From an uncultured Porphyromonadaceae bacterium (GTDB taxonomy: Bacteria; Bacteroidota; Bacteroidia; Bacteroidales; Muribaculaceae): DNA of 64,000 nt. Location: positions 1-64,000 of the forward strand of contig CAMWRW010000005.1 of NCBI GenBank assembly GCA_947176755.1, given 5' to 3'. Under the pieces are notes generated by a model. The model made no database searches. It was not told the DNA's origin and saw only the letters and a program-made list of their open reading frames with translations. Each line of letters opens with the position of its first letter. The first letter of the stretch is position 1. Below are positions 1 to 64,000 of this stretch, piece after piece. The position numbers were made by a program, and so were the translations under genes.

Positions 1-90
1 GCCATCCAACTCTTGACTTCGAATTTGATTAACATTTTTTAAGAGACACTAGTGTAAGATTATAAATATGAGTCAGGGATGGGAGGTGTT

Positions 91-930
91 CTAAAAAGTT
101 ATATTGTCGGGGCTGAGACCTGATTCGCCTGTGGCAGGCATTGACTCGATCAGTTTCATGTCTTCCTCCGATAGTGTGAAATCGAATATGTCAATGTTTG
201 ATTTCATTCTCTCCGGATTGACAGATTTCGGCAAAGGGATAACTCCGAGTTGCACGGCCCATCGCAAGCAAATCTGAGCGACACTTTTCGAATATCGTTC
301 TGCAATCCTTATGAGGAGAGGATCATTCAGAACGCGTGTCCTTCCGAGTGGAGACCAGCCCTCTATAACAATTCCGTATCCTACGCACCAGTTATACACT
401 TCCCTTTGCATCCATCCGGGATGAAACTCTATCTGATTAACCATCGGCAGGATGTCGGCAGTTTCGGAAAGGGCAACCAAATGCTCTTTCATGAAGTTGC
501 TCACCCCTATAGCCCGAGCTCTCCCCTCTTTTAATAACCTTTCAAGCGCACGCCACGTTTCGGCATTTACATTACGCCAATCCTTTTCCCGGGCCTTGTC
601 TGCAGGCCAATGGATAAGATAGAGATCAAGATAGTCAGTTCCCAAACGTCTGAGGCTTTCGTCGAAGGCTCTCAGAGTCGAATCATATCCCCTATCGGTA
701 TTGGCAACTTTTGACGTAAGCAAAATTTCATTTCTCGGAATGACTGATTCCTTTATGGCTTTTCCGACTTGCTCCTCGTTTTTATACATAGCCGCGGTGT
801 CAATCAGACGATAGCCTGCTAAAAGCGCATCCTTTACCACTCGAGTGCCATCTTGTCCCTCGGATACTTTATAAGAGCCAAATCCGACCGCCGGAAGCCC
901 TATTCCGTTTGCCAATATTACATTTTCCAT
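91..930 (-). CDS. Aldo/keto reductase
   Basis: ORF 91..978; likely start at internal Met MENVILANGIGLPAVGFGSYKV (930). Typical AKR motifs: LIDTAAMYKNEEQVGKAI, LDLYLIHWPAD, AIGVSNF. Confidence 0.93.
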   Translation of the reverse strand: MENVILANGIGLPAVGFGSYKVSEGQDGTRVVKDALLAGYRLIDTAAMYKNEEQVGKAIKESVIPRNEILLTSKVANTDRGYDSTLRAFDESLRRLGTDYLDLYLIHWPADKAREKDWRNVNAETWRALERLLKEGRARAIGVSNFMKEHLVALSETADILPMVNQIEFHPGWMQREVYNWCVGYGIVIEGWSPLGRTRVLNDPLLIRIAERYSKSVAQICLRWAVQLGVIPLPKSVNPERMKSNIDIFDFTLSEEDMKLIESMPATGESGLSPDNITF

Positions 931-1053
931 CTTCCACAATCTAAAAATCTTATTACCCCCAAAAAGAATATTTCCCATTACCCGAATACATATTCAAAAC
1001 ATAATTCAACTGAATAGTGTTTACTAAATATAATTTAACATTTGTTTGAAAAT

Positions 1054-2175
1054 ATGAAAAAGATTCTTTCCATCGCGGGCGCCGCATTTCTTCTCGCGGC
1101 ATGTTCTTCCGATAAGGGAGATGTGACAATCAATCTTCCTAAAGACTTTCAGGATTCAATCCTTGTGGTCGGTCACATCACGATCGAAAATACAGTGAAA
1201 GCCAAAAGCGCGGACGACATCGTGATTGTTTACGATACTCTGGCTGTCAAGGATGGTGTGGCAAAACTTATGATAAAAGAGTCAGAGCCTGCCTGGTACA
1301 ATATCATTCCTCCCGTAATGGCGAGAATGCAGCCTGAGTTTTATGCACAGGAGGGTGAAAATCTTGTGGTCGATATCTTAAGTTTCAATCCGCTGGATTA
1401 TACCGTGACCGGCTCGGCACTTATGGATGATATAACGGCATTCCGCAAGCAAGTCACCCCGTATCAGATGGAATACATCAATCTGATAAACTCCTCGGAT
1501 TCTATTTCTCCGGAAGTTGCCAATTCATATATTGCTCGATATGATGAGGCTGTAAAGAAATTTGTTGCCGACCATCCGGATAGCCACGCCGTTCCGATGG
1601 CTATTCAGGAACTCAGCGGAGATGACTTCAAAGTCCTGTATGACAATATGACTCCTGAAGCACGCAAATCTATTCTTATGCCTTACGCGCAGTTATATAA
1701 CGAAGACATTGAAGAGATGATGAAGGAACGTGACGCGGAACAGGCACGCAAGGATGAAGTTTCATCCGGCACGATAGCCGCTCCGGATTTCTCACTTCCG
1801 GATCTCGATGGTAAGACGGTAAGACTTTCTGACTTCAAAGGGAAATGGGTTGTCCTTGACTTCTGGGGAAGCTGGTGCGGATGGTGTGTCAAAGGATTTC
1901 CGGCCCTGAAGAAGGCCTATGAAAAGTATGGCGATAAGATTGTGGTGATCGGAATCGATTGCAATGAAACCGAAGATGCGTGGCGTGCCGGCGTTAAGAA
2001 ATATGATCTTCCTTGGATTAATGTTTATAACGGAGAAGACCGTGCGATTTATGAGGCTTACGGAATCACGGGATTCCCAACAAAAGCCATCATCAATCCG
2101 GAGGGAAAATTCGTGGATCTCACCACAGGAGAGGATCCGTCATTCTTCAACCGACTGGCAAAATTTGTAGAATAA
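1054..2175 (+). CDS. Lipoprotein with C-terminal TlpA/thioredoxin-like domain
   Basis: Lipoprotein signal MKKILSIAGAAFLLAACSS; C-terminal APDFSLPDLDGKTVRLSDFKGKWVVLDFWGSWCGWCVKGFP with a CGWC redox motif. Confidence 0.92.
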   Translation: MKKILSIAGAAFLLAACSSDKGDVTINLPKDFQDSILVVGHITIENTVKAKSADDIVIVYDTLAVKDGVAKLMIKESEPAWYNIIPPVMARMQPEFYAQEGENLVVDILSFNPLDYTVTGSALMDDITAFRKQVTPYQMEYINLINSSDSISPEVANSYIARYDEAVKKFVADHPDSHAVPMAIQELSGDDFKVLYDNMTPEARKSILMPYAQLYNEDIEEMMKERDAEQARKDEVSSGTIAAPDFSLPDLDGKTVRLSDFKGKWVVLDFWGSWCGWCVKGFPALKKAYEKYGDKIVVIGIDCNETEDAWRAGVKKYDLPWINVYNGEDRAIYEAYGITGFPTKAIINPEGKFVDLTTGEDPSFFNRLAKFVE

Positions 2176-2185
2176 TTTTAATTTT

Positions 2186-2220
2186 CGGGAGTTTTCTTAA
2201 TTGGGAAACTCCCGATTTTA
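2186..2220 (+). terminator. Rho-independent terminator-like hairpin after the TlpA-like gene
   Basis: CGGGAGTTT (2186-2194) pairs with AAACTCCCG (2206-2214), followed by ATTTTA. Confidence 0.8.
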
Positions 2221-2391
2221 TTATTTAAGTATGTGTTCGAGATTATTTAATGAATTGCCTCATAAATTACGAGGCAACCTTTAAAAACCCGGCTTCTGTT
2301 GCTATGGCTCCCCATATCGCCTTCAGCCAAATCTAAAGCTTATCCACATACTTCACAGCTCAATACGATAAATATTTTCTAACGCATACTT

Positions 2392-3021
2392 ATGGCAGAT
2401 AATTATATTGAACGTAAAATGGAGGACTTGCGCTCCGGACGCATGACGCGTATTGTCTCAACCGAAGCCGCTCCGCTGAAAAGAAGGGGGCTGTACTTTA
2501 ACTTTCCTCCTAAAAGGGTGGCCCTTATTGGACACCATCCTTCATATAGCTCTATTGTAAAATTGTTTCTTGATGCCGACTGCAAGGTCGCTTTGCTTGA
2601 TTCAGAGCCTGCAGAATGCCCGGGACGCGCATTCGGGGATAACGTTAGACATTATCCGATAAGTCTTGAAAACAGTAAGCATATTACGCCTGAACTCTCA
2701 CTTGCCGATAATTTTGCCAATCTTTTAAAAAGTTGGAGAGACATTGACATCCTCATTGCTCCCGGAAAGGAAGCGGAAATGATTATGAAAGCGTGGGATG
2801 CGCATCGGGAGCGATTTCCATACGTATTGGATTATAAGAGCAGAGCGATTATTTTGGATAATGATCCGGAGGCAGCTTTCCCGGAAATCTCCGTTGGCGC
2901 ACTCGTGGTTGCAACCAACTTAATAATATTCTCAAATTCGGATACGCAATTATCCGCCCTGATCGGAATGCTTGTGCTTCCTGACAACAGTTTTATTGAC
3001 CGTATGAGATTTGTGGTGTAA
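2392..3021 (+). CDS. Hypothetical protein with Rossmann-like beta-alpha-beta start
   Basis: 209-aa ORF; KRVALIGHHPSYSSIVKLFLDADCKVALLDSE resembles a dinucleotide-fold N-terminus. Flanked by hairpins. Confidence 0.75.
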   Translation: MADNYIERKMEDLRSGRMTRIVSTEAAPLKRRGLYFNFPPKRVALIGHHPSYSSIVKLFLDADCKVALLDSEPAECPGRAFGDNVRHYPISLENSKHITPELSLADNFANLLKSWRDIDILIAPGKEAEMIMKAWDAHRERFPYVLDYKSRAIILDNDPEAAFPEISVGALVVATNLIIFSNSDTQLSALIGMLVLPDNSFIDRMRFVV

Positions 3022-3040
3022 GGCTCCATCCACTAAAAAA

Positions 3041-3068
3041 CTCCAACCCGAATTGCATCGGATTGGAG
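3041..3068. terminator. Bidirectional terminator-like hairpin between convergent genes
   Basis: CTCCAACCCG..CGGATTGGAG, A-rich on the left flank and T-rich on the right, between 2392..3021(+) and 3105..3722(-). Confidence 0.7.
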
Positions 3069-3104
3069 CTTAAATTTTATTACAGTTGAAATCTAATATT
3101 GTGA

Positions 3105-3722
3105 TTAATCATTGATAATTCGACGAGCGCCAATATAGCGACCTTCGTAATATCCCTGACATTCATCTATCTTTACGCCCTTGATGCTGGCATGAATGAA
3201 CCGGAATTTTCCGGTTGCGTTATCAGCACTGACCACGATACCGACATGCCCTACATTCTTACCGCTGCTCCGGCTCGTGAAGAAAACGAGATCTCCTTTG
3301 CGGAGAGATTTACGATCAACTTTCACGCCTTCCGTATACTGCGTGCGGGAGCAGGGGCTGAGTGAATATCCGAACTGACGGTAAACATAGCTTGAAAATC
3401 CTGAGCAATCGAATGCTTTGGGTCCTTTCATGCCGCTACGGTAAGGTTTTCCTATATGCTTGTTGGCTTCCTTGAGAAGATCATCGATCATTTTGGAAGA
3501 TTCGGAACTCATTTTATCAAGCACCGCACTCTCACGCTTATCGATATCTTCCTTGAGCATCTTGCCGATCACCGTCGCATCCATGCCTGACTTCTTTACA
3601 TTTGCCAGTTGCTCCCGGTGAATTTTGGAGTGCATGCTTCGCGTCGATTTGGCTTTCTCCGCATTTACTGCAATTACACTTCCTGCTATAACTATGCTTG
3701 CTAAGATTGCTCTAAGGGTCAT
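3105..3722 (-). CDS. NlpC/P60 family cell-wall peptidase
   Basis: Signal peptide; FDCSGFSSYVYRQFG, GDLVFFTS and VGHVGIVV motifs. Confidence 0.93.
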   Translation of the reverse strand: MTLRAILASIVIAGSVIAVNAEKAKSTRSMHSKIHREQLANVKKSGMDATVIGKMLKEDIDKRESAVLDKMSSESSKMIDDLLKEANKHIGKPYRSGMKGPKAFDCSGFSSYVYRQFGYSLSPCSRTQYTEGVKVDRKSLRKGDLVFFTSRSSGKNVGHVGIVVSADNATGKFRFIHASIKGVKIDECQGYYEGRYIGARRIIND

Positions 3723-3805
3723 TTTGAGATGTAGGTTTTAGATGTCGTTATTTCCCTCCCCTGCCGGAGAGCCTTACAACGACTGAATTTCTATCGTTGA
3801 CGTTG

Positions 3806-3837
3806 CAAATTTAGTTAAAAATTTAATCGCTGACAAA
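3806..3837 (-). promoter_or_regulatory. Bacteroidetes-type promoter of the NlpC/P60 gene
   Basis: Minus strand TTTG (3834-3837), 20-bp gap, TAAATTTG (3806-3813). Confidence 0.7.
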
Positions 3838-3932
3838 TCTAACACCGTAAAAATCAATAGCAGAAAACGAATTTAACATTTATTATAGTTTTGCACGTGA
3901 ACCTTTTTCTTGTGCATTCGGTTAATTATTTC

Positions 3933-4664
3933 TTAGAATTTCAAGTAGAATTCCCGACATAACTCCCTGTATTCTTCGGTCGGTAGGCCGTTTTCAATTT
4001 CAAGAACAAGATATGAATTGGAACAGCAAAAATTTGAATATGTGTTAATTGTCTTAACAAATTCAAGCAACGTCCGTTTAGGAGTCAATGACTCCCGACC
4101 TCTTACATCACAGCGTCTCGCCGGAACCAACCCCTCTTTTAATGCCTCACTGACAATAAGTTCGCTTCTTTCATACGGGAGAATTAAAGCTATCCGCCCC
4201 TCCGGCGAAAGCATATTCTTCCCATAATGGAGAAGCGACAAGGGCGACAGAGCTCCTTCGTGGCGAGCGAGCATTCGATCGCTGAGGCCTGCATCCACCC
4301 CGCTGTCGAAATATGGAGGATTGGAGACAATCAAATCATATTCTCCCGATTCATTCATGGATAAAAAATTCTGTTGAAGAATTTCCAATCTGTCTTGCCA
4401 TGGGGATTCAATAAAATTATTGTGGGCCTCTTTCGCAGCTTTTTCTTCAATTTCAACGGCAGTGATAATTGCTGACGGGATGCGTTGTGCGAGCATAAGG
4501 GAAATGATTCCGCAGCCGGCTCCTACATCAAGGACTCTGTTGACATTTTCAACATCCGCCCATGCCCCGAGAAGCACGGCATCAACTCCTATTTTCATGG
4601 AGCTCTCTTCGTGACGGCAATTAAATTTCTTGAAACGAAAGTATCTTTCTTTTTTCTTTCCCAT
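3933..4664 (-). CDS. trmN6: tRNA1(Val) (adenine-N6)-methyltransferase-like protein
   Basis: SAM-MTase motifs RVLDVGAGCGIISLMLAQR and SNPPYF; N-terminal FRFKKFNCRHEESSMKIGVDAVLLGAWA. Confidence 0.9.
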   Translation of the reverse strand: MGKKKERYFRFKKFNCRHEESSMKIGVDAVLLGAWADVENVNRVLDVGAGCGIISLMLAQRIPSAIITAVEIEEKAAKEAHNNFIESPWQDRLEILQQNFLSMNESGEYDLIVSNPPYFDSGVDAGLSDRMLARHEGALSPLSLLHYGKNMLSPEGRIALILPYERSELIVSEALKEGLVPARRCDVRGRESLTPKRTLLEFVKTINTYSNFCCSNSYLVLEIENGLPTEEYRELCREFYLKF

Positions 4665-4708
4665 ATTTCTTTAAACGACGGAAGTCGTTATTTTAGCATT
4701 ATTTTTAC

Positions 4709-4716
4709 TAATTTTG
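4709..4716 (+). promoter_or_regulatory. -7 element (TAATTTTG) of the lon promoter
   Basis: TAATTTTG about 22 bp before the lon start codon; -33 element is weak. Confidence 0.5.
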
Positions 4717-4738
4717 CAGTTCGTAAATCAGAATCAGG

Positions 4739-7207
4739 ATGACAGATCAGAAAGCAGTTGAAGAACTCCTATCGGATATAGACACAGGCCCCGGGATATA
4801 TAATGAAGTCCCGCAAGAAAATAGGGTTCTCAGAAAAATTGACAATGTACTTATCCTTCCCATTGAGGGAGAAACCTATTTCCCTTATATGCATGTAATG
4901 ATCCATGTCGATATTCCGGAACTCCGGAATGCCGTTATGGAAAGCGTTCGTCTCAGGGAGCCGATATTCATTGTCAACCTTCCGGAACTTACAAACTCGC
5001 AAAGCTCGGAAGAGCAGCCGCAAGATGACCTCGCTATCCTCGAAGGAATGCAGGGTTCTGTCGGGCTTGTAAAGGAAGTGAAACGAGACGACAACGGCGT
5101 TTCTTTTAAGGTTTTCTTTGTAACAGGTTATCAGGCAACTTTGACCGATATTTATGAATGTTCGGGAGGAGCCGATGGAGATATCCCGTTGTTGAGGGGA
5201 AATGTCGTTGAGACTCCTCTCACTTATATCCATCCTAATCCGGAAGTCGAGACGGAGATTCGCAGTCTTGTAAAGGAGAAATTCAATCAGTGCAACAGCT
5301 TCCTTCCTGACGAGCAGATAGAAAAACTTAAAGAGACTCTGAACTCTACGGAGCCCACTTCTCTGAGGTATCTTCATATTATGCTCCAGAACACGTTCAT
5401 GACCAATAATGAACGTCAGGAACTTCTGGATCTGACCAATCTTGAAGAGCGTCGCGAACATTTTCTTCGCATAATCGAGCGGACATCAAAAAGAATTGCC
5501 GTCAGGGAAGAGATTGCCCGGCGCACAAGCGAAGAATTCGGACATCGCCAGCGCGAGGAATTTATCCGCCAGCAGATTCGCACGATGCAGGATGAACTCG
5601 GGGATGCAGCTGACGATGATGAAATAGCTGCATTGAGGGAGAGAGCATCTAAAAAGAATTGGACGGAAGAAACGGCCGCTATTTTTGAAAAGGAGTTGCG
5701 TAAACTTTCCCGTTATAATCCGACAAGTCCGGAATATGCTGTACAGTATACATGGATAGACAATTTCCTATCTCTCCCCTGGCTCAATTATGATGACTCG
5801 GAGATTGATCTCGGGAAGGTAGAGGCAGTGCTTGAGCGGGATCATTATGGTTTGGACAAAGTGAAGGACCGTATCATCGAGCAAATGGCCGTGATGAAAC
5901 TTCGCAAGGATATGAAAGCCCCTGCTATATGTCTTTATGGTCCTCCCGGGGTCGGCAAAACCTCCATCGGGAAATCAATCGCCGAAGCACTGGGAAGGAA
6001 ATATGCGAGAGTGGCTCTGGGCGGAGTACATGATGAAGCTGAAATCCGAGGCCATCGACGCACATATCTCGGAGCGATGCCGGGAAGAATTATGGCCGCT
6101 CTTGAAAAATGCGAATCAGGAAACCCCGTGATTGTTCTTGACGAGATAGATAAAATCGGTAAAGGAATCAAAGGTGATCCTTCAACGGCTCTTCTTGAAG
6201 TGCTTGATCCGGAACAGAACTGCCGCTTTCATGATAATTTTATTGATCATGATTATGACCTGTCAAAAATCCTTTTCATAGCAACGGCAAATGATTTGTC
6301 AGGAATATCCGCTCCCCTGCTCGACCGTCTCGAACTGATTGAGATGGGTTCATACGTTGATGAAGAGAAGATCGAGATCGCACTCCGCCATCTTCTTCCG
6401 AAATCGCTGGAGGAACATGGAATCCCGGACACCGACCTGAGATTTGAACGCGAGGGAGTTCAGGAAATTATCAGCCGATATACGCGTGAAAGCGGAGTTC
6501 GTCAACTTAAACGCAAGATTGATGAATTAATCAGGAAAATCGCCCGACGCAAGGCTACAGGCCAGGAGTTCCCAATTCTGATCGACGCGACAACCGTGAG
6601 AGAATTGCTCGGACGTCCGGAGGTTGATCCTGATGAATATGAAGGAAACGATTTTCCCGGAGTAGTCACGGGTTTGGCATGGACGCGCGTCGGAGGCGAT
6701 ATTCTATATATTGAATCCTCTCTGGCTCCGGGAAAGGGCGATAAGTTGACCTTGACCGGCAACCTTGGCGACGTGATGAAAGAGTCTGCCATGATTGCAA
6801 TGCAATATTTGAAGTCAAACGCAGATTCATTAGGAATACCTGCTGAAAAATTCAGCAAATATGATGTTCATATCCACGTTCCTGAAGGTGCGGTCCCCAA
6901 GGATGGTCCGTCAGCCGGAATAACTATGCTGACTTCTCTTGCAAGTTCTTTCACCGGACGGAAAGTCAAGGAAAGACTTGCCATGACAGGTGAGTTTACT
7001 CTACGTGGCAGGGTTTTACCTGTAGGGGGAATAAAAGAAAAGATCCTGGCCGCGAAAAAAGCCGGGATCCGTGAAATTATTCTTTCTTCGAAAAACAGAA
7101 AGGATATAGAAGATATCAAGCAGGATTATTTAGAGGGATTGAAATTTCATTTCGTAGACAGCGCTTCGGAAGTTCTCGATTTGGCACTTCTCCCTCTTGA
7201 ACGGTGA
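4739..7207 (+). CDS. lon: ATP-dependent protease La (Lon)
   Basis: 822 aa; N-terminal LON domain, Walker [18 protein letters not shown], catalytic [11 protein letters not shown]. Confidence 0.98.
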
Positions 7208-8559
7208 CGGCCGCGACGCTTTGGAGCCGGCGACTGAACGGAATCGGAATTTTGATTCTGTTTGGTCGCCGCTTCTTTTGCGGGAGCTTTAATTTCCCCC
7301 TGATTGATCTCATCAGGCTTACGACCTCTTGATTTTGCACCGCGTCTGCGCCTCGAGGCACCATGTTGTCTGCGTCCATCCACACCTTTCTCCTTTCTTC
7401 CCTCCGCGGATCTTTCAACGGGACCCTCCCCTATGTCGTCGGGAAGAGGATTCCGGGGAATTGTGTAGTCAAGAAGTTTCTCGATTTTTTTGAGACGGAA
7501 TGCTTCATCAGGAGAAACAAACGTGATTGCCATTCCCTCGCGGTTAGCACGGGCTGTCCGGCCTACGCGATGGACGTAATCTTCGGCTTCTCGGGGCACA
7601 TCGAAATTTATCACCATCTCAATGTCATCAATATCTATTCCGCGAGCGAGAATATCCGTAGCCACAATAATATTGATTTTTCCAGCCTTGAAATCAAGAA
7701 TCACGTTCTCACGCTGATTCTGGTCAAGATCCGAATGCATCTCCGCAATCTTAAGATGCTGACGCTTCAGCTCGCGGGCCAGCATCTTAACTTTCAATTT
7801 AGAGGAGGAGAAAATTATTACGCGACTCGGAGGATAATTGTTAAAAATGTCGTGGAGAATCGGCAGTTTCTGCGGTTCGTAACAGTACGACACCGACTGA
7901 CGGATTTTCTCGGCCGGTTTTGAAACGGCAAGTTTCACCTCGAACGGATCTTTAAGAATTTTAGACGCCATCTGTTGGATTCGCGGAGGCATCGTTGCCG
8001 AGAACATAAGGACCTGCACATTTTTGGGTGTGTGTGAAAAAATCTGCATTATGTCGTCGTAGAATCCCATATCGAGCATCCTGTCGGCTTCGTCGAGAAT
8101 AAAGAATGAAACGTTGGAGAGATCAACGTAACCCATACTGAGATGGGCAAGCAGCCGGCCGGGAGTTGCGACTACCACATCGGCCCCCATTTTGAGACTT
8201 TTGCGTTGCTGTTCGTAAGTATGGCCGTCGGTTCCACCGTAAATAGCGATGCTGCTGACGGGCATGAAATATGCAAAGCCTTGAAGCTGACGATCAATTT
8301 GCTGAGCAAGTTCCCTTGTAGGAGCCATGACTATGCAATTCACGGCATTCTCAGGATAGCCTCCGTCGGCAAGCTTATTGATGATTGGAAGCAGGTAAGC
8401 TGCGGTTTTTCCGGTTCCGGTCTGTGCGCACGCGAGAATATCCCTACCCTCAAGCACGGCAGGAATTGTTTTTTCCTGAATCGGAGTGCATTCATCAAAG
8501 TGCATGTCCCACAATCCGTCGAGCACGTCGTCGTTTGTCAATATCTCATCAAATCTCAT
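7147..8559 (-). CDS. DEAD/DEAH-box RNA helicase (RhlE-like)
   Basis: Start likely MRFDEILTNDDVLDGLWDM (8559). AQTGTGKTAAYLLPI, DEAD, SAT and HRVGRTARANREG motifs; basic C-terminal tail. Confidence 0.95.
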   Translation of the reverse strand: MRFDEILTNDDVLDGLWDMHFDECTPIQEKTIPAVLEGRDILACAQTGTGKTAAYLLPIINKLADGGYPENAVNCIVMAPTRELAQQIDRQLQGFAYFMPVSSIAIYGGTDGHTYEQQRKSLKMGADVVVATPGRLLAHLSMGYVDLSNVSFFILDEADRMLDMGFYDDIMQIFSHTPKNVQVLMFSATMPPRIQQMASKILKDPFEVKLAVSKPAEKIRQSVSYCYEPQKLPILHDIFNNYPPSRVIIFSSSKLKVKMLARELKRQHLKIAEMHSDLDQNQRENVILDFKAGKINIIVATDILARGIDIDDIEMVINFDVPREAEDYVHRVGRTARANREGMAITFVSPDEAFRLKKIEKLLDYTIPRNPLPDDIGEGPVERSAEGRKEKGVDGRRQHGASRRRRGAKSRGRKPDEINQGEIKAPAKEAATKQNQNSDSVQSPAPKRRGRHRSRGRSAKSRTSEALSTK

Positions 8560-8826
8560 TATTTTATTCTTTATATTATATATGAGAAAGGTCAAAAGGA
8601 GTCCGACCCCGGAGTGCAAAATTACACAAATTTAGCCGCTATTTGAAATTTATAGAATGCTTGCAGTTTAAGCCACTGTAAATGAAGATAATAAACAATA
8701 TCGCAAATATCAGAATGAAAGACTGGGAAAGAAATTTCAAAAAAAAACAGAATTTTCAAAACAATCCGGAAGGTCGTATTGTTTACTTAATGAAAACAGA
8801 AAACAACACAAACAACTTTGATAACA

Positions 8827-9333
8827 ATGAAAGCATCACAATCATTTCAGGAACGTCTAATCGGACTTCAGGGCAACCTTCTTAACTTCGCATACCAGCT
8901 TACAACAAACCGCGAGCAGGCGGAAGACCTTCTTCAAGATACGACTCTCAAGGCTCTCGACAATGAAGATAAGTATGTTGACAATGTCAACTTCAAAGGA
9001 TGGATTTTTACCATTATGCGTAATATCTTCATTAACAATTATCGCCAGTCGGTAAGGAAAGCCACGGTTATTGACCAGACAGAGGATCTCTATCATCTGA
9101 ATATCTCGCAGGATTCAGGTCTTGCAACTCCGGAAGGTTCATACGCTGTTAAAGAAATCAATGTCGCCCTTAACTCCTTCTCTGACGAATACCGCATTCC
9201 TTTTAATCTATTCGTAGCGGGGTACAAGTATAATGAGATTGCAGAAAAGATGAATCTCCCTCTCGGCACAGTTAAAAGCCGTATCTTCTTCGCCCGCAAG
9301 CGTCTTCGCGAACAACTCGCCGATTATAAATAA
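8827..9333 (+). CDS. ECF-type RNA polymerase sigma factor
   Basis: ATG at 8827; sigma region 2 (REQAEDLLQDTTLKAL..FKGWIFTIMRNIFINNYR) and region 4 (YNEIAEKMNLPLGTVKSRIFFARKRLRE). Confidence 0.95.
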   Translation: MKASQSFQERLIGLQGNLLNFAYQLTTNREQAEDLLQDTTLKALDNEDKYVDNVNFKGWIFTIMRNIFINNYRQSVRKATVIDQTEDLYHLNISQDSGLATPEGSYAVKEINVALNSFSDEYRIPFNLFVAGYKYNEIAEKMNLPLGTVKSRIFFARKRLREQLADYK

Positions 9334-9397
9334 GAAATTATCTCCATCCTCTTCTCCACGAGGATAGAGCAAAAAAGTTTCATTGTTTCAAAGTGCC

Positions 9398-9430
9398 GGA
9401 GGCATCCCTATGGGATGCCTCCAATTTTTC
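9398..9430 (+). terminator. Strong terminator after the ECF sigma gene
   Basis: GGAGGCATCCC-TAT-GGGATGCCTCC then AATTTTT. Confidence 0.9.
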
Positions 9431-9439
9431 ATAACTTCG

Positions 9440-10585
9440 TTAATGGCGAGAAGCTGTCAGGAACAGTTTTAATGCGGAAGCAGCGGTGACGCTCAATCCC
9501 CCTTCAGCAACATCTTTAAGCATGGCTTCCCGAATGTCAATGGCACTCTGCTGAATGGAGTAGACGGCGGAAAATCCGGAATCGAGCAGTTTCCAGGGTT
9601 CCGATACAGCGCCGGCAAGTCCAATCAAAGGAACGTTATGATCCAGACATCTTTCGAGAATTCTGAACGGGAGTTTGCCGCACAGTGTCTGTCCATCCAT
9701 TCTTCCTTCGCCTGTGATCACGAGCTCGGATTCTCTTATCGACTGATCGATGTCAATAAAATCCAGTATAAAGTTCGCACCCTCCACCATCTCTGCATTC
9801 AAGCAGGCAATCAATGAAGCTCCAATTCCACCACCGGCCCCCGAGCTCTTGCGATCAATTATCTGTCGGCCGGAATAACTTTCGAGAATCCTGCCGAATG
9901 ACACAAGTCCATTATCCAGGGCAGTGACCATCTCGGGAGTTGCGCCCTTCTGAGGAGCGAAAATTTCTGCAGCCCCATGCTTCCCTGAAAGAGGATTCGT
10001 AACATCACAAAGGAGTGTTATCTGAGCCGCTTTTACTTCATTGGACACAGCTGAGGAATCAATCTTTTGAATTTTATGCAGATTAGCCGGAATAGCCTCT
10101 ACTTTATTTCCATATTCATCAAGGAAACGAAAACCAAGTTCATACAGCATTCCGAGGCCGGCATCACACGTTGCACTTCCTCCTACACCAATAAGGAATC
10201 TTCGAATACCTCGTCGGAGCGCATCCTTAACGAGCATTCCGGTGCCTCGGGTCGAACTCTTCATTACATTTCTTTTGGTATCGGATATGAGTGTCAAGCC
10301 GTCGGCCGCCGCCAAATCAATAGCGGCTGTCGGGATATGCGAGTTGATGATGGAATATTGAGCAATGACACGCTCTCCTATTGAATTGACCGCGGCGCAT
10401 TCGACAACCTTTCCTCCGGCGGCAGCGAGGAGCACGGCACTTGTGCCTTCACCGCCATCGGCCACTTCAAAGAGCTCCACTTCTGTTCCCGGATCCACTC
10501 TCTGCAGACCTCTTTTAACCGCTTCTCCGGCTTCCATAGAACTAAGCGAGCCCTTGAAAGAATCGAGCGCTACGACAACTTTCAT
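9440..10585 (-). CDS. Glycerate kinase
   Basis: MKVVVALDSFKGSLSSMEAGEAVKRGL..GVGGSATCDAGLGML..GEGRMDGQTLCGKLP, characteristic of the GlxK family. Confidence 0.95.
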   Translation of the reverse strand: MKVVVALDSFKGSLSSMEAGEAVKRGLQRVDPGTEVELFEVADGGEGTSAVLLAAAGGKVVECAAVNSIGERVIAQYSIINSHIPTAAIDLAAADGLTLISDTKRNVMKSSTRGTGMLVKDALRRGIRRFLIGVGGSATCDAGLGMLYELGFRFLDEYGNKVEAIPANLHKIQKIDSSAVSNEVKAAQITLLCDVTNPLSGKHGAAEIFAPQKGATPEMVTALDNGLVSFGRILESYSGRQIIDRKSSGAGGGIGASLIACLNAEMVEGANFILDFIDIDQSIRESELVITGEGRMDGQTLCGKLPFRILERCLDHNVPLIGLAGAVSEPWKLLDSGFSAVYSIQQSAIDIREAMLKDVAEGGLSVTAASALKLFLTASRH

Positions 10586-10589
10586 AGAG

Positions 10590-13136
10590 TTAAAAATTAA
10601 AGTGTAACGAGAAGCGGAGACCGCTCTTATCAATTCCGGGACGATCGCGATAAGTCAAACGCCAAACGTAGTCAAGCCTGAGAATGGTGAATATGTTATC
10701 TATGCCGACACCAACCTCCATATAGGGTTTCCGCCCCATCGGCTCGGTATTCGCTCCTTCCGGAAAACGAAACAAATCGTCATTAAACTCGGGATTGTTT
10801 TTACGAGAAAGATGACCCATAAACCCTTTTAAACTGACAACTTCACGAAGTTTTGCCTTTTTAATAAGGGGAATTCGGTTAAATATCAGTCCGTTCAGGA
10901 AATAAGTAAAGTCAAGCGAGGCATACTGATCCATAGCAAATTCCATGGGATTCAACAATGCGTAGGTTTCCGATTGCATGGTGTAGGCAAGATTGGCATT
11001 CTGCCAGAATAGCGCAGGAAACTGCACCTTGCTCCATATTTTTCCGGCGCGGAAGATTATATCAGTATAACCGAACGCTGAGAGCCAGAAACGCTTCTGC
11101 ACGCAGAACTCAGTTGCATTGATAGTGAAGTCCGAACCGAGAAACCCTTTTGGACCGAAATCATGCGTGAGCAGCAACGTGAGCGCATCGCGGTTCACAT
11201 TAAGACGTCTTGAATTGGTCTGTACATATTTTTCTCCCGGAGCATATCGAAGCTGCAAACGAATCGAACTATTGGAATAATTGCTTATTGAATTTCCAAA
11301 GCCGTTTGTAAAAGAGACGAAGGGAGTTGCCTCCTGACGGTCGTATTTAAATGCCACAAGGAGAGAAAGATTGTTGTTCCATTCCTTATTATACTCGGCC
11401 TGAGCAAGCTGACGATAGGTATACAGGTCGCTCTCACGTCGTTTGATTGAGTTCAGAAGGTTGGAGGCGGAATTGGTGAGATAGTGTTGTCCGAGTTTGT
11501 CTACATCGTAAGAGTAGGAAAGACGGATACCGTTCATCGGGAATTCACGGGTGTGATACTTCTTTTCGTTGAACGAGTATTCAACCTCTCCCCCATATTT
11601 CCATTTGTGGTCGCGCGTGCCATACGCGAAATAGCCTCTGGCAAACCAGTGGGGGGAGAGATTTCCGGTGGTCATTCCGCCCAATCCCAATCGCCATCCC
11701 TCAGGTTTGTTGTAGCTGAGGAACGTATCGATCGGACCGATGTCGAACTTACTTTTCTTTCCGGTCGTGATGTAACCTTTGACAATCAAGATCAGGGCCT
11801 GTTCTCCCCAATATAGAAGTTTGTTTTGCCGGAAAGGAGATTGATTCCCTGCAAGCTGACTTTCAGCATACGACAATGGAACCATCCGCCGCTCGACCCA
11901 AAAATCCTCCGGACGGTTGTCTGCCTCATTAACGACGAATGCCGAACCTATTTTGGAGTAATAGTCTGCCAAATCTTCTCTTTTGGAATAAGCAAAATTG
12001 TCATAACGGGTTTGTCGGGTGGCATTAAAGGAGGGTGTCCCGGGGATAATCTTCATTTCGACAACCATATCATCCAATGTTTTATGACTTTTACCGAGAG
12101 AATCAAGCATAAAATTCTGGCTGATAAAAATCGACTGCACATAATTCAGATTAGTTGCTTTCGGCATTCTCATCGTGAGGCGGCGAACATATTTCACCGA
12201 ATCATCCGCAGGGATGTACAATTTGCCGTTGAACCCTTGGGATTCGGCATTATGGGGAGCAAACGACAGTTCTACGCAACGGTCGTTGCCGACCAAGACT
12301 GTATCCTCGATATGAAATTTGTAATAATCAGCCGCCAATGGAGAAAGAGGGCTGACAAATTTCGACCGCATGACATAGATATCGTTGTCATAAACATCAA
12401 CTTCACGAAGAGCATCCTCAACAATCGTGCGCGTATAATCCTGATCGAACGACTTGTCAAGGCCATTGCTATGCTGGGCGACAATAACATCCTTACTCAC
12501 ATTTCCTCCATCTGAGAAAATACGAGTGGCTAATTTCTCCTTAAGCGAGAGGTCAAGAACGCGTTTACCGGTCCAGATAGCGGTGTCGACAAGATTTCTA
12601 ACGAATTTCATACCGCTTTTTGACTTCTCTCCGGCTTCTCCTTCGAAGCCGTGATAATCATTGATTGCCAATGTTATCTTTTCATATCTATCGTAGGCAT
12701 ATTCCGGTTCTTTTACGGGATTGCGAAAATCCTTATCATGGCGAACACGTTGCATGAGTTCGACAGCCGGATTATTTTTCTTCGAATATTTTTTCTTTTT
12801 AGGTTTTACGACGAAATCCTCCAACTGATAAGCAGCGGGCGACAGAGCGAATAGCAGGGTATCCTTAGTTGAAGAAACCTTTATTTTCATCGGATCATAA
12901 CCGAGCGAGGTGGCCTCGAGTTCGGATCCGACAGGGACATAAAGGCGAAAAAGACCGGCATCATCCGTGACTGTTCCGCTTTGAGCCTTTTTTGAATAGA
13001 CATTGACGTGGCTGAGAACTTCTCCGGTCGTTGCATCATAGACCTTTCCGACAACTGTCCGTCGCGTGGTCTTGGCTTCAACAGTCGTAAAAAATCCGGA
13101 GATGATGACAAGGGCAATGAAGACAACAACGCGCAT
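10590..13136 (-). CDS. Outer-membrane protein with carboxypeptidase-regulatory-like N-terminal domain (DUF5686-like)
   Basis: Signal peptide at MRVVVFIALVIISGFF (13136); VVGKVYDATTGEVLSHVNVYSKKAQSGTVTDDAGLFRLYVP; long beta-rich C-terminus ending in aromatic residues. Confidence 0.87.
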   Translation of the reverse strand: MRVVVFIALVIISGFFTTVEAKTTRRTVVGKVYDATTGEVLSHVNVYSKKAQSGTVTDDAGLFRLYVPVGSELEATSLGYDPMKIKVSSTKDTLLFALSPAAYQLEDFVVKPKKKKYSKKNNPAVELMQRVRHDKDFRNPVKEPEYAYDRYEKITLAINDYHGFEGEAGEKSKSGMKFVRNLVDTAIWTGKRVLDLSLKEKLATRIFSDGGNVSKDVIVAQHSNGLDKSFDQDYTRTIVEDALREVDVYDNDIYVMRSKFVSPLSPLAADYYKFHIEDTVLVGNDRCVELSFAPHNAESQGFNGKLYIPADDSVKYVRRLTMRMPKATNLNYVQSIFISQNFMLDSLGKSHKTLDDMVVEMKIIPGTPSFNATRQTRYDNFAYSKREDLADYYSKIGSAFVVNEADNRPEDFWVERRMVPLSYAESQLAGNQSPFRQNKLLYWGEQALILIVKGYITTGKKSKFDIGPIDTFLSYNKPEGWRLGLGGMTTGNLSPHWFARGYFAYGTRDHKWKYGGEVEYSFNEKKYHTREFPMNGIRLSYSYDVDKLGQHYLTNSASNLLNSIKRRESDLYTYRQLAQAEYNKEWNNNLSLLVAFKYDRQEATPFVSFTNGFGNSISNYSNSSIRLQLRYAPGEKYVQTNSRRLNVNRDALTLLLTHDFGPKGFLGSDFTINATEFCVQKRFWLSAFGYTDIIFRAGKIWSKVQFPALFWQNANLAYTMQSETYALLNPMEFAMDQYASLDFTYFLNGLIFNRIPLIKKAKLREVVSLKGFMGHLSRKNNPEFNDDLFRFPEGANTEPMGRKPYMEVGVGIDNIFTILRLDYVWRLTYRDRPGIDKSGLRFSLHFNF

Positions 13137-13280
13137 ATACCCGGGAATTGAGAATAGGAGGAGATATGGAAAACGAAATCTTATATTCAAAACGAAATCG
13201 GTTGAAATAACTATCGAGATAATAAATAATATAACAATAAACGCTAACTCACTCGTTTAATTATATAACAACATTTAAAA

Positions 13281-13721
13281 ATGGGAAAAGAAACTGAACA
13301 TAAATATCTCGTTAAAGATAATGCGTACCTGACTATGGCATCAAGAAGCCATAAGATTTGTCAAGCCTACCTCTCGAAAGATCCTGAGAGGACTGTAAGA
13401 ATAAGAATCTGCGATAATGCCGCATTCATTACGATAAAAGGGAGCGGAGAAGGCGACACACGCCCTGAATTCGAGTATCAGATTCCTCTCGGGGATGCTC
13501 GGGAGCTGATGAGGCTCGCGCTTCCCGGAGAGATTGAAAAAACTCGTTATATAGTTCCTTTTCAAGGGTATGAGTGGGAAATAGATGAGTTTCACGGCCG
13601 ACACGAAGGCTTGGTGATTGCCGAGATAGAATTGAACCAATCGACACACGACTACCCTCTCCCACCCTTTATCGGCAGAGAGGTGACCGGGAATCCGACC
13701 TATTTCAATTCCAATATGTAA
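13281..13721 (+). CDS. CYTH domain protein
   Basis: MGKETEHKYLVKDNAY; RTVRIRICDNAAFITIKG; EFEYQIP; WEIDEFHGRHEGLVIAEIEL. Confidence 0.93.
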   Translation: MGKETEHKYLVKDNAYLTMASRSHKICQAYLSKDPERTVRIRICDNAAFITIKGSGEGDTRPEFEYQIPLGDARELMRLALPGEIEKTRYIVPFQGYEWEIDEFHGRHEGLVIAEIELNQSTHDYPLPPFIGREVTGNPTYFNSNM

Positions 13722-13780
13722 TTTGTAGGTGAGGTCTAAGCCATTACTCGCCTTCTGCGAGACAAGTCCTTATATTCCGA

Positions 13781-14137
13781 TTATTTTCTTTTTGTCAATC
13801 CCGCCAGAATCTCTTCCAGCTCCGAGCGGGTATCTTCAAGGACCTTAAGAATCTCTGTTCTTCTTGATATATTCTTGCGATTATTTCGAAGTTGCTCCTT
13901 GGCGGCATCGATACGCAACCCCTTAACCTTTATCAAATAGGATATGATGCGGAGAGTCTCGATATTTTCCGGGGTATAATAACGGATATTTGTCGCGCTT
14001 CTGCGGGGAGCACATTCGGGAAATTCCGTTTCCCAGTATCGCAATGTTGATTGCGGAACATTTAGAAGTTCCGCCACATCCTTAATCTTATAATATTTTT
14101 TATCAAGGTCTTTCATAGATGAACTGTTTTCCCGCAC
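13781..14137 (-). CDS. MerR family transcriptional regulator
   Basis: KYYKIKDVAELLNVPQSTLRYWETEFPEC..RYYTPENIETLRII. Confidence 0.93.
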   Translation of the reverse strand: MRENSSSMKDLDKKYYKIKDVAELLNVPQSTLRYWETEFPECAPRRSATNIRYYTPENIETLRIISYLIKVKGLRIDAAKEQLRNNRKNISRRTEILKVLEDTRSELEEILAGLTKRK

Positions 14138-14143
14138 CGATAA

Positions 14144-15112
14144 TTAATCCATCATCATACCCGCATTGTCAGCTTCCTCAAGCATAAGGTTATATTGCTC
14201 GGGGGTCAGGTCGTGGAAGAAATAGTTGACGGGGTTTTCAGGTTGATTTTTAAATCTCACCTCATAATGCAGATGTGGCCCGAGAGACTTACCTGTAGTG
14301 CCGACCCGTCCGATCAGATCTCCCCTTTTGACCCGGCTTCCTTCTTCGACAAGAATATCGTTCAAGTGAGTGTAACGAGTCACATAATTGTATCCATGAT
14401 CTATCTCGATGCATTTGCCATATCCGCTCTGGCGCTCGGCAAGCAGGACTGTTCCGTCGGCCGTGGCAAGAACTGAAGTTCCGGCCCTGGCCGCAAGATC
14501 AATGCCTTCGTGAAAAACATCCTCGCCGGTGACCGTATTTCTTCGGGGCCCGAATCCGGAAAGAATTGATAGTTTCTTCATGCCGACCGGAAAAATTGAG
14601 GGTATATGCTCCATTCTGTCGTCCTCACTTTCGGCTGCAGCCTTCAGTTCGTCGAATGACTGCGACTGAGTGTAAAGCTGACGTTCGAAAAGGTCAAGCC
14701 TTTGGGATAGAAGTGTCACGAGACCATCGTCGGATATATCCTTCAAGTTGGAATAGCGTCGGCTATTGTCAAGGCCGGCAAGACGTCTGGTTTTCAACAT
14801 CGGTTCCATCCGCAGCAACACACGATAAAAATTGTCGTCACGCATTCGGATATCTTCCATCACCTTCAAGGAGTTATCAAGTCTGTGATTGAGAATATTA
14901 TATCGACTGCGAAGCTCTGCGTTTTGCTTTCTCAGGGTTTCCTCCGTGGGGGATTCATAATAATAATTGACAATAAAGAACAGGAGGATTCCAAATGTGA
15001 GGGAGCCGGCGAGATAAATCAGAACAGAACGCAATCGGGTTTTCCAGGTTGGAAAGACCCGTTCGAAATTGTCGGTTTCAGGATTATATCGGTAAAAGAT
15101 GTTGCGCCCCAT
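14144..15112 (-). CDS. M23 family metallopeptidase, single-pass membrane
   Basis: TM plus coiled coil; GFGPRRNTVTGEDVFHEGIDLAARAGTSVLATADG..GYGKCIEIDHGYNYVTRYTHL..GTTGKSLGPHLHYEVR. Confidence 0.95.
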   Translation of the reverse strand: MGRNIFYRYNPETDNFERVFPTWKTRLRSVLIYLAGSLTFGILLFFIVNYYYESPTEETLRKQNAELRSRYNILNHRLDNSLKVMEDIRMRDDNFYRVLLRMEPMLKTRRLAGLDNSRRYSNLKDISDDGLVTLLSQRLDLFERQLYTQSQSFDELKAAAESEDDRMEHIPSIFPVGMKKLSILSGFGPRRNTVTGEDVFHEGIDLAARAGTSVLATADGTVLLAERQSGYGKCIEIDHGYNYVTRYTHLNDILVEEGSRVKRGDLIGRVGTTGKSLGPHLHYEVRFKNQPENPVNYFFHDLTPEQYNLMLEEADNAGMMMD

Positions 15113-15135
15113 TGATGTGACCTTGCTCTAAATCA

Positions 15136-15169
15136 TTGCAAAACTAACAATATTTACTTAATTTTGCAA
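15136..15169. promoter_or_regulatory. Overlapping divergent promoters (M23 on minus, alaS on plus)
   Basis: TTGCAAAACTAA-N10-TTAATTTTGCAA; minus -7 TAGTTTTG (15139-15146) and plus -7 TAATTTTG (15159-15166). Confidence 0.65.
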
Positions 15170-15241
15170 TTCAAACTCTAAACCGACAACGAATCCAAGC
15201 AGAAATTGACAAATCTGTGACTTCTGCAAAACAATATAGCT

Positions 15242-17866
15242 ATGTTGACATCCAAAGAAATTAGAGAATCCTTTAAAAACTTCTTTAAGGAAAAAGGGCA
15301 TAAAATTGTTCCTTCCGCTCCTATGGTGCTGAAGGATGATCCCACCCTGATGTTCACGAACGCAGGAATGAACCAATTTAAGGATATCATTCTTGGCAAC
15401 CGAAATCCGGAGAGCCGTCGTGTGACTGACAGCCAGAAATGTCTGCGCGTATCGGGCAAACATAATGACCTCGAGGAAGTTGGTCATGACACGTATCACC
15501 ATACGATGTTTGAAATGCTCGGCAACTGGTCGTTCGGCGACTATTTCAAGAAGGAGGCAATCGACTGGGCATGGGAATTTCTCGTGGATGTCCTGAAGCT
15601 TGATCCCTCTCGGCTTTATGCCACCGTGTTCGAGGGATATGCTCCGGAAGGTCTCGCGCGCGATGATGAAGCGGCTGCGATCTGGGAGAGCCACTTGCCC
15701 TCCTCCCACATTATAAACGGAAACCGCAAGGATAATTTCTGGGAAATGGGCGAGACAGGTCCTTGCGGGCCCTGTTCGGAAATCCATATCGATCTCCGGA
15801 GTGACGAAGAACGGGCTAAGGTTGACGGGGCTTCCCTCGTGAACAAGGATAATCCGCTTGTAATAGAGATCTGGAACCTCGTTTTCATGCAGTACAACAG
15901 AATGGCCGACGGCCATCTTGAACCCCTCCCGGCCAAGGTGATCGATACCGGCATGGGTTTTGAGCGTCTCTGTATGGCTCTCCAGGGAAAGAAGTCCAAC
16001 TATGACACGGATATATTTACTCCGATTATCGCAAAAATCAGCGAGATCAGCGGTAAAAAATATGGTGAGGATGAGAAAGTGGATGTCGCTATGCGTGTGG
16101 CTGCCGACCATGTCCGAACGATTGCATTCTCTATAGCCGATTCTCAACTCCCCTCGAACGCCAAGGCAGGTTATGTGATCAGACGAATTCTTCGTCGAGC
16201 CGTGAGATATGCCTATACGTTCCTTGATCAAAAGGAGGAATTCCTCTATAAACTGGTCGACACCCTTTCCGATCAGATGGGCGAAGCATATCCGGAGCTT
16301 CCCGCTCAGAAAGAACTTATAAAGAAAGTAATCCGTGAAGAGGAGGCCTCGTTCCTCCGCACTCTCGACAAGGGGATCGGTTTGCTTGAAAGCCAGATTG
16401 CAAAAGCGAAAAAGGAAGGTCGGACCACACTTCCGGGAGCTGATGCATTCGTGCTTTACGACACTTACGGCTTCCCTCTTGATTTGACCGAGCTCATCTT
16501 GCGCGAAAATGATATGGACGTTGACCATGCCGAATTTGACGCAGAGATGAAGAAGCAGAAGGAACGTGCACGCAGTGCGGCTGCTACGGAAACAGCCGAT
16601 TGGGTCGAAGTGTCGGATGGAGAGACTGAGTTTGTCGGTTATGACGAGACAGAATGCAAGACCCGCATAATACGCTACCGCAAGGTTCGTCAGAAAGGAA
16701 AGGAATATTATCAGATCATTCTCTCGCGGACACCTTTCTATGCCGAGATGGGAGGTCAGGTCGGCGACACCGGAGTGCTCGTTGCTCCTGATGGAAGCGA
16801 AACCGAAATCTTTGACACGAAACGCGAGAACAATGTGGCAGTCCATCTCACGACAAAACTTCCGGAGGATCCGACAGTCGAATTTACAGCGCGGATTAAT
16901 GTGGAAGCTCGCAAAAAATCAGCTGCAAACCACTCTGCAACCCATCTTATTCATGAAGCGCTTCGAGAGGTTCTCGGAACTCATGTAGAGCAGAAAGGAT
17001 CATTCGTTTCTCCCGAAATCCTGCGCTTTGACTTCTCTCACTTCCAGAAGGTGACTCCGGAGGAAATACGAAAAGTAGAGAAATTGGTCAATTCGCGTAT
17101 TCGCGAAGCTATGAATCTCGAAGAGTGCAGAGACCTTCCGATAAATGAAGCACGAGAAATGGGAGCCATGGCGTTGTTCGGCGAGAAGTATGGCGACAAG
17201 GTTCGTGTGGTGAAATTCGGATCATCGGTTGAGCTGTGCGGAGGCACGCATGTTGCCAATACAGGAAATATCGGAATCGTCAAGATAATCAATGAAAGCT
17301 CTATAGCCGCCGGAATACGCCGCATTGAAGCGATCACCGGAGAAGGGGTTGAAAGAATGCTTAACGAGACAGAGGATGCAATCCGCGATGTAAAGGAGAT
17401 TCTCGGTTCAACAAATACTGATATACGTGGGGCCGTAAAGAAGGCAATGTCCGACAATGCCGACCTTCGTCATCAAGTGGAAGAATTCATAACAGAAAGA
17501 ATACGAACTCTTACCGCCAACTGCCTCGCCGAGGCCAAAGAGGTGAATGGAATTAAGATCGTTTATCTCGGAGGTCTTCGAATTCCGGAGGTTGTGAAAT
17601 CAGTAGCGTTCAATGTGAGACGCGAGTCTAACGATAATACAGCTTTCGTGGCCGCGACGATTAATGAAGATAAACCCCTCCTTACGGTCGCCCTCAGCGA
17701 CGATCTCGTAAGCTCCGGACTTAATGCCGGAAAGATTGTACGCGAGGCCGCAAAATTGATTAAAGGTGGTGGTGGTGGACAACCATTCTTTGCTCAAGCC
17801 GGCGGAAAAGATAAAGATGGCATATCCTCGGCTGCTGAAAAAATGATTTCACTCATAACAGAATAG
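15242..17866 (+). CDS. alaS: Alanyl-tRNA synthetase
   Basis: 874 aa; [64 protein letters not shown]. Confidence 0.98.
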
Positions 17867-17890
17867 ATTTTTATTATCTGATAATTAATA

Positions 17891-17938
17891 ATTTGAGAAG
17901 TCTTTAAAAAATTTTTAAAGGCTTCTCAAATTTTTTTT
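17891..17938 (+). terminator. Terminator after alaS
   Basis: ATTTGAGAAG..CTTTAAAAA/TTTTTAAAG..CTTCTCAAAT followed by TTTTTTTT. Confidence 0.9.
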
Positions 17939-17947
17939 GCTCAAAAA

Positions 17948-18004
17948 TTTGGTCAGGTTAAATCTTTGTTATAGTTTTGCAGTGTACTAATATACTAATA
18001 CACT
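17948..18004 (+). promoter_or_regulatory. Promoter plus 24-bp palindromic operator of the ABC/DUF2807/GntR operon
   Basis: TTTG (17948-17951)-N20-TAGTTTTG (17972-17979); AGTGTACTAATATACTAATACACT (17981-18004) ends at the ATG at 18005. Confidence 0.75.
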
Positions 18005-18850
18005 ATGATAACAACCAAAAATCTGACCTTCTCCTATAATCGGAAAGGGATTCCCGTTATAAACGATTTCACGCTTTCACTCGACAGAGGTTCAATCTGC
18101 GGATTGCTTGGAAAAAACGGAGCAGGGAAATCAACGCTACTTTATCTTTTAGCCGGATTGCTGCGTCCTGATTCCGGGAAGATTCTATGCAATGGCTTTG
18201 TTCCGTATCAAAGAAACACGAGCTTCCTTGAAGACATCATGATAGTTCCGGAAGAGTTTTTCGTTCCCGGGATGTCTCTTGAACAATATGTCAATATAAA
18301 CGAAGGGTTCTATCCTAAATTCAATCGACAGGAAATGCTCGATTATCTTCAGATTTTTGAGCTTGAGCCGTCGCTTCATTTTACCAAGTGTTCGATGGGT
18401 CAAAAGAAGAAAGCGCTTCTCAGTTTTGCCCTCGCCTGCAATACATCGATACTCCTGCTTGATGAACCGACCAATGGTCTTGACATAAGTTCAAAGCGAT
18501 CGTTCCGAAAAGTTGTGTCAAAGGCTATGACCGACGAAAAAATAATCCTGATATCCACTCATCAGCTGCATGATGTTGAAAAGATTCTTGACCACACAAT
18601 AATAATGGACTCTTCGCATGTTTTGCTCAACTGCTCTCTCATGGAGATAGCTTCACAACTAAACTTCAGATTCGTTCCCGGCCGCGATTTAGGAGGAGAT
18701 GTCCTGATAGCTCTTGAAGCTCCCGGAGGCTACAATATCGCCGAATTATCAGACGGCAATCCGGATAATGAAACGGAAGTGAATCTCGAAACACTTTTCG
18801 AACTTGTTCAGCAAAAACCGGAAATTATCGCTCGGCTTCTCAATAATTAA
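18005..18850 (+). CDS. ABC transporter ATP-binding protein
   Basis: GLLGKNGAGKSTLLYLLAGLLRPDSG, CSMGQKKKALLSFALA, ILLLDEPTNGLDISS. Confidence 0.95.
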   Translation: MITTKNLTFSYNRKGIPVINDFTLSLDRGSICGLLGKNGAGKSTLLYLLAGLLRPDSGKILCNGFVPYQRNTSFLEDIMIVPEEFFVPGMSLEQYVNINEGFYPKFNRQEMLDYLQIFELEPSLHFTKCSMGQKKKALLSFALACNTSILLLDEPTNGLDISSKRSFRKVVSKAMTDEKIILISTHQLHDVEKILDHTIIMDSSHVLLNCSLMEIASQLNFRFVPGRDLGGDVLIALEAPGGYNIAELSDGNPDNETEVNLETLFELVQQKPEIIARLLNN

Positions 18851-18866
18851 TCTAACAATCCATATT

Positions 18867-19580
18867 ATGAAAAAATATATCATTCCGGCCTCGCTGGCCG
18901 CGTCCGCCCTACTCTCCTCCTGCATTAATCCGATAAACGTTATCCGAAGGAACATTAATATCGACAATGGTCCTATGACAATGATTGTCGTCGAAGCTGA
19001 TGACTTTACAGAAATCGAGACCCGAGACCTTTTCGATATCTATTATACACAAGGACCCTCAAAGATAGAACTTCATGTACCGGAGAAAGTCAAAGACGAC
19101 GTAAAAGTATATGTCAGAAATGGAAAACTCTCAATAGGATTCGCAGAAGATAATAATGTCAATAACGTCTTAGTCGCTAAGGCATACGTTTCCTCGCCGG
19201 ATCTTGTAAAAGCTGAAACCACCGGCATCGGTGACATTTATATTAATGGTAATATCAAGACCGAGACTTTAAATGTCACCAGCACCGGAACCGGAGATTG
19301 CGTCCTCGATACCGTGGTCGGCAAAAACATATCTCTGGAAACGTTCGGCACAGGGGATATCAAGTTCAACCTAATAGACGCCTCGCGGATTTATCTCGAT
19401 ACGACGGGCACGGGAGATGTCACAGGAAAGAACGTCAATACAAGTTCCCTCGTGCTCAAGACATCCGGCACAGGGGATATATCTGTGGAGGGAAAAACCG
19501 AGACTGTAAGCTGTGAGGAAACCGGAACCGGGGATATTAAAATTAATAAACTCAAAACTTCAACCATTTATAAAAACTGA
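18867..19580 (+). CDS. Head GIN / DUF2807 putative auto-transporter adhesin-like lipoprotein
   Basis: Lipoprotein signal ..ALLSSCINP; repeated TGxGD motifs (TGIGDIYIN, TGTGDCVLD, FGTGDIKFN, TGTGDVTGK, SGTGDISVE, TGTGDIKIN). Confidence 0.85.
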   Translation: MKKYIIPASLAASALLSSCINPINVIRRNINIDNGPMTMIVVEADDFTEIETRDLFDIYYTQGPSKIELHVPEKVKDDVKVYVRNGKLSIGFAEDNNVNNVLVAKAYVSSPDLVKAETTGIGDIYINGNIKTETLNVTSTGTGDCVLDTVVGKNISLETFGTGDIKFNLIDASRIYLDTTGTGDVTGKNVNTSSLVLKTSGTGDISVEGKTETVSCEETGTGDIKINKLKTSTIYKN

Positions 19581-19582
19581 TT

Positions 19583-20353
19583 ATGAACGCTACAATCAAT
19601 AAAATGAAAAATAAATCGAATCTTAAGTTGATGTTCCGAAAGGAGTTGATGGAAAGTCGCAAATTGTTGCTTATCGGCCTAATGGGTTTTTCAGCTTTCT
19701 GGGTCCTTGTCGGGTTATGGTGTGGATATTTCTCTTTGGGAGGTAGTTCCGGCGAAGTCGCTTCTTACATATTCATATATTTCATCGCAATTCAATTCTT
19801 TTGTTCGGTTTCATTTTCCTTTATGAAAAGAAAAGAGACGCGACTACCAATGCTTATGATTCCCGGAACAGCATTCGATAAAGTATTTCCCAAATACGTC
19901 ATCAATATCGTTTCTGCAATTTTAGCCTTTTATATCGGATTTCTGCTGCTGGAAGGAAGTCGACTGCTCGGGGCTTTCATGTTTGACAAACCGGCCCATG
20001 ACTTCATATCACCATTCACTCTGCCCTTATTGATTCCCGATCCGTACTCATCAATATGGATTGCAATGATAATTGGATTCTTCCTTTTAACCATCGCATA
20101 TTTCAGCATGGGCGCTATTCTATGGCCTAAATATTCATATCTCGTGAGCATCGGAGTTCTCTGGGCAATTCAAGTGTTATTGTCGTTGATTGCCATTATT
20201 ATCCCATGGAAATTCATCACCTTCTCTGTTGACAGTATATCTATATATATGAAATGCTTGGCGGCGGGAGAATATTTACTGGCACTGGCTTTCTTCTATC
20301 TGGGTTATCTCCGTTTTCGACATAGTAAAGTCTTGACAGGAATATTTAAATAA
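19583..20353 (+). CDS. Multi-pass membrane protein, probable ABC permease partner
   Basis: 256 aa, about six hydrophobic segments; lies 3 bp after the DUF2807 gene in an operon with an ABC ATPase. Confidence 0.75.
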   Translation: MNATINKMKNKSNLKLMFRKELMESRKLLLIGLMGFSAFWVLVGLWCGYFSLGGSSGEVASYIFIYFIAIQFFCSVSFSFMKRKETRLPMLMIPGTAFDKVFPKYVINIVSAILAFYIGFLLLEGSRLLGAFMFDKPAHDFISPFTLPLLIPDPYSSIWIAMIIGFFLLTIAYFSMGAILWPKYSYLVSIGVLWAIQVLLSLIAIIIPWKFITFSVDSISIYMKCLAAGEYLLALAFFYLGYLRFRHSKVLTGIFK

Positions 20354-20376
20354 ATCCTTCAGCGGATTCAAATATT

Positions 20377-20745
20377 ATGGAATTTAATGAAAATAAACCG
20401 ATTTATCTGCAGATTGCGGATAGTATTATGGACGATATCGCCTCCGGAGCAAACCCGGAGGCGGGACGTCTGGAATCGGTCCGCGATTACGCCTCCCGAA
20501 TCGGAGTGAATGCAAATACGGTTATGAGAGCCTATACCTGGCTTCAGGAGAGAGAGCTGATCTACAATAAAAGAGGAATTGGTTATTTTGTGGCAGAGGA
20601 TGCCGGAGAGCGTTCACGGCAACTTATACGGCAGTCATTTTTTGACAAGGAAGCGCCCTATTTCTTTCGCAGAATCTCAGGATTCGGCATTACGCCGGAA
20701 GAATTATCCTCTATTTATAGCAAATTCTTAGACGAGACAAAATGA
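20377..20745 (+). CDS. GntR family regulator, YtrA-like (short C-terminal region)
   Basis: NKPIYLQIADSIMDDIASGANPEAGRLESVRDYASRIGVNANTVMRAYTWLQERELIYNKRGIGYFV wHTH; 122 aa. Confidence 0.92.
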   Translation: MEFNENKPIYLQIADSIMDDIASGANPEAGRLESVRDYASRIGVNANTVMRAYTWLQERELIYNKRGIGYFVAEDAGERSRQLIRQSFFDKEAPYFFRRISGFGITPEELSSIYSKFLDETK

Positions 20746-23006
20746 AGACAATAAATCAAAGTCTACTCGCAGGACTAATTATAACCGGAGGAGTCTCACT
20801 ACTTCCGTTTTCATCAGTCGCTCAGGAAAAGTCTGAAATCGCGCCAACGGATTCAATATATGCGGATCCTATCATGAAAGACCTTGACGATTTTGTCGTG
20901 ACTGTCCGCAAGGAAGTTTTGAAAACTGATGGAGCCAACATCTCATATAATCTTGAGGAGGATGACACATCCAAAGGTCAGAGTGTTCTTGACGCTCTGA
21001 AAAAGATTCCTCTCATCACTGTTGATGCGCAGGACAATATCTATATAAAGGGGGATTCAAACTTCAAGATTTACGTCAACGGAAAAGAGGATCCGATGCT
21101 GAAGGCCAATGCTTCCACAATTCTTAAGTCAATGCCTTCGGACGCAGTTAGTAAAATAGAGGTCATCACAGAACCGGGGGCTAAATATGATGCCGAAGGG
21201 TCTGCCGGAATCCTGAATTTAATAACCGAGAAAAAACAAAGAAAAGATGGGTATGCCGGCTCCATCGAAGCCAACTTCTCATCGCAGAGCTACGGCGGGA
21301 ACCTGTTCGGGAGTGTGAAAGTCGGGAATTTCAATGCAGATGCGTCGCTAACCTACGCCGAAAATACAGGATTATGGCAAGAAAACAGGTCGCATGCCAT
21401 AACTGAATATGACAACCCTGCCCGGGAACTCGGAAAGAAAATTGAAGAAGCGGCTCAAAAGATCGGATTCAGATTCGGCATGGCATCGCTAAACATGTCG
21501 TGGCAACCTTCATCAAACAATCTCTTCACTTGGGGCGGAAGTTGGCGAGGATTGAACGGAAACCTGAAGGAAATTTCCTCCGAGACTTCCGGTTATGACC
21601 GAGCAGGAAAACTGTTATGGAGAGTGTTCCAAGCCATGGACGGCAGCCTTGACAATCAGGGAGCGGCGGCAAACGCATCATGGCGTCACAATTTTGATTC
21701 GGAGGGTGGTCACAGAATTATCGCAGCATACGCGTTCAACTTCGGATTGAATGAGCTGAACACCACATCTGAAAATTCAACCATTGATTATATACAGTCC
21801 GACTTCACGGGCATTCATGCTGCGAATTATGAAAGGGAACATACTGCACAAGTTGATTATGCTAATCCTTTCGGAGGAGAGAAGCATCTGATGGAAGTCG
21901 GAGTCAAAGGAATATTCCGAAGAAACTCATCTGATTCATTCAATAAGATGGGAAATTCCGGAGGCGATCTATTGAAGGTTCCGGAATCAGAAGTTGTGAC
22001 CGATCAAAATCAGGATATTCTCGCGGTCTATGCATCCTACACCGGACATTACGGGAACTGGAACACTGTCGCAGGAGTAAGGTTTGAACATACGATATCC
22101 GGCATGACCTTTCATGAAGGAGATTATGAAAATTTCAAACGCCACCTTAATGATCTCGTTCCGAACGCATCGGTCAGCTATTCTTTCTCTCCGGCGCACA
22201 CGATAAGGCTGGCATATCAAATGCGCATCACCCGACCTTCCATTTCGGATTTAAACCCGTTTACCTATTCTATTCAGGATACTCAGGTGAAAATGGGAAA
22301 TCCTGATCTAAAGAGCGAACATCATAACAGAGTGTCGCTATCATATTCAAATTATGGAAGAGTATTCGGCGGAAATCTTTCATTTGAATATACCCACTCC
22401 ACTAATTCCATCAATCAATACGTCTATATGATCGATGAGATTGAATATCAAACCACTGCCAATATCGGGCATCAAGACGATTTCCGTCTCAACGGATTTC
22501 TAAATATCGCGATAAGCAACAAAATGACGCTCAATCTAAACGGATCAGTATATTACACAATGCTTCGTGCCCCACGAATTGGAGCAGCCAATCAGGGATG
22601 GAGCGGCAACTATGGAGCGCATTGGAGTTATACGGGGCCGGGAGACGTTAAATTCGGAGTTTATGGAGGACAATCCTTCCGATTTATCAATATTAATGGA
22701 TATTGGGGCGGATGGTACTATTACGGATCGGGAATCAGCCGAGATTTCCTCAAAAGCAAGAAACTGAATATCGCGCTCAACGCGTCAAATTTCCTCTGCA
22801 AGAACACACATTCAGGCGGAAAGGAGCGAGGTGAAGGATGGGTCAGCAGGTCATCCTGGAGTCAGCGAAGCTGGTCGCTTGGAGTCAGCCTGACATGGAG
22901 CTTCGGACATCTGACAGAAAAAGCAAAACAATCCGGAATAGACCTGACAAACTCCGACACGTCATCATCCGGACAGGGGAAACAAGGAGGCGGAATAGGA
23001 TTATAG
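20742..23006 (+). CDS. TonB-dependent receptor-like outer-membrane beta-barrel protein (OMP_b-brl_3 type)
   Basis: Signal peptide; plug-like SVLDALKKIPLITVDAQDNIYIKGDSNFKIYVNGKEDPM..ITEPGAKYDAEGSAGILNLIT; ATGA overlap with the GntR gene. Confidence 0.87.
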   Translation: MKTINQSLLAGLIITGGVSLLPFSSVAQEKSEIAPTDSIYADPIMKDLDDFVVTVRKEVLKTDGANISYNLEEDDTSKGQSVLDALKKIPLITVDAQDNIYIKGDSNFKIYVNGKEDPMLKANASTILKSMPSDAVSKIEVITEPGAKYDAEGSAGILNLITEKKQRKDGYAGSIEANFSSQSYGGNLFGSVKVGNFNADASLTYAENTGLWQENRSHAITEYDNPARELGKKIEEAAQKIGFRFGMASLNMSWQPSSNNLFTWGGSWRGLNGNLKEISSETSGYDRAGKLLWRVFQAMDGSLDNQGAAANASWRHNFDSEGGHRIIAAYAFNFGLNELNTTSENSTIDYIQSDFTGIHAANYEREHTAQVDYANPFGGEKHLMEVGVKGIFRRNSSDSFNKMGNSGGDLLKVPESEVVTDQNQDILAVYASYTGHYGNWNTVAGVRFEHTISGMTFHEGDYENFKRHLNDLVPNASVSYSFSPAHTIRLAYQMRITRPSISDLNPFTYSIQDTQVKMGNPDLKSEHHNRVSLSYSNYGRVFGGNLSFEYTHSTNSINQYVYMIDEIEYQTTANIGHQDDFRLNGFLNIAISNKMTLNLNGSVYYTMLRAPRIGAANQGWSGNYGAHWSYTGPGDVKFGVYGGQSFRFININGYWGGWYYYGSGISRDFLKSKKLNIALNASNFLCKNTHSGGKERGEGWVSRSSWSQRSWSLGVSLTWSFGHLTEKAKQSGIDLTNSDTSSSGQGKQGGGIGL

Positions 23007-23144
23007 TCCGCATGCCGGAAAATTAAGACGGCAAATTAGCAAGCGAATCCGAAAAATTTTGTAATTTTGGGAAAAATATGCCTCGGCCGATTATGGAAGC
23101 ATAACCGGCCGATGCATGAAATTGATCAACAAAAGATCACAAAG

Positions 23145-24107
23145 ATGTTTAAGAAATTTTTTTCCAAAAAGAAGAAAGAGACACTCGATGCCGGTTTGCA
23201 GAAAACGCAGGAAGGCGTTTGGAGTAAGATAACTCATGCGATTGCCGGCAAGAGCAAGGTTGATGATGAAGTTCTTGATAATCTTGAAGAAGCATTCATT
23301 ACAAGTGATGTCGGAACCGATACGACCATCCGGATAATCGAACGCCTTGAGGCGCGTGTTGCCCGCGACAAATATGTCGGAAGCGAGGAACTTCGTCGTC
23401 TTCTTGTGGAAGAAGTTTCAGACATGCTTGAGAAACCCGACAATGAGAAGGAACTTGACGATTTCAAGATTCCGGAGGGCGCAGGACATCCATACGTCAT
23501 CCTGGTTGTCGGGGTTAACGGAGTTGGAAAGACAACAACCATAGGCAAACTTGCCTATCAGTATAAATCGGCCGGTTATAATGTCGTGCTTGGAGCAGCT
23601 GACACCTATCGTGCGGCAGCCGTCGAACAGATTCTTATATGGGGAGAACGCGTGGGCGTGCCCGTGATTCATCAGCAACAGGGTAGCGATCCCGCGGCCG
23701 TTGCCTTCGACACGGTCAGCTATGCAAAAGCGCATGACGCAGATGTCGTGATTATCGACACGGCCGGGCGACTTCACAACAAGATCCACTTGATGAATGA
23801 GCTTTCCAAAGTGAAGCGCGTTATGCAAAGGGTTGTTCCCGAAGCGCCTCAGGAAGTGCTTCTCGTATTGGATGGATCGACAGGCCAGAACGCGTTCGAA
23901 CAGGCAAAACAGTTCGTAGCCGCGACGGAAGTAAACAATCTTGCCATAACCAAGCTTGACGGAACGTCAAAAGGAGGTGTCGTTATCGGCATTTCCGATC
24001 AGTTCAAGATTCCGGTAAAATATATCGGACTCGGCGAGGGAATGGAAGACCTTCAGATATTCCACTCTACAGAATTTGTCCGCTCTCTCTTTGGCGATTC
24101 AATATGA
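23145..24107 (+). CDS. ftsY: Signal recognition particle receptor FtsY
   Basis: ATG at 23145 (MFKKFFSKKKKETLD); GVNGVGKTTTIGKLAYQ, DTYRAAAVEQ, DTAGRLHNK, TKLDGTSKGG. Confidence 0.97.
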   Translation: MFKKFFSKKKKETLDAGLQKTQEGVWSKITHAIAGKSKVDDEVLDNLEEAFITSDVGTDTTIRIIERLEARVARDKYVGSEELRRLLVEEVSDMLEKPDNEKELDDFKIPEGAGHPYVILVVGVNGVGKTTTIGKLAYQYKSAGYNVVLGAADTYRAAAVEQILIWGERVGVPVIHQQQGSDPAAVAFDTVSYAKAHDADVVIIDTAGRLHNKIHLMNELSKVKRVMQRVVPEAPQEVLLVLDGSTGQNAFEQAKQFVAATEVNNLAITKLDGTSKGGVVIGISDQFKIPVKYIGLGEGMEDLQIFHSTEFVRSLFGDSI

Positions 24108-24138
24108 AACCCGGCTTATCCGGCGAAATATTGTGAAA

Positions 24139-25455
24139 ATGAGCTTCAGAAAAAATCATATAGATATCATCACGATGGGATGCTCCAAGAATTTGATAGA
24201 TTCGGAGCGAATTTTCCGTCGGCTGATTGCGAAGGGGTATAGCGTAAGCCACGATCCGGAGGAAGTTGCGGGAGAATATGTCGTGGTCAACACCTGCGGC
24301 TTTATAAGCGATGCCAAACAGGAGTCAATAGACATGATTCTCAACCTCGGAAGCCTTAAGGAGGAAGGAAAGATTCGCCAGGTTATTGCAATGGGTTGTC
24401 TGACGGAAAGATATCGCAAGACACTTCAACAGGAACTTCCCGAAATTGACCTGCTTTACGGCAAATTTGACTGGGACGGATTTATCTCCGGGCTGCCTGA
24501 CGTGACCGAGAAACCGGAAAGCCCCAAGGCATGGGAACGGAAACTCACGACCCTCCCCCACCACGCTTACATGAAGATTTCTGAGGGATGCAATCGGTTC
24601 TGTGCATTTTGTGCGATTCCTCTGATCACCGGGCGTCATCGTTCGCGACCTATTGAGGAAATCTTGGAGGAGACACGCGAACTTGTTGCGTCCGGGGTTA
24701 AAGAATTTAATGTAATCGCGCAAGACCTTTCCTCATACGGACTTGATCTGTATGGGCGCCATGCGCTTTCAGAGCTTATCGACAGGATGGCCGATATAGA
24801 AGGTGTGGAATGGATTCGTCTCCACTACGCATATCCGGCTGATTTTCCTCTGGATGTTCTTGATGTTATGGCGCGGCGTCCGAATGTTTGCAAGTACCTA
24901 GATATTGCACTTCAGCACATTTCTGACTCGCAGTTGACAGCGATGCGCCGAAAAATCACCAAAAAGGAGACCCTTGAACTTCTTGATGAAATAAGGCGGC
25001 GTGTGCCGGGAATAAAGATTCGCACCACCCTTATGGTCGGATTTCCCGGAGAAACCGATGAAGATTTTGCCGAGCTATTGGAATTTGTGCGGACTCAGAA
25101 GTTTGCAAGAGTCGGTGCGTTTGCATACTCGGAAGAGGATGATACGTATGCCGCCATGCATCTCGAAGATAACGTCCCCCAAGAGGTAAAAGAAGAGAGA
25201 CTCGAACGCCTTCTTAACCTAACTGAAGGGATGGAAACAGAAATGAATCGACAGATGATCGGAAGCCAACTGACCTTGATGGTTGATGAAGTCAACGAAG
25301 ACGGGACGCGGACGTGTCGATCGGAATATGACAGTCCGGACGTGGATCATATTTACACACTTTATGATTCAGACGCACTCCCGGGAGATATGGTTCGCGC
25401 TGAAGTATCCGATATTTATGCCCTTGATCTTGAGGCAGTCGAAATAGAAGATTGA
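24139..25455 (+). CDS. rimO: Ribosomal protein S12 methylthiotransferase RimO
   Basis: MSFRKNHIDIITMGCSKNLIDSE; radical-SAM CNRFCAFCAIP; C-terminal TRAM region. Confidence 0.96.
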   Translation: MSFRKNHIDIITMGCSKNLIDSERIFRRLIAKGYSVSHDPEEVAGEYVVVNTCGFISDAKQESIDMILNLGSLKEEGKIRQVIAMGCLTERYRKTLQQELPEIDLLYGKFDWDGFISGLPDVTEKPESPKAWERKLTTLPHHAYMKISEGCNRFCAFCAIPLITGRHRSRPIEEILEETRELVASGVKEFNVIAQDLSSYGLDLYGRHALSELIDRMADIEGVEWIRLHYAYPADFPLDVLDVMARRPNVCKYLDIALQHISDSQLTAMRRKITKKETLELLDEIRRRVPGIKIRTTLMVGFPGETDEDFAELLEFVRTQKFARVGAFAYSEEDDTYAAMHLEDNVPQEVKEERLERLLNLTEGMETEMNRQMIGSQLTLMVDEVNEDGTRTCRSEYDSPDVDHIYTLYDSDALPGDMVRAEVSDIYALDLEAVEIED

Positions 25456-25458
25456 GAT

Positions 25459-26445
25459 ATGGAGGCCAAGAGATTATTTTTCGCATATCGTCTGCCCCGA
25501 GCATCAGCCATCCGTACCGGTGAAGGGAAATGTGAAGTCGGATTCCGGAGCGAGAATGCCTTTCTTATACATAAGTATGATAAGAATTCGGAAGGTTGTT
25601 CCATATTAGCGGAAAATGAGTTTCCTGTCTTAGAGTTAGGAAAATTTGCAGAGCGCGATCTGAAAGTTGCCTCCGATTTCTCATATCCGGTAGCTACCGA
25701 CAGGGAAACTCACCGCAAGAATGTTGAAACAGTCAAAGCCGCTATAAAGAGAGGAGACTTTCAAAAGGCTATCGTGTGGAAAACTATCGTTTTCCACCAA
25801 AAAGTAGATGTTTCGGTCACATTCATGAATTTATGCGAGGCTTATCCGGATGCATACATTTACTGTTTTTCCGATCCTGAAGGAGGAATCTGGATGGGCG
25901 CGTGCCCTGAAGTTCTGTTGAAAACGGATGGAGACGGGGTGTATTCCATGTCGCTTGCCGGCACACGCCCAGCGCTTTCGACTGAGGACTGGGATTATAA
26001 AAATATGGAAGAACAAGGAATTGTGACACGCTATATAGTGGAGCAATTTCATAAAAATGGATTTTCTCCGGAAATTTCAGACACAGAAACATTGCAGGCC
26101 GGACCTGTGGAACATCTTTGCACATGGATTCGGTCTCCGAGAGGAGGGAAATCAAATTCAGAACTTCTTTCATTTGCGTGCCGACTCTCCCCTACTCCTG
26201 CCGTTGCGGGGTCAGACACGCGAAAGGATGCAGAAGAGAGGGAGTATTATTCCGGATTCAGCGGTCCGGTAAATTCCGATGGAGAAATTTCCTTATTCGT
26301 CAATCTCCGAATAATGAAGATATATTCAGACCATTTTGTCCTCTATTCAGGAGGAGGAATTACTTCATTGTCCAATCCGGAAGAGGAATGGGAGGAAACC
26401 GAAAGGAAAGCAGCAACACTGCTTTCGCTTATCAAAAGAAAGTAA
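25459..26445 (+). CDS. Chorismate-binding enzyme, isochorismate synthase-like
   Basis: PEVLLKTDGDGVYSMSLAGTRP, HLCTWIRS, RLSPTPAVAG, EEREYYSGFSGPV, LYSGGGITSLSNPEEEWEETERKA; 3 bp after rimO. Confidence 0.88.
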   Translation: MEAKRLFFAYRLPRASAIRTGEGKCEVGFRSENAFLIHKYDKNSEGCSILAENEFPVLELGKFAERDLKVASDFSYPVATDRETHRKNVETVKAAIKRGDFQKAIVWKTIVFHQKVDVSVTFMNLCEAYPDAYIYCFSDPEGGIWMGACPEVLLKTDGDGVYSMSLAGTRPALSTEDWDYKNMEEQGIVTRYIVEQFHKNGFSPEISDTETLQAGPVEHLCTWIRSPRGGKSNSELLSFACRLSPTPAVAGSDTRKDAEEREYYSGFSGPVNSDGEISLFVNLRIMKIYSDHFVLYSGGGITSLSNPEEEWEETERKAATLLSLIKRK

Positions 26446-26492
26446 TAACTTGAACAAAATTATAATAAAGTAACCAACCAATAATTTTCATC

Positions 26493-28532
26493 ATGAAGAT
26501 CACAGCTTCAGCAATGCTTCTGGCATTTGGCGCAATCGCGCTTCCTATGTCAGCTCAGGAGCATCTCAAAAGTCTTGACGGACAAGGTGTCGACAAGACA
26601 GTGTCGCCCAAAGAGGACTTTTACCATCATGTGAATGCCAAATGGCAGAAAGATCATCCCCTTTCGGCCGAGTATTCACGTTACGGACAATTTAACATCC
26701 TGAACGATTCGAGCAACAATCGCGTAAAGAGAATCGTCATGGGTCTTGCGGCTACAAATCCGGCTCCCGGCACAAATGCTTTCAAGATTGCCACGATTTA
26801 CGAACAGGGTATGGATTCCGTGCGCCGCAATCGTGAAGGAGCCGCTCCTATTAAGGGGAAACTCGCAAAGATCGAGAACACCAAGCCGTCGGAAATGGGC
26901 GATCTCTTCCGTTACATGCACCGCTATGAAAGCGCTCCCCTTTTTGGAGTCTCGATGATGGAAGACCTCGCCAACAGCCAGGTTTATTCCATGTATGTAG
27001 GCAGCACCGGTCTTGGACTTGGAGACCGCGATTATTATCTGTTGAACGATAAGCGCAATAAGGAGGTTCGCAATGCGTATACCAAACTTATTGAAACAGA
27101 AATGCAACTGGCCGGCTACAGCAAGAAGGATGCAAAGCGAATCGCAAAGAATGTCCTCAAGATCGAAACTCTGCTTGCAGATTCAACCTGGACACGCGAA
27201 GAGAGCCGCAACATTCCGGCTATGTACAACCCTCGCACTATTGAGCAGATTGAGCAGATGTATCCCAACCTTCCCGTTCGTGGTATGATTGAGGATATGG
27301 GCATTGCCGTTCCTGAAACACTGATCGTTACTGAGATGAACACCGTAAAACAGGCTGATAATCTCATGAAGACGCTCACCGACCGCGAGAAAAAAGATTA
27401 TTATCTTTGGGACATCGTGTCGGGTGCAGCCGGTGCGCTGAGCGATGATTTCTCGAATGCCGCATTTGAATTCAGCAAGGTTATGTCGGGAGTTGAGCAG
27501 CAGCGTCCTCGCTGGAAGAAATCCCTGGGAGCCGTTGAAGGCGTGATGGGAGAAGGCATCGGAGAACTATACGTGGAACAGTATTTCCCTGAAAGTTCAA
27601 AGGAATACATGGTGAATCTCGTTGAGAACCTCCGCACGGCACTCGGCAAACATATCATCGACCTTCCCTGGATGACAAATGAGACGAAACTTCAGGCAAT
27701 TAAGAAACTTAATTCCATCACAGTAAAAATTGGTTATCCCGACAAATGGAAAGATTACTCAAAGCTTGAAATTGATCCCAACCTCAGCTATTATGAGAAC
27801 TTGCACAATGCATCTCTCTGGGCCTTCGACCGTCAGATGGAAAAGTGGGGCAAACCTGTTGACCGCACTGAATGGGGAATGACTCCTCAGACGATCAATG
27901 CATATTACAATCCTCTTTTTAATGAGATTGTGTTCCCTGCAGGCATTCTTCAGGCTCCCTTCTATGATCCCGAATCAAGCGATGCCGAGAACTATGGTGG
28001 TATCGGAGTTGTGATCGGCCACGAACTTACTCACGGTTTTGACGACCAGGGGTGCAACTTTGACTATGCAGGAAATATGGTTAACTGGTGGACAGATGAA
28101 GACCGCAAGGCATTCTCTGACAAGACTGCCGGACTCGCTGCCCAGTTCAGCGCCGTGGAGGTTCTTCCCGGACTCTATGCAAATGGCGAGTACACACTCG
28201 GAGAGAATATCGCAGACCAGGGTGGTCTCCGTGTCGCTTACACGGCTTGGCTCGATTCTCAGAAAAAGAAGGGTGTGGATGTGACTTCTGAAGCAGCCCT
28301 TATTGATGGTCTTGATCCTACTCAGGTGTTCTATATGAACTACGCTAACCTCTGGGCTACCAACATCCGTGATGAGGAAATCAGAAATCTCACCACTGCT
28401 GACCCCCATTCGCTTGGCGTGAACCGTGTCAATGTTTCCCTCCGCAACATCGAGCCCTTCATGCAGGCATTTGGTGTGAAGGAAGGCGACAAGATGTTCC
28501 GTCCCGTTGAGGAACGTGTGATCATCTGGTAA
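26493..28532 (+). CDS. M13 family (neprilysin-like) metallopeptidase
   Basis: Signal peptide; VVIGHELTHGFDDQG zinc motif, GENIADQGGLRVAY, NAYYNPLFNEIVFPAGILQ. Confidence 0.96.
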   Translation: MKITASAMLLAFGAIALPMSAQEHLKSLDGQGVDKTVSPKEDFYHHVNAKWQKDHPLSAEYSRYGQFNILNDSSNNRVKRIVMGLAATNPAPGTNAFKIATIYEQGMDSVRRNREGAAPIKGKLAKIENTKPSEMGDLFRYMHRYESAPLFGVSMMEDLANSQVYSMYVGSTGLGLGDRDYYLLNDKRNKEVRNAYTKLIETEMQLAGYSKKDAKRIAKNVLKIETLLADSTWTREESRNIPAMYNPRTIEQIEQMYPNLPVRGMIEDMGIAVPETLIVTEMNTVKQADNLMKTLTDREKKDYYLWDIVSGAAGALSDDFSNAAFEFSKVMSGVEQQRPRWKKSLGAVEGVMGEGIGELYVEQYFPESSKEYMVNLVENLRTALGKHIIDLPWMTNETKLQAIKKLNSITVKIGYPDKWKDYSKLEIDPNLSYYENLHNASLWAFDRQMEKWGKPVDRTEWGMTPQTINAYYNPLFNEIVFPAGILQAPFYDPESSDAENYGGIGVVIGHELTHGFDDQGCNFDYAGNMVNWWTDEDRKAFSDKTAGLAAQFSAVEVLPGLYANGEYTLGENIADQGGLRVAYTAWLDSQKKKGVDVTSEAALIDGLDPTQVFYMNYANLWATNIRDEEIRNLTTADPHSLGVNRVNVSLRNIEPFMQAFGVKEGDKMFRPVEERVIIW

Positions 28533-28555
28533 TTATTCTGATATACACATAATCC

Positions 28556-28590
28556 GAGGCTGCGTCGTAAAGTTTACGGCGCAGCCTCTC
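28556..28590 (+). terminator. Terminator-like hairpin after the M13 peptidase
   Basis: GAGGCTGCGTCGTAAA/GTTTACGGCGCAGCCTC. Confidence 0.7.
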
Positions 28591-28637
28591 GTTATATCCA
28601 AACCTACTGAAGTCTGAAGCCAATTTCCCGGGAACAA

Positions 28638-28672
28638 CAATGGAGGCTGCCGACTGCCGGCAGCCTCCATTG
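28638..28672. terminator. 15-bp perfect-stem hairpin between convergent M13 peptidase and prs
   Basis: CAATGGAGGCTGCCG-ACTGC-CGGCAGCCTCCATTG. Confidence 0.7.
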
Positions 28673-28693
28673 TCATATATTCAGGAGTTCTTA

Positions 28694-29638
28694 TTATTTA
28701 AAGAGATACTGGGAGGAAATCGACTGGTTGTTGTGGATGCGGCGGATCGTATCTGCAAAAAGTTTGGCAACCGGAAGAATCGTGGCTTTCGAGTTTTCCT
28801 TTCCGTATGGAATCGAATCTGTAAAGATGATTTCTTCCAATCCGCAATCTTTGACACGGTCGGTTGCGGGATCGCTCATCACGGCGTGTGAGCAGAGAGC
28901 ACGGACGGACTTTGCTCCAAAGCTGAGGAGAAGGTCGCTTGCTTTGGTGATAGTTCCGGCAGTGTCAACAATATCGTCGACAAGCACAACATTCTTTCCT
29001 TCAACATCGCCAATCACAGTCATTTTTTCAACTACATTGGCTTTGGCACGTGTCTTGTGGCAGAGCACGAGAGGGACATCGAAATATTTTGCGTAAGAAT
29101 TGGCTCTTTTGGCACCTCCGACATCGGGAGAGGCGATTACCATATCTTTCAGGTGAAGACTCTGAATGTAGGGAATAAAGATTGAAGAGGCGTAGAGATG
29201 ATCAACGGGAACATTGAAGAAACCCTGAATCTGGTCGGCATGGAGGTCCATAGTGATCAGACGATCAATTCCGGCCGTACTGAGGAGGTCGGCTACGAGT
29301 TTGGCTGCAATGGAAACACGGGGTTTGTCCTTGCGGTCCTGACGAGCCCAGCCGAAATAAGGCACAACCGCAATCACAGATGCGGCCGAGGCACGCTTTG
29401 CGGCATCTACCATCAGGAGGAGCTCCATAAGGTTGTCGCTGTTGGGGAAGGTTGACTGAACGAGGTAAACCTCGGCTCCGCGGATTGATTCTTCAAATCC
29501 TACTTCAAATTCTCCATCGGCAAAACGTTCGCAGTTCATTTTGCCAAGTTCAATGCCAAGTTCCTTGCAGATGCTTTCTCCGAGATATTTCGAAGCGCGG
29601 CCGGCAAATACTTTAATCGGCGGTAAAGAATTGTTCAT
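28694..29638 (-). CDS. prs: Ribose-phosphate pyrophosphokinase
   Basis: MNNSLPPIKVFAGRASKYLGESICKELG; DLHADQIQGFF; VLVDDIVDTAGTI. Confidence 0.96.
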   Translation of the reverse strand: MNNSLPPIKVFAGRASKYLGESICKELGIELGKMNCERFADGEFEVGFEESIRGAEVYLVQSTFPNSDNLMELLLMVDAAKRASAASVIAVVPYFGWARQDRKDKPRVSIAAKLVADLLSTAGIDRLITMDLHADQIQGFFNVPVDHLYASSIFIPYIQSLHLKDMVIASPDVGGAKRANSYAKYFDVPLVLCHKTRAKANVVEKMTVIGDVEGKNVVLVDDIVDTAGTITKASDLLLSFGAKSVRALCSHAVMSDPATDRVKDCGLEEIIFTDSIPYGKENSKATILPVAKLFADTIRRIHNNQSISSQYLFK

Positions 29639-29782
29639 TATATGTTGAATTGTCGGAATGCCCCCAAATGATGACGGCATCCATGTTAACTCTACATTGT
29701 TGTGGCTCGGAAGGAGCCTGAATTATGATGCAAAATTAATCCTTTATTCTTATTCTTCCAAATCGGAAAGGCGCGATTCTCA

Positions 29783-31483
29783 TCACTTGAGCTTTGCCTT
29801 TAGAAGCGGAATAATTAGTGCATCTGTCCCTTTGATGTAAAATTCGCTCTCTCCATCGCGCTCCGTTGAAAAGGTGTGTTCCTTATTCCAGAGTAAATCT
29901 TTGGCTGTCTGAGTCTCAACTGCCAAGCCGGCCATATTGAAGGCCATGTCTGGAATTCTCACTCTTACTTTTGCCGCCTCGCTGTCAAAGTTGGCAATTA
30001 TCAAATAGGCCTCGCTGGCAGTATAGCGCAGGAAGGCAAATTGACGGTGAGGATTGAAGCCGGGATTCTGCAAATTGACATACATCAGGTCGAAAAACTC
30101 CCCTTCCCTTATCGCATCGCATGAGTTGCAAAGAGTGAGAACTCGCTTATAGAGATTGCGCAGCCACTTTTCATGAGAAGTGAGTAAGGCGGTGTTGCAC
30201 CGACCGTTGTTGTACCATCGACGTATCGTATCGTAGCTCCAGTAATCGAAAATGGTCGATCTGTTATTGTCTCCCGCGAAACCCTCATTGTCATGCGCCA
30301 TCTCTCCCAGTTCCTGGCCGTAATAAATCATAAAGGGCCCTCGACCTATCATTGCACTGACCACAAGCGACGGAACAACCCTCGATGGATCATCCGCATA
30401 TTCTCTGGATGCAAAACGAACCTCATCATGATTCTCAAGGAAATTAAGCATTGAGTCTCCGATACCGTCTACTGTCTGCCAACATCCCGTGAGCTGGGCC
30501 GCCGACCAATTATATTTCTCTATCCCGACGAGCGTGTCGTAAAGATTAACTTTGTCGTATAGATAATCAAAATGACAATAATCAATAAACGGACGATAAA
30601 GCCCAACATCATAGATTTCACCAATAAAAATAACATTGGGGAAATCCTTTTTCACCTGAGGAATCGCCCAATGCCAGAATTCCATCGGCACCATAAACAC
30701 CATGTCGCATCTGAAACCGTCGACTCCTTTGGCCGCCCAAAATCTCAGAATATGAAGCATCTTGAGCCAAGTGTCGGGCGCAGGATTATAATCGCGCGTA
30801 TGAAGTCCGGGGTCATAGCCATAATTCAGTTTGACGGCTTCATACCAGTCGTTACGCCCGCAAAAAGCTGTGAAACAATCATTCCCCGTCGCTTTCGCAG
30901 GAAATTCAGTGTAGGGAGTCCCCTCGGCATCAAGCGGAAACTCGGGTGAAAATTGTTGGTTGGTGATATAGTAATAATTATTGTCGCGGGCGAAGAACTT
31001 CGTAATGTCGTCGTTATCTCCGAAATCACGGATTCCTTCCGGCGCGGAATCTGAATGGTAACAGCGTGCAGTGTGGTTGGGAACGAAATCTATGATCAGC
31101 TTCAAACCGCAACCATGAACTCTTCTGACACATTCTTCAAATTCTGCCATTCGCGCCTTTACGTCTACGGCAATGGAGGGTGCGATATCATAATAGTCCT
31201 TAATTGCATAAGGCGAGCCCGCTTCCCCTTTTACGATATTGGGATTGTCTGGGGGAATCCCGGCTTCCGGGTAGGCGGTTTTGGTTGCCATTTCCAACAC
31301 ACCGGTCAGCCAGAGACAGTTTACGCCAAGAGAAGAGAGCGATTTCAATAGTGTCGGGGTAATATCTCGGAGTTTTCCGCTTCCGTTTTGCTCAAGGGTT
31401 CCACCGGGCACGCAGTTCTCGTTAGTATTGGTCAGAATGCGTGGAAATGCCTGGTAGATTATGAGTTTCTCATTTTGTGCCAT
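29783..31483 (-). CDS. GH13 alpha-amylase family protein (no obvious signal peptide)
   Basis: KLIIDFVPNHT, GFRCDMVFMVP, IFIGEIYD, LENHDEVR carry the GH13 conserved regions. Confidence 0.95.
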   Translation of the reverse strand: MAQNEKLIIYQAFPRILTNTNENCVPGGTLEQNGSGKLRDITPTLLKSLSSLGVNCLWLTGVLEMATKTAYPEAGIPPDNPNIVKGEAGSPYAIKDYYDIAPSIAVDVKARMAEFEECVRRVHGCGLKLIIDFVPNHTARCYHSDSAPEGIRDFGDNDDITKFFARDNNYYYITNQQFSPEFPLDAEGTPYTEFPAKATGNDCFTAFCGRNDWYEAVKLNYGYDPGLHTRDYNPAPDTWLKMLHILRFWAAKGVDGFRCDMVFMVPMEFWHWAIPQVKKDFPNVIFIGEIYDVGLYRPFIDYCHFDYLYDKVNLYDTLVGIEKYNWSAAQLTGCWQTVDGIGDSMLNFLENHDEVRFASREYADDPSRVVPSLVVSAMIGRGPFMIYYGQELGEMAHDNEGFAGDNNRSTIFDYWSYDTIRRWYNNGRCNTALLTSHEKWLRNLYKRVLTLCNSCDAIREGEFFDLMYVNLQNPGFNPHRQFAFLRYTASEAYLIIANFDSEAAKVRVRIPDMAFNMAGLAVETQTAKDLLWNKEHTFSTERDGESEFYIKGTDALIIPLLKAKLK

Positions 31484-31518
31484 TAATCTTAGTATATGAT
31501 AATTATTTTGCTTCAGAT

Positions 31519-32349
31519 TTATTTTTTGAGATTTTTCAATGTTTCGGCTGCAGCCTCGTATCCGTAGCGAATATTGCGGTCAAGACTCGCGAGATCAAAG
31601 ACATTACTTTGTTCGAGAGCCCTCGGAATCACCACATAATCACACAGATTCATATCTGCCACCACATTTGCTTTCATTCCAAGAGAAAACGCGCGTAGAG
31701 CAATGTCTACGATGGAATCTTTATATTTGTAGGTTCGGTCTAAAGGAGAGCAGTTGCAACCGATAAGTGTTGTGCAGTAGTTCCGTATGGCCCACGCCGG
31801 AAGATTATGCATAACTCCACCGTCGACATAGTAGTAGGAACCGATTTTCCAAGGCTTGAAAATCACCGGCATACTGCAAGAAGCCATCACTCGCGGCACA
31901 ATCTCTCCCTTGCACCATCCAACTTGAGTTCCGCGAGTGAGATTAGTGGCACATACCACAGTTGGAATTTGCAACTCTTCAAGATTTTTCACCGGCAGCC
32001 AACTTTCAAGAAGTTTGGCAAACCGATCAAGTTTGAAGAAACCATCTTTAGGCACGGTCCATTCCCGAAAATCATTTAAATTTCTCGACTCCACGAAACA
32101 CTCCCTAATTTCCGCCGGTGTCAGGCCGGCGGCGTAAAGGACGGCGGCAACTGAGCCTGCGGAAACTCCCGAAAGCACGGTCGGACGGATTCCAAGGTCA
32201 CGAAGCACCATCATCGTGCCGATATGTGAGAATCCTTTGGCGCCTCCACCTCCGAATGCCACTCCCAAGCTGTCCTGCTTCAGCAAGCCGATACGTTTCA
32301 GCAAACCGTTGATTGTTGCGAGATTATTTTTGATCTGACTTGCTTTCAT
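31519..32349 (-). CDS. Patatin-like phospholipase
   Basis: GVAFGGGGAKGFSHIGTMMVL, SGVSAGSVAAV, DGGVMHNLP. Confidence 0.95.
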   Translation of the reverse strand: MKASQIKNNLATINGLLKRIGLLKQDSLGVAFGGGGAKGFSHIGTMMVLRDLGIRPTVLSGVSAGSVAAVLYAAGLTPAEIRECFVESRNLNDFREWTVPKDGFFKLDRFAKLLESWLPVKNLEELQIPTVVCATNLTRGTQVGWCKGEIVPRVMASCSMPVIFKPWKIGSYYYVDGGVMHNLPAWAIRNYCTTLIGCNCSPLDRTYKYKDSIVDIALRAFSLGMKANVVADMNLCDYVVIPRALEQSNVFDLASLDRNIRYGYEAAAETLKNLKK

Positions 32350-35300
32350 TTTCGTTATCTATTGGGTTATTTCCGACTGAATCAACAAGAGCTGCCTCCG
32401 GTTTCCCGGAATTGGGAGACTTCCTTTTTTTGCGTCTAAGGAATGCTAACATATCATTAAAATCCTTACGGTAAACAATTCCGATGCCCTGAGTGGTCAA
32501 AGCCGAACGAAGATAATAATTTGCATCGTTAAAATGGTTGTAAGCCTTCAGACGCAGTTTCCCATCCTTATTAAGGAGATATTCTATGTCGAAATCTCCG
32601 ACAAACATAGTCTGAGACGTGCTCCTGTCTCTATAACCGAGATTTCCGTTAATCAGCAATCTGTTGTCAAGCAATCGAGACGAGAGAGCAAGGTTAACCT
32701 CCATATCGGAGAAATCGCTTTTATCGGCTTTGAAACTCGGGTTAAGATAGACCTTGTCGGTGAGCTGGCCGACGAGATTTGACAACTGTGATGATAATGT
32801 CGCCGAAGCAACAGAAGCGAGTTCGCCTCCTGACCCGCTTCCGGCATACTCCGGGGTGTAGAAGCGATTGAGAGCAAGAAGATAGAGGACTTGTCGCTGA
32901 AGCATGTCCTCACTTGATATTATACTTCTCACCTTCCTTTCCACTTCTTGTGAAAGCGTCGGAAGATTAATGTCAAACCCTATTTCAGGAGAGGTCAGAG
33001 GACCTGTGACTTCCAGGAGAGCATCCACCGGGACGCTTGTTCTATTAAGGTCCGGATCAGAGGAAAAACTTTTATCAAGGTCTGAAAGACTTGTGTTGAC
33101 CCGATAAGCAGCTTTGATATCCATGACTCCCGCAAGAGGATCGCCCGAAAATGAAATCGAGCTTTCCGGCTCAATTTTAAACCCTCGAAGAATGATATCC
33201 TGCAGGGAGAAATTGTAGAAGCCATTGACAATATTGTAGTTGCCAAAGATATTGAGTTCATCGGACGCGGAAGAATATGTCATGCGAAGCCCACCCTTTC
33301 CTTCAGCCGTGATTTTATCGCCGGCATCAGGATCCATGATTAAAATAACCTTTGCTTCCGGAGTGACTGTTGCATTGAGATCCAGAAGGAATAGATCGGA
33401 TTCAGTTTCGGCCTGAGTGCGATTATTAATGTTTCTGAATATCTCTTCGAGGGAATCTGACGATGAGATACTCTCCGAGATTTCCTCTTTCGCTTTGCTT
33501 CTGTCAGAGAAAGTAAGGAACGCATAGTCGTCGGCGGTCTGAGAATCTTCCAACACAAACGTGAATTCCGAATTTTTATCAGTGGTCATTGCTCCATCCA
33601 AACGGACAATTCCCGGATGACCGATGATTGAGGCCCGACCACTTGCAAATATCTTACCGTACCATACGGGATTGATTTTTTCGTTAGTGTCAAAGCACAG
33701 CAGGCCATTGGCATCGGTCACATCAAATCTGAAATCTGCATCATGGAAATAGTGATGTTTTACATATCCGCTGATCTTGCCGGTATTGCCATACTTATCC
33801 TTTGCCAGCAATCCCGGAATGCGGATTAAGCCGGGTCGCATTATGATACTGTCGGTCGCTGTATACGTCACGTTCGTGAAATCGACTTTCATTGATACTT
33901 CATCCGCGAACACGTCACCGATAAGGTCAACGTCCTTAAACGACCCATAAAGTTTAAGTTTCCCCGATGCGCGACCTTCCACTTCAGATGTAAAAGCTTT
34001 CAGGAAAGGTTGAATAAGGGCTGCATTGACCTTATTCGCATCGAAATCAAATGATAGCGAATCTCTTGTGACATAGACACCGCCGTGAACCGTAGCACCG
34101 GTTTTGTCATCTTTTCTTATATCAGCATCTATCCCGACCATTTTTTCCACATTATCCCATCTCCCAAGCAACTTTCCGTCGCCAAGAACCGCGTTGTTAT
34201 AGCTAAGATTCTTAACAGTCAGACCCTCGGTCTTTGCAGAGAAGTCTTTTCCGAGGAGACCCGATGCCATGGCCCTTCCGGTGGCCAGTCCTCCAAAGGT
34301 GACGTAATTTATATTCAGAAGATCAAAAATATACTTCAGGTCGACCGAAGTGAGGTTTGCTGTCACGATATCCATCGGATCCTTACCGGCAATTCCTGAA
34401 ATGCTGACCGACTGCAAACCGTTTCCGATCAGTAGCGGAGCAATCTCAATTCGACCGTCATTCATGACTATGTTGCTTTCGCCTATGGTCCAAGTTTTCC
34501 CTCCAAGCGTGAACTGTGAATGCTCAATATTTATTTCAGTCACCTTATTACCGCTCAACAATCTGTCGTGTTGACTTACAGAAAGGTTCAGTGCGCCTTG
34601 GGTGTCGAGAACTGTTCCTTCATTCGTACATGCTGCCGGATTTGACCTCCAGCCAAATGTCGCCCTCAACATATCTGGCTTTCCCGAGGCCAGAATGTCA
34701 AGCGTCATGTCATCGTTTTTGGCCGGAACAATGGTCGTTACTTTTGCACTGATTCCTGAGACTTCATCATAGGAGGCATGTAACGAAGTGCCACGAATAA
34801 GTTTGTTTTTCCCCTGAAGAATATATGGGGCTTCAAGGGAGAGATTACCCGTGAGGGTTTTGCCGACAAAACGTCCCTCAATATTAACATCGCGTAGAGG
34901 ACGAACAGGGAGTTTAAAAAATGAATAAATCGCGTCATCAGGCAGCAATCGGAGGGATATTTCAGCAGCAGCCTTTTCATATTCCTTTATATTTTTCGGG
35001 AAATAGCAACCTCTTACCGACCCCTGCAACACGTCGGAGTCTATATTCAACACTCGGCCGACCGACCCGCAAGGCACTGAATCCGCCGACCCGAAAATAT
35101 CCCCGACGTAGGCATCCTCTAAAGTAACGGACAGGTGATTAAGTTTCAAGAACTCTGCGTATGTCGAATTATCCGCAAAGAGAAGGTTTTCAATATTGAC
35201 AGCCCCCGTAGCCTCTTGTAAGGAAGGTCCGCTAATCGAAATGGCAATGTTGCCTGAGAGAGATTTCCCGGGATATTGTCCGAGAATGCCAAAGCGAGCC

Positions 35301-36970
35301 GGGATTATACGGGAAATCCGGAGGTCGGAAGTCAAGGCAAAACCGGCCGCCTCAATTGAACCTTCAGCACCCACGGCAAAATTTGCTATCTCATCACGCA
35401 CACCTACGGCAAGCGTCACATCAGGGCCGGATTTAAGCATTTTTGCCGTAATACTGTCAATCCGAGTTCCTCGAAAATCAAGATAATCAAGCGTCGCATC
35501 AACTTCTCCTCCTATGGAGGCCCATTGGCCGGCTGCTTCACACTTGATTTTCCCGGACACCTGACCTAATTCAGACAGTCCCGGGAATTTATTAAGTTGA
35601 AACTCATCAAACATTATTTCCGCGCTTCCTGAAATCCCCTCTTTACTCCAGTCGGAGGCCTCCGCATCAATCGAAAGTCCGCCCAACTGCGTAAGGAGAT
35701 TCATCTCGATATCCCCCTGCCGTTTATCTGGGAAAACGCTCCCCGACAGAGTCAAGTCCGCGTACCCGACCGGATCAATCCAGGCTTTTGCATTGGAATC
35801 GATTGGAATAAGATTCAGAACATACCTGATCCAATCATCGGAAGCCTTCAGATTTAAGTCCTTAACAGAGAGAAGTGTTTCCTCTCGAACCTTCAATGAG
35901 GAAGCTGAACCCGAAAGCTCAAATGAGAATCTGTTATCACCGGTCGATAAATTCAGTTTCACATCTTGCAGATTATTTATATTTCCGACAGCCTCTCCCT
36001 TCAGATAGAGCGTTTCAGAAAGATGTGAAAGTGGAGAATAGAAACATGCAAGATCCTGTGGATTTATATGCGAGTTCGTTATCGAAAGTTGATGTCGCCC
36101 TTTTTCAAGCGCCTTCATCAGATTCGGCAAACCATCATAGCTCATATTGAAATCCTCGATATGAATCAAAGAACCGGGAAGACGAATCTCGAATTTATTT
36201 ACCGATAATTCAGAGTCGGAAATTCCTGTCAACAAAGTCAAGGAAGATAGATTGAAGCCACTGTTCTCGCTAAGGGAGAGACGACGGATGTCAATCTCAA
36301 AATCGTTATTTTTCAACACCGGCATTGCAACATCGGCCTTAAGATCAGATATAGCAATGTGATTGGGGTCGAATCCACCATCATTTTTATAAGGCTTCCA
36401 ACGACGGTCGAAACTTGCTTTTGACTTCCTTATGACAATATTTCTCAGAGTAAGATCAAATTGAGTCGGAGGTTTATTTTTATCTTTTGAGGAGAGGGCA
36501 TCAATTAAGAATTGAATGTTAAGAGGACCATCTTTCTCCGATTGATATATTCTCGCATCAAGCTCAATAAGTTCTCCATAAGTGATCTCAATTTTTCTGT
36601 CGGAAATCAACGACCAAAGAGAGATGCCCGCACCCAGGCGACCGATAGAGAGACATGGAGTGTCTGCAGAATCGAGGATAAGAACGTCAGAGAGCATTAC
36701 CTCATTGAAAGGGACAATGCTGACTTTCCCTATGGAAACCGGGACACCGAGCAGATTGGAAAGTTCCTTAGTTGCTTTTTCTTTAATTACGTTCTGAACA
36801 GGAGGGATTGACAGCGCTATATAAAGAAAGACGAGGAGACCTACAGCCACGAGTACAGTGGTAAACAACAGAGATCTCGCCACGCGGTAAGTATGTCTGA
36901 CAATCTTATTCACGACTACAAAATTAAGAAAAAAAAGCCTATATCGAAAGATTATAATAAAATTAGCCAA
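32324..36970 (-). CDS. Translocation/assembly module TamB-like protein (DUF490)
   Basis: 1548 aa; N-terminal TM, long beta-rich repeats, C-terminal QVLYLLALNRFY..LTDKVYLNPSF..VNLALSSRLLDNRLLINGNLGY.. GIGIVYRKDFN. N-terminal start uncertain. Confidence 0.9.
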   Translation of the reverse strand: MANFIIIFRYRLFFLNFVVVNKIVRHTYRVARSLLFTTVLVAVGLLVFLYIALSIPPVQNVIKEKATKELSNLLGVPVSIGKVSIVPFNEVMLSDVLILDSADTPCLSIGRLGAGISLWSLISDRKIEITYGELIELDARIYQSEKDGPLNIQFLIDALSSKDKNKPPTQFDLTLRNIVIRKSKASFDRRWKPYKNDGGFDPNHIAISDLKADVAMPVLKNNDFEIDIRRLSLSENSGFNLSSLTLLTGISDSELSVNKFEIRLPGSLIHIEDFNMSYDGLPNLMKALEKGRHQLSITNSHINPQDLACFYSPLSHLSETLYLKGEAVGNINNLQDVKLNLSTGDNRFSFELSGSASSLKVREETLLSVKDLNLKASDDWIRYVLNLIPIDSNAKAWIDPVGYADLTLSGSVFPDKRQGDIEMNLLTQLGGLSIDAEASDWSKEGISGSAEIMFDEFQLNKFPGLSELGQVSGKIKCEAAGQWASIGGEVDATLDYLDFRGTRIDSITAKMLKSGPDVTLAVGVRDEIANFAVGAEGSIEAAGFALTSDLRISRIIPARFGILGQYPGKSLSGNIAISISGPSLQEATGAVNIENLLFADNSTYAEFLKLNHLSVTLEDAYVGDIFGSADSVPCGSVGRVLNIDSDVLQGSVRGCYFPKNIKEYEKAAAEISLRLLPDDAIYSFFKLPVRPLRDVNIEGRFVGKTLTGNLSLEAPYILQGKNKLIRGTSLHASYDEVSGISAKVTTIVPAKNDDMTLDILASGKPDMLRATFGWRSNPAACTNEGTVLDTQGALNLSVSQHDRLLSGNKVTEINIEHSQFTLGGKTWTIGESNIVMNDGRIEIAPLLIGNGLQSVSISGIAGKDPMDIVTANLTSVDLKYIFDLLNINYVTFGGLATGRAMASGLLGKDFSAKTEGLTVKNLSYNNAVLGDGKLLGRWDNVEKMVGIDADIRKDDKTGATVHGGVYVTRDSLSFDFDANKVNAALIQPFLKAFTSEVEGRASGKLKLYGSFKDVDLIGDVFADEVSMKVDFTNVTYTATDSIIMRPGLIRIPGLLAKDKYGNTGKISGYVKHHYFHDADFRFDVTDANGLLCFDTNEKINPVWYGKIFASGRASIIGHPGIVRLDGAMTTDKNSEFTFVLEDSQTADDYAFLTFSDRSKAKEEISESISSSDSLEEIFRNINNRTQAETESDLFLLDLNATVTPEAKVILIMDPDAGDKITAEGKGGLRMTYSSASDELNIFGNYNIVNGFYNFSLQDIILRGFKIEPESSISFSGDPLAGVMDIKAAYRVNTSLSDLDKSFSSDPDLNRTSVPVDALLEVTGPLTSPEIGFDINLPTLSQEVERKVRSIISSEDMLQRQVLYLLALNRFYTPEYAGSGSGGELASVASATLSSQLSNLVGQLTDKVYLNPSFKADKSDFSDMEVNLALSSRLLDNRLLINGNLGYRDRSTSQTMFVGDFDIEYLLNKDGKLRLKAYNHFNDANYYLRSALTTQGIGIVYRKDFNDMLAFLRRKKRKSPNSGKPEAALVDSVGNNPIDNENESKSDQK

Positions 36971-37296
36971 AAGTATCTTACTTATAAACTACGGGGCGAA
37001 CTGTATGATTCGACTTCGGTCACGCTGAAATCTCGCAACGCCATCAGAAGAATTCAAAATTTTATCTACGTACCCAAGAAATAAATGCGACAAATGACTT
37101 TCCACCCATACTGAAATATAGCTTATAATCGTTTGAATTTAACAGACCTTAACGCAACTAAAGAGCTTGAAAAACCGTTAAACATATAACTGCTCCGAAG
37201 TCCTGTCAAGCCATTATATAAGTCAAGATGTAGAGAAGGACTTCGCCCCGGTAACCATAGAGAATTGATAAGAATAATATATAAATTTAGTTAAAA

Positions 37297-37330
37297 TTGG
37301 TCCCAGATATTAAAAAAATTACTATATTTG
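37297..37330 (+). promoter_or_regulatory. Promoter of the rpoD-like gene
   Basis: TTGG (37297-37300)-N22-TATATTTG (37323-37330), implying a short leader of about 16 nt to the ATG at 37353. Confidence 0.6.
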
Positions 37331-37352
37331 CGACAATTTTTTGAAGTTACTT

Positions 37353-38213
37353 ATGAGACAACTTAAGATTACTAAATCTATTACCAACCGCGAAAGCGCA
37401 TCTCTCGACAAATACCTGCAGGAAATTGGTCGCGAGGAGTTAATCTCCGTTCAGGAGGAAGTAGAACTCGCTCAGCGAATTAAGAAAGGAGATAAAGCAG
37501 CGCTCGAAAAACTGACAAAAGCAAATTTGCGTTTCGTGGTGTCGGTTGCCAAACAGTATCAGAACCAGGGCTTGAGTCTCCCCGACTTGATAAATGAGGG
37601 AAACCTGGGTCTTATTCGCGCGGCTCAGAAGTTTGATGAGACCCGTGGCTTCAAATTCATTTCTTATGCAGTGTGGTGGATTCGTCAGTCGATTCTACAA
37701 GCGTTGGCTGAACAGAGCCGCATAGTGCGACTACCTCTCAATCAAGTAGGTTCGCTTAACAAGATCACCAAGGAGATGTCGCGCTTCGAACAGGAGAACG
37801 AGCGCCGTCCGTCAACCGAGGAACTTGCAGCGCGACTTGATATGGATGTTTCCAAAGTTAGCGATACGCTCCAGGTTTCCGGACGTCATATTTCTGTTGA
37901 TGCTCCTTTTGTGGAAGGCGAAGATAATTCCCTTCTTGACGTCCTTTCTAACGATGACAGCCCTATGGCCGATGCAAGCTTGAATCGTGAGTCCCTGTCA
38001 AAGGAAGTTGACCGCGCTCTAAAGCAGCTCGTTGATCGAGAAAGAGATATTCTCAAGATGTTCTTTGGTATCGGATGTCAGGAAATGACGCTCGAAGAGA
38101 TCGGTGAGAAATTCGATCTTACGCGTGAACGCGTGCGTCAGATTAAAGAAAAGGCTATCCGTCGTCTAAAAGGACAGAAGAGCCGTTTGCTCAAGAGCTA
38201 TCTCGGCGAGTGA
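37353..38213 (+). CDS. rpoD: Primary-type sigma-70 factor (RpoD/SigA)
   Basis: [88 protein letters not shown]; region 4 [25 protein letters not shown]. Confidence 0.96.
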
Positions 38214-38302
38214 GCCACCACTCCATAGTCTGAATAAAATATTCGGACTAATCCCCGAACTGACTTATGCCACATTTAACTCAAATTTGTAGCAATAACC
38301 CC

Positions 38303-39013
38303 ATGGCTCAGCGCCTGAAAAGACGCTTTGCCCTGGGGTTATTGCTTTTATTCACTCCATTAGCCGGAACAATAGCCGAATGGAATGATTATTCAGGAAG
38401 GGCTGAGGCAAAGGAAGTCATAATTAAAGTCGCTAACAGTATGGCTGTTAGCGACAGTGTTATGAATAATTCGAAACAAGAATTTTCCGATCTTCCGCCG
38501 ACAGGATATGAAGAGGAGAGAGAAAGCCTCTTCCCTTCAAAATCCCGCAATCTTGGATTCTCCCATTTCACGTGGGGAGCGGAATTCGGAAGTTCAATTG
38601 ATTGCACGGCCAACAATATGTCGACCTTTGATGTCGATGCGCTAATCGGCTATAAAAATTCGTTCCTGCAACTTCTCGGATTCGGAGCCGGACTTCACCG
38701 ATCAATATATGATGGCACCAACTATGTCCCAATCTATGCGGTGATCAGGACAGATTTCCGAAAAGCTCCCTCTCCTTGCTTCCTACACGTCCAGGGAGGA
38801 TATTCCTTCAACACATTCAAGGACTCTCCTACTTTCGGCGATATATCCGCGGCTGCCGGCCTGGGGGTGAATCTTCACACTTCGAGGGTGGCGCGCAGTT
38901 ATTTAATTCTTGGAGGCGGTTTTCGCTATTTCAACCAACGTCATCGCACCCAGATCAGTCTTAACCGGAGATTTGTGATTATCGCAAAGCTCTCATTTGG
39001 CGTCAACTTCTGA
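38303..39013 (+). CDS. Hypothetical secreted/outer-membrane protein
   Basis: Signal peptide from the internal Met MAQRLKRRFALGLLLLFTPLAGTIA (38303; an upstream ATG at 38267 is possible); beta-rich C-terminus ending KLSFGVNF. Confidence 0.7.
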   Translation: MAQRLKRRFALGLLLLFTPLAGTIAEWNDYSGRAEAKEVIIKVANSMAVSDSVMNNSKQEFSDLPPTGYEEERESLFPSKSRNLGFSHFTWGAEFGSSIDCTANNMSTFDVDALIGYKNSFLQLLGFGAGLHRSIYDGTNYVPIYAVIRTDFRKAPSPCFLHVQGGYSFNTFKDSPTFGDISAAAGLGVNLHTSRVARSYLILGGGFRYFNQRHRTQISLNRRFVIIAKLSFGVNF

Positions 39014-39052
39014 TGCCGGATTAAATGCAAATCAACATAACCCAATAATTAA

Positions 39053-41191
39053 ATGAAAAAAATCTTGATAAATTCATTGGCCGCACTGGCTCTGACTGCA
39101 ATATCTGCGGATGCAGACGCGGCCCGCAACAATCAGTTGCTGACAGGATCGGATGCTCCATACGGCACCCTCAGATTCTCACGTCTCACCGCCGCAGACT
39201 ACGAAGAAGGCATCAAGGAGGGCATACGTCTCCAGAACGAAGAGATCGATGCGATTGTAAAACAGCGCAGTGCTCCGACGTTTGAGAATACGATTGTTGC
39301 TCTCGACCGCTCGGGACAAGTGCTTAATCGCTCTCTTATGGCTCTCAGCAATCTTGAGCATGCCACAGGGGATACGGTTCTGATGAACACTATGGCGCGT
39401 ATCACTCCCGAACTCTCCGAGCATTCAACAAGCATCATGCTCAACGAGGCTCTTTGGAACAGAATCAAACAGGTTTATGACAACCGTGATAAAGATACCT
39501 CTCTCACTCCGGAGGATCTTCGCCTTATAGAGAAGACCTACGACAGTTTCCGACGCAGCGGTGCCGACCTCACGGGAGCTGACCGCGACAAGTTCCGCCG
39601 TCTGAATGCTGAGCTGTCTGACCTCAATCTCAAATATGCCCAGAATGCAACCAACGCTATGAAAGATCCCGAACTCCGGATGTGGCTAAAAAAAGAGGAT
39701 CTGACCGGAATTCCCGAATCCATAGTGACAGCATACAGAGCGGCTGCAGCCGAAGCTCTCGCAGAAGAAGGAAAGCCTGATGACGAGTCTCTATACCTCG
39801 TGACGATCTTCCGGCCGAGCTATGCTCCCTTCCTGACATATTCGACGCGTCGCGACCTTCGCGAAAAACTTTATCGTCTGAACGGAACTAAAAATATCAA
39901 CGGAGAATTTTCCAATATACAAATTCTCAAGGATATCGCGAATGTCCGTCTGGAGATTGCCCAGCTTATGGGAAACAAGAATTTTGCTGAATATCAACTT
40001 TCGAACACCATGGCAAAGACTCCGGAAACTGTAATGGATTTCCTGGAGGATCTTCGTCAGAACTATACGGAGCCAATGCGAGCCGAAATCAAGGAAATTG
40101 AGGATTATGCCCGCCAGACTGAGGGAGCCGATTTCAACCTGATGCCTTGGGACTACTCTTACTGGTTCGACAAGCTCAAAAACGAGCGATATGCTTTCAA
40201 TGATGAAGACATGAAACCCTATTTTGAGCTTAACAACACCATTGACGGAGTGTTCGGACTCGCCACTAAGCTCTATGGATATAAGTTCAAACCTTCGAAA
40301 GCCGAAGGATATCATCCGGATGTAAAAGTTTATGATGTTGTCGGACGTGACGGCAAACCTCTTGGAATCCTTTATGCCGATTTCTTCTACCGCCCCGGTA
40401 AAAGTTCCGGCGCATGGATGACAGAATTCCGGGCCGAAACTAAGGATGACAATGGCGAGAAGACCCTGCCGCTTATCTCCATCGTATGTAACTTCTCAAA
40501 GCCTGTCGGCAATGACCCCGTGCTGCTTACTCCGGATGAAGTAAATACTTTCCTTCATGAATTCGGACATGCACTTCACGGACTCTCCTCGGAAGCTAAA
40601 TATGAATCTCTTAGCGGAACAAACGTTGACCACGACTTCGTAGAACTCTTCTCCCAGTTCAATGAGAACTACATGACGGAGAAAGAATTCCTTGATGGTT
40701 TCGCTCGCCATTACAAGACCGGGAAGAAGATGCCGAAAGAACTTATTGATAAGTTTGTAAAGGCCGCGCAGTTCGGAGCAGCTTACGCGACGATGCGCCA
40801 GCTCGGGTTTGGATATCTCGATATGGCATACCATTTGATTGAGGAGCCGCTTCGCGCTTCTGCAGACATCGAGGCGTTTGAGGCTTCGGCTGTTGATCCT
40901 GTCAAAGTTTTCGAACCGGTGGAGGGCGTTATGATTTCTCCGGCTTTCACTCATGTGTTCTCCGGAGGATATGCCGCCGGCTATTATGGCTACAAATGGT
41001 CTGAGTCGCTGGATGCGGATGCATTCGCAGCCTTCCAGGAAAATGGAATATTTGACCGCAAGACGGCGGATAAATTCCTTAAGATGCTTCAGTCAGGCGA
41101 TACAGTCGACCCCATGACCCTATATGTTGAGTTCCGTGGTAAAAAGCCTACCACCGATGCACTTTTGAAACGTGACGGCATCAAAAAGTAA
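39053..41191 (+). CDS. M3 family metallopeptidase (peptidyl-dipeptidase Dcp-like)
   Basis: FLHEFGHALHGL zinc motif; ARLEI..MGNKNFAEYQLSNTMAKTPETV; C-terminal FSGGYAAGYYGYKWSE. Confidence 0.95.
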   Translation: MKKILINSLAALALTAISADADAARNNQLLTGSDAPYGTLRFSRLTAADYEEGIKEGIRLQNEEIDAIVKQRSAPTFENTIVALDRSGQVLNRSLMALSNLEHATGDTVLMNTMARITPELSEHSTSIMLNEALWNRIKQVYDNRDKDTSLTPEDLRLIEKTYDSFRRSGADLTGADRDKFRRLNAELSDLNLKYAQNATNAMKDPELRMWLKKEDLTGIPESIVTAYRAAAAEALAEEGKPDDESLYLVTIFRPSYAPFLTYSTRRDLREKLYRLNGTKNINGEFSNIQILKDIANVRLEIAQLMGNKNFAEYQLSNTMAKTPETVMDFLEDLRQNYTEPMRAEIKEIEDYARQTEGADFNLMPWDYSYWFDKLKNERYAFNDEDMKPYFELNNTIDGVFGLATKLYGYKFKPSKAEGYHPDVKVYDVVGRDGKPLGILYADFFYRPGKSSGAWMTEFRAETKDDNGEKTLPLISIVCNFSKPVGNDPVLLTPDEVNTFLHEFGHALHGLSSEAKYESLSGTNVDHDFVELFSQFNENYMTEKEFLDGFARHYKTGKKMPKELIDKFVKAAQFGAAYATMRQLGFGYLDMAYHLIEEPLRASADIEAFEASAVDPVKVFEPVEGVMISPAFTHVFSGGYAAGYYGYKWSESLDADAFAAFQENGIFDRKTADKFLKMLQSGDTVDPMTLYVEFRGKKPTTDALLKRDGIKK

Positions 41192-41197
41192 ACAGAT

Positions 41198-42046
41198 ATG
41201 AAAACAAAGGAAGAGTTAATTGACGATCTGCTCCAACTTGCATTCGCGGAAGATTTAGGAGATGGCGACCACACGACTCTATCGACTATTCCGTCAGATG
41301 CCAAGGGGCGCTCACGTCTTATCATCAAGGAAGATGGTGTGCTTTCGGGAGTTGACGTCGCTCTTAAAGTGCTTCATAAAGTTGACCCCTCCATAAAAGT
41401 TGATGTGAAAATCCAAGATGGATCTGATGTCAAGAAGGGCGATATAGTCTTTACCGCTGAAGGTCCTGTGAGATCTTTACTGATTGCAGAGCGCACGATG
41501 CTTAATATAATGCAGAGGATGAGCGGAGTGGCCACAATGACGCGACGTTATCAGGATGAACTCAAGGGACTCCACACGCGCGTTCTTGACACACGCAAGA
41601 CGACTCCCGGAATGCGCATGCTGGAAAAGGAGGCTGTGGCTGCCGGAGGAGGTACGAACCATCGCATCGGCCTGTTCGATATGATTCTGATTAAAGACAA
41701 TCATATTGATTTTGCCGGAGGAATTGAAAAAGCAATTTCTCGTGCGGGAGAATACTGCAGGGAAAATGGTAAAGACCTCAAGATAGAGGTTGAAGTACGC
41801 AGTCTCGATGACATCCGACGCGTCATGGAGCATGGTGGTGTTGACCGCATCATGTTCGACAACTTCAGTCCCGAACTTACCCGCGAAGCCGTAAAGATGG
41901 TCGATGGCAAGTACGAAACAGAGTCAAGCGGTGGTATCACCCTTGAAAATCTTCGTAAATATGGAGAAACCGGAGTTGATTTCATATCCGTCGGAGCTCT
42001 TACCCATAGCGTAAAAGGATTGGATATGTCGTTCAAGGCCTTTTAA
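41198..42046 (+). CDS. nadC: Nicotinate-nucleotide diphosphorylase (carboxylating)
   Basis: LAFAEDLGDGDHTTLSTIP, AERTMLNIMQRMSGVATMTRRY, LDTRKTTPGMRMLEKEAV..GGGTNHRIGLFDMILIKDNHI. Confidence 0.97.
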   Translation: MKTKEELIDDLLQLAFAEDLGDGDHTTLSTIPSDAKGRSRLIIKEDGVLSGVDVALKVLHKVDPSIKVDVKIQDGSDVKKGDIVFTAEGPVRSLLIAERTMLNIMQRMSGVATMTRRYQDELKGLHTRVLDTRKTTPGMRMLEKEAVAAGGGTNHRIGLFDMILIKDNHIDFAGGIEKAISRAGEYCRENGKDLKIEVEVRSLDDIRRVMEHGGVDRIMFDNFSPELTREAVKMVDGKYETESSGGITLENLRKYGETGVDFISVGALTHSVKGLDMSFKAF

Positions 42047-42065
42047 TCAGCTGCCGATTATCAAG

Positions 42066-42107
42066 AAAAAAACTCTCTGAAAGATTCTCTTTCAGAGAGT
42101 TTTTTTC
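42066..42107 (+). terminator. Terminator after nadC
   Basis: AAACTCTCTGAAAGA-TTC-TCTTTCAGAGAGTTTTTTT. Confidence 0.9.
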
Positions 42108-42235
42108 TAAATAGCGAGGCCGAACGGCCGAAAATAGTTATCTTTGCATTCGTATTTCCTTAAAGATATTAATAATTATCACTCCGAGATTAGAGGAAAC
42201 TTAGAGAAATCCGTCTTGAGAATTGAACTGACCCG

Positions 42236-43690
42236 ATGTCTTCCATCAAAGGCAATATCATACTGAATGCAATCCATACGATTACCGGTATATTATTTCC
42301 GGTGGTGACATTCCCGTATGCAGCGCGCGTACTGTTGCCGGAAGGAATCGGTGCGGTAAACTTTCTCAATTCAATAATCTCATATATCGTGATGGCAACG
42401 AGTCTTGGCATTCCGATGTATGCAGTAAAGGAGATTGCTAAATATAACTCCGACAAGTATCAGAGAGATAAGAAAACAATCGAGATTCTTCTATTAAGCA
42501 CTTCTCTTTGCCTTATAGGTTATGTATGCGTCTGGATACTTGCAGAATTTGTGCCTCAGATTCACCGTCAGTCAACACTCTTTTTTATTCTCAGTCTGTC
42601 GATTCTATTCACATCGATAGGAGCTGATTGGTTTTATCAGGGCATTGAAAATTTCAAGTATATCACGATACGCGGCATTTTTGTGAGGACGCTGGCAGCT
42701 TCTGCCCTGTTTATATTCGTTCGCAAACCGTCGGATCTTTTAATCTACGGCGTAATTGTCGTAGGTTCAACAGTTGGCAACAACCTTTTGAATTTTATAA
42801 ATTTAAGGAAATATATAAATTTCAGAGAGATTAAGTTTTCCGAGCTTGACGTTCTCAGCCATTTAAAACCGGCGTTACAGATATTTTTGCTGAATGTTAT
42901 TATTAGTCTGTACATGCAGCTAAATTCAATCATGCTTGGATTTATTTCCGGAGAAGAAGCTGTCGGCTATTTTTCCGCAGGCTCCAGAATCTCCCAGATC
43001 TGTCTTGCGATGGTTGCTTCTCTTGGCACAGTCTTACTCCCCAGATGTTCCCACCTTATAAAAACCGGAAATACGGAAGGCTTCAAGAGCGTAATCAATA
43101 ACTCTATGAATCTTACGCTTGCGTTGTCGATGCCGATGGCAATTGGAATTATGATTCTTGCTTATCCGATCACAATGGTGTTCTGTGGAAGCGATTTTGC
43201 ACCGTCCGCAACCGTGCTGCTCGTTAATGCACCCACGATTGTTATCATGAGCATCACAAACATTATGGGAATCCAGGTGCTCTATCCTATGGATAAGATA
43301 AATATCGTAATAATCAGCGCCACGAGCGCAGCGATATTTAACATCGCCCTCAACTTTCTATTGATGCCACACTACGGTGCAACCGGGGCCGCCATTTCCA
43401 CTCTCGTCACTGAAACGTCTGTTCTATTTGTCCAGATAATCCTCGGTCATAAATATTTCCCCTTCCCTATCAAGGCATTAATCAATAAGAAATATATAGT
43501 TTCCTCTTTGATTATGGGCGTTGTGGTCTACTTAACCGCAAATCTTTTCACTCAGAATTGGCTGATGATTGCAGCCGGCGTAGGGACCGGGATAATCGTT
43601 TATTTCCTTTCTTTGATCACAATGAAAGAGTGTTTGCTAATGCATTTGATTGCAGAAGTCAAAACAAAATTGACCTTCAGGAAAGCTTAA
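42236..43690 (+). CDS. Polysaccharide flippase (MATE/Wzx-like)
   Basis: ILNAIHTITGILFPVVTFPYAARVLLPEGIGAVNFLNSIISY; 12-14 TM; typical oligosaccharide flippase N-terminus. Confidence 0.92.
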   Translation: MSSIKGNIILNAIHTITGILFPVVTFPYAARVLLPEGIGAVNFLNSIISYIVMATSLGIPMYAVKEIAKYNSDKYQRDKKTIEILLLSTSLCLIGYVCVWILAEFVPQIHRQSTLFFILSLSILFTSIGADWFYQGIENFKYITIRGIFVRTLAASALFIFVRKPSDLLIYGVIVVGSTVGNNLLNFINLRKYINFREIKFSELDVLSHLKPALQIFLLNVIISLYMQLNSIMLGFISGEEAVGYFSAGSRISQICLAMVASLGTVLLPRCSHLIKTGNTEGFKSVINNSMNLTLALSMPMAIGIMILAYPITMVFCGSDFAPSATVLLVNAPTIVIMSITNIMGIQVLYPMDKINIVIISATSAAIFNIALNFLLMPHYGATGAAISTLVTETSVLFVQIILGHKYFPFPIKALINKKYIVSSLIMGVVVYLTANLFTQNWLMIAAGVGTGIIVYFLSLITMKECLLMHLIAEVKTKLTFRKA

Positions 43691-43725
43691 AGACTACAAG
43701 TTGAATATCCGTAGCAGCCACCAAA

Positions 43726-43923
43726 TCAGCAATCAGAGTTGCAATCCTTCCCACTATTTGATTTATTTGCTTTTTCCGAGCAACAATCCGCAAGGCTGCA
43801 ACCACAACAAGAAGATTTGCTACCGGATTTTCGGCCACGCGAACTAACCAGCCTGTAAATAATCCAGATAAGAAGAAGGGCAAGAATTATGAAAACAATT
43901 ATCAACTGTATATTTGCACTCAT
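43726..43923 (-). CDS. Small single-TM Cys-rich protein (FeoB-associated Cys-rich-like)
   Basis: MSANIQLIIVFIILALLLIWIIYRLVSSRGRKSGSKSSCCGCSLADCCSEK..CNSDC; ATGA overlap with topB. Confidence 0.75.
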   Translation of the reverse strand: MSANIQLIIVFIILALLLIWIIYRLVSSRGRKSGSKSSCCGCSLADCCSEKANKSNSGKDCNSDC

Positions 43924-45803
43924 TTTTTTGTTTTGATTTTTTCTTGTTTTGACTCAACTGCCGCATCAATCCTGCGGTTTGATGTGTCACGTATAACCGA
44001 GAGGGTGATGTCAGTAATCATCTTTTTCAATTGATCGATAAACTCGGTTGCCGAGTATTCCCCTCTCTCGATTTGACGAAGACGACCTTCCCAGATTCCG
44101 GTCAATTTCGCACTCTTGAGTAACTCCTCTTTGATAAGAGAAATAAGTTCAATACCGGCGTCGGTTGCCCTGAGAGATTTTTTCTCTTTCCTTATGTATC
44201 CGCGTTTATAGAGCACTTCTATAATAGCTGCACGTGTCGAAGGACGTCCGATACCGTTTGCCTTTAGCGATTCTCTAAGGTCTTCATCCTCGACTGTCGA
44301 ACCGGCAGTCTCCATAGCCTTCAGCAACGTTCCCTCCGTGAAATATTTCGGGGGCTGTGTGGTCTTCTTTCCTAAAAACGGCTTATGCGGACCGGATTCA
44401 CCGACTGAGAAAGAAGGCATAATGCCCTGTTCCTCTTCTTCCTTGGGTTCTTCGTCATTCTCTCCGGCTTTGCCGACTCCCGGATTCGCCTTATATCCGT
44501 AAACAACCTTCCAACCGGGATCCTTGATTTCCTTCCCTGTGGCTTTAAATCCATATTTGTCAACTTTCCCTTTAACGACAGTCTGGTCAAACGTACAGTC
44601 AGGATAAAAGGCTGAGATAAATCTCAGGGCAATCACATGGAATACACGCTTCTCATCCTGACTCAGACCTCCCGGAAGAGGTTGCCCTGTAGGAATAATG
44701 GCATGGTGATCCGTAACCTTGGAATTATCAAACACCTTTTTGCTTTTCTTCAAAGACTTTCCAAGAAGTGGTGCAGTGAGATTCGCGTACGGTTTGAGAG
44801 ACTCAAGGATTGACTTACACTTCGGATAGACATCCTCTGTAAGATATGTCGTATCGACGCGCGGATATGTGGTCAGCTTCTTTTCATAAAGCGACTGAAT
44901 TAACTTCAAGGTCAAATCTGCGCTCAACCCGAATTTCTTATTGCATTCGACTTGTAGGGCTGTCAGGTCGAAAAGTCGTGGGGGTGCCTCACGCCCGGAT
45001 TTTTTCTGGACATCCTCCACTTTGAAAGGTTGATCAATAAGAGAGCCTATAATTTTCTTTGCATCCTCTTCTTTTTCGAATGACTTTCCGGAATATGTGA
45101 ATGTGACGCCACGGTAAATGGTTTTCAGTTCCCAATAGTCTCGAGGAATGAAATTTTCGATCTCTTTTTGACGGTTAACAACAATAGCCAACGTCGGGGT
45201 CTGTACGCGCCCGACAGAAAGAATTTGGCGGTTGACTCCGTATTTTAGCGTATATAGACGAGTTGCATTGATACCAAGCACCCAATCACCGATAGCACGA
45301 CAGAGACCGGCCGTATAAAGAGGGAGAAGGTCTTCGTGAGAACGAAGATGACGGAAACCCTCTCGAACGGCTTCATCCGTAAGCGAGCTCACCCATAAAC
45401 GTTTCACCGGCTTCTCACATCCGGCTTTCTGCATCACCCATCGTTGGATCACCTCACCTTCCTGGCCGGCGTCGCCACAGTTGATCACCTCGGAGCAATT
45501 CCTTATTAACTCCTCAATAACTGAAAACTGGCGTTTGATGCCTGCGTCATCAATAAGTTTGATTCCAAACTTAGGCGGAATCATAGGCAAGGAACCCAAC
45601 GACCATGTTTTCCAATACGGAGAATAGTCTTGAGGCTCTTTGAGAGTGCAGAGGTGACCGTAGGTCCATGTGACCCAATATCCGTTGCCTTCGAAATAAC
45701 CGTTTCTCTTCACGGTTGCCCCAAGAATCTGGGCTATATCTTTGGCTACACTCGGTTTCTCAGTAATGCAAAGTATTATTTTATTCCCTTCGCCTCGTTC
45801 CAT
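43920..45803 (-). CDS. topB: DNA topoisomerase III
   Basis: CITEKPSVAKDIAQILGA; INCGDAGQEGEVIQRWV; KKLTTYPRVDTTYL. Confidence 0.96.
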   Translation of the reverse strand: MERGEGNKIILCITEKPSVAKDIAQILGATVKRNGYFEGNGYWVTWTYGHLCTLKEPQDYSPYWKTWSLGSLPMIPPKFGIKLIDDAGIKRQFSVIEELIRNCSEVINCGDAGQEGEVIQRWVMQKAGCEKPVKRLWVSSLTDEAVREGFRHLRSHEDLLPLYTAGLCRAIGDWVLGINATRLYTLKYGVNRQILSVGRVQTPTLAIVVNRQKEIENFIPRDYWELKTIYRGVTFTYSGKSFEKEEDAKKIIGSLIDQPFKVEDVQKKSGREAPPRLFDLTALQVECNKKFGLSADLTLKLIQSLYEKKLTTYPRVDTTYLTEDVYPKCKSILESLKPYANLTAPLLGKSLKKSKKVFDNSKVTDHHAIIPTGQPLPGGLSQDEKRVFHVIALRFISAFYPDCTFDQTVVKGKVDKYGFKATGKEIKDPGWKVVYGYKANPGVGKAGENDEEPKEEEEQGIMPSFSVGESGPHKPFLGKKTTQPPKYFTEGTLLKAMETAGSTVEDEDLRESLKANGIGRPSTRAAIIEVLYKRGYIRKEKKSLRATDAGIELISLIKEELLKSAKLTGIWEGRLRQIERGEYSATEFIDQLKKMITDITLSVIRDTSNRRIDAAVESKQEKIKTKK

Positions 45804-46576
45804 AAAGCGTCCATCTCTTCCAGGGTCATTTCAGACAGCGATTTCCCAATCTCTCGGGCACGCTTTTCTATATGATTGAATCGAGAAATGAATTTACGGT
45901 TTGTCTTTTCAAGTGCGTTTTCGGGATCCACCCCATAAAGGCGTGCGGCATTTATGACTGCGAAAAGAAGATCGCCGAATTCACCTTCAAGTTTCTCGGC
46001 ATCATTGGAATCTATTTCCTGTTGAACTTCTTCTACCTCTTCACGGACTTTATTCCACACATCGGAAGGCTGTTCCCAATCGAAACCGACATTGCGGGCT
46101 TTCTCCTGGATTCGATTGGCTTTGATCATCGCCGGCAAAGCGGAGGGGACACCACCCAGCACCGTTTTATTGCCGTCGCGTTCCTTGAGCTTAATCTTTT
46201 CCCAGTTTTGCTTCACCTCTTCGGCCGTGTCGGCTTGGATATCGCCGTAAATATGGGGATGTCGGAATTTAAGTTTCTCAACCAACATATTGCAGACATC
46301 AGCAATATCAAATTCCCCTTTCTCCTCCCCTATCAGAGCGTAAAATCCTACATGAAGGAGCACATCTCCAAGTTCTTTACAGATATTCTTCTGATCATCC
46401 GCCATCAGAGCATCAACAAGTTCATAAACCTCTTCGACAGTGTTGGGCCTTAGAGATTCATTTGTCTGCTTTCTGTCCCACGGACATTTCACTCGCAGAG
46501 TTTCGAGCACGTTAAGAAATTCATCGAGCGCCGCCAGCTTTTCCTTTCGAGTGTGTGGAGTATATTCTTTAGTCAT
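45776..46576 (-). CDS. mazG: Nucleoside triphosphate pyrophosphohydrolase MazG
   Basis: LRVKCPWDRKQTNESLRPNTVEEVYELVDAL..KELGDVLLHVGFYALIGEEKG; second EFGDLLFAVINAAR. Confidence 0.96.
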   Translation of the reverse strand: MTKEYTPHTRKEKLAALDEFLNVLETLRVKCPWDRKQTNESLRPNTVEEVYELVDALMADDQKNICKELGDVLLHVGFYALIGEEKGEFDIADVCNMLVEKLKFRHPHIYGDIQADTAEEVKQNWEKIKLKERDGNKTVLGGVPSALPAMIKANRIQEKARNVGFDWEQPSDVWNKVREEVEEVQQEIDSNDAEKLEGEFGDLLFAVINAARLYGVDPENALEKTNRKFISRFNHIEKRAREIGKSLSEMTLEEMDALWNEAKGIK

Positions 46577-47262
46577 TAGAGTGTTTTTAATAGTTGTTCC
46601 AAAAGGGAGAATGTCTTTTCAGGAGCCTCGCTCCAGAAATTCTTATATTCGGAAATATTATCGCCCGATCCCGGACAATCGCTTAGGACGCGGACAACCA
46701 GGAACGGCACGCCAAGCATTGCACATGTCTGGGCAATTGCTCCGGATTCCATGTCACATCCAACGGCCTCGGGGAAATAAGATGTGATCTGCCTGACTAT
46801 TTCAGGGTCAGACACGAAAATATCGCCGCTCGCGATCATTCCCGCATGGAAATCATTTCTATCGCCCCCGACATGAATTGCAGTTCTAAAGGCGTTTTCG
46901 TCCGGTAGCATTTTCTGCTCGAAACCATCCGCCGCTCCGCGCAATGTGCCCGGCCCGCACCATACATCATGGTAGACCACGGAATCCGCCACAAGCACAT
47001 CGCCTATCTTTTTATTAGCGTCCAGACTTCCCGCAACTCCGCTGTTGATAACCAGATCAGGCGAGAAATGTTTGATTAAACGATATGTGTTGACCGCCGC
47101 ATTTACCTTGCCAATACCGCATTTGGCAATCGCAACGCTCTTGTCTCCTATTTCTCCTGTAAAGAAATGAAGTCCTTCCGCATCATACTCTTCGTATGCG
47201 GGCATGATATTGAGAAGCAACTTCACTTCTTTATCCATTGCTGCTATAATTGCTATTTTCAT
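46576..47262 (-). CDS. mtnN: 5'-methylthioadenosine/S-adenosylhomocysteine nucleosidase
   Basis: MKIAIIAAMDKEVKLLL; VINSGVAGSLD; AVGCDMESGAIAQTC. Confidence 0.94.
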   Translation of the reverse strand: MKIAIIAAMDKEVKLLLNIMPAYEEYDAEGLHFFTGEIGDKSVAIAKCGIGKVNAAVNTYRLIKHFSPDLVINSGVAGSLDANKKIGDVLVADSVVYHDVWCGPGTLRGAADGFEQKMLPDENAFRTAIHVGGDRNDFHAGMIASGDIFVSDPEIVRQITSYFPEAVGCDMESGAIAQTCAMLGVPFLVVRVLSDCPGSGDNISEYKNFWSEAPEKTFSLLEQLLKTL

Positions 47263-47321
47263 ATTTATCTCTCTTTTTCCAATGCAAAATTAAGCAAAAA
47301 AATCTTATATTTGCAACTGTT

Positions 47322-47927
47322 ATGAGAAGAATCAAAATTTGGAATGACAGCCCTTCTGAATCTCAAGTGAGAGAAGCCGCTGACGTGATAGAAAAGGGTG
47401 GAATTCTGATAATCCCCACCGACACAATGTATGCGCTTGCGTGCGACGCGTTGAATTCAAAGGCTATCGACAGACTCTGCAAGGCGAAAGGCATAAATCC
47501 GGAGAAACAACCCTTGTCAATAATATGCTCCGACATTTCGATGGCTTCCGAATATGCCCGAATTCAGGATGATACCTTCACCCTGATGAGAGGGAATCTT
47601 CCTGGTCCGTTCACATTTCTACTTAAAGCTACATCATCATTGCCTAAGGCTTTCAAAGGGAGGAAAACCGTGGGAATAAGAGTTCCGGATAATAATTTTA
47701 CTCGTCGGCTTGCAGATTACCTCGGACATCCCCTTCTGTCGACATCTATTCCGTATGCCAACGATTCCGATTATGCGATTAACCCTGATCTTATCGCCGA
47801 ATACAACGAGACAAGAGCCGACCTCATGGTTGAAGCAGAAGAAGGGTCAACAGAAGTTTCGGCAATCATTGACTGCACCGGGGAAGAGCCGGTGGTGGTC
47901 CGCGAAGGTATCAGACAATTACACTAA
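47322..47927 (+). CDS. L-threonylcarbamoyladenylate synthase (Sua5/YciO/YrdC family)
   Basis: GGILIIPTDTMYALACDALNSKAIDRLCKAKGINPEKQPLSIIC; FLLKATSSLPKAF; TVGIRVPDN. Confidence 0.92.
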   Translation: MRRIKIWNDSPSESQVREAADVIEKGGILIIPTDTMYALACDALNSKAIDRLCKAKGINPEKQPLSIICSDISMASEYARIQDDTFTLMRGNLPGPFTFLLKATSSLPKAFKGRKTVGIRVPDNNFTRRLADYLGHPLLSTSIPYANDSDYAINPDLIAEYNETRADLMVEAEEGSTEVSAIIDCTGEEPVVVREGIRQLH

Positions 47928-48168
47928 ACGCGATATACTCCCCTATCAAAGCCAACACCATCAGTCCGAGAAATACGAAAGCGCAGATTGAAAGATGTGC
48001 GGACACTCTCGGAATCTTAGCGAGATAGACGGAGAGCAGATAACAGAACGCCATCATGAAGGCGAAGAAAAGATCTGCATAGCTCCACCAATATGCTCTT
48101 GGGAAAGAAAGGATAATACCTATCACAACTATAATCATAGCAGCCCAAGCGTAGATTTTCTTTCTCAT
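47911..48168 (-). CDS. Small integral membrane protein, hypothetical
   Basis: 85 aa, about three hydrophobic helices (AWAAMIIVVIGIILSF, LFFAFMMAFCYLLSVYLA, ICAFVFLGLMVLALIG). Confidence 0.65.
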   Translation of the reverse strand: MRKKIYAWAAMIIVVIGIILSFPRAYWWSYADLFFAFMMAFCYLLSVYLAKIPRVSAHLSICAFVFLGLMVLALIGEYIAFSVIV

Positions 48169-48188
48169 TACGAAAATAGTTTCAACAG

Positions 48189-49130
48189 TTAGCGACTAAG
48201 TTTAAGGCCATATACTTTTCCACCTTCGGTGAGGACCATTACGGCATAGAAACCGCTGCCAAGCGACGAAAGATCGAGCGACAACAACGGGGTTCCTTCC
48301 GAATAACGTTCAAGTTTCCAGGTTCCTTCCATACCGTATACCCTGACCATTCTTACGTTTTCGGGAAAAGATATTGAATAGTGGGCTCCTCCGAGATATT
48401 TCACCACCGGACGAGTTGGATTTATCAGTTCTTCGAGTGCGGCCGCTTTCATACGCTCCTCCTCTTCCAGCTCGGAGATAAATGAATTATAGAACTCGAA
48501 CGGCACATCTTCAGCTTCCATTTCGTTTCCAAGCACATCCTCAAGCACATAATCTCGGAACCGCTCCGGATCATACACCGGGAATTCCACCGCGGAAGGA
48601 ATCATAATCCATCCGTTCCGACGATCAATAAGCTCAATAAATTCCTGTTGTTCGTCTGTGAGTGCCTCAAACTCCGGAGTTGAATAAGGGTTATTGAGGA
48701 AAGCATATATAGCCTGCGGCATCTTTTGCCATGCTTCAATGGCCCTGTCAGGTGTCCGGGAGTCATAACGGATAAGTTCTATTTCTCGGGCGTATTGCGT
48801 AAGTAGCTTTTTCTCATCCGCTCCAAGCTTATCTTTATCAAACCGGCCTTTAAGTCCATATCCAAGGACCGGGAAGGCCTTGCTATCAGCTGATATAATC
48901 ACAAATCCTCCTTTCGGATGATTATATACATAGAAAGGAGCGAAAAGTCTGTTGGTGGTCAGCTGCCGACCGTTCCAATGAAGTTTAGGGGCCGCTACAT
49001 GCTCTCCATAGGCTGCATTGAAAAATGTGGCTGCAATTCCTGCGGCCTGTTTCTGCGACACATTCTCAGCATCTGCAAACAGAGCCATCGGCATAGCGGT
49101 CATCACCAGCAGTTTCTTTAGTAATTTCAT
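48189..49130 (-). CDS. Secreted Spi (streptopain-inhibitor-like) domain protein without a C10 protease domain
   Basis: Signal peptide; SQKQAAGIAATFFNAAYG..APFYVYNHPKGGFVIISADSKAFPVLGYGLKGRFD is Spi/C10-propeptide-like; C-terminal sorting-like LDLSSLGSGFYAVMVLTEGGKVYGLKLSR. Confidence 0.8.
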   Translation of the reverse strand: MKLLKKLLVMTAMPMALFADAENVSQKQAAGIAATFFNAAYGEHVAAPKLHWNGRQLTTNRLFAPFYVYNHPKGGFVIISADSKAFPVLGYGLKGRFDKDKLGADEKKLLTQYAREIELIRYDSRTPDRAIEAWQKMPQAIYAFLNNPYSTPEFEALTDEQQEFIELIDRRNGWIMIPSAVEFPVYDPERFRDYVLEDVLGNEMEAEDVPFEFYNSFISELEEEERMKAAALEELINPTRPVVKYLGGAHYSISFPENVRMVRVYGMEGTWKLERYSEGTPLLSLDLSSLGSGFYAVMVLTEGGKVYGLKLSR

Positions 49131-49183
49131 AAAATATTAACGTCTGAGCAGCCTGATTTCTTACTTTTTCCAACCCATTTTCC

Positions 49184-49212
49184 AAAAAAATTGCCCTCAC
49201 TAAGGAGGGCAA
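49184..49212 (-). terminator. Terminator after the MFS gene
   Basis: Minus strand TTGCCCTCCTTAGTGAGGGCAATTTTTTT. Confidence 0.88.
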
Positions 49213-49243
49213 TCATGCAGGGGTTATATAAAATCGGGAATTA

Positions 49244-50959
49244 TCATAGTTCGGCAGTTGACGCCTCTTCTTCGATAAACTTATCTTCATTCTTGATATT
49301 GGGCAATTCAAGACCGAGATGTTTCTTCGCATCAACAGCCTTCAGCACGAATCCGAGGATAAGAGCGAGAACGCCAAGACAAGCGAGCATCACAAGGGGA
49401 GCCGTGTAATTATAGCTTACGGCAGCCTGCTCAGGAGACAATGCGCCGCTTGCAAGTCCTTCAGTGATTTCGGGATTGGTCTTATCAAGAATCTTACCGA
49501 TAAGCATCGGGAACAACCAGAGACCGATATTTTGAATCCAGAAAATAAGAGCGTATGCAGAGCCTATAATTTTCGCGTCAACAAGTTTAGGAACACTCGG
49601 CCATAAGGATGCCGGAACGAGCGAGAAGGAGGCTCCGAGCACGAGGATGGTGACATAAGCCACAATCACCCCTCCAACAGGACTATTCTTGAACAAGGGA
49701 AGAATGAAAGCAAACGTGAGGTGACAGATGATAAGAAGAAGAGCGCCAAGAATAAGCATCGAGGCCGCCTTTCCCTTATAATCGACATAATTTCCGAGAA
49801 TCGGCGTGATACCGACAGCCAAAAGGGGGAACACGGCGAAGATTGCGGAAGCCGACTGACGCATGAAGCCCATATAGCAATAAATCACGAGAGCTACAAT
49901 CGCAGTGACAAGCATTGCATATTTCACAGGCTTGTTTTTCGAGAAATTGCTTGCGAACGAGGCTACGGCCACAACAATCATAATGATATACTGAACAACA
50001 GTCACCGTATCGGAAGCCCAGAAGGAAGTTGGATCCACATCAGTGAATGTCAGATTACACTGAAGCATGTTGACGGCATACTTCTGGAAGGGGAAGATCG
50101 CTGAATAATAGAGCACGCAAAGGAGCGCCACCACCCAGAAAGCCCAACTTGAGAGAATCTTGCCTATGTCGCTGATCTTGAAAGGTTCGTCTTTTTCCTC
50201 AGCTTCTCCGGACTGTTCGTCAAGTTTCTTATCCATAAAGAAGTAGACAATAAACATTATCAGAGCAATCATCAGGAGGACAACGGCGAAAGCAACCGAA
50301 CGCGCCACGCTGATATCTCCGCCGAGTTCTGCGAAGAGGGGCGAGAAAATCATACATGTTGCGACACCAAGGCGCGCCAAAGCCATTTCGGAACCCATTG
50401 CGAGAGCCATCTCGCGGCCTTTGAACCATTTCACAATACCGCGGCTGACGGTGATACCGGCCATTTCGACGCCACAACCGAAGATCATGAAACCAACGGC
50501 AGAGAGTTTCGCAGAAGCAGGCATTCCCTCGTAGAAGGGAGAGATGCCGAGCTCATCAAAGCCGGGGATATAGTTGAGATGGTTTGTGAACCACACATCG
50601 AGCGAGCTTCCAAGGAATGCATCGGTCAGTGCATACCAGTTGATGGATGCGCCGACCAGCATCACGACTCCCGAGAGGACTGCCGTGAAGCGCACTCCCA
50701 TCTTGTCGAGGATGATTCCTGCAAAGATCAGGAAGAAAATAAATACATTCAGGAATGTTTCCGATCCCTGCATAGTTCCGAACGCAGTGGAATCCCAACC
50801 ACGTGTGCTCTGAAGAAGGTCCTTGATTGGCGACAAAATGTCCATAAAGATATATGAACAGAACATCGCAAACGCCAGGAGGCCAAGTGCCGTCCAGCGC
50901 GCCCACGCCTTGTCGCGCAACAGTTCGACCTTCGACTGCTTCAATGTTACATCTGCCAT
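49244..50959 (-). CDS. MFS transporter
   Basis: 571 aa, about 12 TM; WARWTALGLLAFAMFCSYIFMDILSPIKDLLQ..GTMQGSETFLNVF. Confidence 0.9.
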   Translation of the reverse strand: MADVTLKQSKVELLRDKAWARWTALGLLAFAMFCSYIFMDILSPIKDLLQSTRGWDSTAFGTMQGSETFLNVFIFFLIFAGIILDKMGVRFTAVLSGVVMLVGASINWYALTDAFLGSSLDVWFTNHLNYIPGFDELGISPFYEGMPASAKLSAVGFMIFGCGVEMAGITVSRGIVKWFKGREMALAMGSEMALARLGVATCMIFSPLFAELGGDISVARSVAFAVVLLMIALIMFIVYFFMDKKLDEQSGEAEEKDEPFKISDIGKILSSWAFWVVALLCVLYYSAIFPFQKYAVNMLQCNLTFTDVDPTSFWASDTVTVVQYIIMIVVAVASFASNFSKNKPVKYAMLVTAIVALVIYCYMGFMRQSASAIFAVFPLLAVGITPILGNYVDYKGKAASMLILGALLLIICHLTFAFILPLFKNSPVGGVIVAYVTILVLGASFSLVPASLWPSVPKLVDAKIIGSAYALIFWIQNIGLWLFPMLIGKILDKTNPEITEGLASGALSPEQAAVSYNYTAPLVMLACLGVLALILGFVLKAVDAKKHLGLELPNIKNEDKFIEEEASTAEL

Positions 50960-51029
50960 AGTCTGAAAGTTGTTAATGCCGATATTCGGCCGTTGCGTTA
51001 TTATTAGTGATTATTAGTTTCAAAACGCA

Positions 51030-51066
51030 TTACCCACCCCGTGTCTAATGACACAGGATGGGTAAA
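51030..51066 (-). terminator. Terminator-like hairpin between pfp and the MFS gene
   Basis: TTACCCA..GTGTC-TAAT-GACAC..TGGGTAA. Confidence 0.6.
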
Positions 51067-51099
51067 AATTATTCAGGAATGCCGGGCCGGCCGGTCATT

Positions 51100-52758
51100 T
51101 CAATTGATTTCTTTGCCATGTTCGAGGAGCAGCGTCATCGAGGGACGGTCGCACACTTCGGAGGGACCGAAATACTGGATCGGACCGGGATACTGATAGA
51201 GAGTGTTGAGCGCGAGCGTCTCACGCATTGAAGCGAACTTGAGGTAGGGACGTCCGTGGAGATCAACGAGAGCTTTCTGAATCACAGGTTTCATCTCGCC
51301 CTTGCGGCGCTCCATATTCATCATCATCGTGATGGGGATACCTCCGGCAATCCATTTCTCACTCGGTTCGGTAAGATTGCGGACGCTTGACATGTAACCG
51401 GTAAGACCGGAGTTGATCAGCATCGCGGCATTATATCCGAGCGCATAAGTATAATCTGCATCAAAGTTCGTCGGATCTGCGCAACGTCCTTCATAGCCGA
51501 AGAAGTGGTGCTGAGCATTAAATTTACCGTCATACTGACCTTCGAGGGCCATTTCATCAAGACGCTTGGCAACCATTTCACTGAGAAGCGACTCGGTCTC
51601 GATCAGAGATACCTGAACGTTACCGTGGCTATCACGGTCAAGACTGAGCTGGAGAGCGATATTCTTCGGAAGCGACTTGTAAAGGTCAGCGTTTGCGGGC
51701 GAGAGAAGCGAATGGATTTTCTCAAGTTTATCCATCTCTTCGAGATTTGCAAGCTCCTCATTGTTAGCTTCGATAACATCGTTAAGCTCGCTTATAAGTG
51801 CTTTTACCGAAGGAATGAATTCGATAAGTCCTTCAGGAATCAGAACTGTTCCGAAGTTCCAGCCCAATTTCGCACGCTCTGAGATAACGTAACAGATATA
51901 GCTGACGATATTGTCGAGAGTCATTCTCTTAGCCTGAACCTCCTCGGAGATAATACAGATGTTCGGCTGGGTCTCAAGCGCACATTCAAGAGCGATGTGA
52001 GAAGCGGAACGGCCCATTAACTTGATAAAGTGGTAATATTTCTTTGCTGAGTTGCAGTCGCGCTGGATGTTACCGATAACTTCGCTATAGACCTTGCATG
52101 CGGTGTCGAAACCGAAAGAAGTTTCAATCCATTCATTCTTAAGGTCGCCGTCGATGGTCTTGGGAACTCCAATCACCTGAACTCCGGCACCAATATTTTT
52201 GTAATATTCGGCGAGGACGGCAGCATTAGTGTTGGAGTCGTCACCACCGATGATCACAAGTGCCTTGATGTTGAGTTCTTTAAGAATCTTCAATCCTGCA
52301 TCAAACTGCTCAGGTTTCTCAAGTTTCGTACGACCGGAGCCAATGATATCGAAACCGCCAGTGTTGCGATATTCCTTGATAATACCTGCGGTCAATTCCA
52401 TATACTGATGGTTGATGAACCCGGCAGGGCCCATAAGGAACCCGTAAAGACGGTTCTCTTTATTAAGGCTTTTCAGACCATCGAAAATACCGCTGACCAC
52501 ATTATGTCCGCCGGGAGCCTGGCCTCCGGAAAGAATGATACCAACGTTAAACGGCTCCTCCACACGGATAGGATTCTCATCCTGTTCGAATTCCACGATG
52601 GGCATTCCGTATGTGTGAGGGAACAGGTCCTTGATAGCTGCCTGATCTGCTACCGATTCAGTGGGCTTGCCAAACTTGACTTTTACAGCTCCCTGAAGAT
52701 CTTTGGGGAGCTTGGGCTGGTACTCAGATCTTACTCTCTGAAGCGCACTTTTTTTCAT
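51100..52758 (-). CDS. pfp: Diphosphate--fructose-6-phosphate 1-phosphotransferase
   Basis: Start MKKSALQRVRSEYQPKLPK (52758); GIILSGGQAPGGHNVVSGIFDGL, LVIIGGDDSNTNAAVLAEYY, GVPKTIDGDLKN, KLMGRSASHIALECAL. Confidence 0.95.
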   Translation of the reverse strand: MKKSALQRVRSEYQPKLPKDLQGAVKVKFGKPTESVADQAAIKDLFPHTYGMPIVEFEQDENPIRVEEPFNVGIILSGGQAPGGHNVVSGIFDGLKSLNKENRLYGFLMGPAGFINHQYMELTAGIIKEYRNTGGFDIIGSGRTKLEKPEQFDAGLKILKELNIKALVIIGGDDSNTNAAVLAEYYKNIGAGVQVIGVPKTIDGDLKNEWIETSFGFDTACKVYSEVIGNIQRDCNSAKKYYHFIKLMGRSASHIALECALETQPNICIISEEVQAKRMTLDNIVSYICYVISERAKLGWNFGTVLIPEGLIEFIPSVKALISELNDVIEANNEELANLEEMDKLEKIHSLLSPANADLYKSLPKNIALQLSLDRDSHGNVQVSLIETESLLSEMVAKRLDEMALEGQYDGKFNAQHHFFGYEGRCADPTNFDADYTYALGYNAAMLINSGLTGYMSSVRNLTEPSEKWIAGGIPITMMMNMERRKGEMKPVIQKALVDLHGRPYLKFASMRETLALNTLYQYPGPIQYFGPSEVCDRPSMTLLLEHGKEIN

Positions 52759-53022
52759 TATCTTAGTCTCTATATTAGAAGTGATTATATCCTTCCTGTC
52801 AGGCAGCAACGTTTCATAGCGATTCGATTTTTCAACTAACTAAGATGCCGCCATTTCATATCCCGACTTACACAACAAACCAACCGGCGCCGGAGTGGCA
52901 CACGTTGTTGCAACGCCGAAATTTCCGCCGCAAAGTTACCTAATTTTTTTTGATTAGCCAATAATAGACGCAAGGTTTTCCAGCCTCCCCCTCCGCGAGG
53001 AATTCCCATTCCGCATCATCTA

Positions 53023-54345
53023 TCATTTATAACGGGAATAAATCTCGACACCCATCTGTTTGGCTTTGCGGATGTCGCTTTCATTATTGGGATCCACACC
53101 ATATTTCGATAACGGAGGTACCACAACCCTTGTGCCGGGACGGATTCTATCCGGGTGCCCAAGAAAACTCTCGTTCTCTTTATAGATATAAGGCCAAAGA
53201 TTGTAGTTGCCATAGTGAGCTTTCGCCATTGTCGTCAGAAACCGTGTATGGCTGATTGTGTCATAGACAACTTGAGACTGTTTTGCTGTGGATTCCGCAT
53301 CAGATACCGGTGTAGGGACCTCCGGAGCATCTTCATAAACAGAAATAGCTGAATCTTCCGATGCCGATGACTTGATAACCTCGCTTTTCCCCGCTTCAAC
53401 AGCTAAGGAATCATCTACAACCGGGGTAGCTTCTGACTTGAACGCCGGGGCGGCAACATAATTGCGCATATAAATATAGACACCGAGCCCTACAAGACAG
53501 CACAAAGCCACGCCGGAAGCAAATCCGGAGAGGAACTTGTAAGTTCCGCGCTTTCTCTTCCTTTCCGGATACAATGATTGAGCAATCCTAACTTCTTCAT
53601 CTACTGATTCATCTTTCAAGTCAGAATCCGAAGCAACGGCTGAGACATCGTCAGATCCTGATTCCTGAGTTGACGCAGATTCAGAATACTCGTTATATAG
53701 CGAATACTCTTCATTACCGGAATTCGATTCAGTATATGTAGCGGAAGAAGAAGAATCATCCTGCGGCGTGGTATCAGACGAATATTGAACGTATAAATCC
53801 TGTGATACTTCCAACTCATCATCAGACGATTCAACAGTTTCCTCCTTATCATTATTGTCATCTGCGGTATTCTTGAGAAGCTCATCCGCGAAGTCGTCGA
53901 CACCTGTTTCCTCATCAATTTCATCCTGAATAAAATCCAGTTTGCCTCCCTCCACAGTGACAATATTTTCATCACCTGCAGAGTGAGCTTCTTCAGAAAT
54001 CGCAACCGAATCGGGGTCAAAGCCATCGTTAAGTTCAATGGTCTCGAACATATCGAATGGAGCGTTGATCTCCTCAGCCAATTCCTTTGACGGTGTAAAA
54101 AGAAGTTTTTTGTGAGCAGCTATTATTACTTCCTCTCCGGTGGAGACATCGACACTTTTCCTCTCCTCAACTTCGGCAACTTTGAACGTGCCGAGCTGGC
54201 GGATGCTGACTTCGCCTTCATCCAGAAGTTTAGACTGAAGAAGAGAAAAAAATTCCCTGATGAAATCTTCGGTCTCTTTACGCGTATCGCCCGTTGCATC
54301 CGCTAAACGGCCAATGATTCCGGGGAGAGTAATTTTTTCACTCAT
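53023..54345 (-). CDS. HU/IHF-like domain - acidic linker - TM helix - LysM domain fusion protein
   Basis: N-terminal ITLPGIIGRLADATGDTRKETEDFIREFFSLLQSKLLDEGEVSIRQLGTFKVAEVEERKSVDVSTGEEVIIAAHKKLLFTPSKELAEEIN (HU fold); RKRKR then YKFLSGFASGVALCCLVGLGVYIYM; C-terminal LTTMAKAHYGNYNLWPYIYKENESFLGHPDRIRPGTRVVVPP (LysM). The track start at 54351 is TTG; ATG at 54345 preferred. Confidence 0.93.
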   Translation of the reverse strand: MSEKITLPGIIGRLADATGDTRKETEDFIREFFSLLQSKLLDEGEVSIRQLGTFKVAEVEERKSVDVSTGEEVIIAAHKKLLFTPSKELAEEINAPFDMFETIELNDGFDPDSVAISEEAHSAGDENIVTVEGGKLDFIQDEIDEETGVDDFADELLKNTADDNNDKEETVESSDDELEVSQDLYVQYSSDTTPQDDSSSSATYTESNSGNEEYSLYNEYSESASTQESGSDDVSAVASDSDLKDESVDEEVRIAQSLYPERKRKRGTYKFLSGFASGVALCCLVGLGVYIYMRNYVAAPAFKSEATPVVDDSLAVEAGKSEVIKSSASEDSAISVYEDAPEVPTPVSDAESTAKQSQVVYDTISHTRFLTTMAKAHYGNYNLWPYIYKENESFLGHPDRIRPGTRVVVPPLSKYGVDPNNESDIRKAKQMGVEIYSRYK

Positions 54346-54347
54346 AA

Positions 54348-54641
54348 TCAAAGATTGTTTTCGTTATTGCGGATCTTTTGTTTTAACAGAGCCGAAGGCC
54401 TGAAGTTTAATGTCAACCGAGGGGGAATGAGGAGTCTTTTGCCTGTAGATGGATGGACCACTACCCTTTCGAGTCGCTTTCGGGGCTCAAAATTGCCAAA
54501 GGAGGGCACGGAGACCGCTGTATCGGATTTCACGGATTCAGAAACGAGATAGGCGAATTCGTCAATCAGAAACTCAATATCCTCTGCCGGCCTGTTCAGG
54601 CGCTTGCACAACTCGTCAATTATATCCTTATGATCTGCCAT
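54348..54641 (-). CDS. HU family DNA-binding protein (97 aa)
   Basis: DHKDIIDELCKRLNRPAEDIEFLIDEFAYLVSESVKSDTAVSVPSFGNFEPRKRLERVVVHPSTGKRLLIPPRLTLNFRPSALLKQKI. Confidence 0.9.
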   Translation of the reverse strand: MADHKDIIDELCKRLNRPAEDIEFLIDEFAYLVSESVKSDTAVSVPSFGNFEPRKRLERVVVHPSTGKRLLIPPRLTLNFRPSALLKQKIRNNENNL

Positions 54642-54703
54642 TGGAAGTTAATGTATTCGGGAAATACGCCTGAATGACAAGGGGCGTTCCTCAAGATGAA
54701 CCA

Positions 54704-54735
54704 CAAAGATAATCCACTTCTTGAAACCATCCAAA
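54704..54735 (-). promoter_or_regulatory. Consensus Bacteroidetes promoter for the HU / HU-TM-LysM operon
   Basis: Minus strand TTTG (54732-54735), 20-bp gap, TATCTTTG (54704-54711). Confidence 0.75.
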
Positions 54736-54840
54736 TTTATCGAATCAAAAGGTTATAAAAACACGCCGACCGATCCTGTGGCGGACGGCCGGCAATATTT
54801 TATCAATAATTAAAAGGATTAAAATCTTCCTAACAATTAA

Positions 54841-55782
54841 TTATTTAAGTTTCAGAATCTGACCTGCTCGGATTTTATCGGCGTTCGATAGGCCGTTAAG
54901 ACGACGAAGTGTAGTTGCCGACATTCCATAGCTTCTTGCGATAGAGGAAAGCGTGTCACCTTTTTTCACCGTATAGCTTGCGGGATTGGCCGCAGCGGAC
55001 TTGTAGGGATTTTCTTTCTCCGATTTTGCCATCTGACGAGACGGGGCAAAATTGCGGGCCTTCGTGTAAGTTGACTTAGAGAACTGATATGTGTCAGTGT
55101 GAGTCGTTTGGTTAGCGAAGTCGAAGATAGCGGATGGATTGATTGCATACCCCATAAATCGGGTCTCGAAATGGAGGTGCGGTCCGGTGCTTCGACCCGT
55201 GCTTCCGCCAAGACCGATCGGATCTCCGGCTTTTACCACCTGATCAGGCTTAACAAGATGTTTATTAAGGTGACCATAAACCGTCTCAAGCCCGTTTGGG
55301 TGGCGGATAATCACATAGTTACCATAACCCTTGGCTTCATAATTCGTTAGACGGACTTTTCCGTCAAAAGCGGCATAAATAGTGTCGTTCGAACGGATCG
55401 CAAGATCGACTCCCTTGTGCATTCGGCCGAACTTAGCTCGATAGCCGTAGTTGGATGTGATCTTACCGGGACAGGGCATAAAGTAACCGGAAACATCAAT
55501 CGTCTTTGAGTTTGGCACATCAGCCTCTCTGAATGGATTAACCTGTTTGGAATTCCAACCTTCGGTATAGATGTCAAGCTCCGGCTCGATGTCGTCGATA
55601 AGATCGATAAAGGTGTTTTTTTCTACGAGCTTAATCTGGTCCTGACTTTTCGCCTGGCTTGCAAGGAGCTCCTTGTGAGCTTGAGAGTGAGGAGATTTGG
55701 AAGTGATTTTTTGGGCGCTCACGGGAAGGATTGCAAAAGCCGCAATCAAGCATGCGCCCAGTATATTTTTATATTCTATCAT
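54841..55782 (-). CDS. M23 metallopeptidase with C-terminal LysM domain
   Basis: YGYRAKFGRMHKGVDLAIRSNDTIYAAFDGKVRLTNYEAKGYGNYVIIRHPNGLETVYGHL..GSTGRSTGPHLHFETR; YTVKKGDTLSSIARSYGMSATTLRRLNGLSNADKIRAGQILKLK. Confidence 0.97.
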   Translation of the reverse strand: MIEYKNILGACLIAAFAILPVSAQKITSKSPHSQAHKELLASQAKSQDQIKLVEKNTFIDLIDDIEPELDIYTEGWNSKQVNPFREADVPNSKTIDVSGYFMPCPGKITSNYGYRAKFGRMHKGVDLAIRSNDTIYAAFDGKVRLTNYEAKGYGNYVIIRHPNGLETVYGHLNKHLVKPDQVVKAGDPIGLGGSTGRSTGPHLHFETRFMGYAINPSAIFDFANQTTHTDTYQFSKSTYTKARNFAPSRQMAKSEKENPYKSAAANPASYTVKKGDTLSSIARSYGMSATTLRRLNGLSNADKIRAGQILKLK

Positions 55783-55828
55783 ATCTAATAATGTTGGCGT
55801 CGGGGAAAGGAAGATCTAATTCCGGAAA

Positions 55829-56290
55829 TTAAATCTCGCCGGCCCCGTAGAGGAAATTGAGGTTTTCTGGCACATAGTCGAACAGTTCTTCCGGAGAGAA
55901 GAATCTGGCGACCTCGGCCTGAGCATTCTCTACGCTATCGGAAGCATGAACAATGTTCATCTGCCCGCTTACGCAGAAATCCCCGCGCAACGTTCCCGGC
56001 AAAGCATTTCTGCCGTTAGTTACACCGGTCATTTCACGGAATACTCTCACAACCTCAACGCCGGCAAGACAAATAACGATAACCGGCGTACAAGTCATCT
56101 GTTTTACAAGTTCAGGAAAGAAAGGTTTCTCAACAAGATGAGAATAATGCGCACGACACATTTCCTCAGTCATCCTGATCATCTTCATACCTTGAATTAT
56201 GATTCCACGTTTCTCAATCCGATTAATGATTTCACCTATCAATGATCGTTCGATACACGAAGGTTTCAATATTGCCAAGGTTCTTTCCAT
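55829..56290 (-). CDS. ndk: Nucleoside diphosphate kinase
   Basis: MERTLAILKPSCIERSLIGEIINRIEKRG; GTLRGDFCVSGQMNIVHASDSVENAQAEVARFF. Confidence 0.95.
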   Translation of the reverse strand: MERTLAILKPSCIERSLIGEIINRIEKRGIIIQGMKMIRMTEEMCRAHYSHLVEKPFFPELVKQMTCTPVIVICLAGVEVVRVFREMTGVTNGRNALPGTLRGDFCVSGQMNIVHASDSVENAQAEVARFFSPEELFDYVPENLNFLYGAGEI

Positions 56291-56473
56291 CGTTAAACAA
56301 ATTTTAATATTTCCTTATTCTGTCTGCTCAAAGTTAATTACTTGGCCTTCTTTATGCAACCTTTCCGCAAAAAATATTTCTACAAAAGTTCTTAATTTTT
56401 GTATACCGCATTTGCTAAGTCACTAAAATTCGTGACCGTTACAATGAAATTATGTTTTATAACATATATTCTT

Positions 56474-56506
56474 TAGTTTTGCACAAAAGCAAAGAAGTGT
56501 GCAAAA
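56474..56506 (+). promoter_or_regulatory. -7 element TAGTTTTG plus 9-bp inverted repeat upstream of mscS-like gene
   Basis: TAGTTTTG (56474-56481); TTTTGCACA (56477-56485) / TGTGCAAAA (56498-56506). Confidence 0.6.
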
Positions 56507-56644
56507 ATCCGGCTTGCTAAATTGTTAACATTTGTTAATCAACTTATATGGTTTCCTTTTTCAACATATTACCACTTTTGTCATTGAAATTGAACAACTG
56601 ATTGCTCTGAGCGTTGAAATGTTAAAAACAATAAATAAGAACAA

Positions 56645-58219
56645 ATGAACTTACTATCACTTCTGACAACAGTCGTGCAGTCCGAAACGAAACCCGAGGA
56701 GGTGACACCTGCAATTCATCTCACGACAGAAACGGCGGAGCAAAGCTCATATTTCATCGCCCGTGTTCTGATGGACTGTGTCAATTGGCTTCTGGGGCTC
56801 ATCGGGATGGAAGGGAATGCAAACCTGTTTATATGGCTCTATGTCATCGTCGTGTTTGCATTCGCTTTTGGAGTGGGTCTGCTCGTGCAATGGGCGCTCG
56901 TATTCTTTCTTCGCAAGATCAATCCTCATGTGAAGTCAAATATGTACAATTATATGATAGAGCGCAAATTTTTCACTAAGCTCTGTCGCATAATTCCTCC
57001 CTTAATTTTCTTAATTCTCATTCAGTTCACACTCTATAAGCATCTGTCGATTGCTTCTTGGTTATCAAGGCTCTCCTGGATCTACATTGTTATCATCATG
57101 TCGCAGTCATTGAGCGTAATGGTTGATGTGGTGTGGCGTAGACTTGATATGAAGGAAAACACGAAACGTCTTCCGCTGAAGGGAATAGCACAGGTCATTA
57201 AGCTCGTTATCTGGATTTTTGCTACTATTATTATGGCTGCAATCCTGTTCAACCGCTCTCCGGGAACACTTCTTGCGGGATTGGGAGCTTTCGCCGCGGT
57301 CCTGATGTTGATTTTCAAGGACAGTATTCTTGGAGTAGTGGCCGGCGTTCAGTTGGCACAGAATGATTCGCTCCATGTGGGCGACTGGATTGCAGTAAAC
57401 GGTTCGGATGCGAACGGCACCGTGGAGGAAGTCAGCCTTACTGCCGTGAAGATTACGAACTGGGACAAGACTGTGTCGACAGTTCCTCCTTATAATCTTA
57501 TCACATCCGGCTTCAAGAACTACAGGCCCATGCAGGAATCGAACACCCGACGCATCCAAAGATCTTATATGATTGATGCCGATTCTGTTGTGGAGACCAC
57601 GAAAGAGATGCTGGATGAATTCAGCAAAATCCCGTTAATTTCAGGATGGATTCAAAAGCAGCTGCAGCAACGCGCCTCGGGAGTGATCGAGACTCCGGAA
57701 GAAATCAGTATCGGCACGATCGACACGAATCTCGGCATTTTCAGAGCGTATGTCACGCTCTATCTCCGCAACAGTCCTTATATTGACAAAGCAAGCGACC
57801 TCTTCGTCACGACACTCGCCCAGACGCCTAATGGCATTCCTCTTCAGCTTTATTGCTTCACAAATACAAGCAAATGGATTCCATACGAGGGGATACAGGC
57901 TGCAATATTCGAACATCTCGCGGTGATGCTTTATCGATTCCACCTCTATGTGTTCGAGAGCGAATCAGGTCGAGACACAATTATAGAAGGATTTATGAGT
58001 CCGGGCAAAAATCCGGATGCAGTGTTTGGAATGCCCTATCCTTTCTTTTATGGGAATCAGAATCCCAATGTACCCGGCACGCCTCCTCCGGGATTATATC
58101 CCAATTCTCCGACGCCACCTCAGAATCTGGGAGATCCCCAATTATCAACGTCGCCTGAAACGACTACTCAAAAACTTCCGTCAAGCGCTGTTTCAGACTC
58201 AGGGAATACGGGCAAATAA
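56645..58219 (+). CDS. Mechanosensitive ion channel (MscS family)
   Basis: TM helices; GLGAFAAVLMLIFKDSILGVVAGVQLAQNDSLHVGDWIAVNGSDANGTVEEVSLTAVKITNWDKTVSTVPPYNLI; Pro-rich C-terminal tail. Confidence 0.95.
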   Translation: MNLLSLLTTVVQSETKPEEVTPAIHLTTETAEQSSYFIARVLMDCVNWLLGLIGMEGNANLFIWLYVIVVFAFAFGVGLLVQWALVFFLRKINPHVKSNMYNYMIERKFFTKLCRIIPPLIFLILIQFTLYKHLSIASWLSRLSWIYIVIIMSQSLSVMVDVVWRRLDMKENTKRLPLKGIAQVIKLVIWIFATIIMAAILFNRSPGTLLAGLGAFAAVLMLIFKDSILGVVAGVQLAQNDSLHVGDWIAVNGSDANGTVEEVSLTAVKITNWDKTVSTVPPYNLITSGFKNYRPMQESNTRRIQRSYMIDADSVVETTKEMLDEFSKIPLISGWIQKQLQQRASGVIETPEEISIGTIDTNLGIFRAYVTLYLRNSPYIDKASDLFVTTLAQTPNGIPLQLYCFTNTSKWIPYEGIQAAIFEHLAVMLYRFHLYVFESESGRDTIIEGFMSPGKNPDAVFGMPYPFFYGNQNPNVPGTPPPGLYPNSPTPPQNLGDPQLSTSPETTTQKLPSSAVSDSGNTGK

Positions 58220-58236
58220 AGGAACATACAAATCCG

Positions 58237-58274
58237 AAAAAACGGGAATGGAGAGAATCCGTTCCCGTTTTTTA
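58237..58274 (+). terminator. Terminator after mscS-like gene
   Basis: AAAACGGGAATGG-AGAGAAT-CCGTTCCCGTTTTTT. Confidence 0.85.
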
Positions 58275-58289
58275 TAGGATATAAAAATA

Positions 58290-59108
58290 TTAGAAATCCT
58301 TTACCACCATCCTTAGTTTAGTCAATTCCGAGAGAAGGCTACCGGCCATTGAAAGGGGCAACATATTTGCGCCGTCACTCTTGGCAATTGCCGGATTTGT
58401 ATGTGTTTCCATGAAGATACCGTCTGCTCCGGCTGCCAATGCCGACCTTGCAATGGTTGAGATAAGCTCCGGGCGACCTCCGGTCACTCCCTCCGCCCTG
58501 TTAGGCTGCTGAAGGGAATGGGTGATGTCAATGATTACCGGACACTCACATTTCTGCCTCATAACCGGAATACCTCTCATATCTACCACAAGGTCGCCAT
58601 ATCCAAAGAAAGAACCGCGTTCCGTGACCGCAACATTATCATTTCCGGATTCCCGCACCTTGTCGACGGCAAACGCCATAGATTCCGGAGAAAGGAACTG
58701 TCCTTTTTTGATATTCACATATTTTCCAGTGTTCGCAGCGGCAATTAGAAGATCCGTCTGCCTACAGAGAAAAGCCGGAATCTGAAGAATGTCGACAAAT
58801 TCAGCAGCCATCGCCGCCTCTTCCGGAGTGTGAATATCGGTCACAACCGGCACTCCGAATCTTTCGCGCACACCGGCAAGAATCTTCAAAGCCTTTTCGT
58901 CGCCAATCCCCGTGAAAGAATCCAGACGGCTTCTGTTAGCTTTCCGATAGCTTCCTTTGAACACAAACGGAATGTCGAGAGCTTCGGCGGAATGTTTGAG
59001 CGATTCCGCAATCTCGTAAGCCATTTCCTCCCCTTCTATCACGCATGGGCCTGCGAGAAGAAAGAAATTGCCTGACTTGCTTGATCCGAGGTAATCTTTG
59101 ATAGTCAT
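58290..59108 (-). CDS. kdsA: 3-deoxy-8-phosphooctulonate synthase
   Basis: FFLLAGPCVIEGEEMAYEIAESL; FKGSYRKANRSRLDSFTG; VTDIHTPEEAA; DITHSLQQPN. Confidence 0.96.
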   Translation of the reverse strand: MTIKDYLGSSKSGNFFLLAGPCVIEGEEMAYEIAESLKHSAEALDIPFVFKGSYRKANRSRLDSFTGIGDEKALKILAGVRERFGVPVVTDIHTPEEAAMAAEFVDILQIPAFLCRQTDLLIAAANTGKYVNIKKGQFLSPESMAFAVDKVRESGNDNVAVTERGSFFGYGDLVVDMRGIPVMRQKCECPVIIDITHSLQQPNRAEGVTGGRPELISTIARSALAAGADGIFMETHTNPAIAKSDGANMLPLSMAGSLLSELTKLRMVVKDF

Positions 59109-59818
59109 TGTAAATCGTATAATATATGGACGGCTTCAACTGCATATAGGGCAGCCGTCTCTGTTCGTAATCTTGTGTCGCCAAACGTTACGGGCTGATA
59201 GCCCGCAGTCACGGCGAGTTCTACTTCTTCCGGTGAGAAATCCCCTTCGGGCCCGATCAGAATGTTTACATCTTGCCCCGGCCTAAATTCCTTCACAAAA
59301 CTTAGTCGAGGAAATTTCTCGTCACAATATCCCATCACACGTCGGCCTGCCCAGTCCTTCTGCATTGTGATAAACTCATTAAATGACGGGAAGGCAACCA
59401 AATCGGGCAATTCAGTCTTCAGACTCTGCTTCATTGCCGAAATAAGAATTTTACGGAGACGATCAGGATTTACATTCTTCCGTTCGCTTCGAGCACATTT
59501 TACGAGCACTATCCGTGCAACACCCATCTCGGTCGCCTTTTCAAGCAACCATTCGATTCTGTCGATGTTTTTAGTGGGAGCCACGACGAGGGTTATGCCC
59601 CTGCCGCGACCGTCGGGAGCGTATTCTTTTTGAATGATGTCGACCCCTACACGGCGAGGATCAGCATCGGTGATTCCGCACAGGAACCGATTGCCCCGGC
59701 CATCCACGACGGTTATTCTCTCTCCCACTTTCATACGGAGCACACGGACACAGTGGGCCGATTCCTCTTCGGGAAGCGCCATAGTCTCTGCCAAGTCCGG
59801 AGAATAGAAGATAATCAT
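59105..59818 (-). CDS. rsmE: 16S rRNA (uracil1498-N3)-methyltransferase
   Basis: ESAHCVRVLRMKVGERITVVDGRG; LLEKATEMGVARIVLVKCARSER; NILIGPEGDFSPEEVELA; LGDTRLRTETAA-like C-terminus. Confidence 0.95.
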   Translation of the reverse strand: MIIFYSPDLAETMALPEEESAHCVRVLRMKVGERITVVDGRGNRFLCGITDADPRRVGVDIIQKEYAPDGRGRGITLVVAPTKNIDRIEWLLEKATEMGVARIVLVKCARSERKNVNPDRLRKILISAMKQSLKTELPDLVAFPSFNEFITMQKDWAGRRVMGYCDEKFPRLSFVKEFRPGQDVNILIGPEGDFSPEEVELAVTAGYQPVTFGDTRLRTETAALYAVEAVHILYDLQ

Positions 59819-59830
59819 AAGACAGACTTA

Positions 59831-61183
59831 TCAAATATCCTCTTCCATTACCATTCCGCCGGCATTCATAGATTCGTCGCGGATAATCTGCTCTTTTGAC
59901 ACCGATTTTTTCGAGTCATCCTTAAAGAGACAGAGGAATAGAATTGCCACGAGGAGTGCATAGGCGGCAAAAATGTACCAAGCCGAGCGCCAACCCTCGA
60001 GCTGCATTTCCGGGGAGGCACTCGGATCAACGAGGCTGTTGACAATGGTCATGGCAGAAAGCGTTCCGATAGTCGCGCCGAGACCATTAGTGCAAATCAT
60101 AAAGAGCCCCTGAGCGGAACTTCTGATTTCAGGGGAAGTAACTGAATCTACATAGAGGCCACCGCAAACATTGAAGAAATCGAAAGCTATGCCGTAGACA
60201 ATGCAGGAAAGGATAAGCATCCAGACACCGTCTGCAGGATTTCCGGCGCCGAACAAACCGAAGCGGAGCACCCATGCGAATAGCGACATCAACATCACCC
60301 CTTTTATTCCAAAACGCTTGAGACAGAAAGGAATCAAAAGAATGCACAGTGTTTCCGACATCTGAGAGAGTGAAATAAGGGCATTGGCATTTTTAGCGGC
60401 CCAAGCGTCGGCAAATTGCGGAATCTCGCTGAAAGAAGTGATATAGGGGTTGGCGTAACCATTCGTGATCTGCAACGACACCCCGAGGAGCATACTGAAG
60501 ATGAAGAACACGGCCATTTTGCGCTGTTTGAAAAGGGTAAACGAACGGAGTCCGAATGTGTCGACCCAATTGCCGGAAGGGACAGATTTAGAAATCGGAC
60601 ACTTAGGCATCGACAATGCATAAATGGCGAGAATGGCCGAGAAGGCTGCAGAGACAAAGAGCTGCATATAAGAAGTCTGGAACTTTGCATCCTCGGGCCC
60701 TACGAAGTTGACAAACAGCATAGCGCAGATAAAACCGATGGTTCCAAATACGCGAATTGGTGGAAAATCTTTCACTGTATCCATTCCGGCCTTAGTCAGT
60801 GCGTTGAACGCCACTGAATTGGCGAGGCCGATGGTCGGCATGAAGAAAGCGACCGAAACAGTGTAAAGGATAAATAGCGGAGCGAATGCCAGAGACGGTG
60901 CCAACATACAATAAAGAGCGGCAAGCGCCATGAATCCACCTGCCATTACATGGCAAATGCTAAGCATTTTCTGAGCAGGCACCCAGCGGTCGGCGAGGAT
61001 ACCGATCAGCGAAGGCATAAATAGCGACACTATGCCTTGGACTGCGTAAAACCAGCCGATTTCCGACTGAAGTCCGTTGCGGGCCAAAAAATTACCGAGG
61101 GAAGTCAGATAAGCGCCCCAGACAGCGAACTCCAGGAAATTCATCACCGCGAGGCGAACTTTTAGATTAGTGTTAGCTTTCAT
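59831..61183 (-). CDS. MFS transporter, nucleoside:H+ symporter (NupG)-like
   Basis: KVRLAVMNFLEFAVWGAYLTSLGNFLARNGLQSEIGWFYAVQGIVSLFMPSLIGILADRWVPAQ; 12 TM. Confidence 0.88.
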   Translation of the reverse strand: MKANTNLKVRLAVMNFLEFAVWGAYLTSLGNFLARNGLQSEIGWFYAVQGIVSLFMPSLIGILADRWVPAQKMLSICHVMAGGFMALAALYCMLAPSLAFAPLFILYTVSVAFFMPTIGLANSVAFNALTKAGMDTVKDFPPIRVFGTIGFICAMLFVNFVGPEDAKFQTSYMQLFVSAAFSAILAIYALSMPKCPISKSVPSGNWVDTFGLRSFTLFKQRKMAVFFIFSMLLGVSLQITNGYANPYITSFSEIPQFADAWAAKNANALISLSQMSETLCILLIPFCLKRFGIKGVMLMSLFAWVLRFGLFGAGNPADGVWMLILSCIVYGIAFDFFNVCGGLYVDSVTSPEIRSSAQGLFMICTNGLGATIGTLSAMTIVNSLVDPSASPEMQLEGWRSAWYIFAAYALLVAILFLCLFKDDSKKSVSKEQIIRDESMNAGGMVMEEDI

Positions 61184-61216
61184 GATATAGGTTTAAGGAG
61201 AATACTCTTACGTCTA

Positions 61217-61918
61217 TTATTGTTCCACTAATTGAGAACAAAGATTGTCGACTTCGACAAGAAATTTCTTTTTGCAGGGAACGAAGACTCGCTTCCCTTT
61301 CTCTACGGAGAGGAGGCCTCGCTCGCAGAATTCATCGACATGTTGCTTTTCATCCTCCGACAAATTGAACAGAGGAATATTATTTTCCATGCTGAAAGAT
61401 ATTTGAACGCTTTCAGCCCTGCTGTCGGAAAGGAGAAGCAATGCCGAACCAATTTTGCTGAGATAGGACTGATCTGTGACAAGCGATAAAGCCTGATATG
61501 GGCGTTGCGCACGAAGAGACAGGAAATTCAAATAGTTGATCATGCATATTTCCTTGCTTTTCAGCAACTCAATGAAAAGACGCTTCGGCAACTGAAAGAC
61601 TCCACATTTCGTCCGCGCCGTGACATCATACTTATATCTGGGATCAATTCCAAACAGCCTGTCCATTCCAATCATGCAGCCGGCGTTCCAAACTTCGCTG
61701 ACTTCAATCATCCCACCTAACTCAATATGATCAACGAGGATTTCGCCCATAAATATGCCCTTTGCAAATGTCACTTCTTCGCCGGCAGAGACAATCTTTT
61801 CACCCGGCATATAAGTCTTCAAATCAAGAGGCATATTGCCTATAAATTCTTTGAGCTGCGCAGAAGACAGCCCGTTGAAAATTGCGAATCCTGCTATTGC
61901 ATCATAAATAGAAGCCAT
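61217..61918 (-). CDS. Crp/Fnr-family cyclic-nucleotide-binding regulator
   Basis: cNMP-like GEKIVSAGEEVTFAKGIFMGEILVDH; LPKRLFIELLKSKEICMINYLNFLSLRAQ; HTH-like C-terminus. Confidence 0.8.
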   Translation of the reverse strand: MASIYDAIAGFAIFNGLSSAQLKEFIGNMPLDLKTYMPGEKIVSAGEEVTFAKGIFMGEILVDHIELGGMIEVSEVWNAGCMIGMDRLFGIDPRYKYDVTARTKCGVFQLPKRLFIELLKSKEICMINYLNFLSLRAQRPYQALSLVTDQSYLSKIGSALLLLSDSRAESVQISFSMENNIPLFNLSEDEKQHVDEFCERGLLSVEKGKRVFVPCKKKFLVEVDNLCSQLVEQ

Positions 61919-61944
61919 GGGGCGGGAATATGGATTAAACAGTA

Positions 61945-61970
61945 AAGGCAGCCGAAAGGGCTGCCTTTTT
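61945..61970 (-). terminator. Terminator between tRNA-Met and crp-like gene
   Basis: AAAGGCAGCC/GGCTGCCTTT hairpin, 3' of the tRNA on the minus strand. Confidence 0.75.
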
Positions 61971-61971
61971 G

Positions 61972-62045
61972 TAGCGGGATCGAGAATTGAACTCGAGACC
62001 TCCGGGTTATGAATCCGACGCTCTAACCAACTGAGCTATCCCGCC
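61972..62045 (-). tRNA. tRNA-Met (anticodon CAT)
   Basis: Minus strand GGCGGGATAGCTCAGTTGGTTAGAGCGTCGGATTCATAACCCGGAGGTCTCGAGTTCAATTCTCGATCCCGCTA; full cloverleaf, loop TTCATAA, CCA not encoded. Confidence 0.95.
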
Positions 62046-62185
62046 GTGAGCAACAGCTTATTTCGCTTTTGCGAGTGCAAAGTTATGACAAAATCCGCTA
62101 TTCTCCAAGAAAATCTTGAAAAATTTTCGTAATTTTGTTCAGTTTTCAAAGCTATCGATTCTCTCTCCATGATAGTCAGATTGTT

Positions 62186-63133
62186 ATGACAAGACAAAAA
62201 TTTATCACTTTCTTATCCTTAGGATTCTTCCTGATTGCATTTTTATCCTCCTGCAACACGGGCATAGAATCCACGCGCATTGTCAGAATGTCGAAGGCCG
62301 ACCAACGTCTGCTCGCCCCCACTGCTGAAGATCTCACAGGCCGACAGCTATCAGGTCGTCCTTTGAATAATTGGAATAAAGGCGACCGGTTCATCATTGC
62401 CGACAATAAAGCAGCGCTTATACTCAAAGGAGTCTCGGCGACCTCTGATATAGTCGGGTCCTCCATATATTATGACGGGTTGACCTCAAGACGCTCTCCT
62501 GACGGATCGCAGGAGATAGAGATAGAGTTCCGCACAGAAACTTCGGATATCTACTTTTATCCGACAGGAAAAAGGGAGAGAGAAAAGGCTTTGGAACTGA
62601 CTTCGGATAACCTTGCAATGATAATTGACCCTCAAATCGCCGCGCGTGCAGATTCACTGCTCTCTGGGAAGACTCTATGGATAATGAATTCCCTATGGTA
62701 CGACGCTGAAGGGAATTCCGTACCCTCCCTTAAGTATGTGCCTGTAGAAGTAACGGAGGTCCTTCCCGGCGACATCTATTTCCCAATGTATGTAAAAATC
62801 CGTCATGCGACGATTGGGGATGCGATCGTTTGGATGAGCGCCGGAGGAGGCGCCGAGGGGTCAGGACGTGCCGGCAGTCGGCCATTCTCATCCCTGTTCA
62901 GTTATCAGGATCCCCGACAAGCATATCCCTCAATTAGTGATGACAACTGGAATCTCATCTGCAAAGGGGAAGTAGCAATCGGAATGACAAAAGATGAATG
63001 CAGACTCGCATTAGGAAGCCCTCAGGAGGTTTCTTCCGGTCACGACTGGAATGCGACAATGGACATCTGGCAATACAGCGACGGCAGATTCCTGATATTC
63101 CGCGACGGATTGCTTTCCGAGTCTCATCATTAA
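62186..63133 (+). CDS. Lipoprotein with BamE/SmpA-like C-terminal region
   Basis: Lipobox ..FLIAFLSSCNTG; C-terminal ICKGEVAIGMTKDECRLALGSPQEVSSGHDWNATMDIWQYSDGRFLIFRDGLL. Confidence 0.78.
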   Translation: MTRQKFITFLSLGFFLIAFLSSCNTGIESTRIVRMSKADQRLLAPTAEDLTGRQLSGRPLNNWNKGDRFIIADNKAALILKGVSATSDIVGSSIYYDGLTSRRSPDGSQEIEIEFRTETSDIYFYPTGKREREKALELTSDNLAMIIDPQIAARADSLLSGKTLWIMNSLWYDAEGNSVPSLKYVPVEVTEVLPGDIYFPMYVKIRHATIGDAIVWMSAGGGAEGSGRAGSRPFSSLFSYQDPRQAYPSISDDNWNLICKGEVAIGMTKDECRLALGSPQEVSSGHDWNATMDIWQYSDGRFLIFRDGLLSESHH

Positions 63134-63182
63134 CTGTTCCAACTCATCATCCACACATAATTCACTCTCAACGCAGCCAATC

Positions 63183-64000
63183 ATGATTGAAGAAAATAAA
63201 GACCTCTCCCCTCTCACCACATTTCATATTCCTGCAAAGGCACGTTTCTATGCAGAGTACACATCCGAAAAAGAACTTCTCCGAATATCAAGAGATCCGG
63301 TATTTATTGAGAATGAAGTGCTCCATATCGGGGGAGGGAGCAATCTGCTTTTCTGCACGGATTATGACGGACTTGTGCTTCACTCGGCAGTAAAAGGAAT
63401 GAAAGCGTATCAAAAAGATGCGACCACCCATTATGCCATCGTAGGCGCCGGCGAGAAGTGGAGTGACTTTGTTGAGTGGACAATCGACCAAGGTCTCGGA
63501 GGGCTTGAAAATCTCGCCGGCATCCCCGGCGAAGCCGGTGCGTCGGCCGTGCAGAATGTGGGAGCCTACGGAGTAGAAGCCGGAGACTGCATCCACACCG
63601 TAGAATGTTTCGACTGTCAGACCAGGACAACGCGGACTTTCACAAAAGAGGAATGTCGCTTTGGCTATCGCGACAGTTTTTTCAAGCATGAAGGGAAGGG
63701 ACGCTATATAGTTTTGAGGGTGGCATTCAAACTTCAGAAAGAGTCCATTGCCCGAACTCTCACCTACGGCCCGCTGAAAGAATGGGCCGCGTCGCTCGAT
63801 CACTCGCCGAGTTTAAGGGAGACGGCCGACAAGATTAAAGAAATACGCAACACTAAATTGCCTGATCCGGACGTATTGGGGTCAGCCGGAAGTTTCTTCA
63901 AAAATCCGGTAGTTCGGGGACGATTCCATTATGAGCTTGAGCAGTTGTCGGGCTGCAAAATACCGGCCATCCCACTGGGAGAGCCAGACGAAACAGGTCA
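63183..64000 (+). CDS. murB: UDP-N-acetylenolpyruvoylglucosamine reductase (partial, runs off window)
   Basis: My translation from ATG 63183: MIEENKDLSPLTTFHIPAKARFYAEY..HIGGGSNLLFCTDYDGLVL..GLENLAGIPGEAGASAVQNVGAYG..LGSAGSFFKNPVV; no stop before 64000. Confidence 0.95.
   Translation, partial: MIEENKDLSPLTTFHIPAKARFYAEYTSEKELLRISRDPVFIENEVLHIGGGSNLLFCTDYDGLVLHSAVKGMKAYQKDATTHYAIVGAGEKWSDFVEWTIDQGLGGLENLAGIPGEAGASAVQNVGAYGVEAGDCIHTVECFDCQTRTTRTFTKEECRFGYRDSFFKHEGKGRYIVLRVAFKLQKESIARTLTYGPLKEWAASLDHSPSLRETADKIKEIRNTKLPDPDVLGSAGSFFKNPVVRGRFHYELEQLSGCKIPAIPLGEPDETG

Follow-up and report, generated by a model that had tools for sequence, protein, structure and literature searches.

In bacteria, links between the chromosome and the cell envelope usually pass through intermediaries, such as ParABS with polar hubs, Noc and SlmA. 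Bacteroidetes also have proteins in which HU-CCDC81_bac_1 and HU-CCDC81_bac_2 domains are joined to a membrane helix and a SPOR domain (families that we take to be Pfam PF18174, PF18175 and PF05036), and a role of HU-CCDC81 proteins in chromosome partition was reportedly predicted by Burroughs, Kaur, Zhang and Aravind in Cell Cycle in 2017. The unit described here, a gene for a stand-alone HU protein (the partner) followed by a gene for an HU-membrane helix-LysM fusion, shares with them a pair of HU domains, a helix in the membrane and a domain that binds peptidoglycan, but its HUs are of another clade and are split over two chains, and LysM takes the place of SPOR, a domain of the septal wall. 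As the HU-membrane-wall design is already known from these proteins, the HU-LysM unit is a variant of it rather than a new category. Against the HU-CCDC81-SPOR models, the fusion protein of the window (the whole 64,000-nt stretch of DNA that was analysed, from an uncultured Porphyromonadaceae bacterium) scored just 14.9 bits with PF18175, whose cut-off is 35, and matched neither PF18174 nor SPOR. A single protein with, in this sequence, HU-CCDC81_bac_1, HU-CCDC81_bac_2, a membrane helix and SPOR was observed in the same genome, outside the window (G000:C47, L037 1501-2478); its SPOR domain scores 20.7, narrowly short of the 21 cut-off, and the protein is a candidate for a second nucleoid-envelope link.

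Two divergent HU paralogues likewise work as a pair in the IHF alpha/beta and HU alpha/beta heterodimers, whereas in the pair of the window one subunit also bears membrane and wall domains. The LysM nearest to that of the fusion by sequence and fold belongs to Escherichia coli Kbp (YgaU), which, unlike the fusion, is a soluble, potassium-binding protein with a BON domain. HubP positions oriC and the LysM domain of FimV binds peptidoglycan; HubP/FimV resemble the fusion in their periplasmic LysM, single membrane helix and long acidic cytoplasmic region (PMC12918733). They differ from it in that LysM is N-terminal, a TPR/FimV domain stands where the fusion has HU, they act via client proteins and they belong to Proteobacteria; no C-terminal TPR/FimV domain was matched in the window fusion with Pfam or NCBIfam models. 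The HU_bacL clade comprises HU proteins of Bacteroidetes of about 238 aa with long charged C-terminal extensions (PMC5683647), and may include relatives of the fusion protein. LysM is never mentioned in the text of that paper, whose passage on the extensions says nothing of a membrane helix or of a partner gene (PMC5683647). In the library of papers searched, none on HU-LysM fusions was found.

An earlier note on the window had read one gene as a four-part fusion of an HU domain, an acidic linker, a basic stop with a hydrophobic helix and a LysM domain, and all four parts were recovered. The ORF at 53023..54345 on the minus strand is intact and encodes 440 aa. Its HU domain (residues 10-94, 54064..54318, minus strand) matches PF00216 with an E-value of 1.2e-19; the two HU domains of the window score 70.8 and 64.3 bits against a cut-off of 22.4, with matches spanning the whole domain, and their best NCBIfam matches are to IHF alpha, far below the IHF cut-offs. 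This domain is acidic overall in the window fusion, and its arm tip, RKSVDVSTGE, has V where P is expected; the conserved N-x-PF motif then follows the domain. An acidic linker of net charge -45 (residues 96-255, 53581..54060, minus strand), predicted to be disordered with pLDDT mostly <50, leads to the basic RKRKR (residues 262-266, 53548..53562, minus strand) on the inner flank of a single transmembrane helix (residues 271-293, 53467..53535, minus strand), the sole segment of the protein above the hydropathy threshold (KD 2.04). After a further linker, the protein ends in the LysM domain with a conserved extension (residues 356-440, 53026..53280, minus strand). The AlphaFold model has a confident HU domain (pLDDT ~95, with the HU fold and its beta arm), a helix at residues 268-297 and a confident LysM domain (97-98), with low-confidence linkers between them, and Foldseek searches with this model returned HU/IHF structures and Kbp.

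Profile searches for both domains had been proposed in the earlier note, and for LysM the outcome was mixed. The Pfam LysM family PF01476 had no match in the window fusion protein, and a relative from Dysgonomonas mossii reached 12.4 bits, under the cut-off of 20.9. As Pfam LysM misses the domain, the assignment was based on fold and NCBIfam evidence instead. The NCBIfam LysM/Kbp model NF008399 matches residues 347-411 with an E-value of 1.8e-7, which is below the family's own cut-off, and it is matched by 44 of 48 relatives at E<=0.01. The fusion C terminus is also matched by the PDB entry of Kbp, 7pvc (E 8.6e-4); in the AlphaFold model this domain is beta-alpha-alpha-beta, and Foldseek paired the LysM part with Kbp 8zex at probability 1.00. 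By predicted fold and by similarity to known LysM proteins, we consider it a divergent member of the LysM family.

The partner gene (54348..54641, minus strand) encodes a stand-alone HU/IHF-like protein of 97 aa that matches PF00216 with an E-value of 1.2e-17, takes the HU fold in its AlphaFold model (pLDDT 91.8) and was paired by Foldseek with the HU structure 5lvt (E 3e-8). Its arm tip, VVHPSTG, has the intercalating proline, and hydropathy gave no hydrophobic segment. The partner stop and the fusion ATG are 2 nt apart. A promoter upstream of the pair had been placed at 54704-54735, and this position does carry a motif match on the minus strand, TTTG-N20-TATCTTTG, which agrees with what we take to be the consensus of the Bacteroidetes primary sigma factor; the pattern has 5 matches in the window against 0.98 expected. 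A sigma-70-type promoter at the same place was rejected, since the sigma-70-type scan returned no site at 54704-54735 and the Bacteroidetes consensus fits.

The survey of architecture and synteny, likewise proposed earlier, placed the unit in no fewer than 18 Bacteroidales families and in one family of another class of Bacteroidota (f132), with constant pairing. Within the genus, the fusion was found in 22 of 24 other genomes, and completeness is 79% in the two that lack it; most of the Bacteroidales families sampled lack the module, which indicates that it is not universally needed. The family of the other class carries it in about 30 sampled genomes, with partner and fusion together in all nine loci inspected (L171-L179); HU arms of canonical type and a longer C-terminal tail beyond LysM were observed in these nine. 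At the thresholds used, no full-length matches were found elsewhere in that class or in the other sampled families of the phylum, where only stand-alone HU was seen, and a search of viral structures gave mostly ordinary viral HU and a few LysM. The conservation of the observed unit across families rules out chance.

Scanning named genomes yielded 80 loci, in Muribaculaceae, Dysgonomonas, Barnesiella, Coprobacter, Paludibacteraceae, Prevotella and Symbiothrix, chosen without regard to helix number, upstream partner or K/R bias. HU and LysM lie in one ORF in 76 of them, and the counts that follow use these 76. In every one, the gene immediately upstream of the fusion, in the same orientation, is the partner HU, and the two genes overlap in 59, by 1-17 nt (mostly 8, 4 or 11 nt), so that the coupled expression proposed for the window genes, with their 2-nt gap, gains considerable weight. 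Every fusion has exactly one membrane helix. The 15 residues before it hold on average 4.4 K/R against 1.7 after it, with more K/R before the helix in 70 fusions, equal numbers in three and fewer in three. From the single helix and the excess of K/R on the HU side, the HU domain is predicted to be cytoplasmic and the LysM domain periplasmic, as the earlier note had proposed. The acidic linker of these relatives averages 142 aa and 33% Asp/Glu; its range of 64 to 324 aa and its one third of Asp/Glu are what a spacer would be expected to show.

In trees of the HU domains, all sampled partner HUs form one group (100/100) and all sampled fusion HUs another (99/97), both apart from ordinary HUs, and the same two groups were obtained when the family of the other class was added (99/94 and 100/96). 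The alignment offers only a small number of columns, and the long branches restrict finer detail. Since the two groups hold across two classes, the partner-fusion pair most likely arose once, long ago, and stayed together. In two Bacteroidales families the locus has no stand-alone partner and the fusion protein itself carries two HU domains, as in-frame joins of a partner HU with the HU-TM-LysM fusion (L084 4563-6824 and L081 4989-6362). In L084, the partner and fusion models score 49.6 and 17.7 on the first HU, and 9.9 and 38.4 on the second; in L081 the corresponding values are 34.9 and 10.2, then 7.5 and 20.6. Such natural joining of neighbouring genes, partner first, strongly hints that the two proteins associate physically. 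Heterodimerisation, raised earlier from the gene arrangement, is supported further by the constant pairing, the matching gene trees and the in-frame HU-HU fusions, the last of which are strong indirect evidence that partner HU and fusion HU domains would form one heterodimer.

The two HUs differ in their predicted DNA-binding features. Partners have a mean net charge of +5.6 against -0.5 for fusion HUs, and of the 75 partner rows that have a residue at the arm tip, 74 show P. At the same site, Bacteroidales fusion HUs have V in 73 rows, I in three and a gap in one, and never P, while 76 of these 77 rows retain R62 and K80 of the fusion. The fusion HUs inspected in the other class have a canonical arm of NPQT/NPRT type with NP kept. 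Given the basic partners with their arm-tip P, the fusion R62 and K80 and these canonical arms, the pair seems capable of binding DNA, and in Bacteroidales the larger share of the contact likely comes from the partner. Three distant members (L076, L081 and L083) lack most of the arm, and DNA contact in them may be borne by the partner or lost. Two small HU-like proteins of the window genome (L033 and L034; G000:C9 and C11) were also observed, with arm tips RNIRQG and RNISRN in which the usual proline is absent.

The anatomy of the unit, its pairing and its age all have good support from the comparisons above, and the best reading of it, which we consider somewhat probable, is that an HU heterodimer anchored in membrane and wall ties nucleoid DNA to peptidoglycan. 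The partner, with its 97 aa, and the fusion HU domain would form an obligate cytoplasmic heterodimer, like IHF alpha and beta, in which the partner would give most of the positive charge and the arm-tip proline and the fusion, in Bacteroidales, an arm with valine. This heterodimer would bind DNA, probably with little sequence preference, and the flexible acidic linker would connect it through the one membrane helix to a periplasmic LysM seated on peptidoglycan, so that the resulting anchor between nucleoid and cell wall could help to position, organise or segregate the chromosome. The sequences show the domain make-up, the one helix, the positive-inside bias, the constant pairing, the single old origin and the natural HU-HU fusions; from these we infer the heterodimer in the cell, binding to DNA and to peptidoglycan and the role in nucleoid placement. 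Against the tether stand the acidic HU domain of the window fusion, the absence of an arm-tip proline from all Bacteroidales fusion HUs, the arms mostly missing in the three distant members, the divergence of a LysM that falls below the Pfam cut-off, a LysM-like tail in Prevotella sp. oral taxon 299 that the LysM model missed and the lack of the unit in most Bacteroidales families sampled. The window genome has ParB, so the tether would not be the sole segregation system. Put in its widest form, as a dedicated and ancient HU heterodimer, permanently anchored to peptidoglycan, that directly tethers nucleoid to wall across two classes of Bacteroidota alongside ParABS and a second, HU-membrane-SPOR tether at the division site, the proposal is tentative, at a little under an even chance.

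Some of the same observations can be read in another way, namely that the HU pair serves mostly for protein-protein contact, in which the fusion HU dimerises with its partner or binds other cytoplasmic proteins, that DNA binding is weak or lost and that the membrane protein works in the envelope, in connection with the MoxR-VWA (Bat) operon. The acidic HU of the window, the loss of the arm proline in Bacteroidales and the deletion of arms in some members would fit this, as would moxR-DUF58, which lies downstream in 36 of the 76 loci, usually with batA; but roughly half of the loci showed no such neighbourhood, the partners are basic and keep the arm-tip proline, R62 and K80 are almost invariant in the fusions and arms of canonical type occur in the fusion HUs of the other class, and we regard this reading as unlikely. 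HU/IHF proteins can also be architectural regulators, and the long flexible linker and single-pass topology would suit a membrane-bound transcription regulator whose HU acts on particular promoters under control of LysM-wall contact or of cleavage near the membrane. It is the less probable for a linker that varies freely in length and sequence, for neighbours among which those identified include no recurring regulator-type gene and for the fact that no conserved protease motif was noticed; we hold it to be improbable. Some HU-type proteins are known to lie on the cell surface and bind the DNA of biofilms, and an inverted topology would put HU outside on extracellular DNA and the LysM end inside or inert. 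With a single helix, no hydrophobic stretch before HU that could serve as a signal, K/R flanks on the HU side in 70 of 76 fusions and a window partner likewise free of hydrophobic segments, this arrangement is very improbable.

If the tether reading is true, an HU pair and a wall-binding domain on the two sides of the membrane would be combined in a single complex, giving a direct mechanical link. The carriers are gut bacteria in which chromosome positioning is little studied, and cultured ones exist for testing (Dysgonomonas mossii, Barnesiella and Coprobacter).

Regarding the gene neighbourhood, the gene next upstream in the window had been described as an M23 hydrolase with LysM, and the M23-LysM gene is real (54841-55782). 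The functional link implied by its position did not hold: an M23 hydrolase was found upstream in just five of the 76 loci and downstream in one, and it was rejected as a functional partner, being conserved only locally. More common neighbours are ftsY-rimO, upstream of the pair in 21 of the 76 loci, and the downstream moxR-DUF58 genes described above. Prevotella sp. oral taxon 299 (NC_022111.1, L031 3980-5359) has an HU-TM protein whose tail, VKSGQTLYSLSQRYLG, is LysM-like but divergent and whose end is rich in Lys; this tail had no match with the LysM model built in this analysis. Its partner and fusion genes lie downstream of ORFs of 320 aa and 431 aa that are ftsY/rimO-like by size and order alone.
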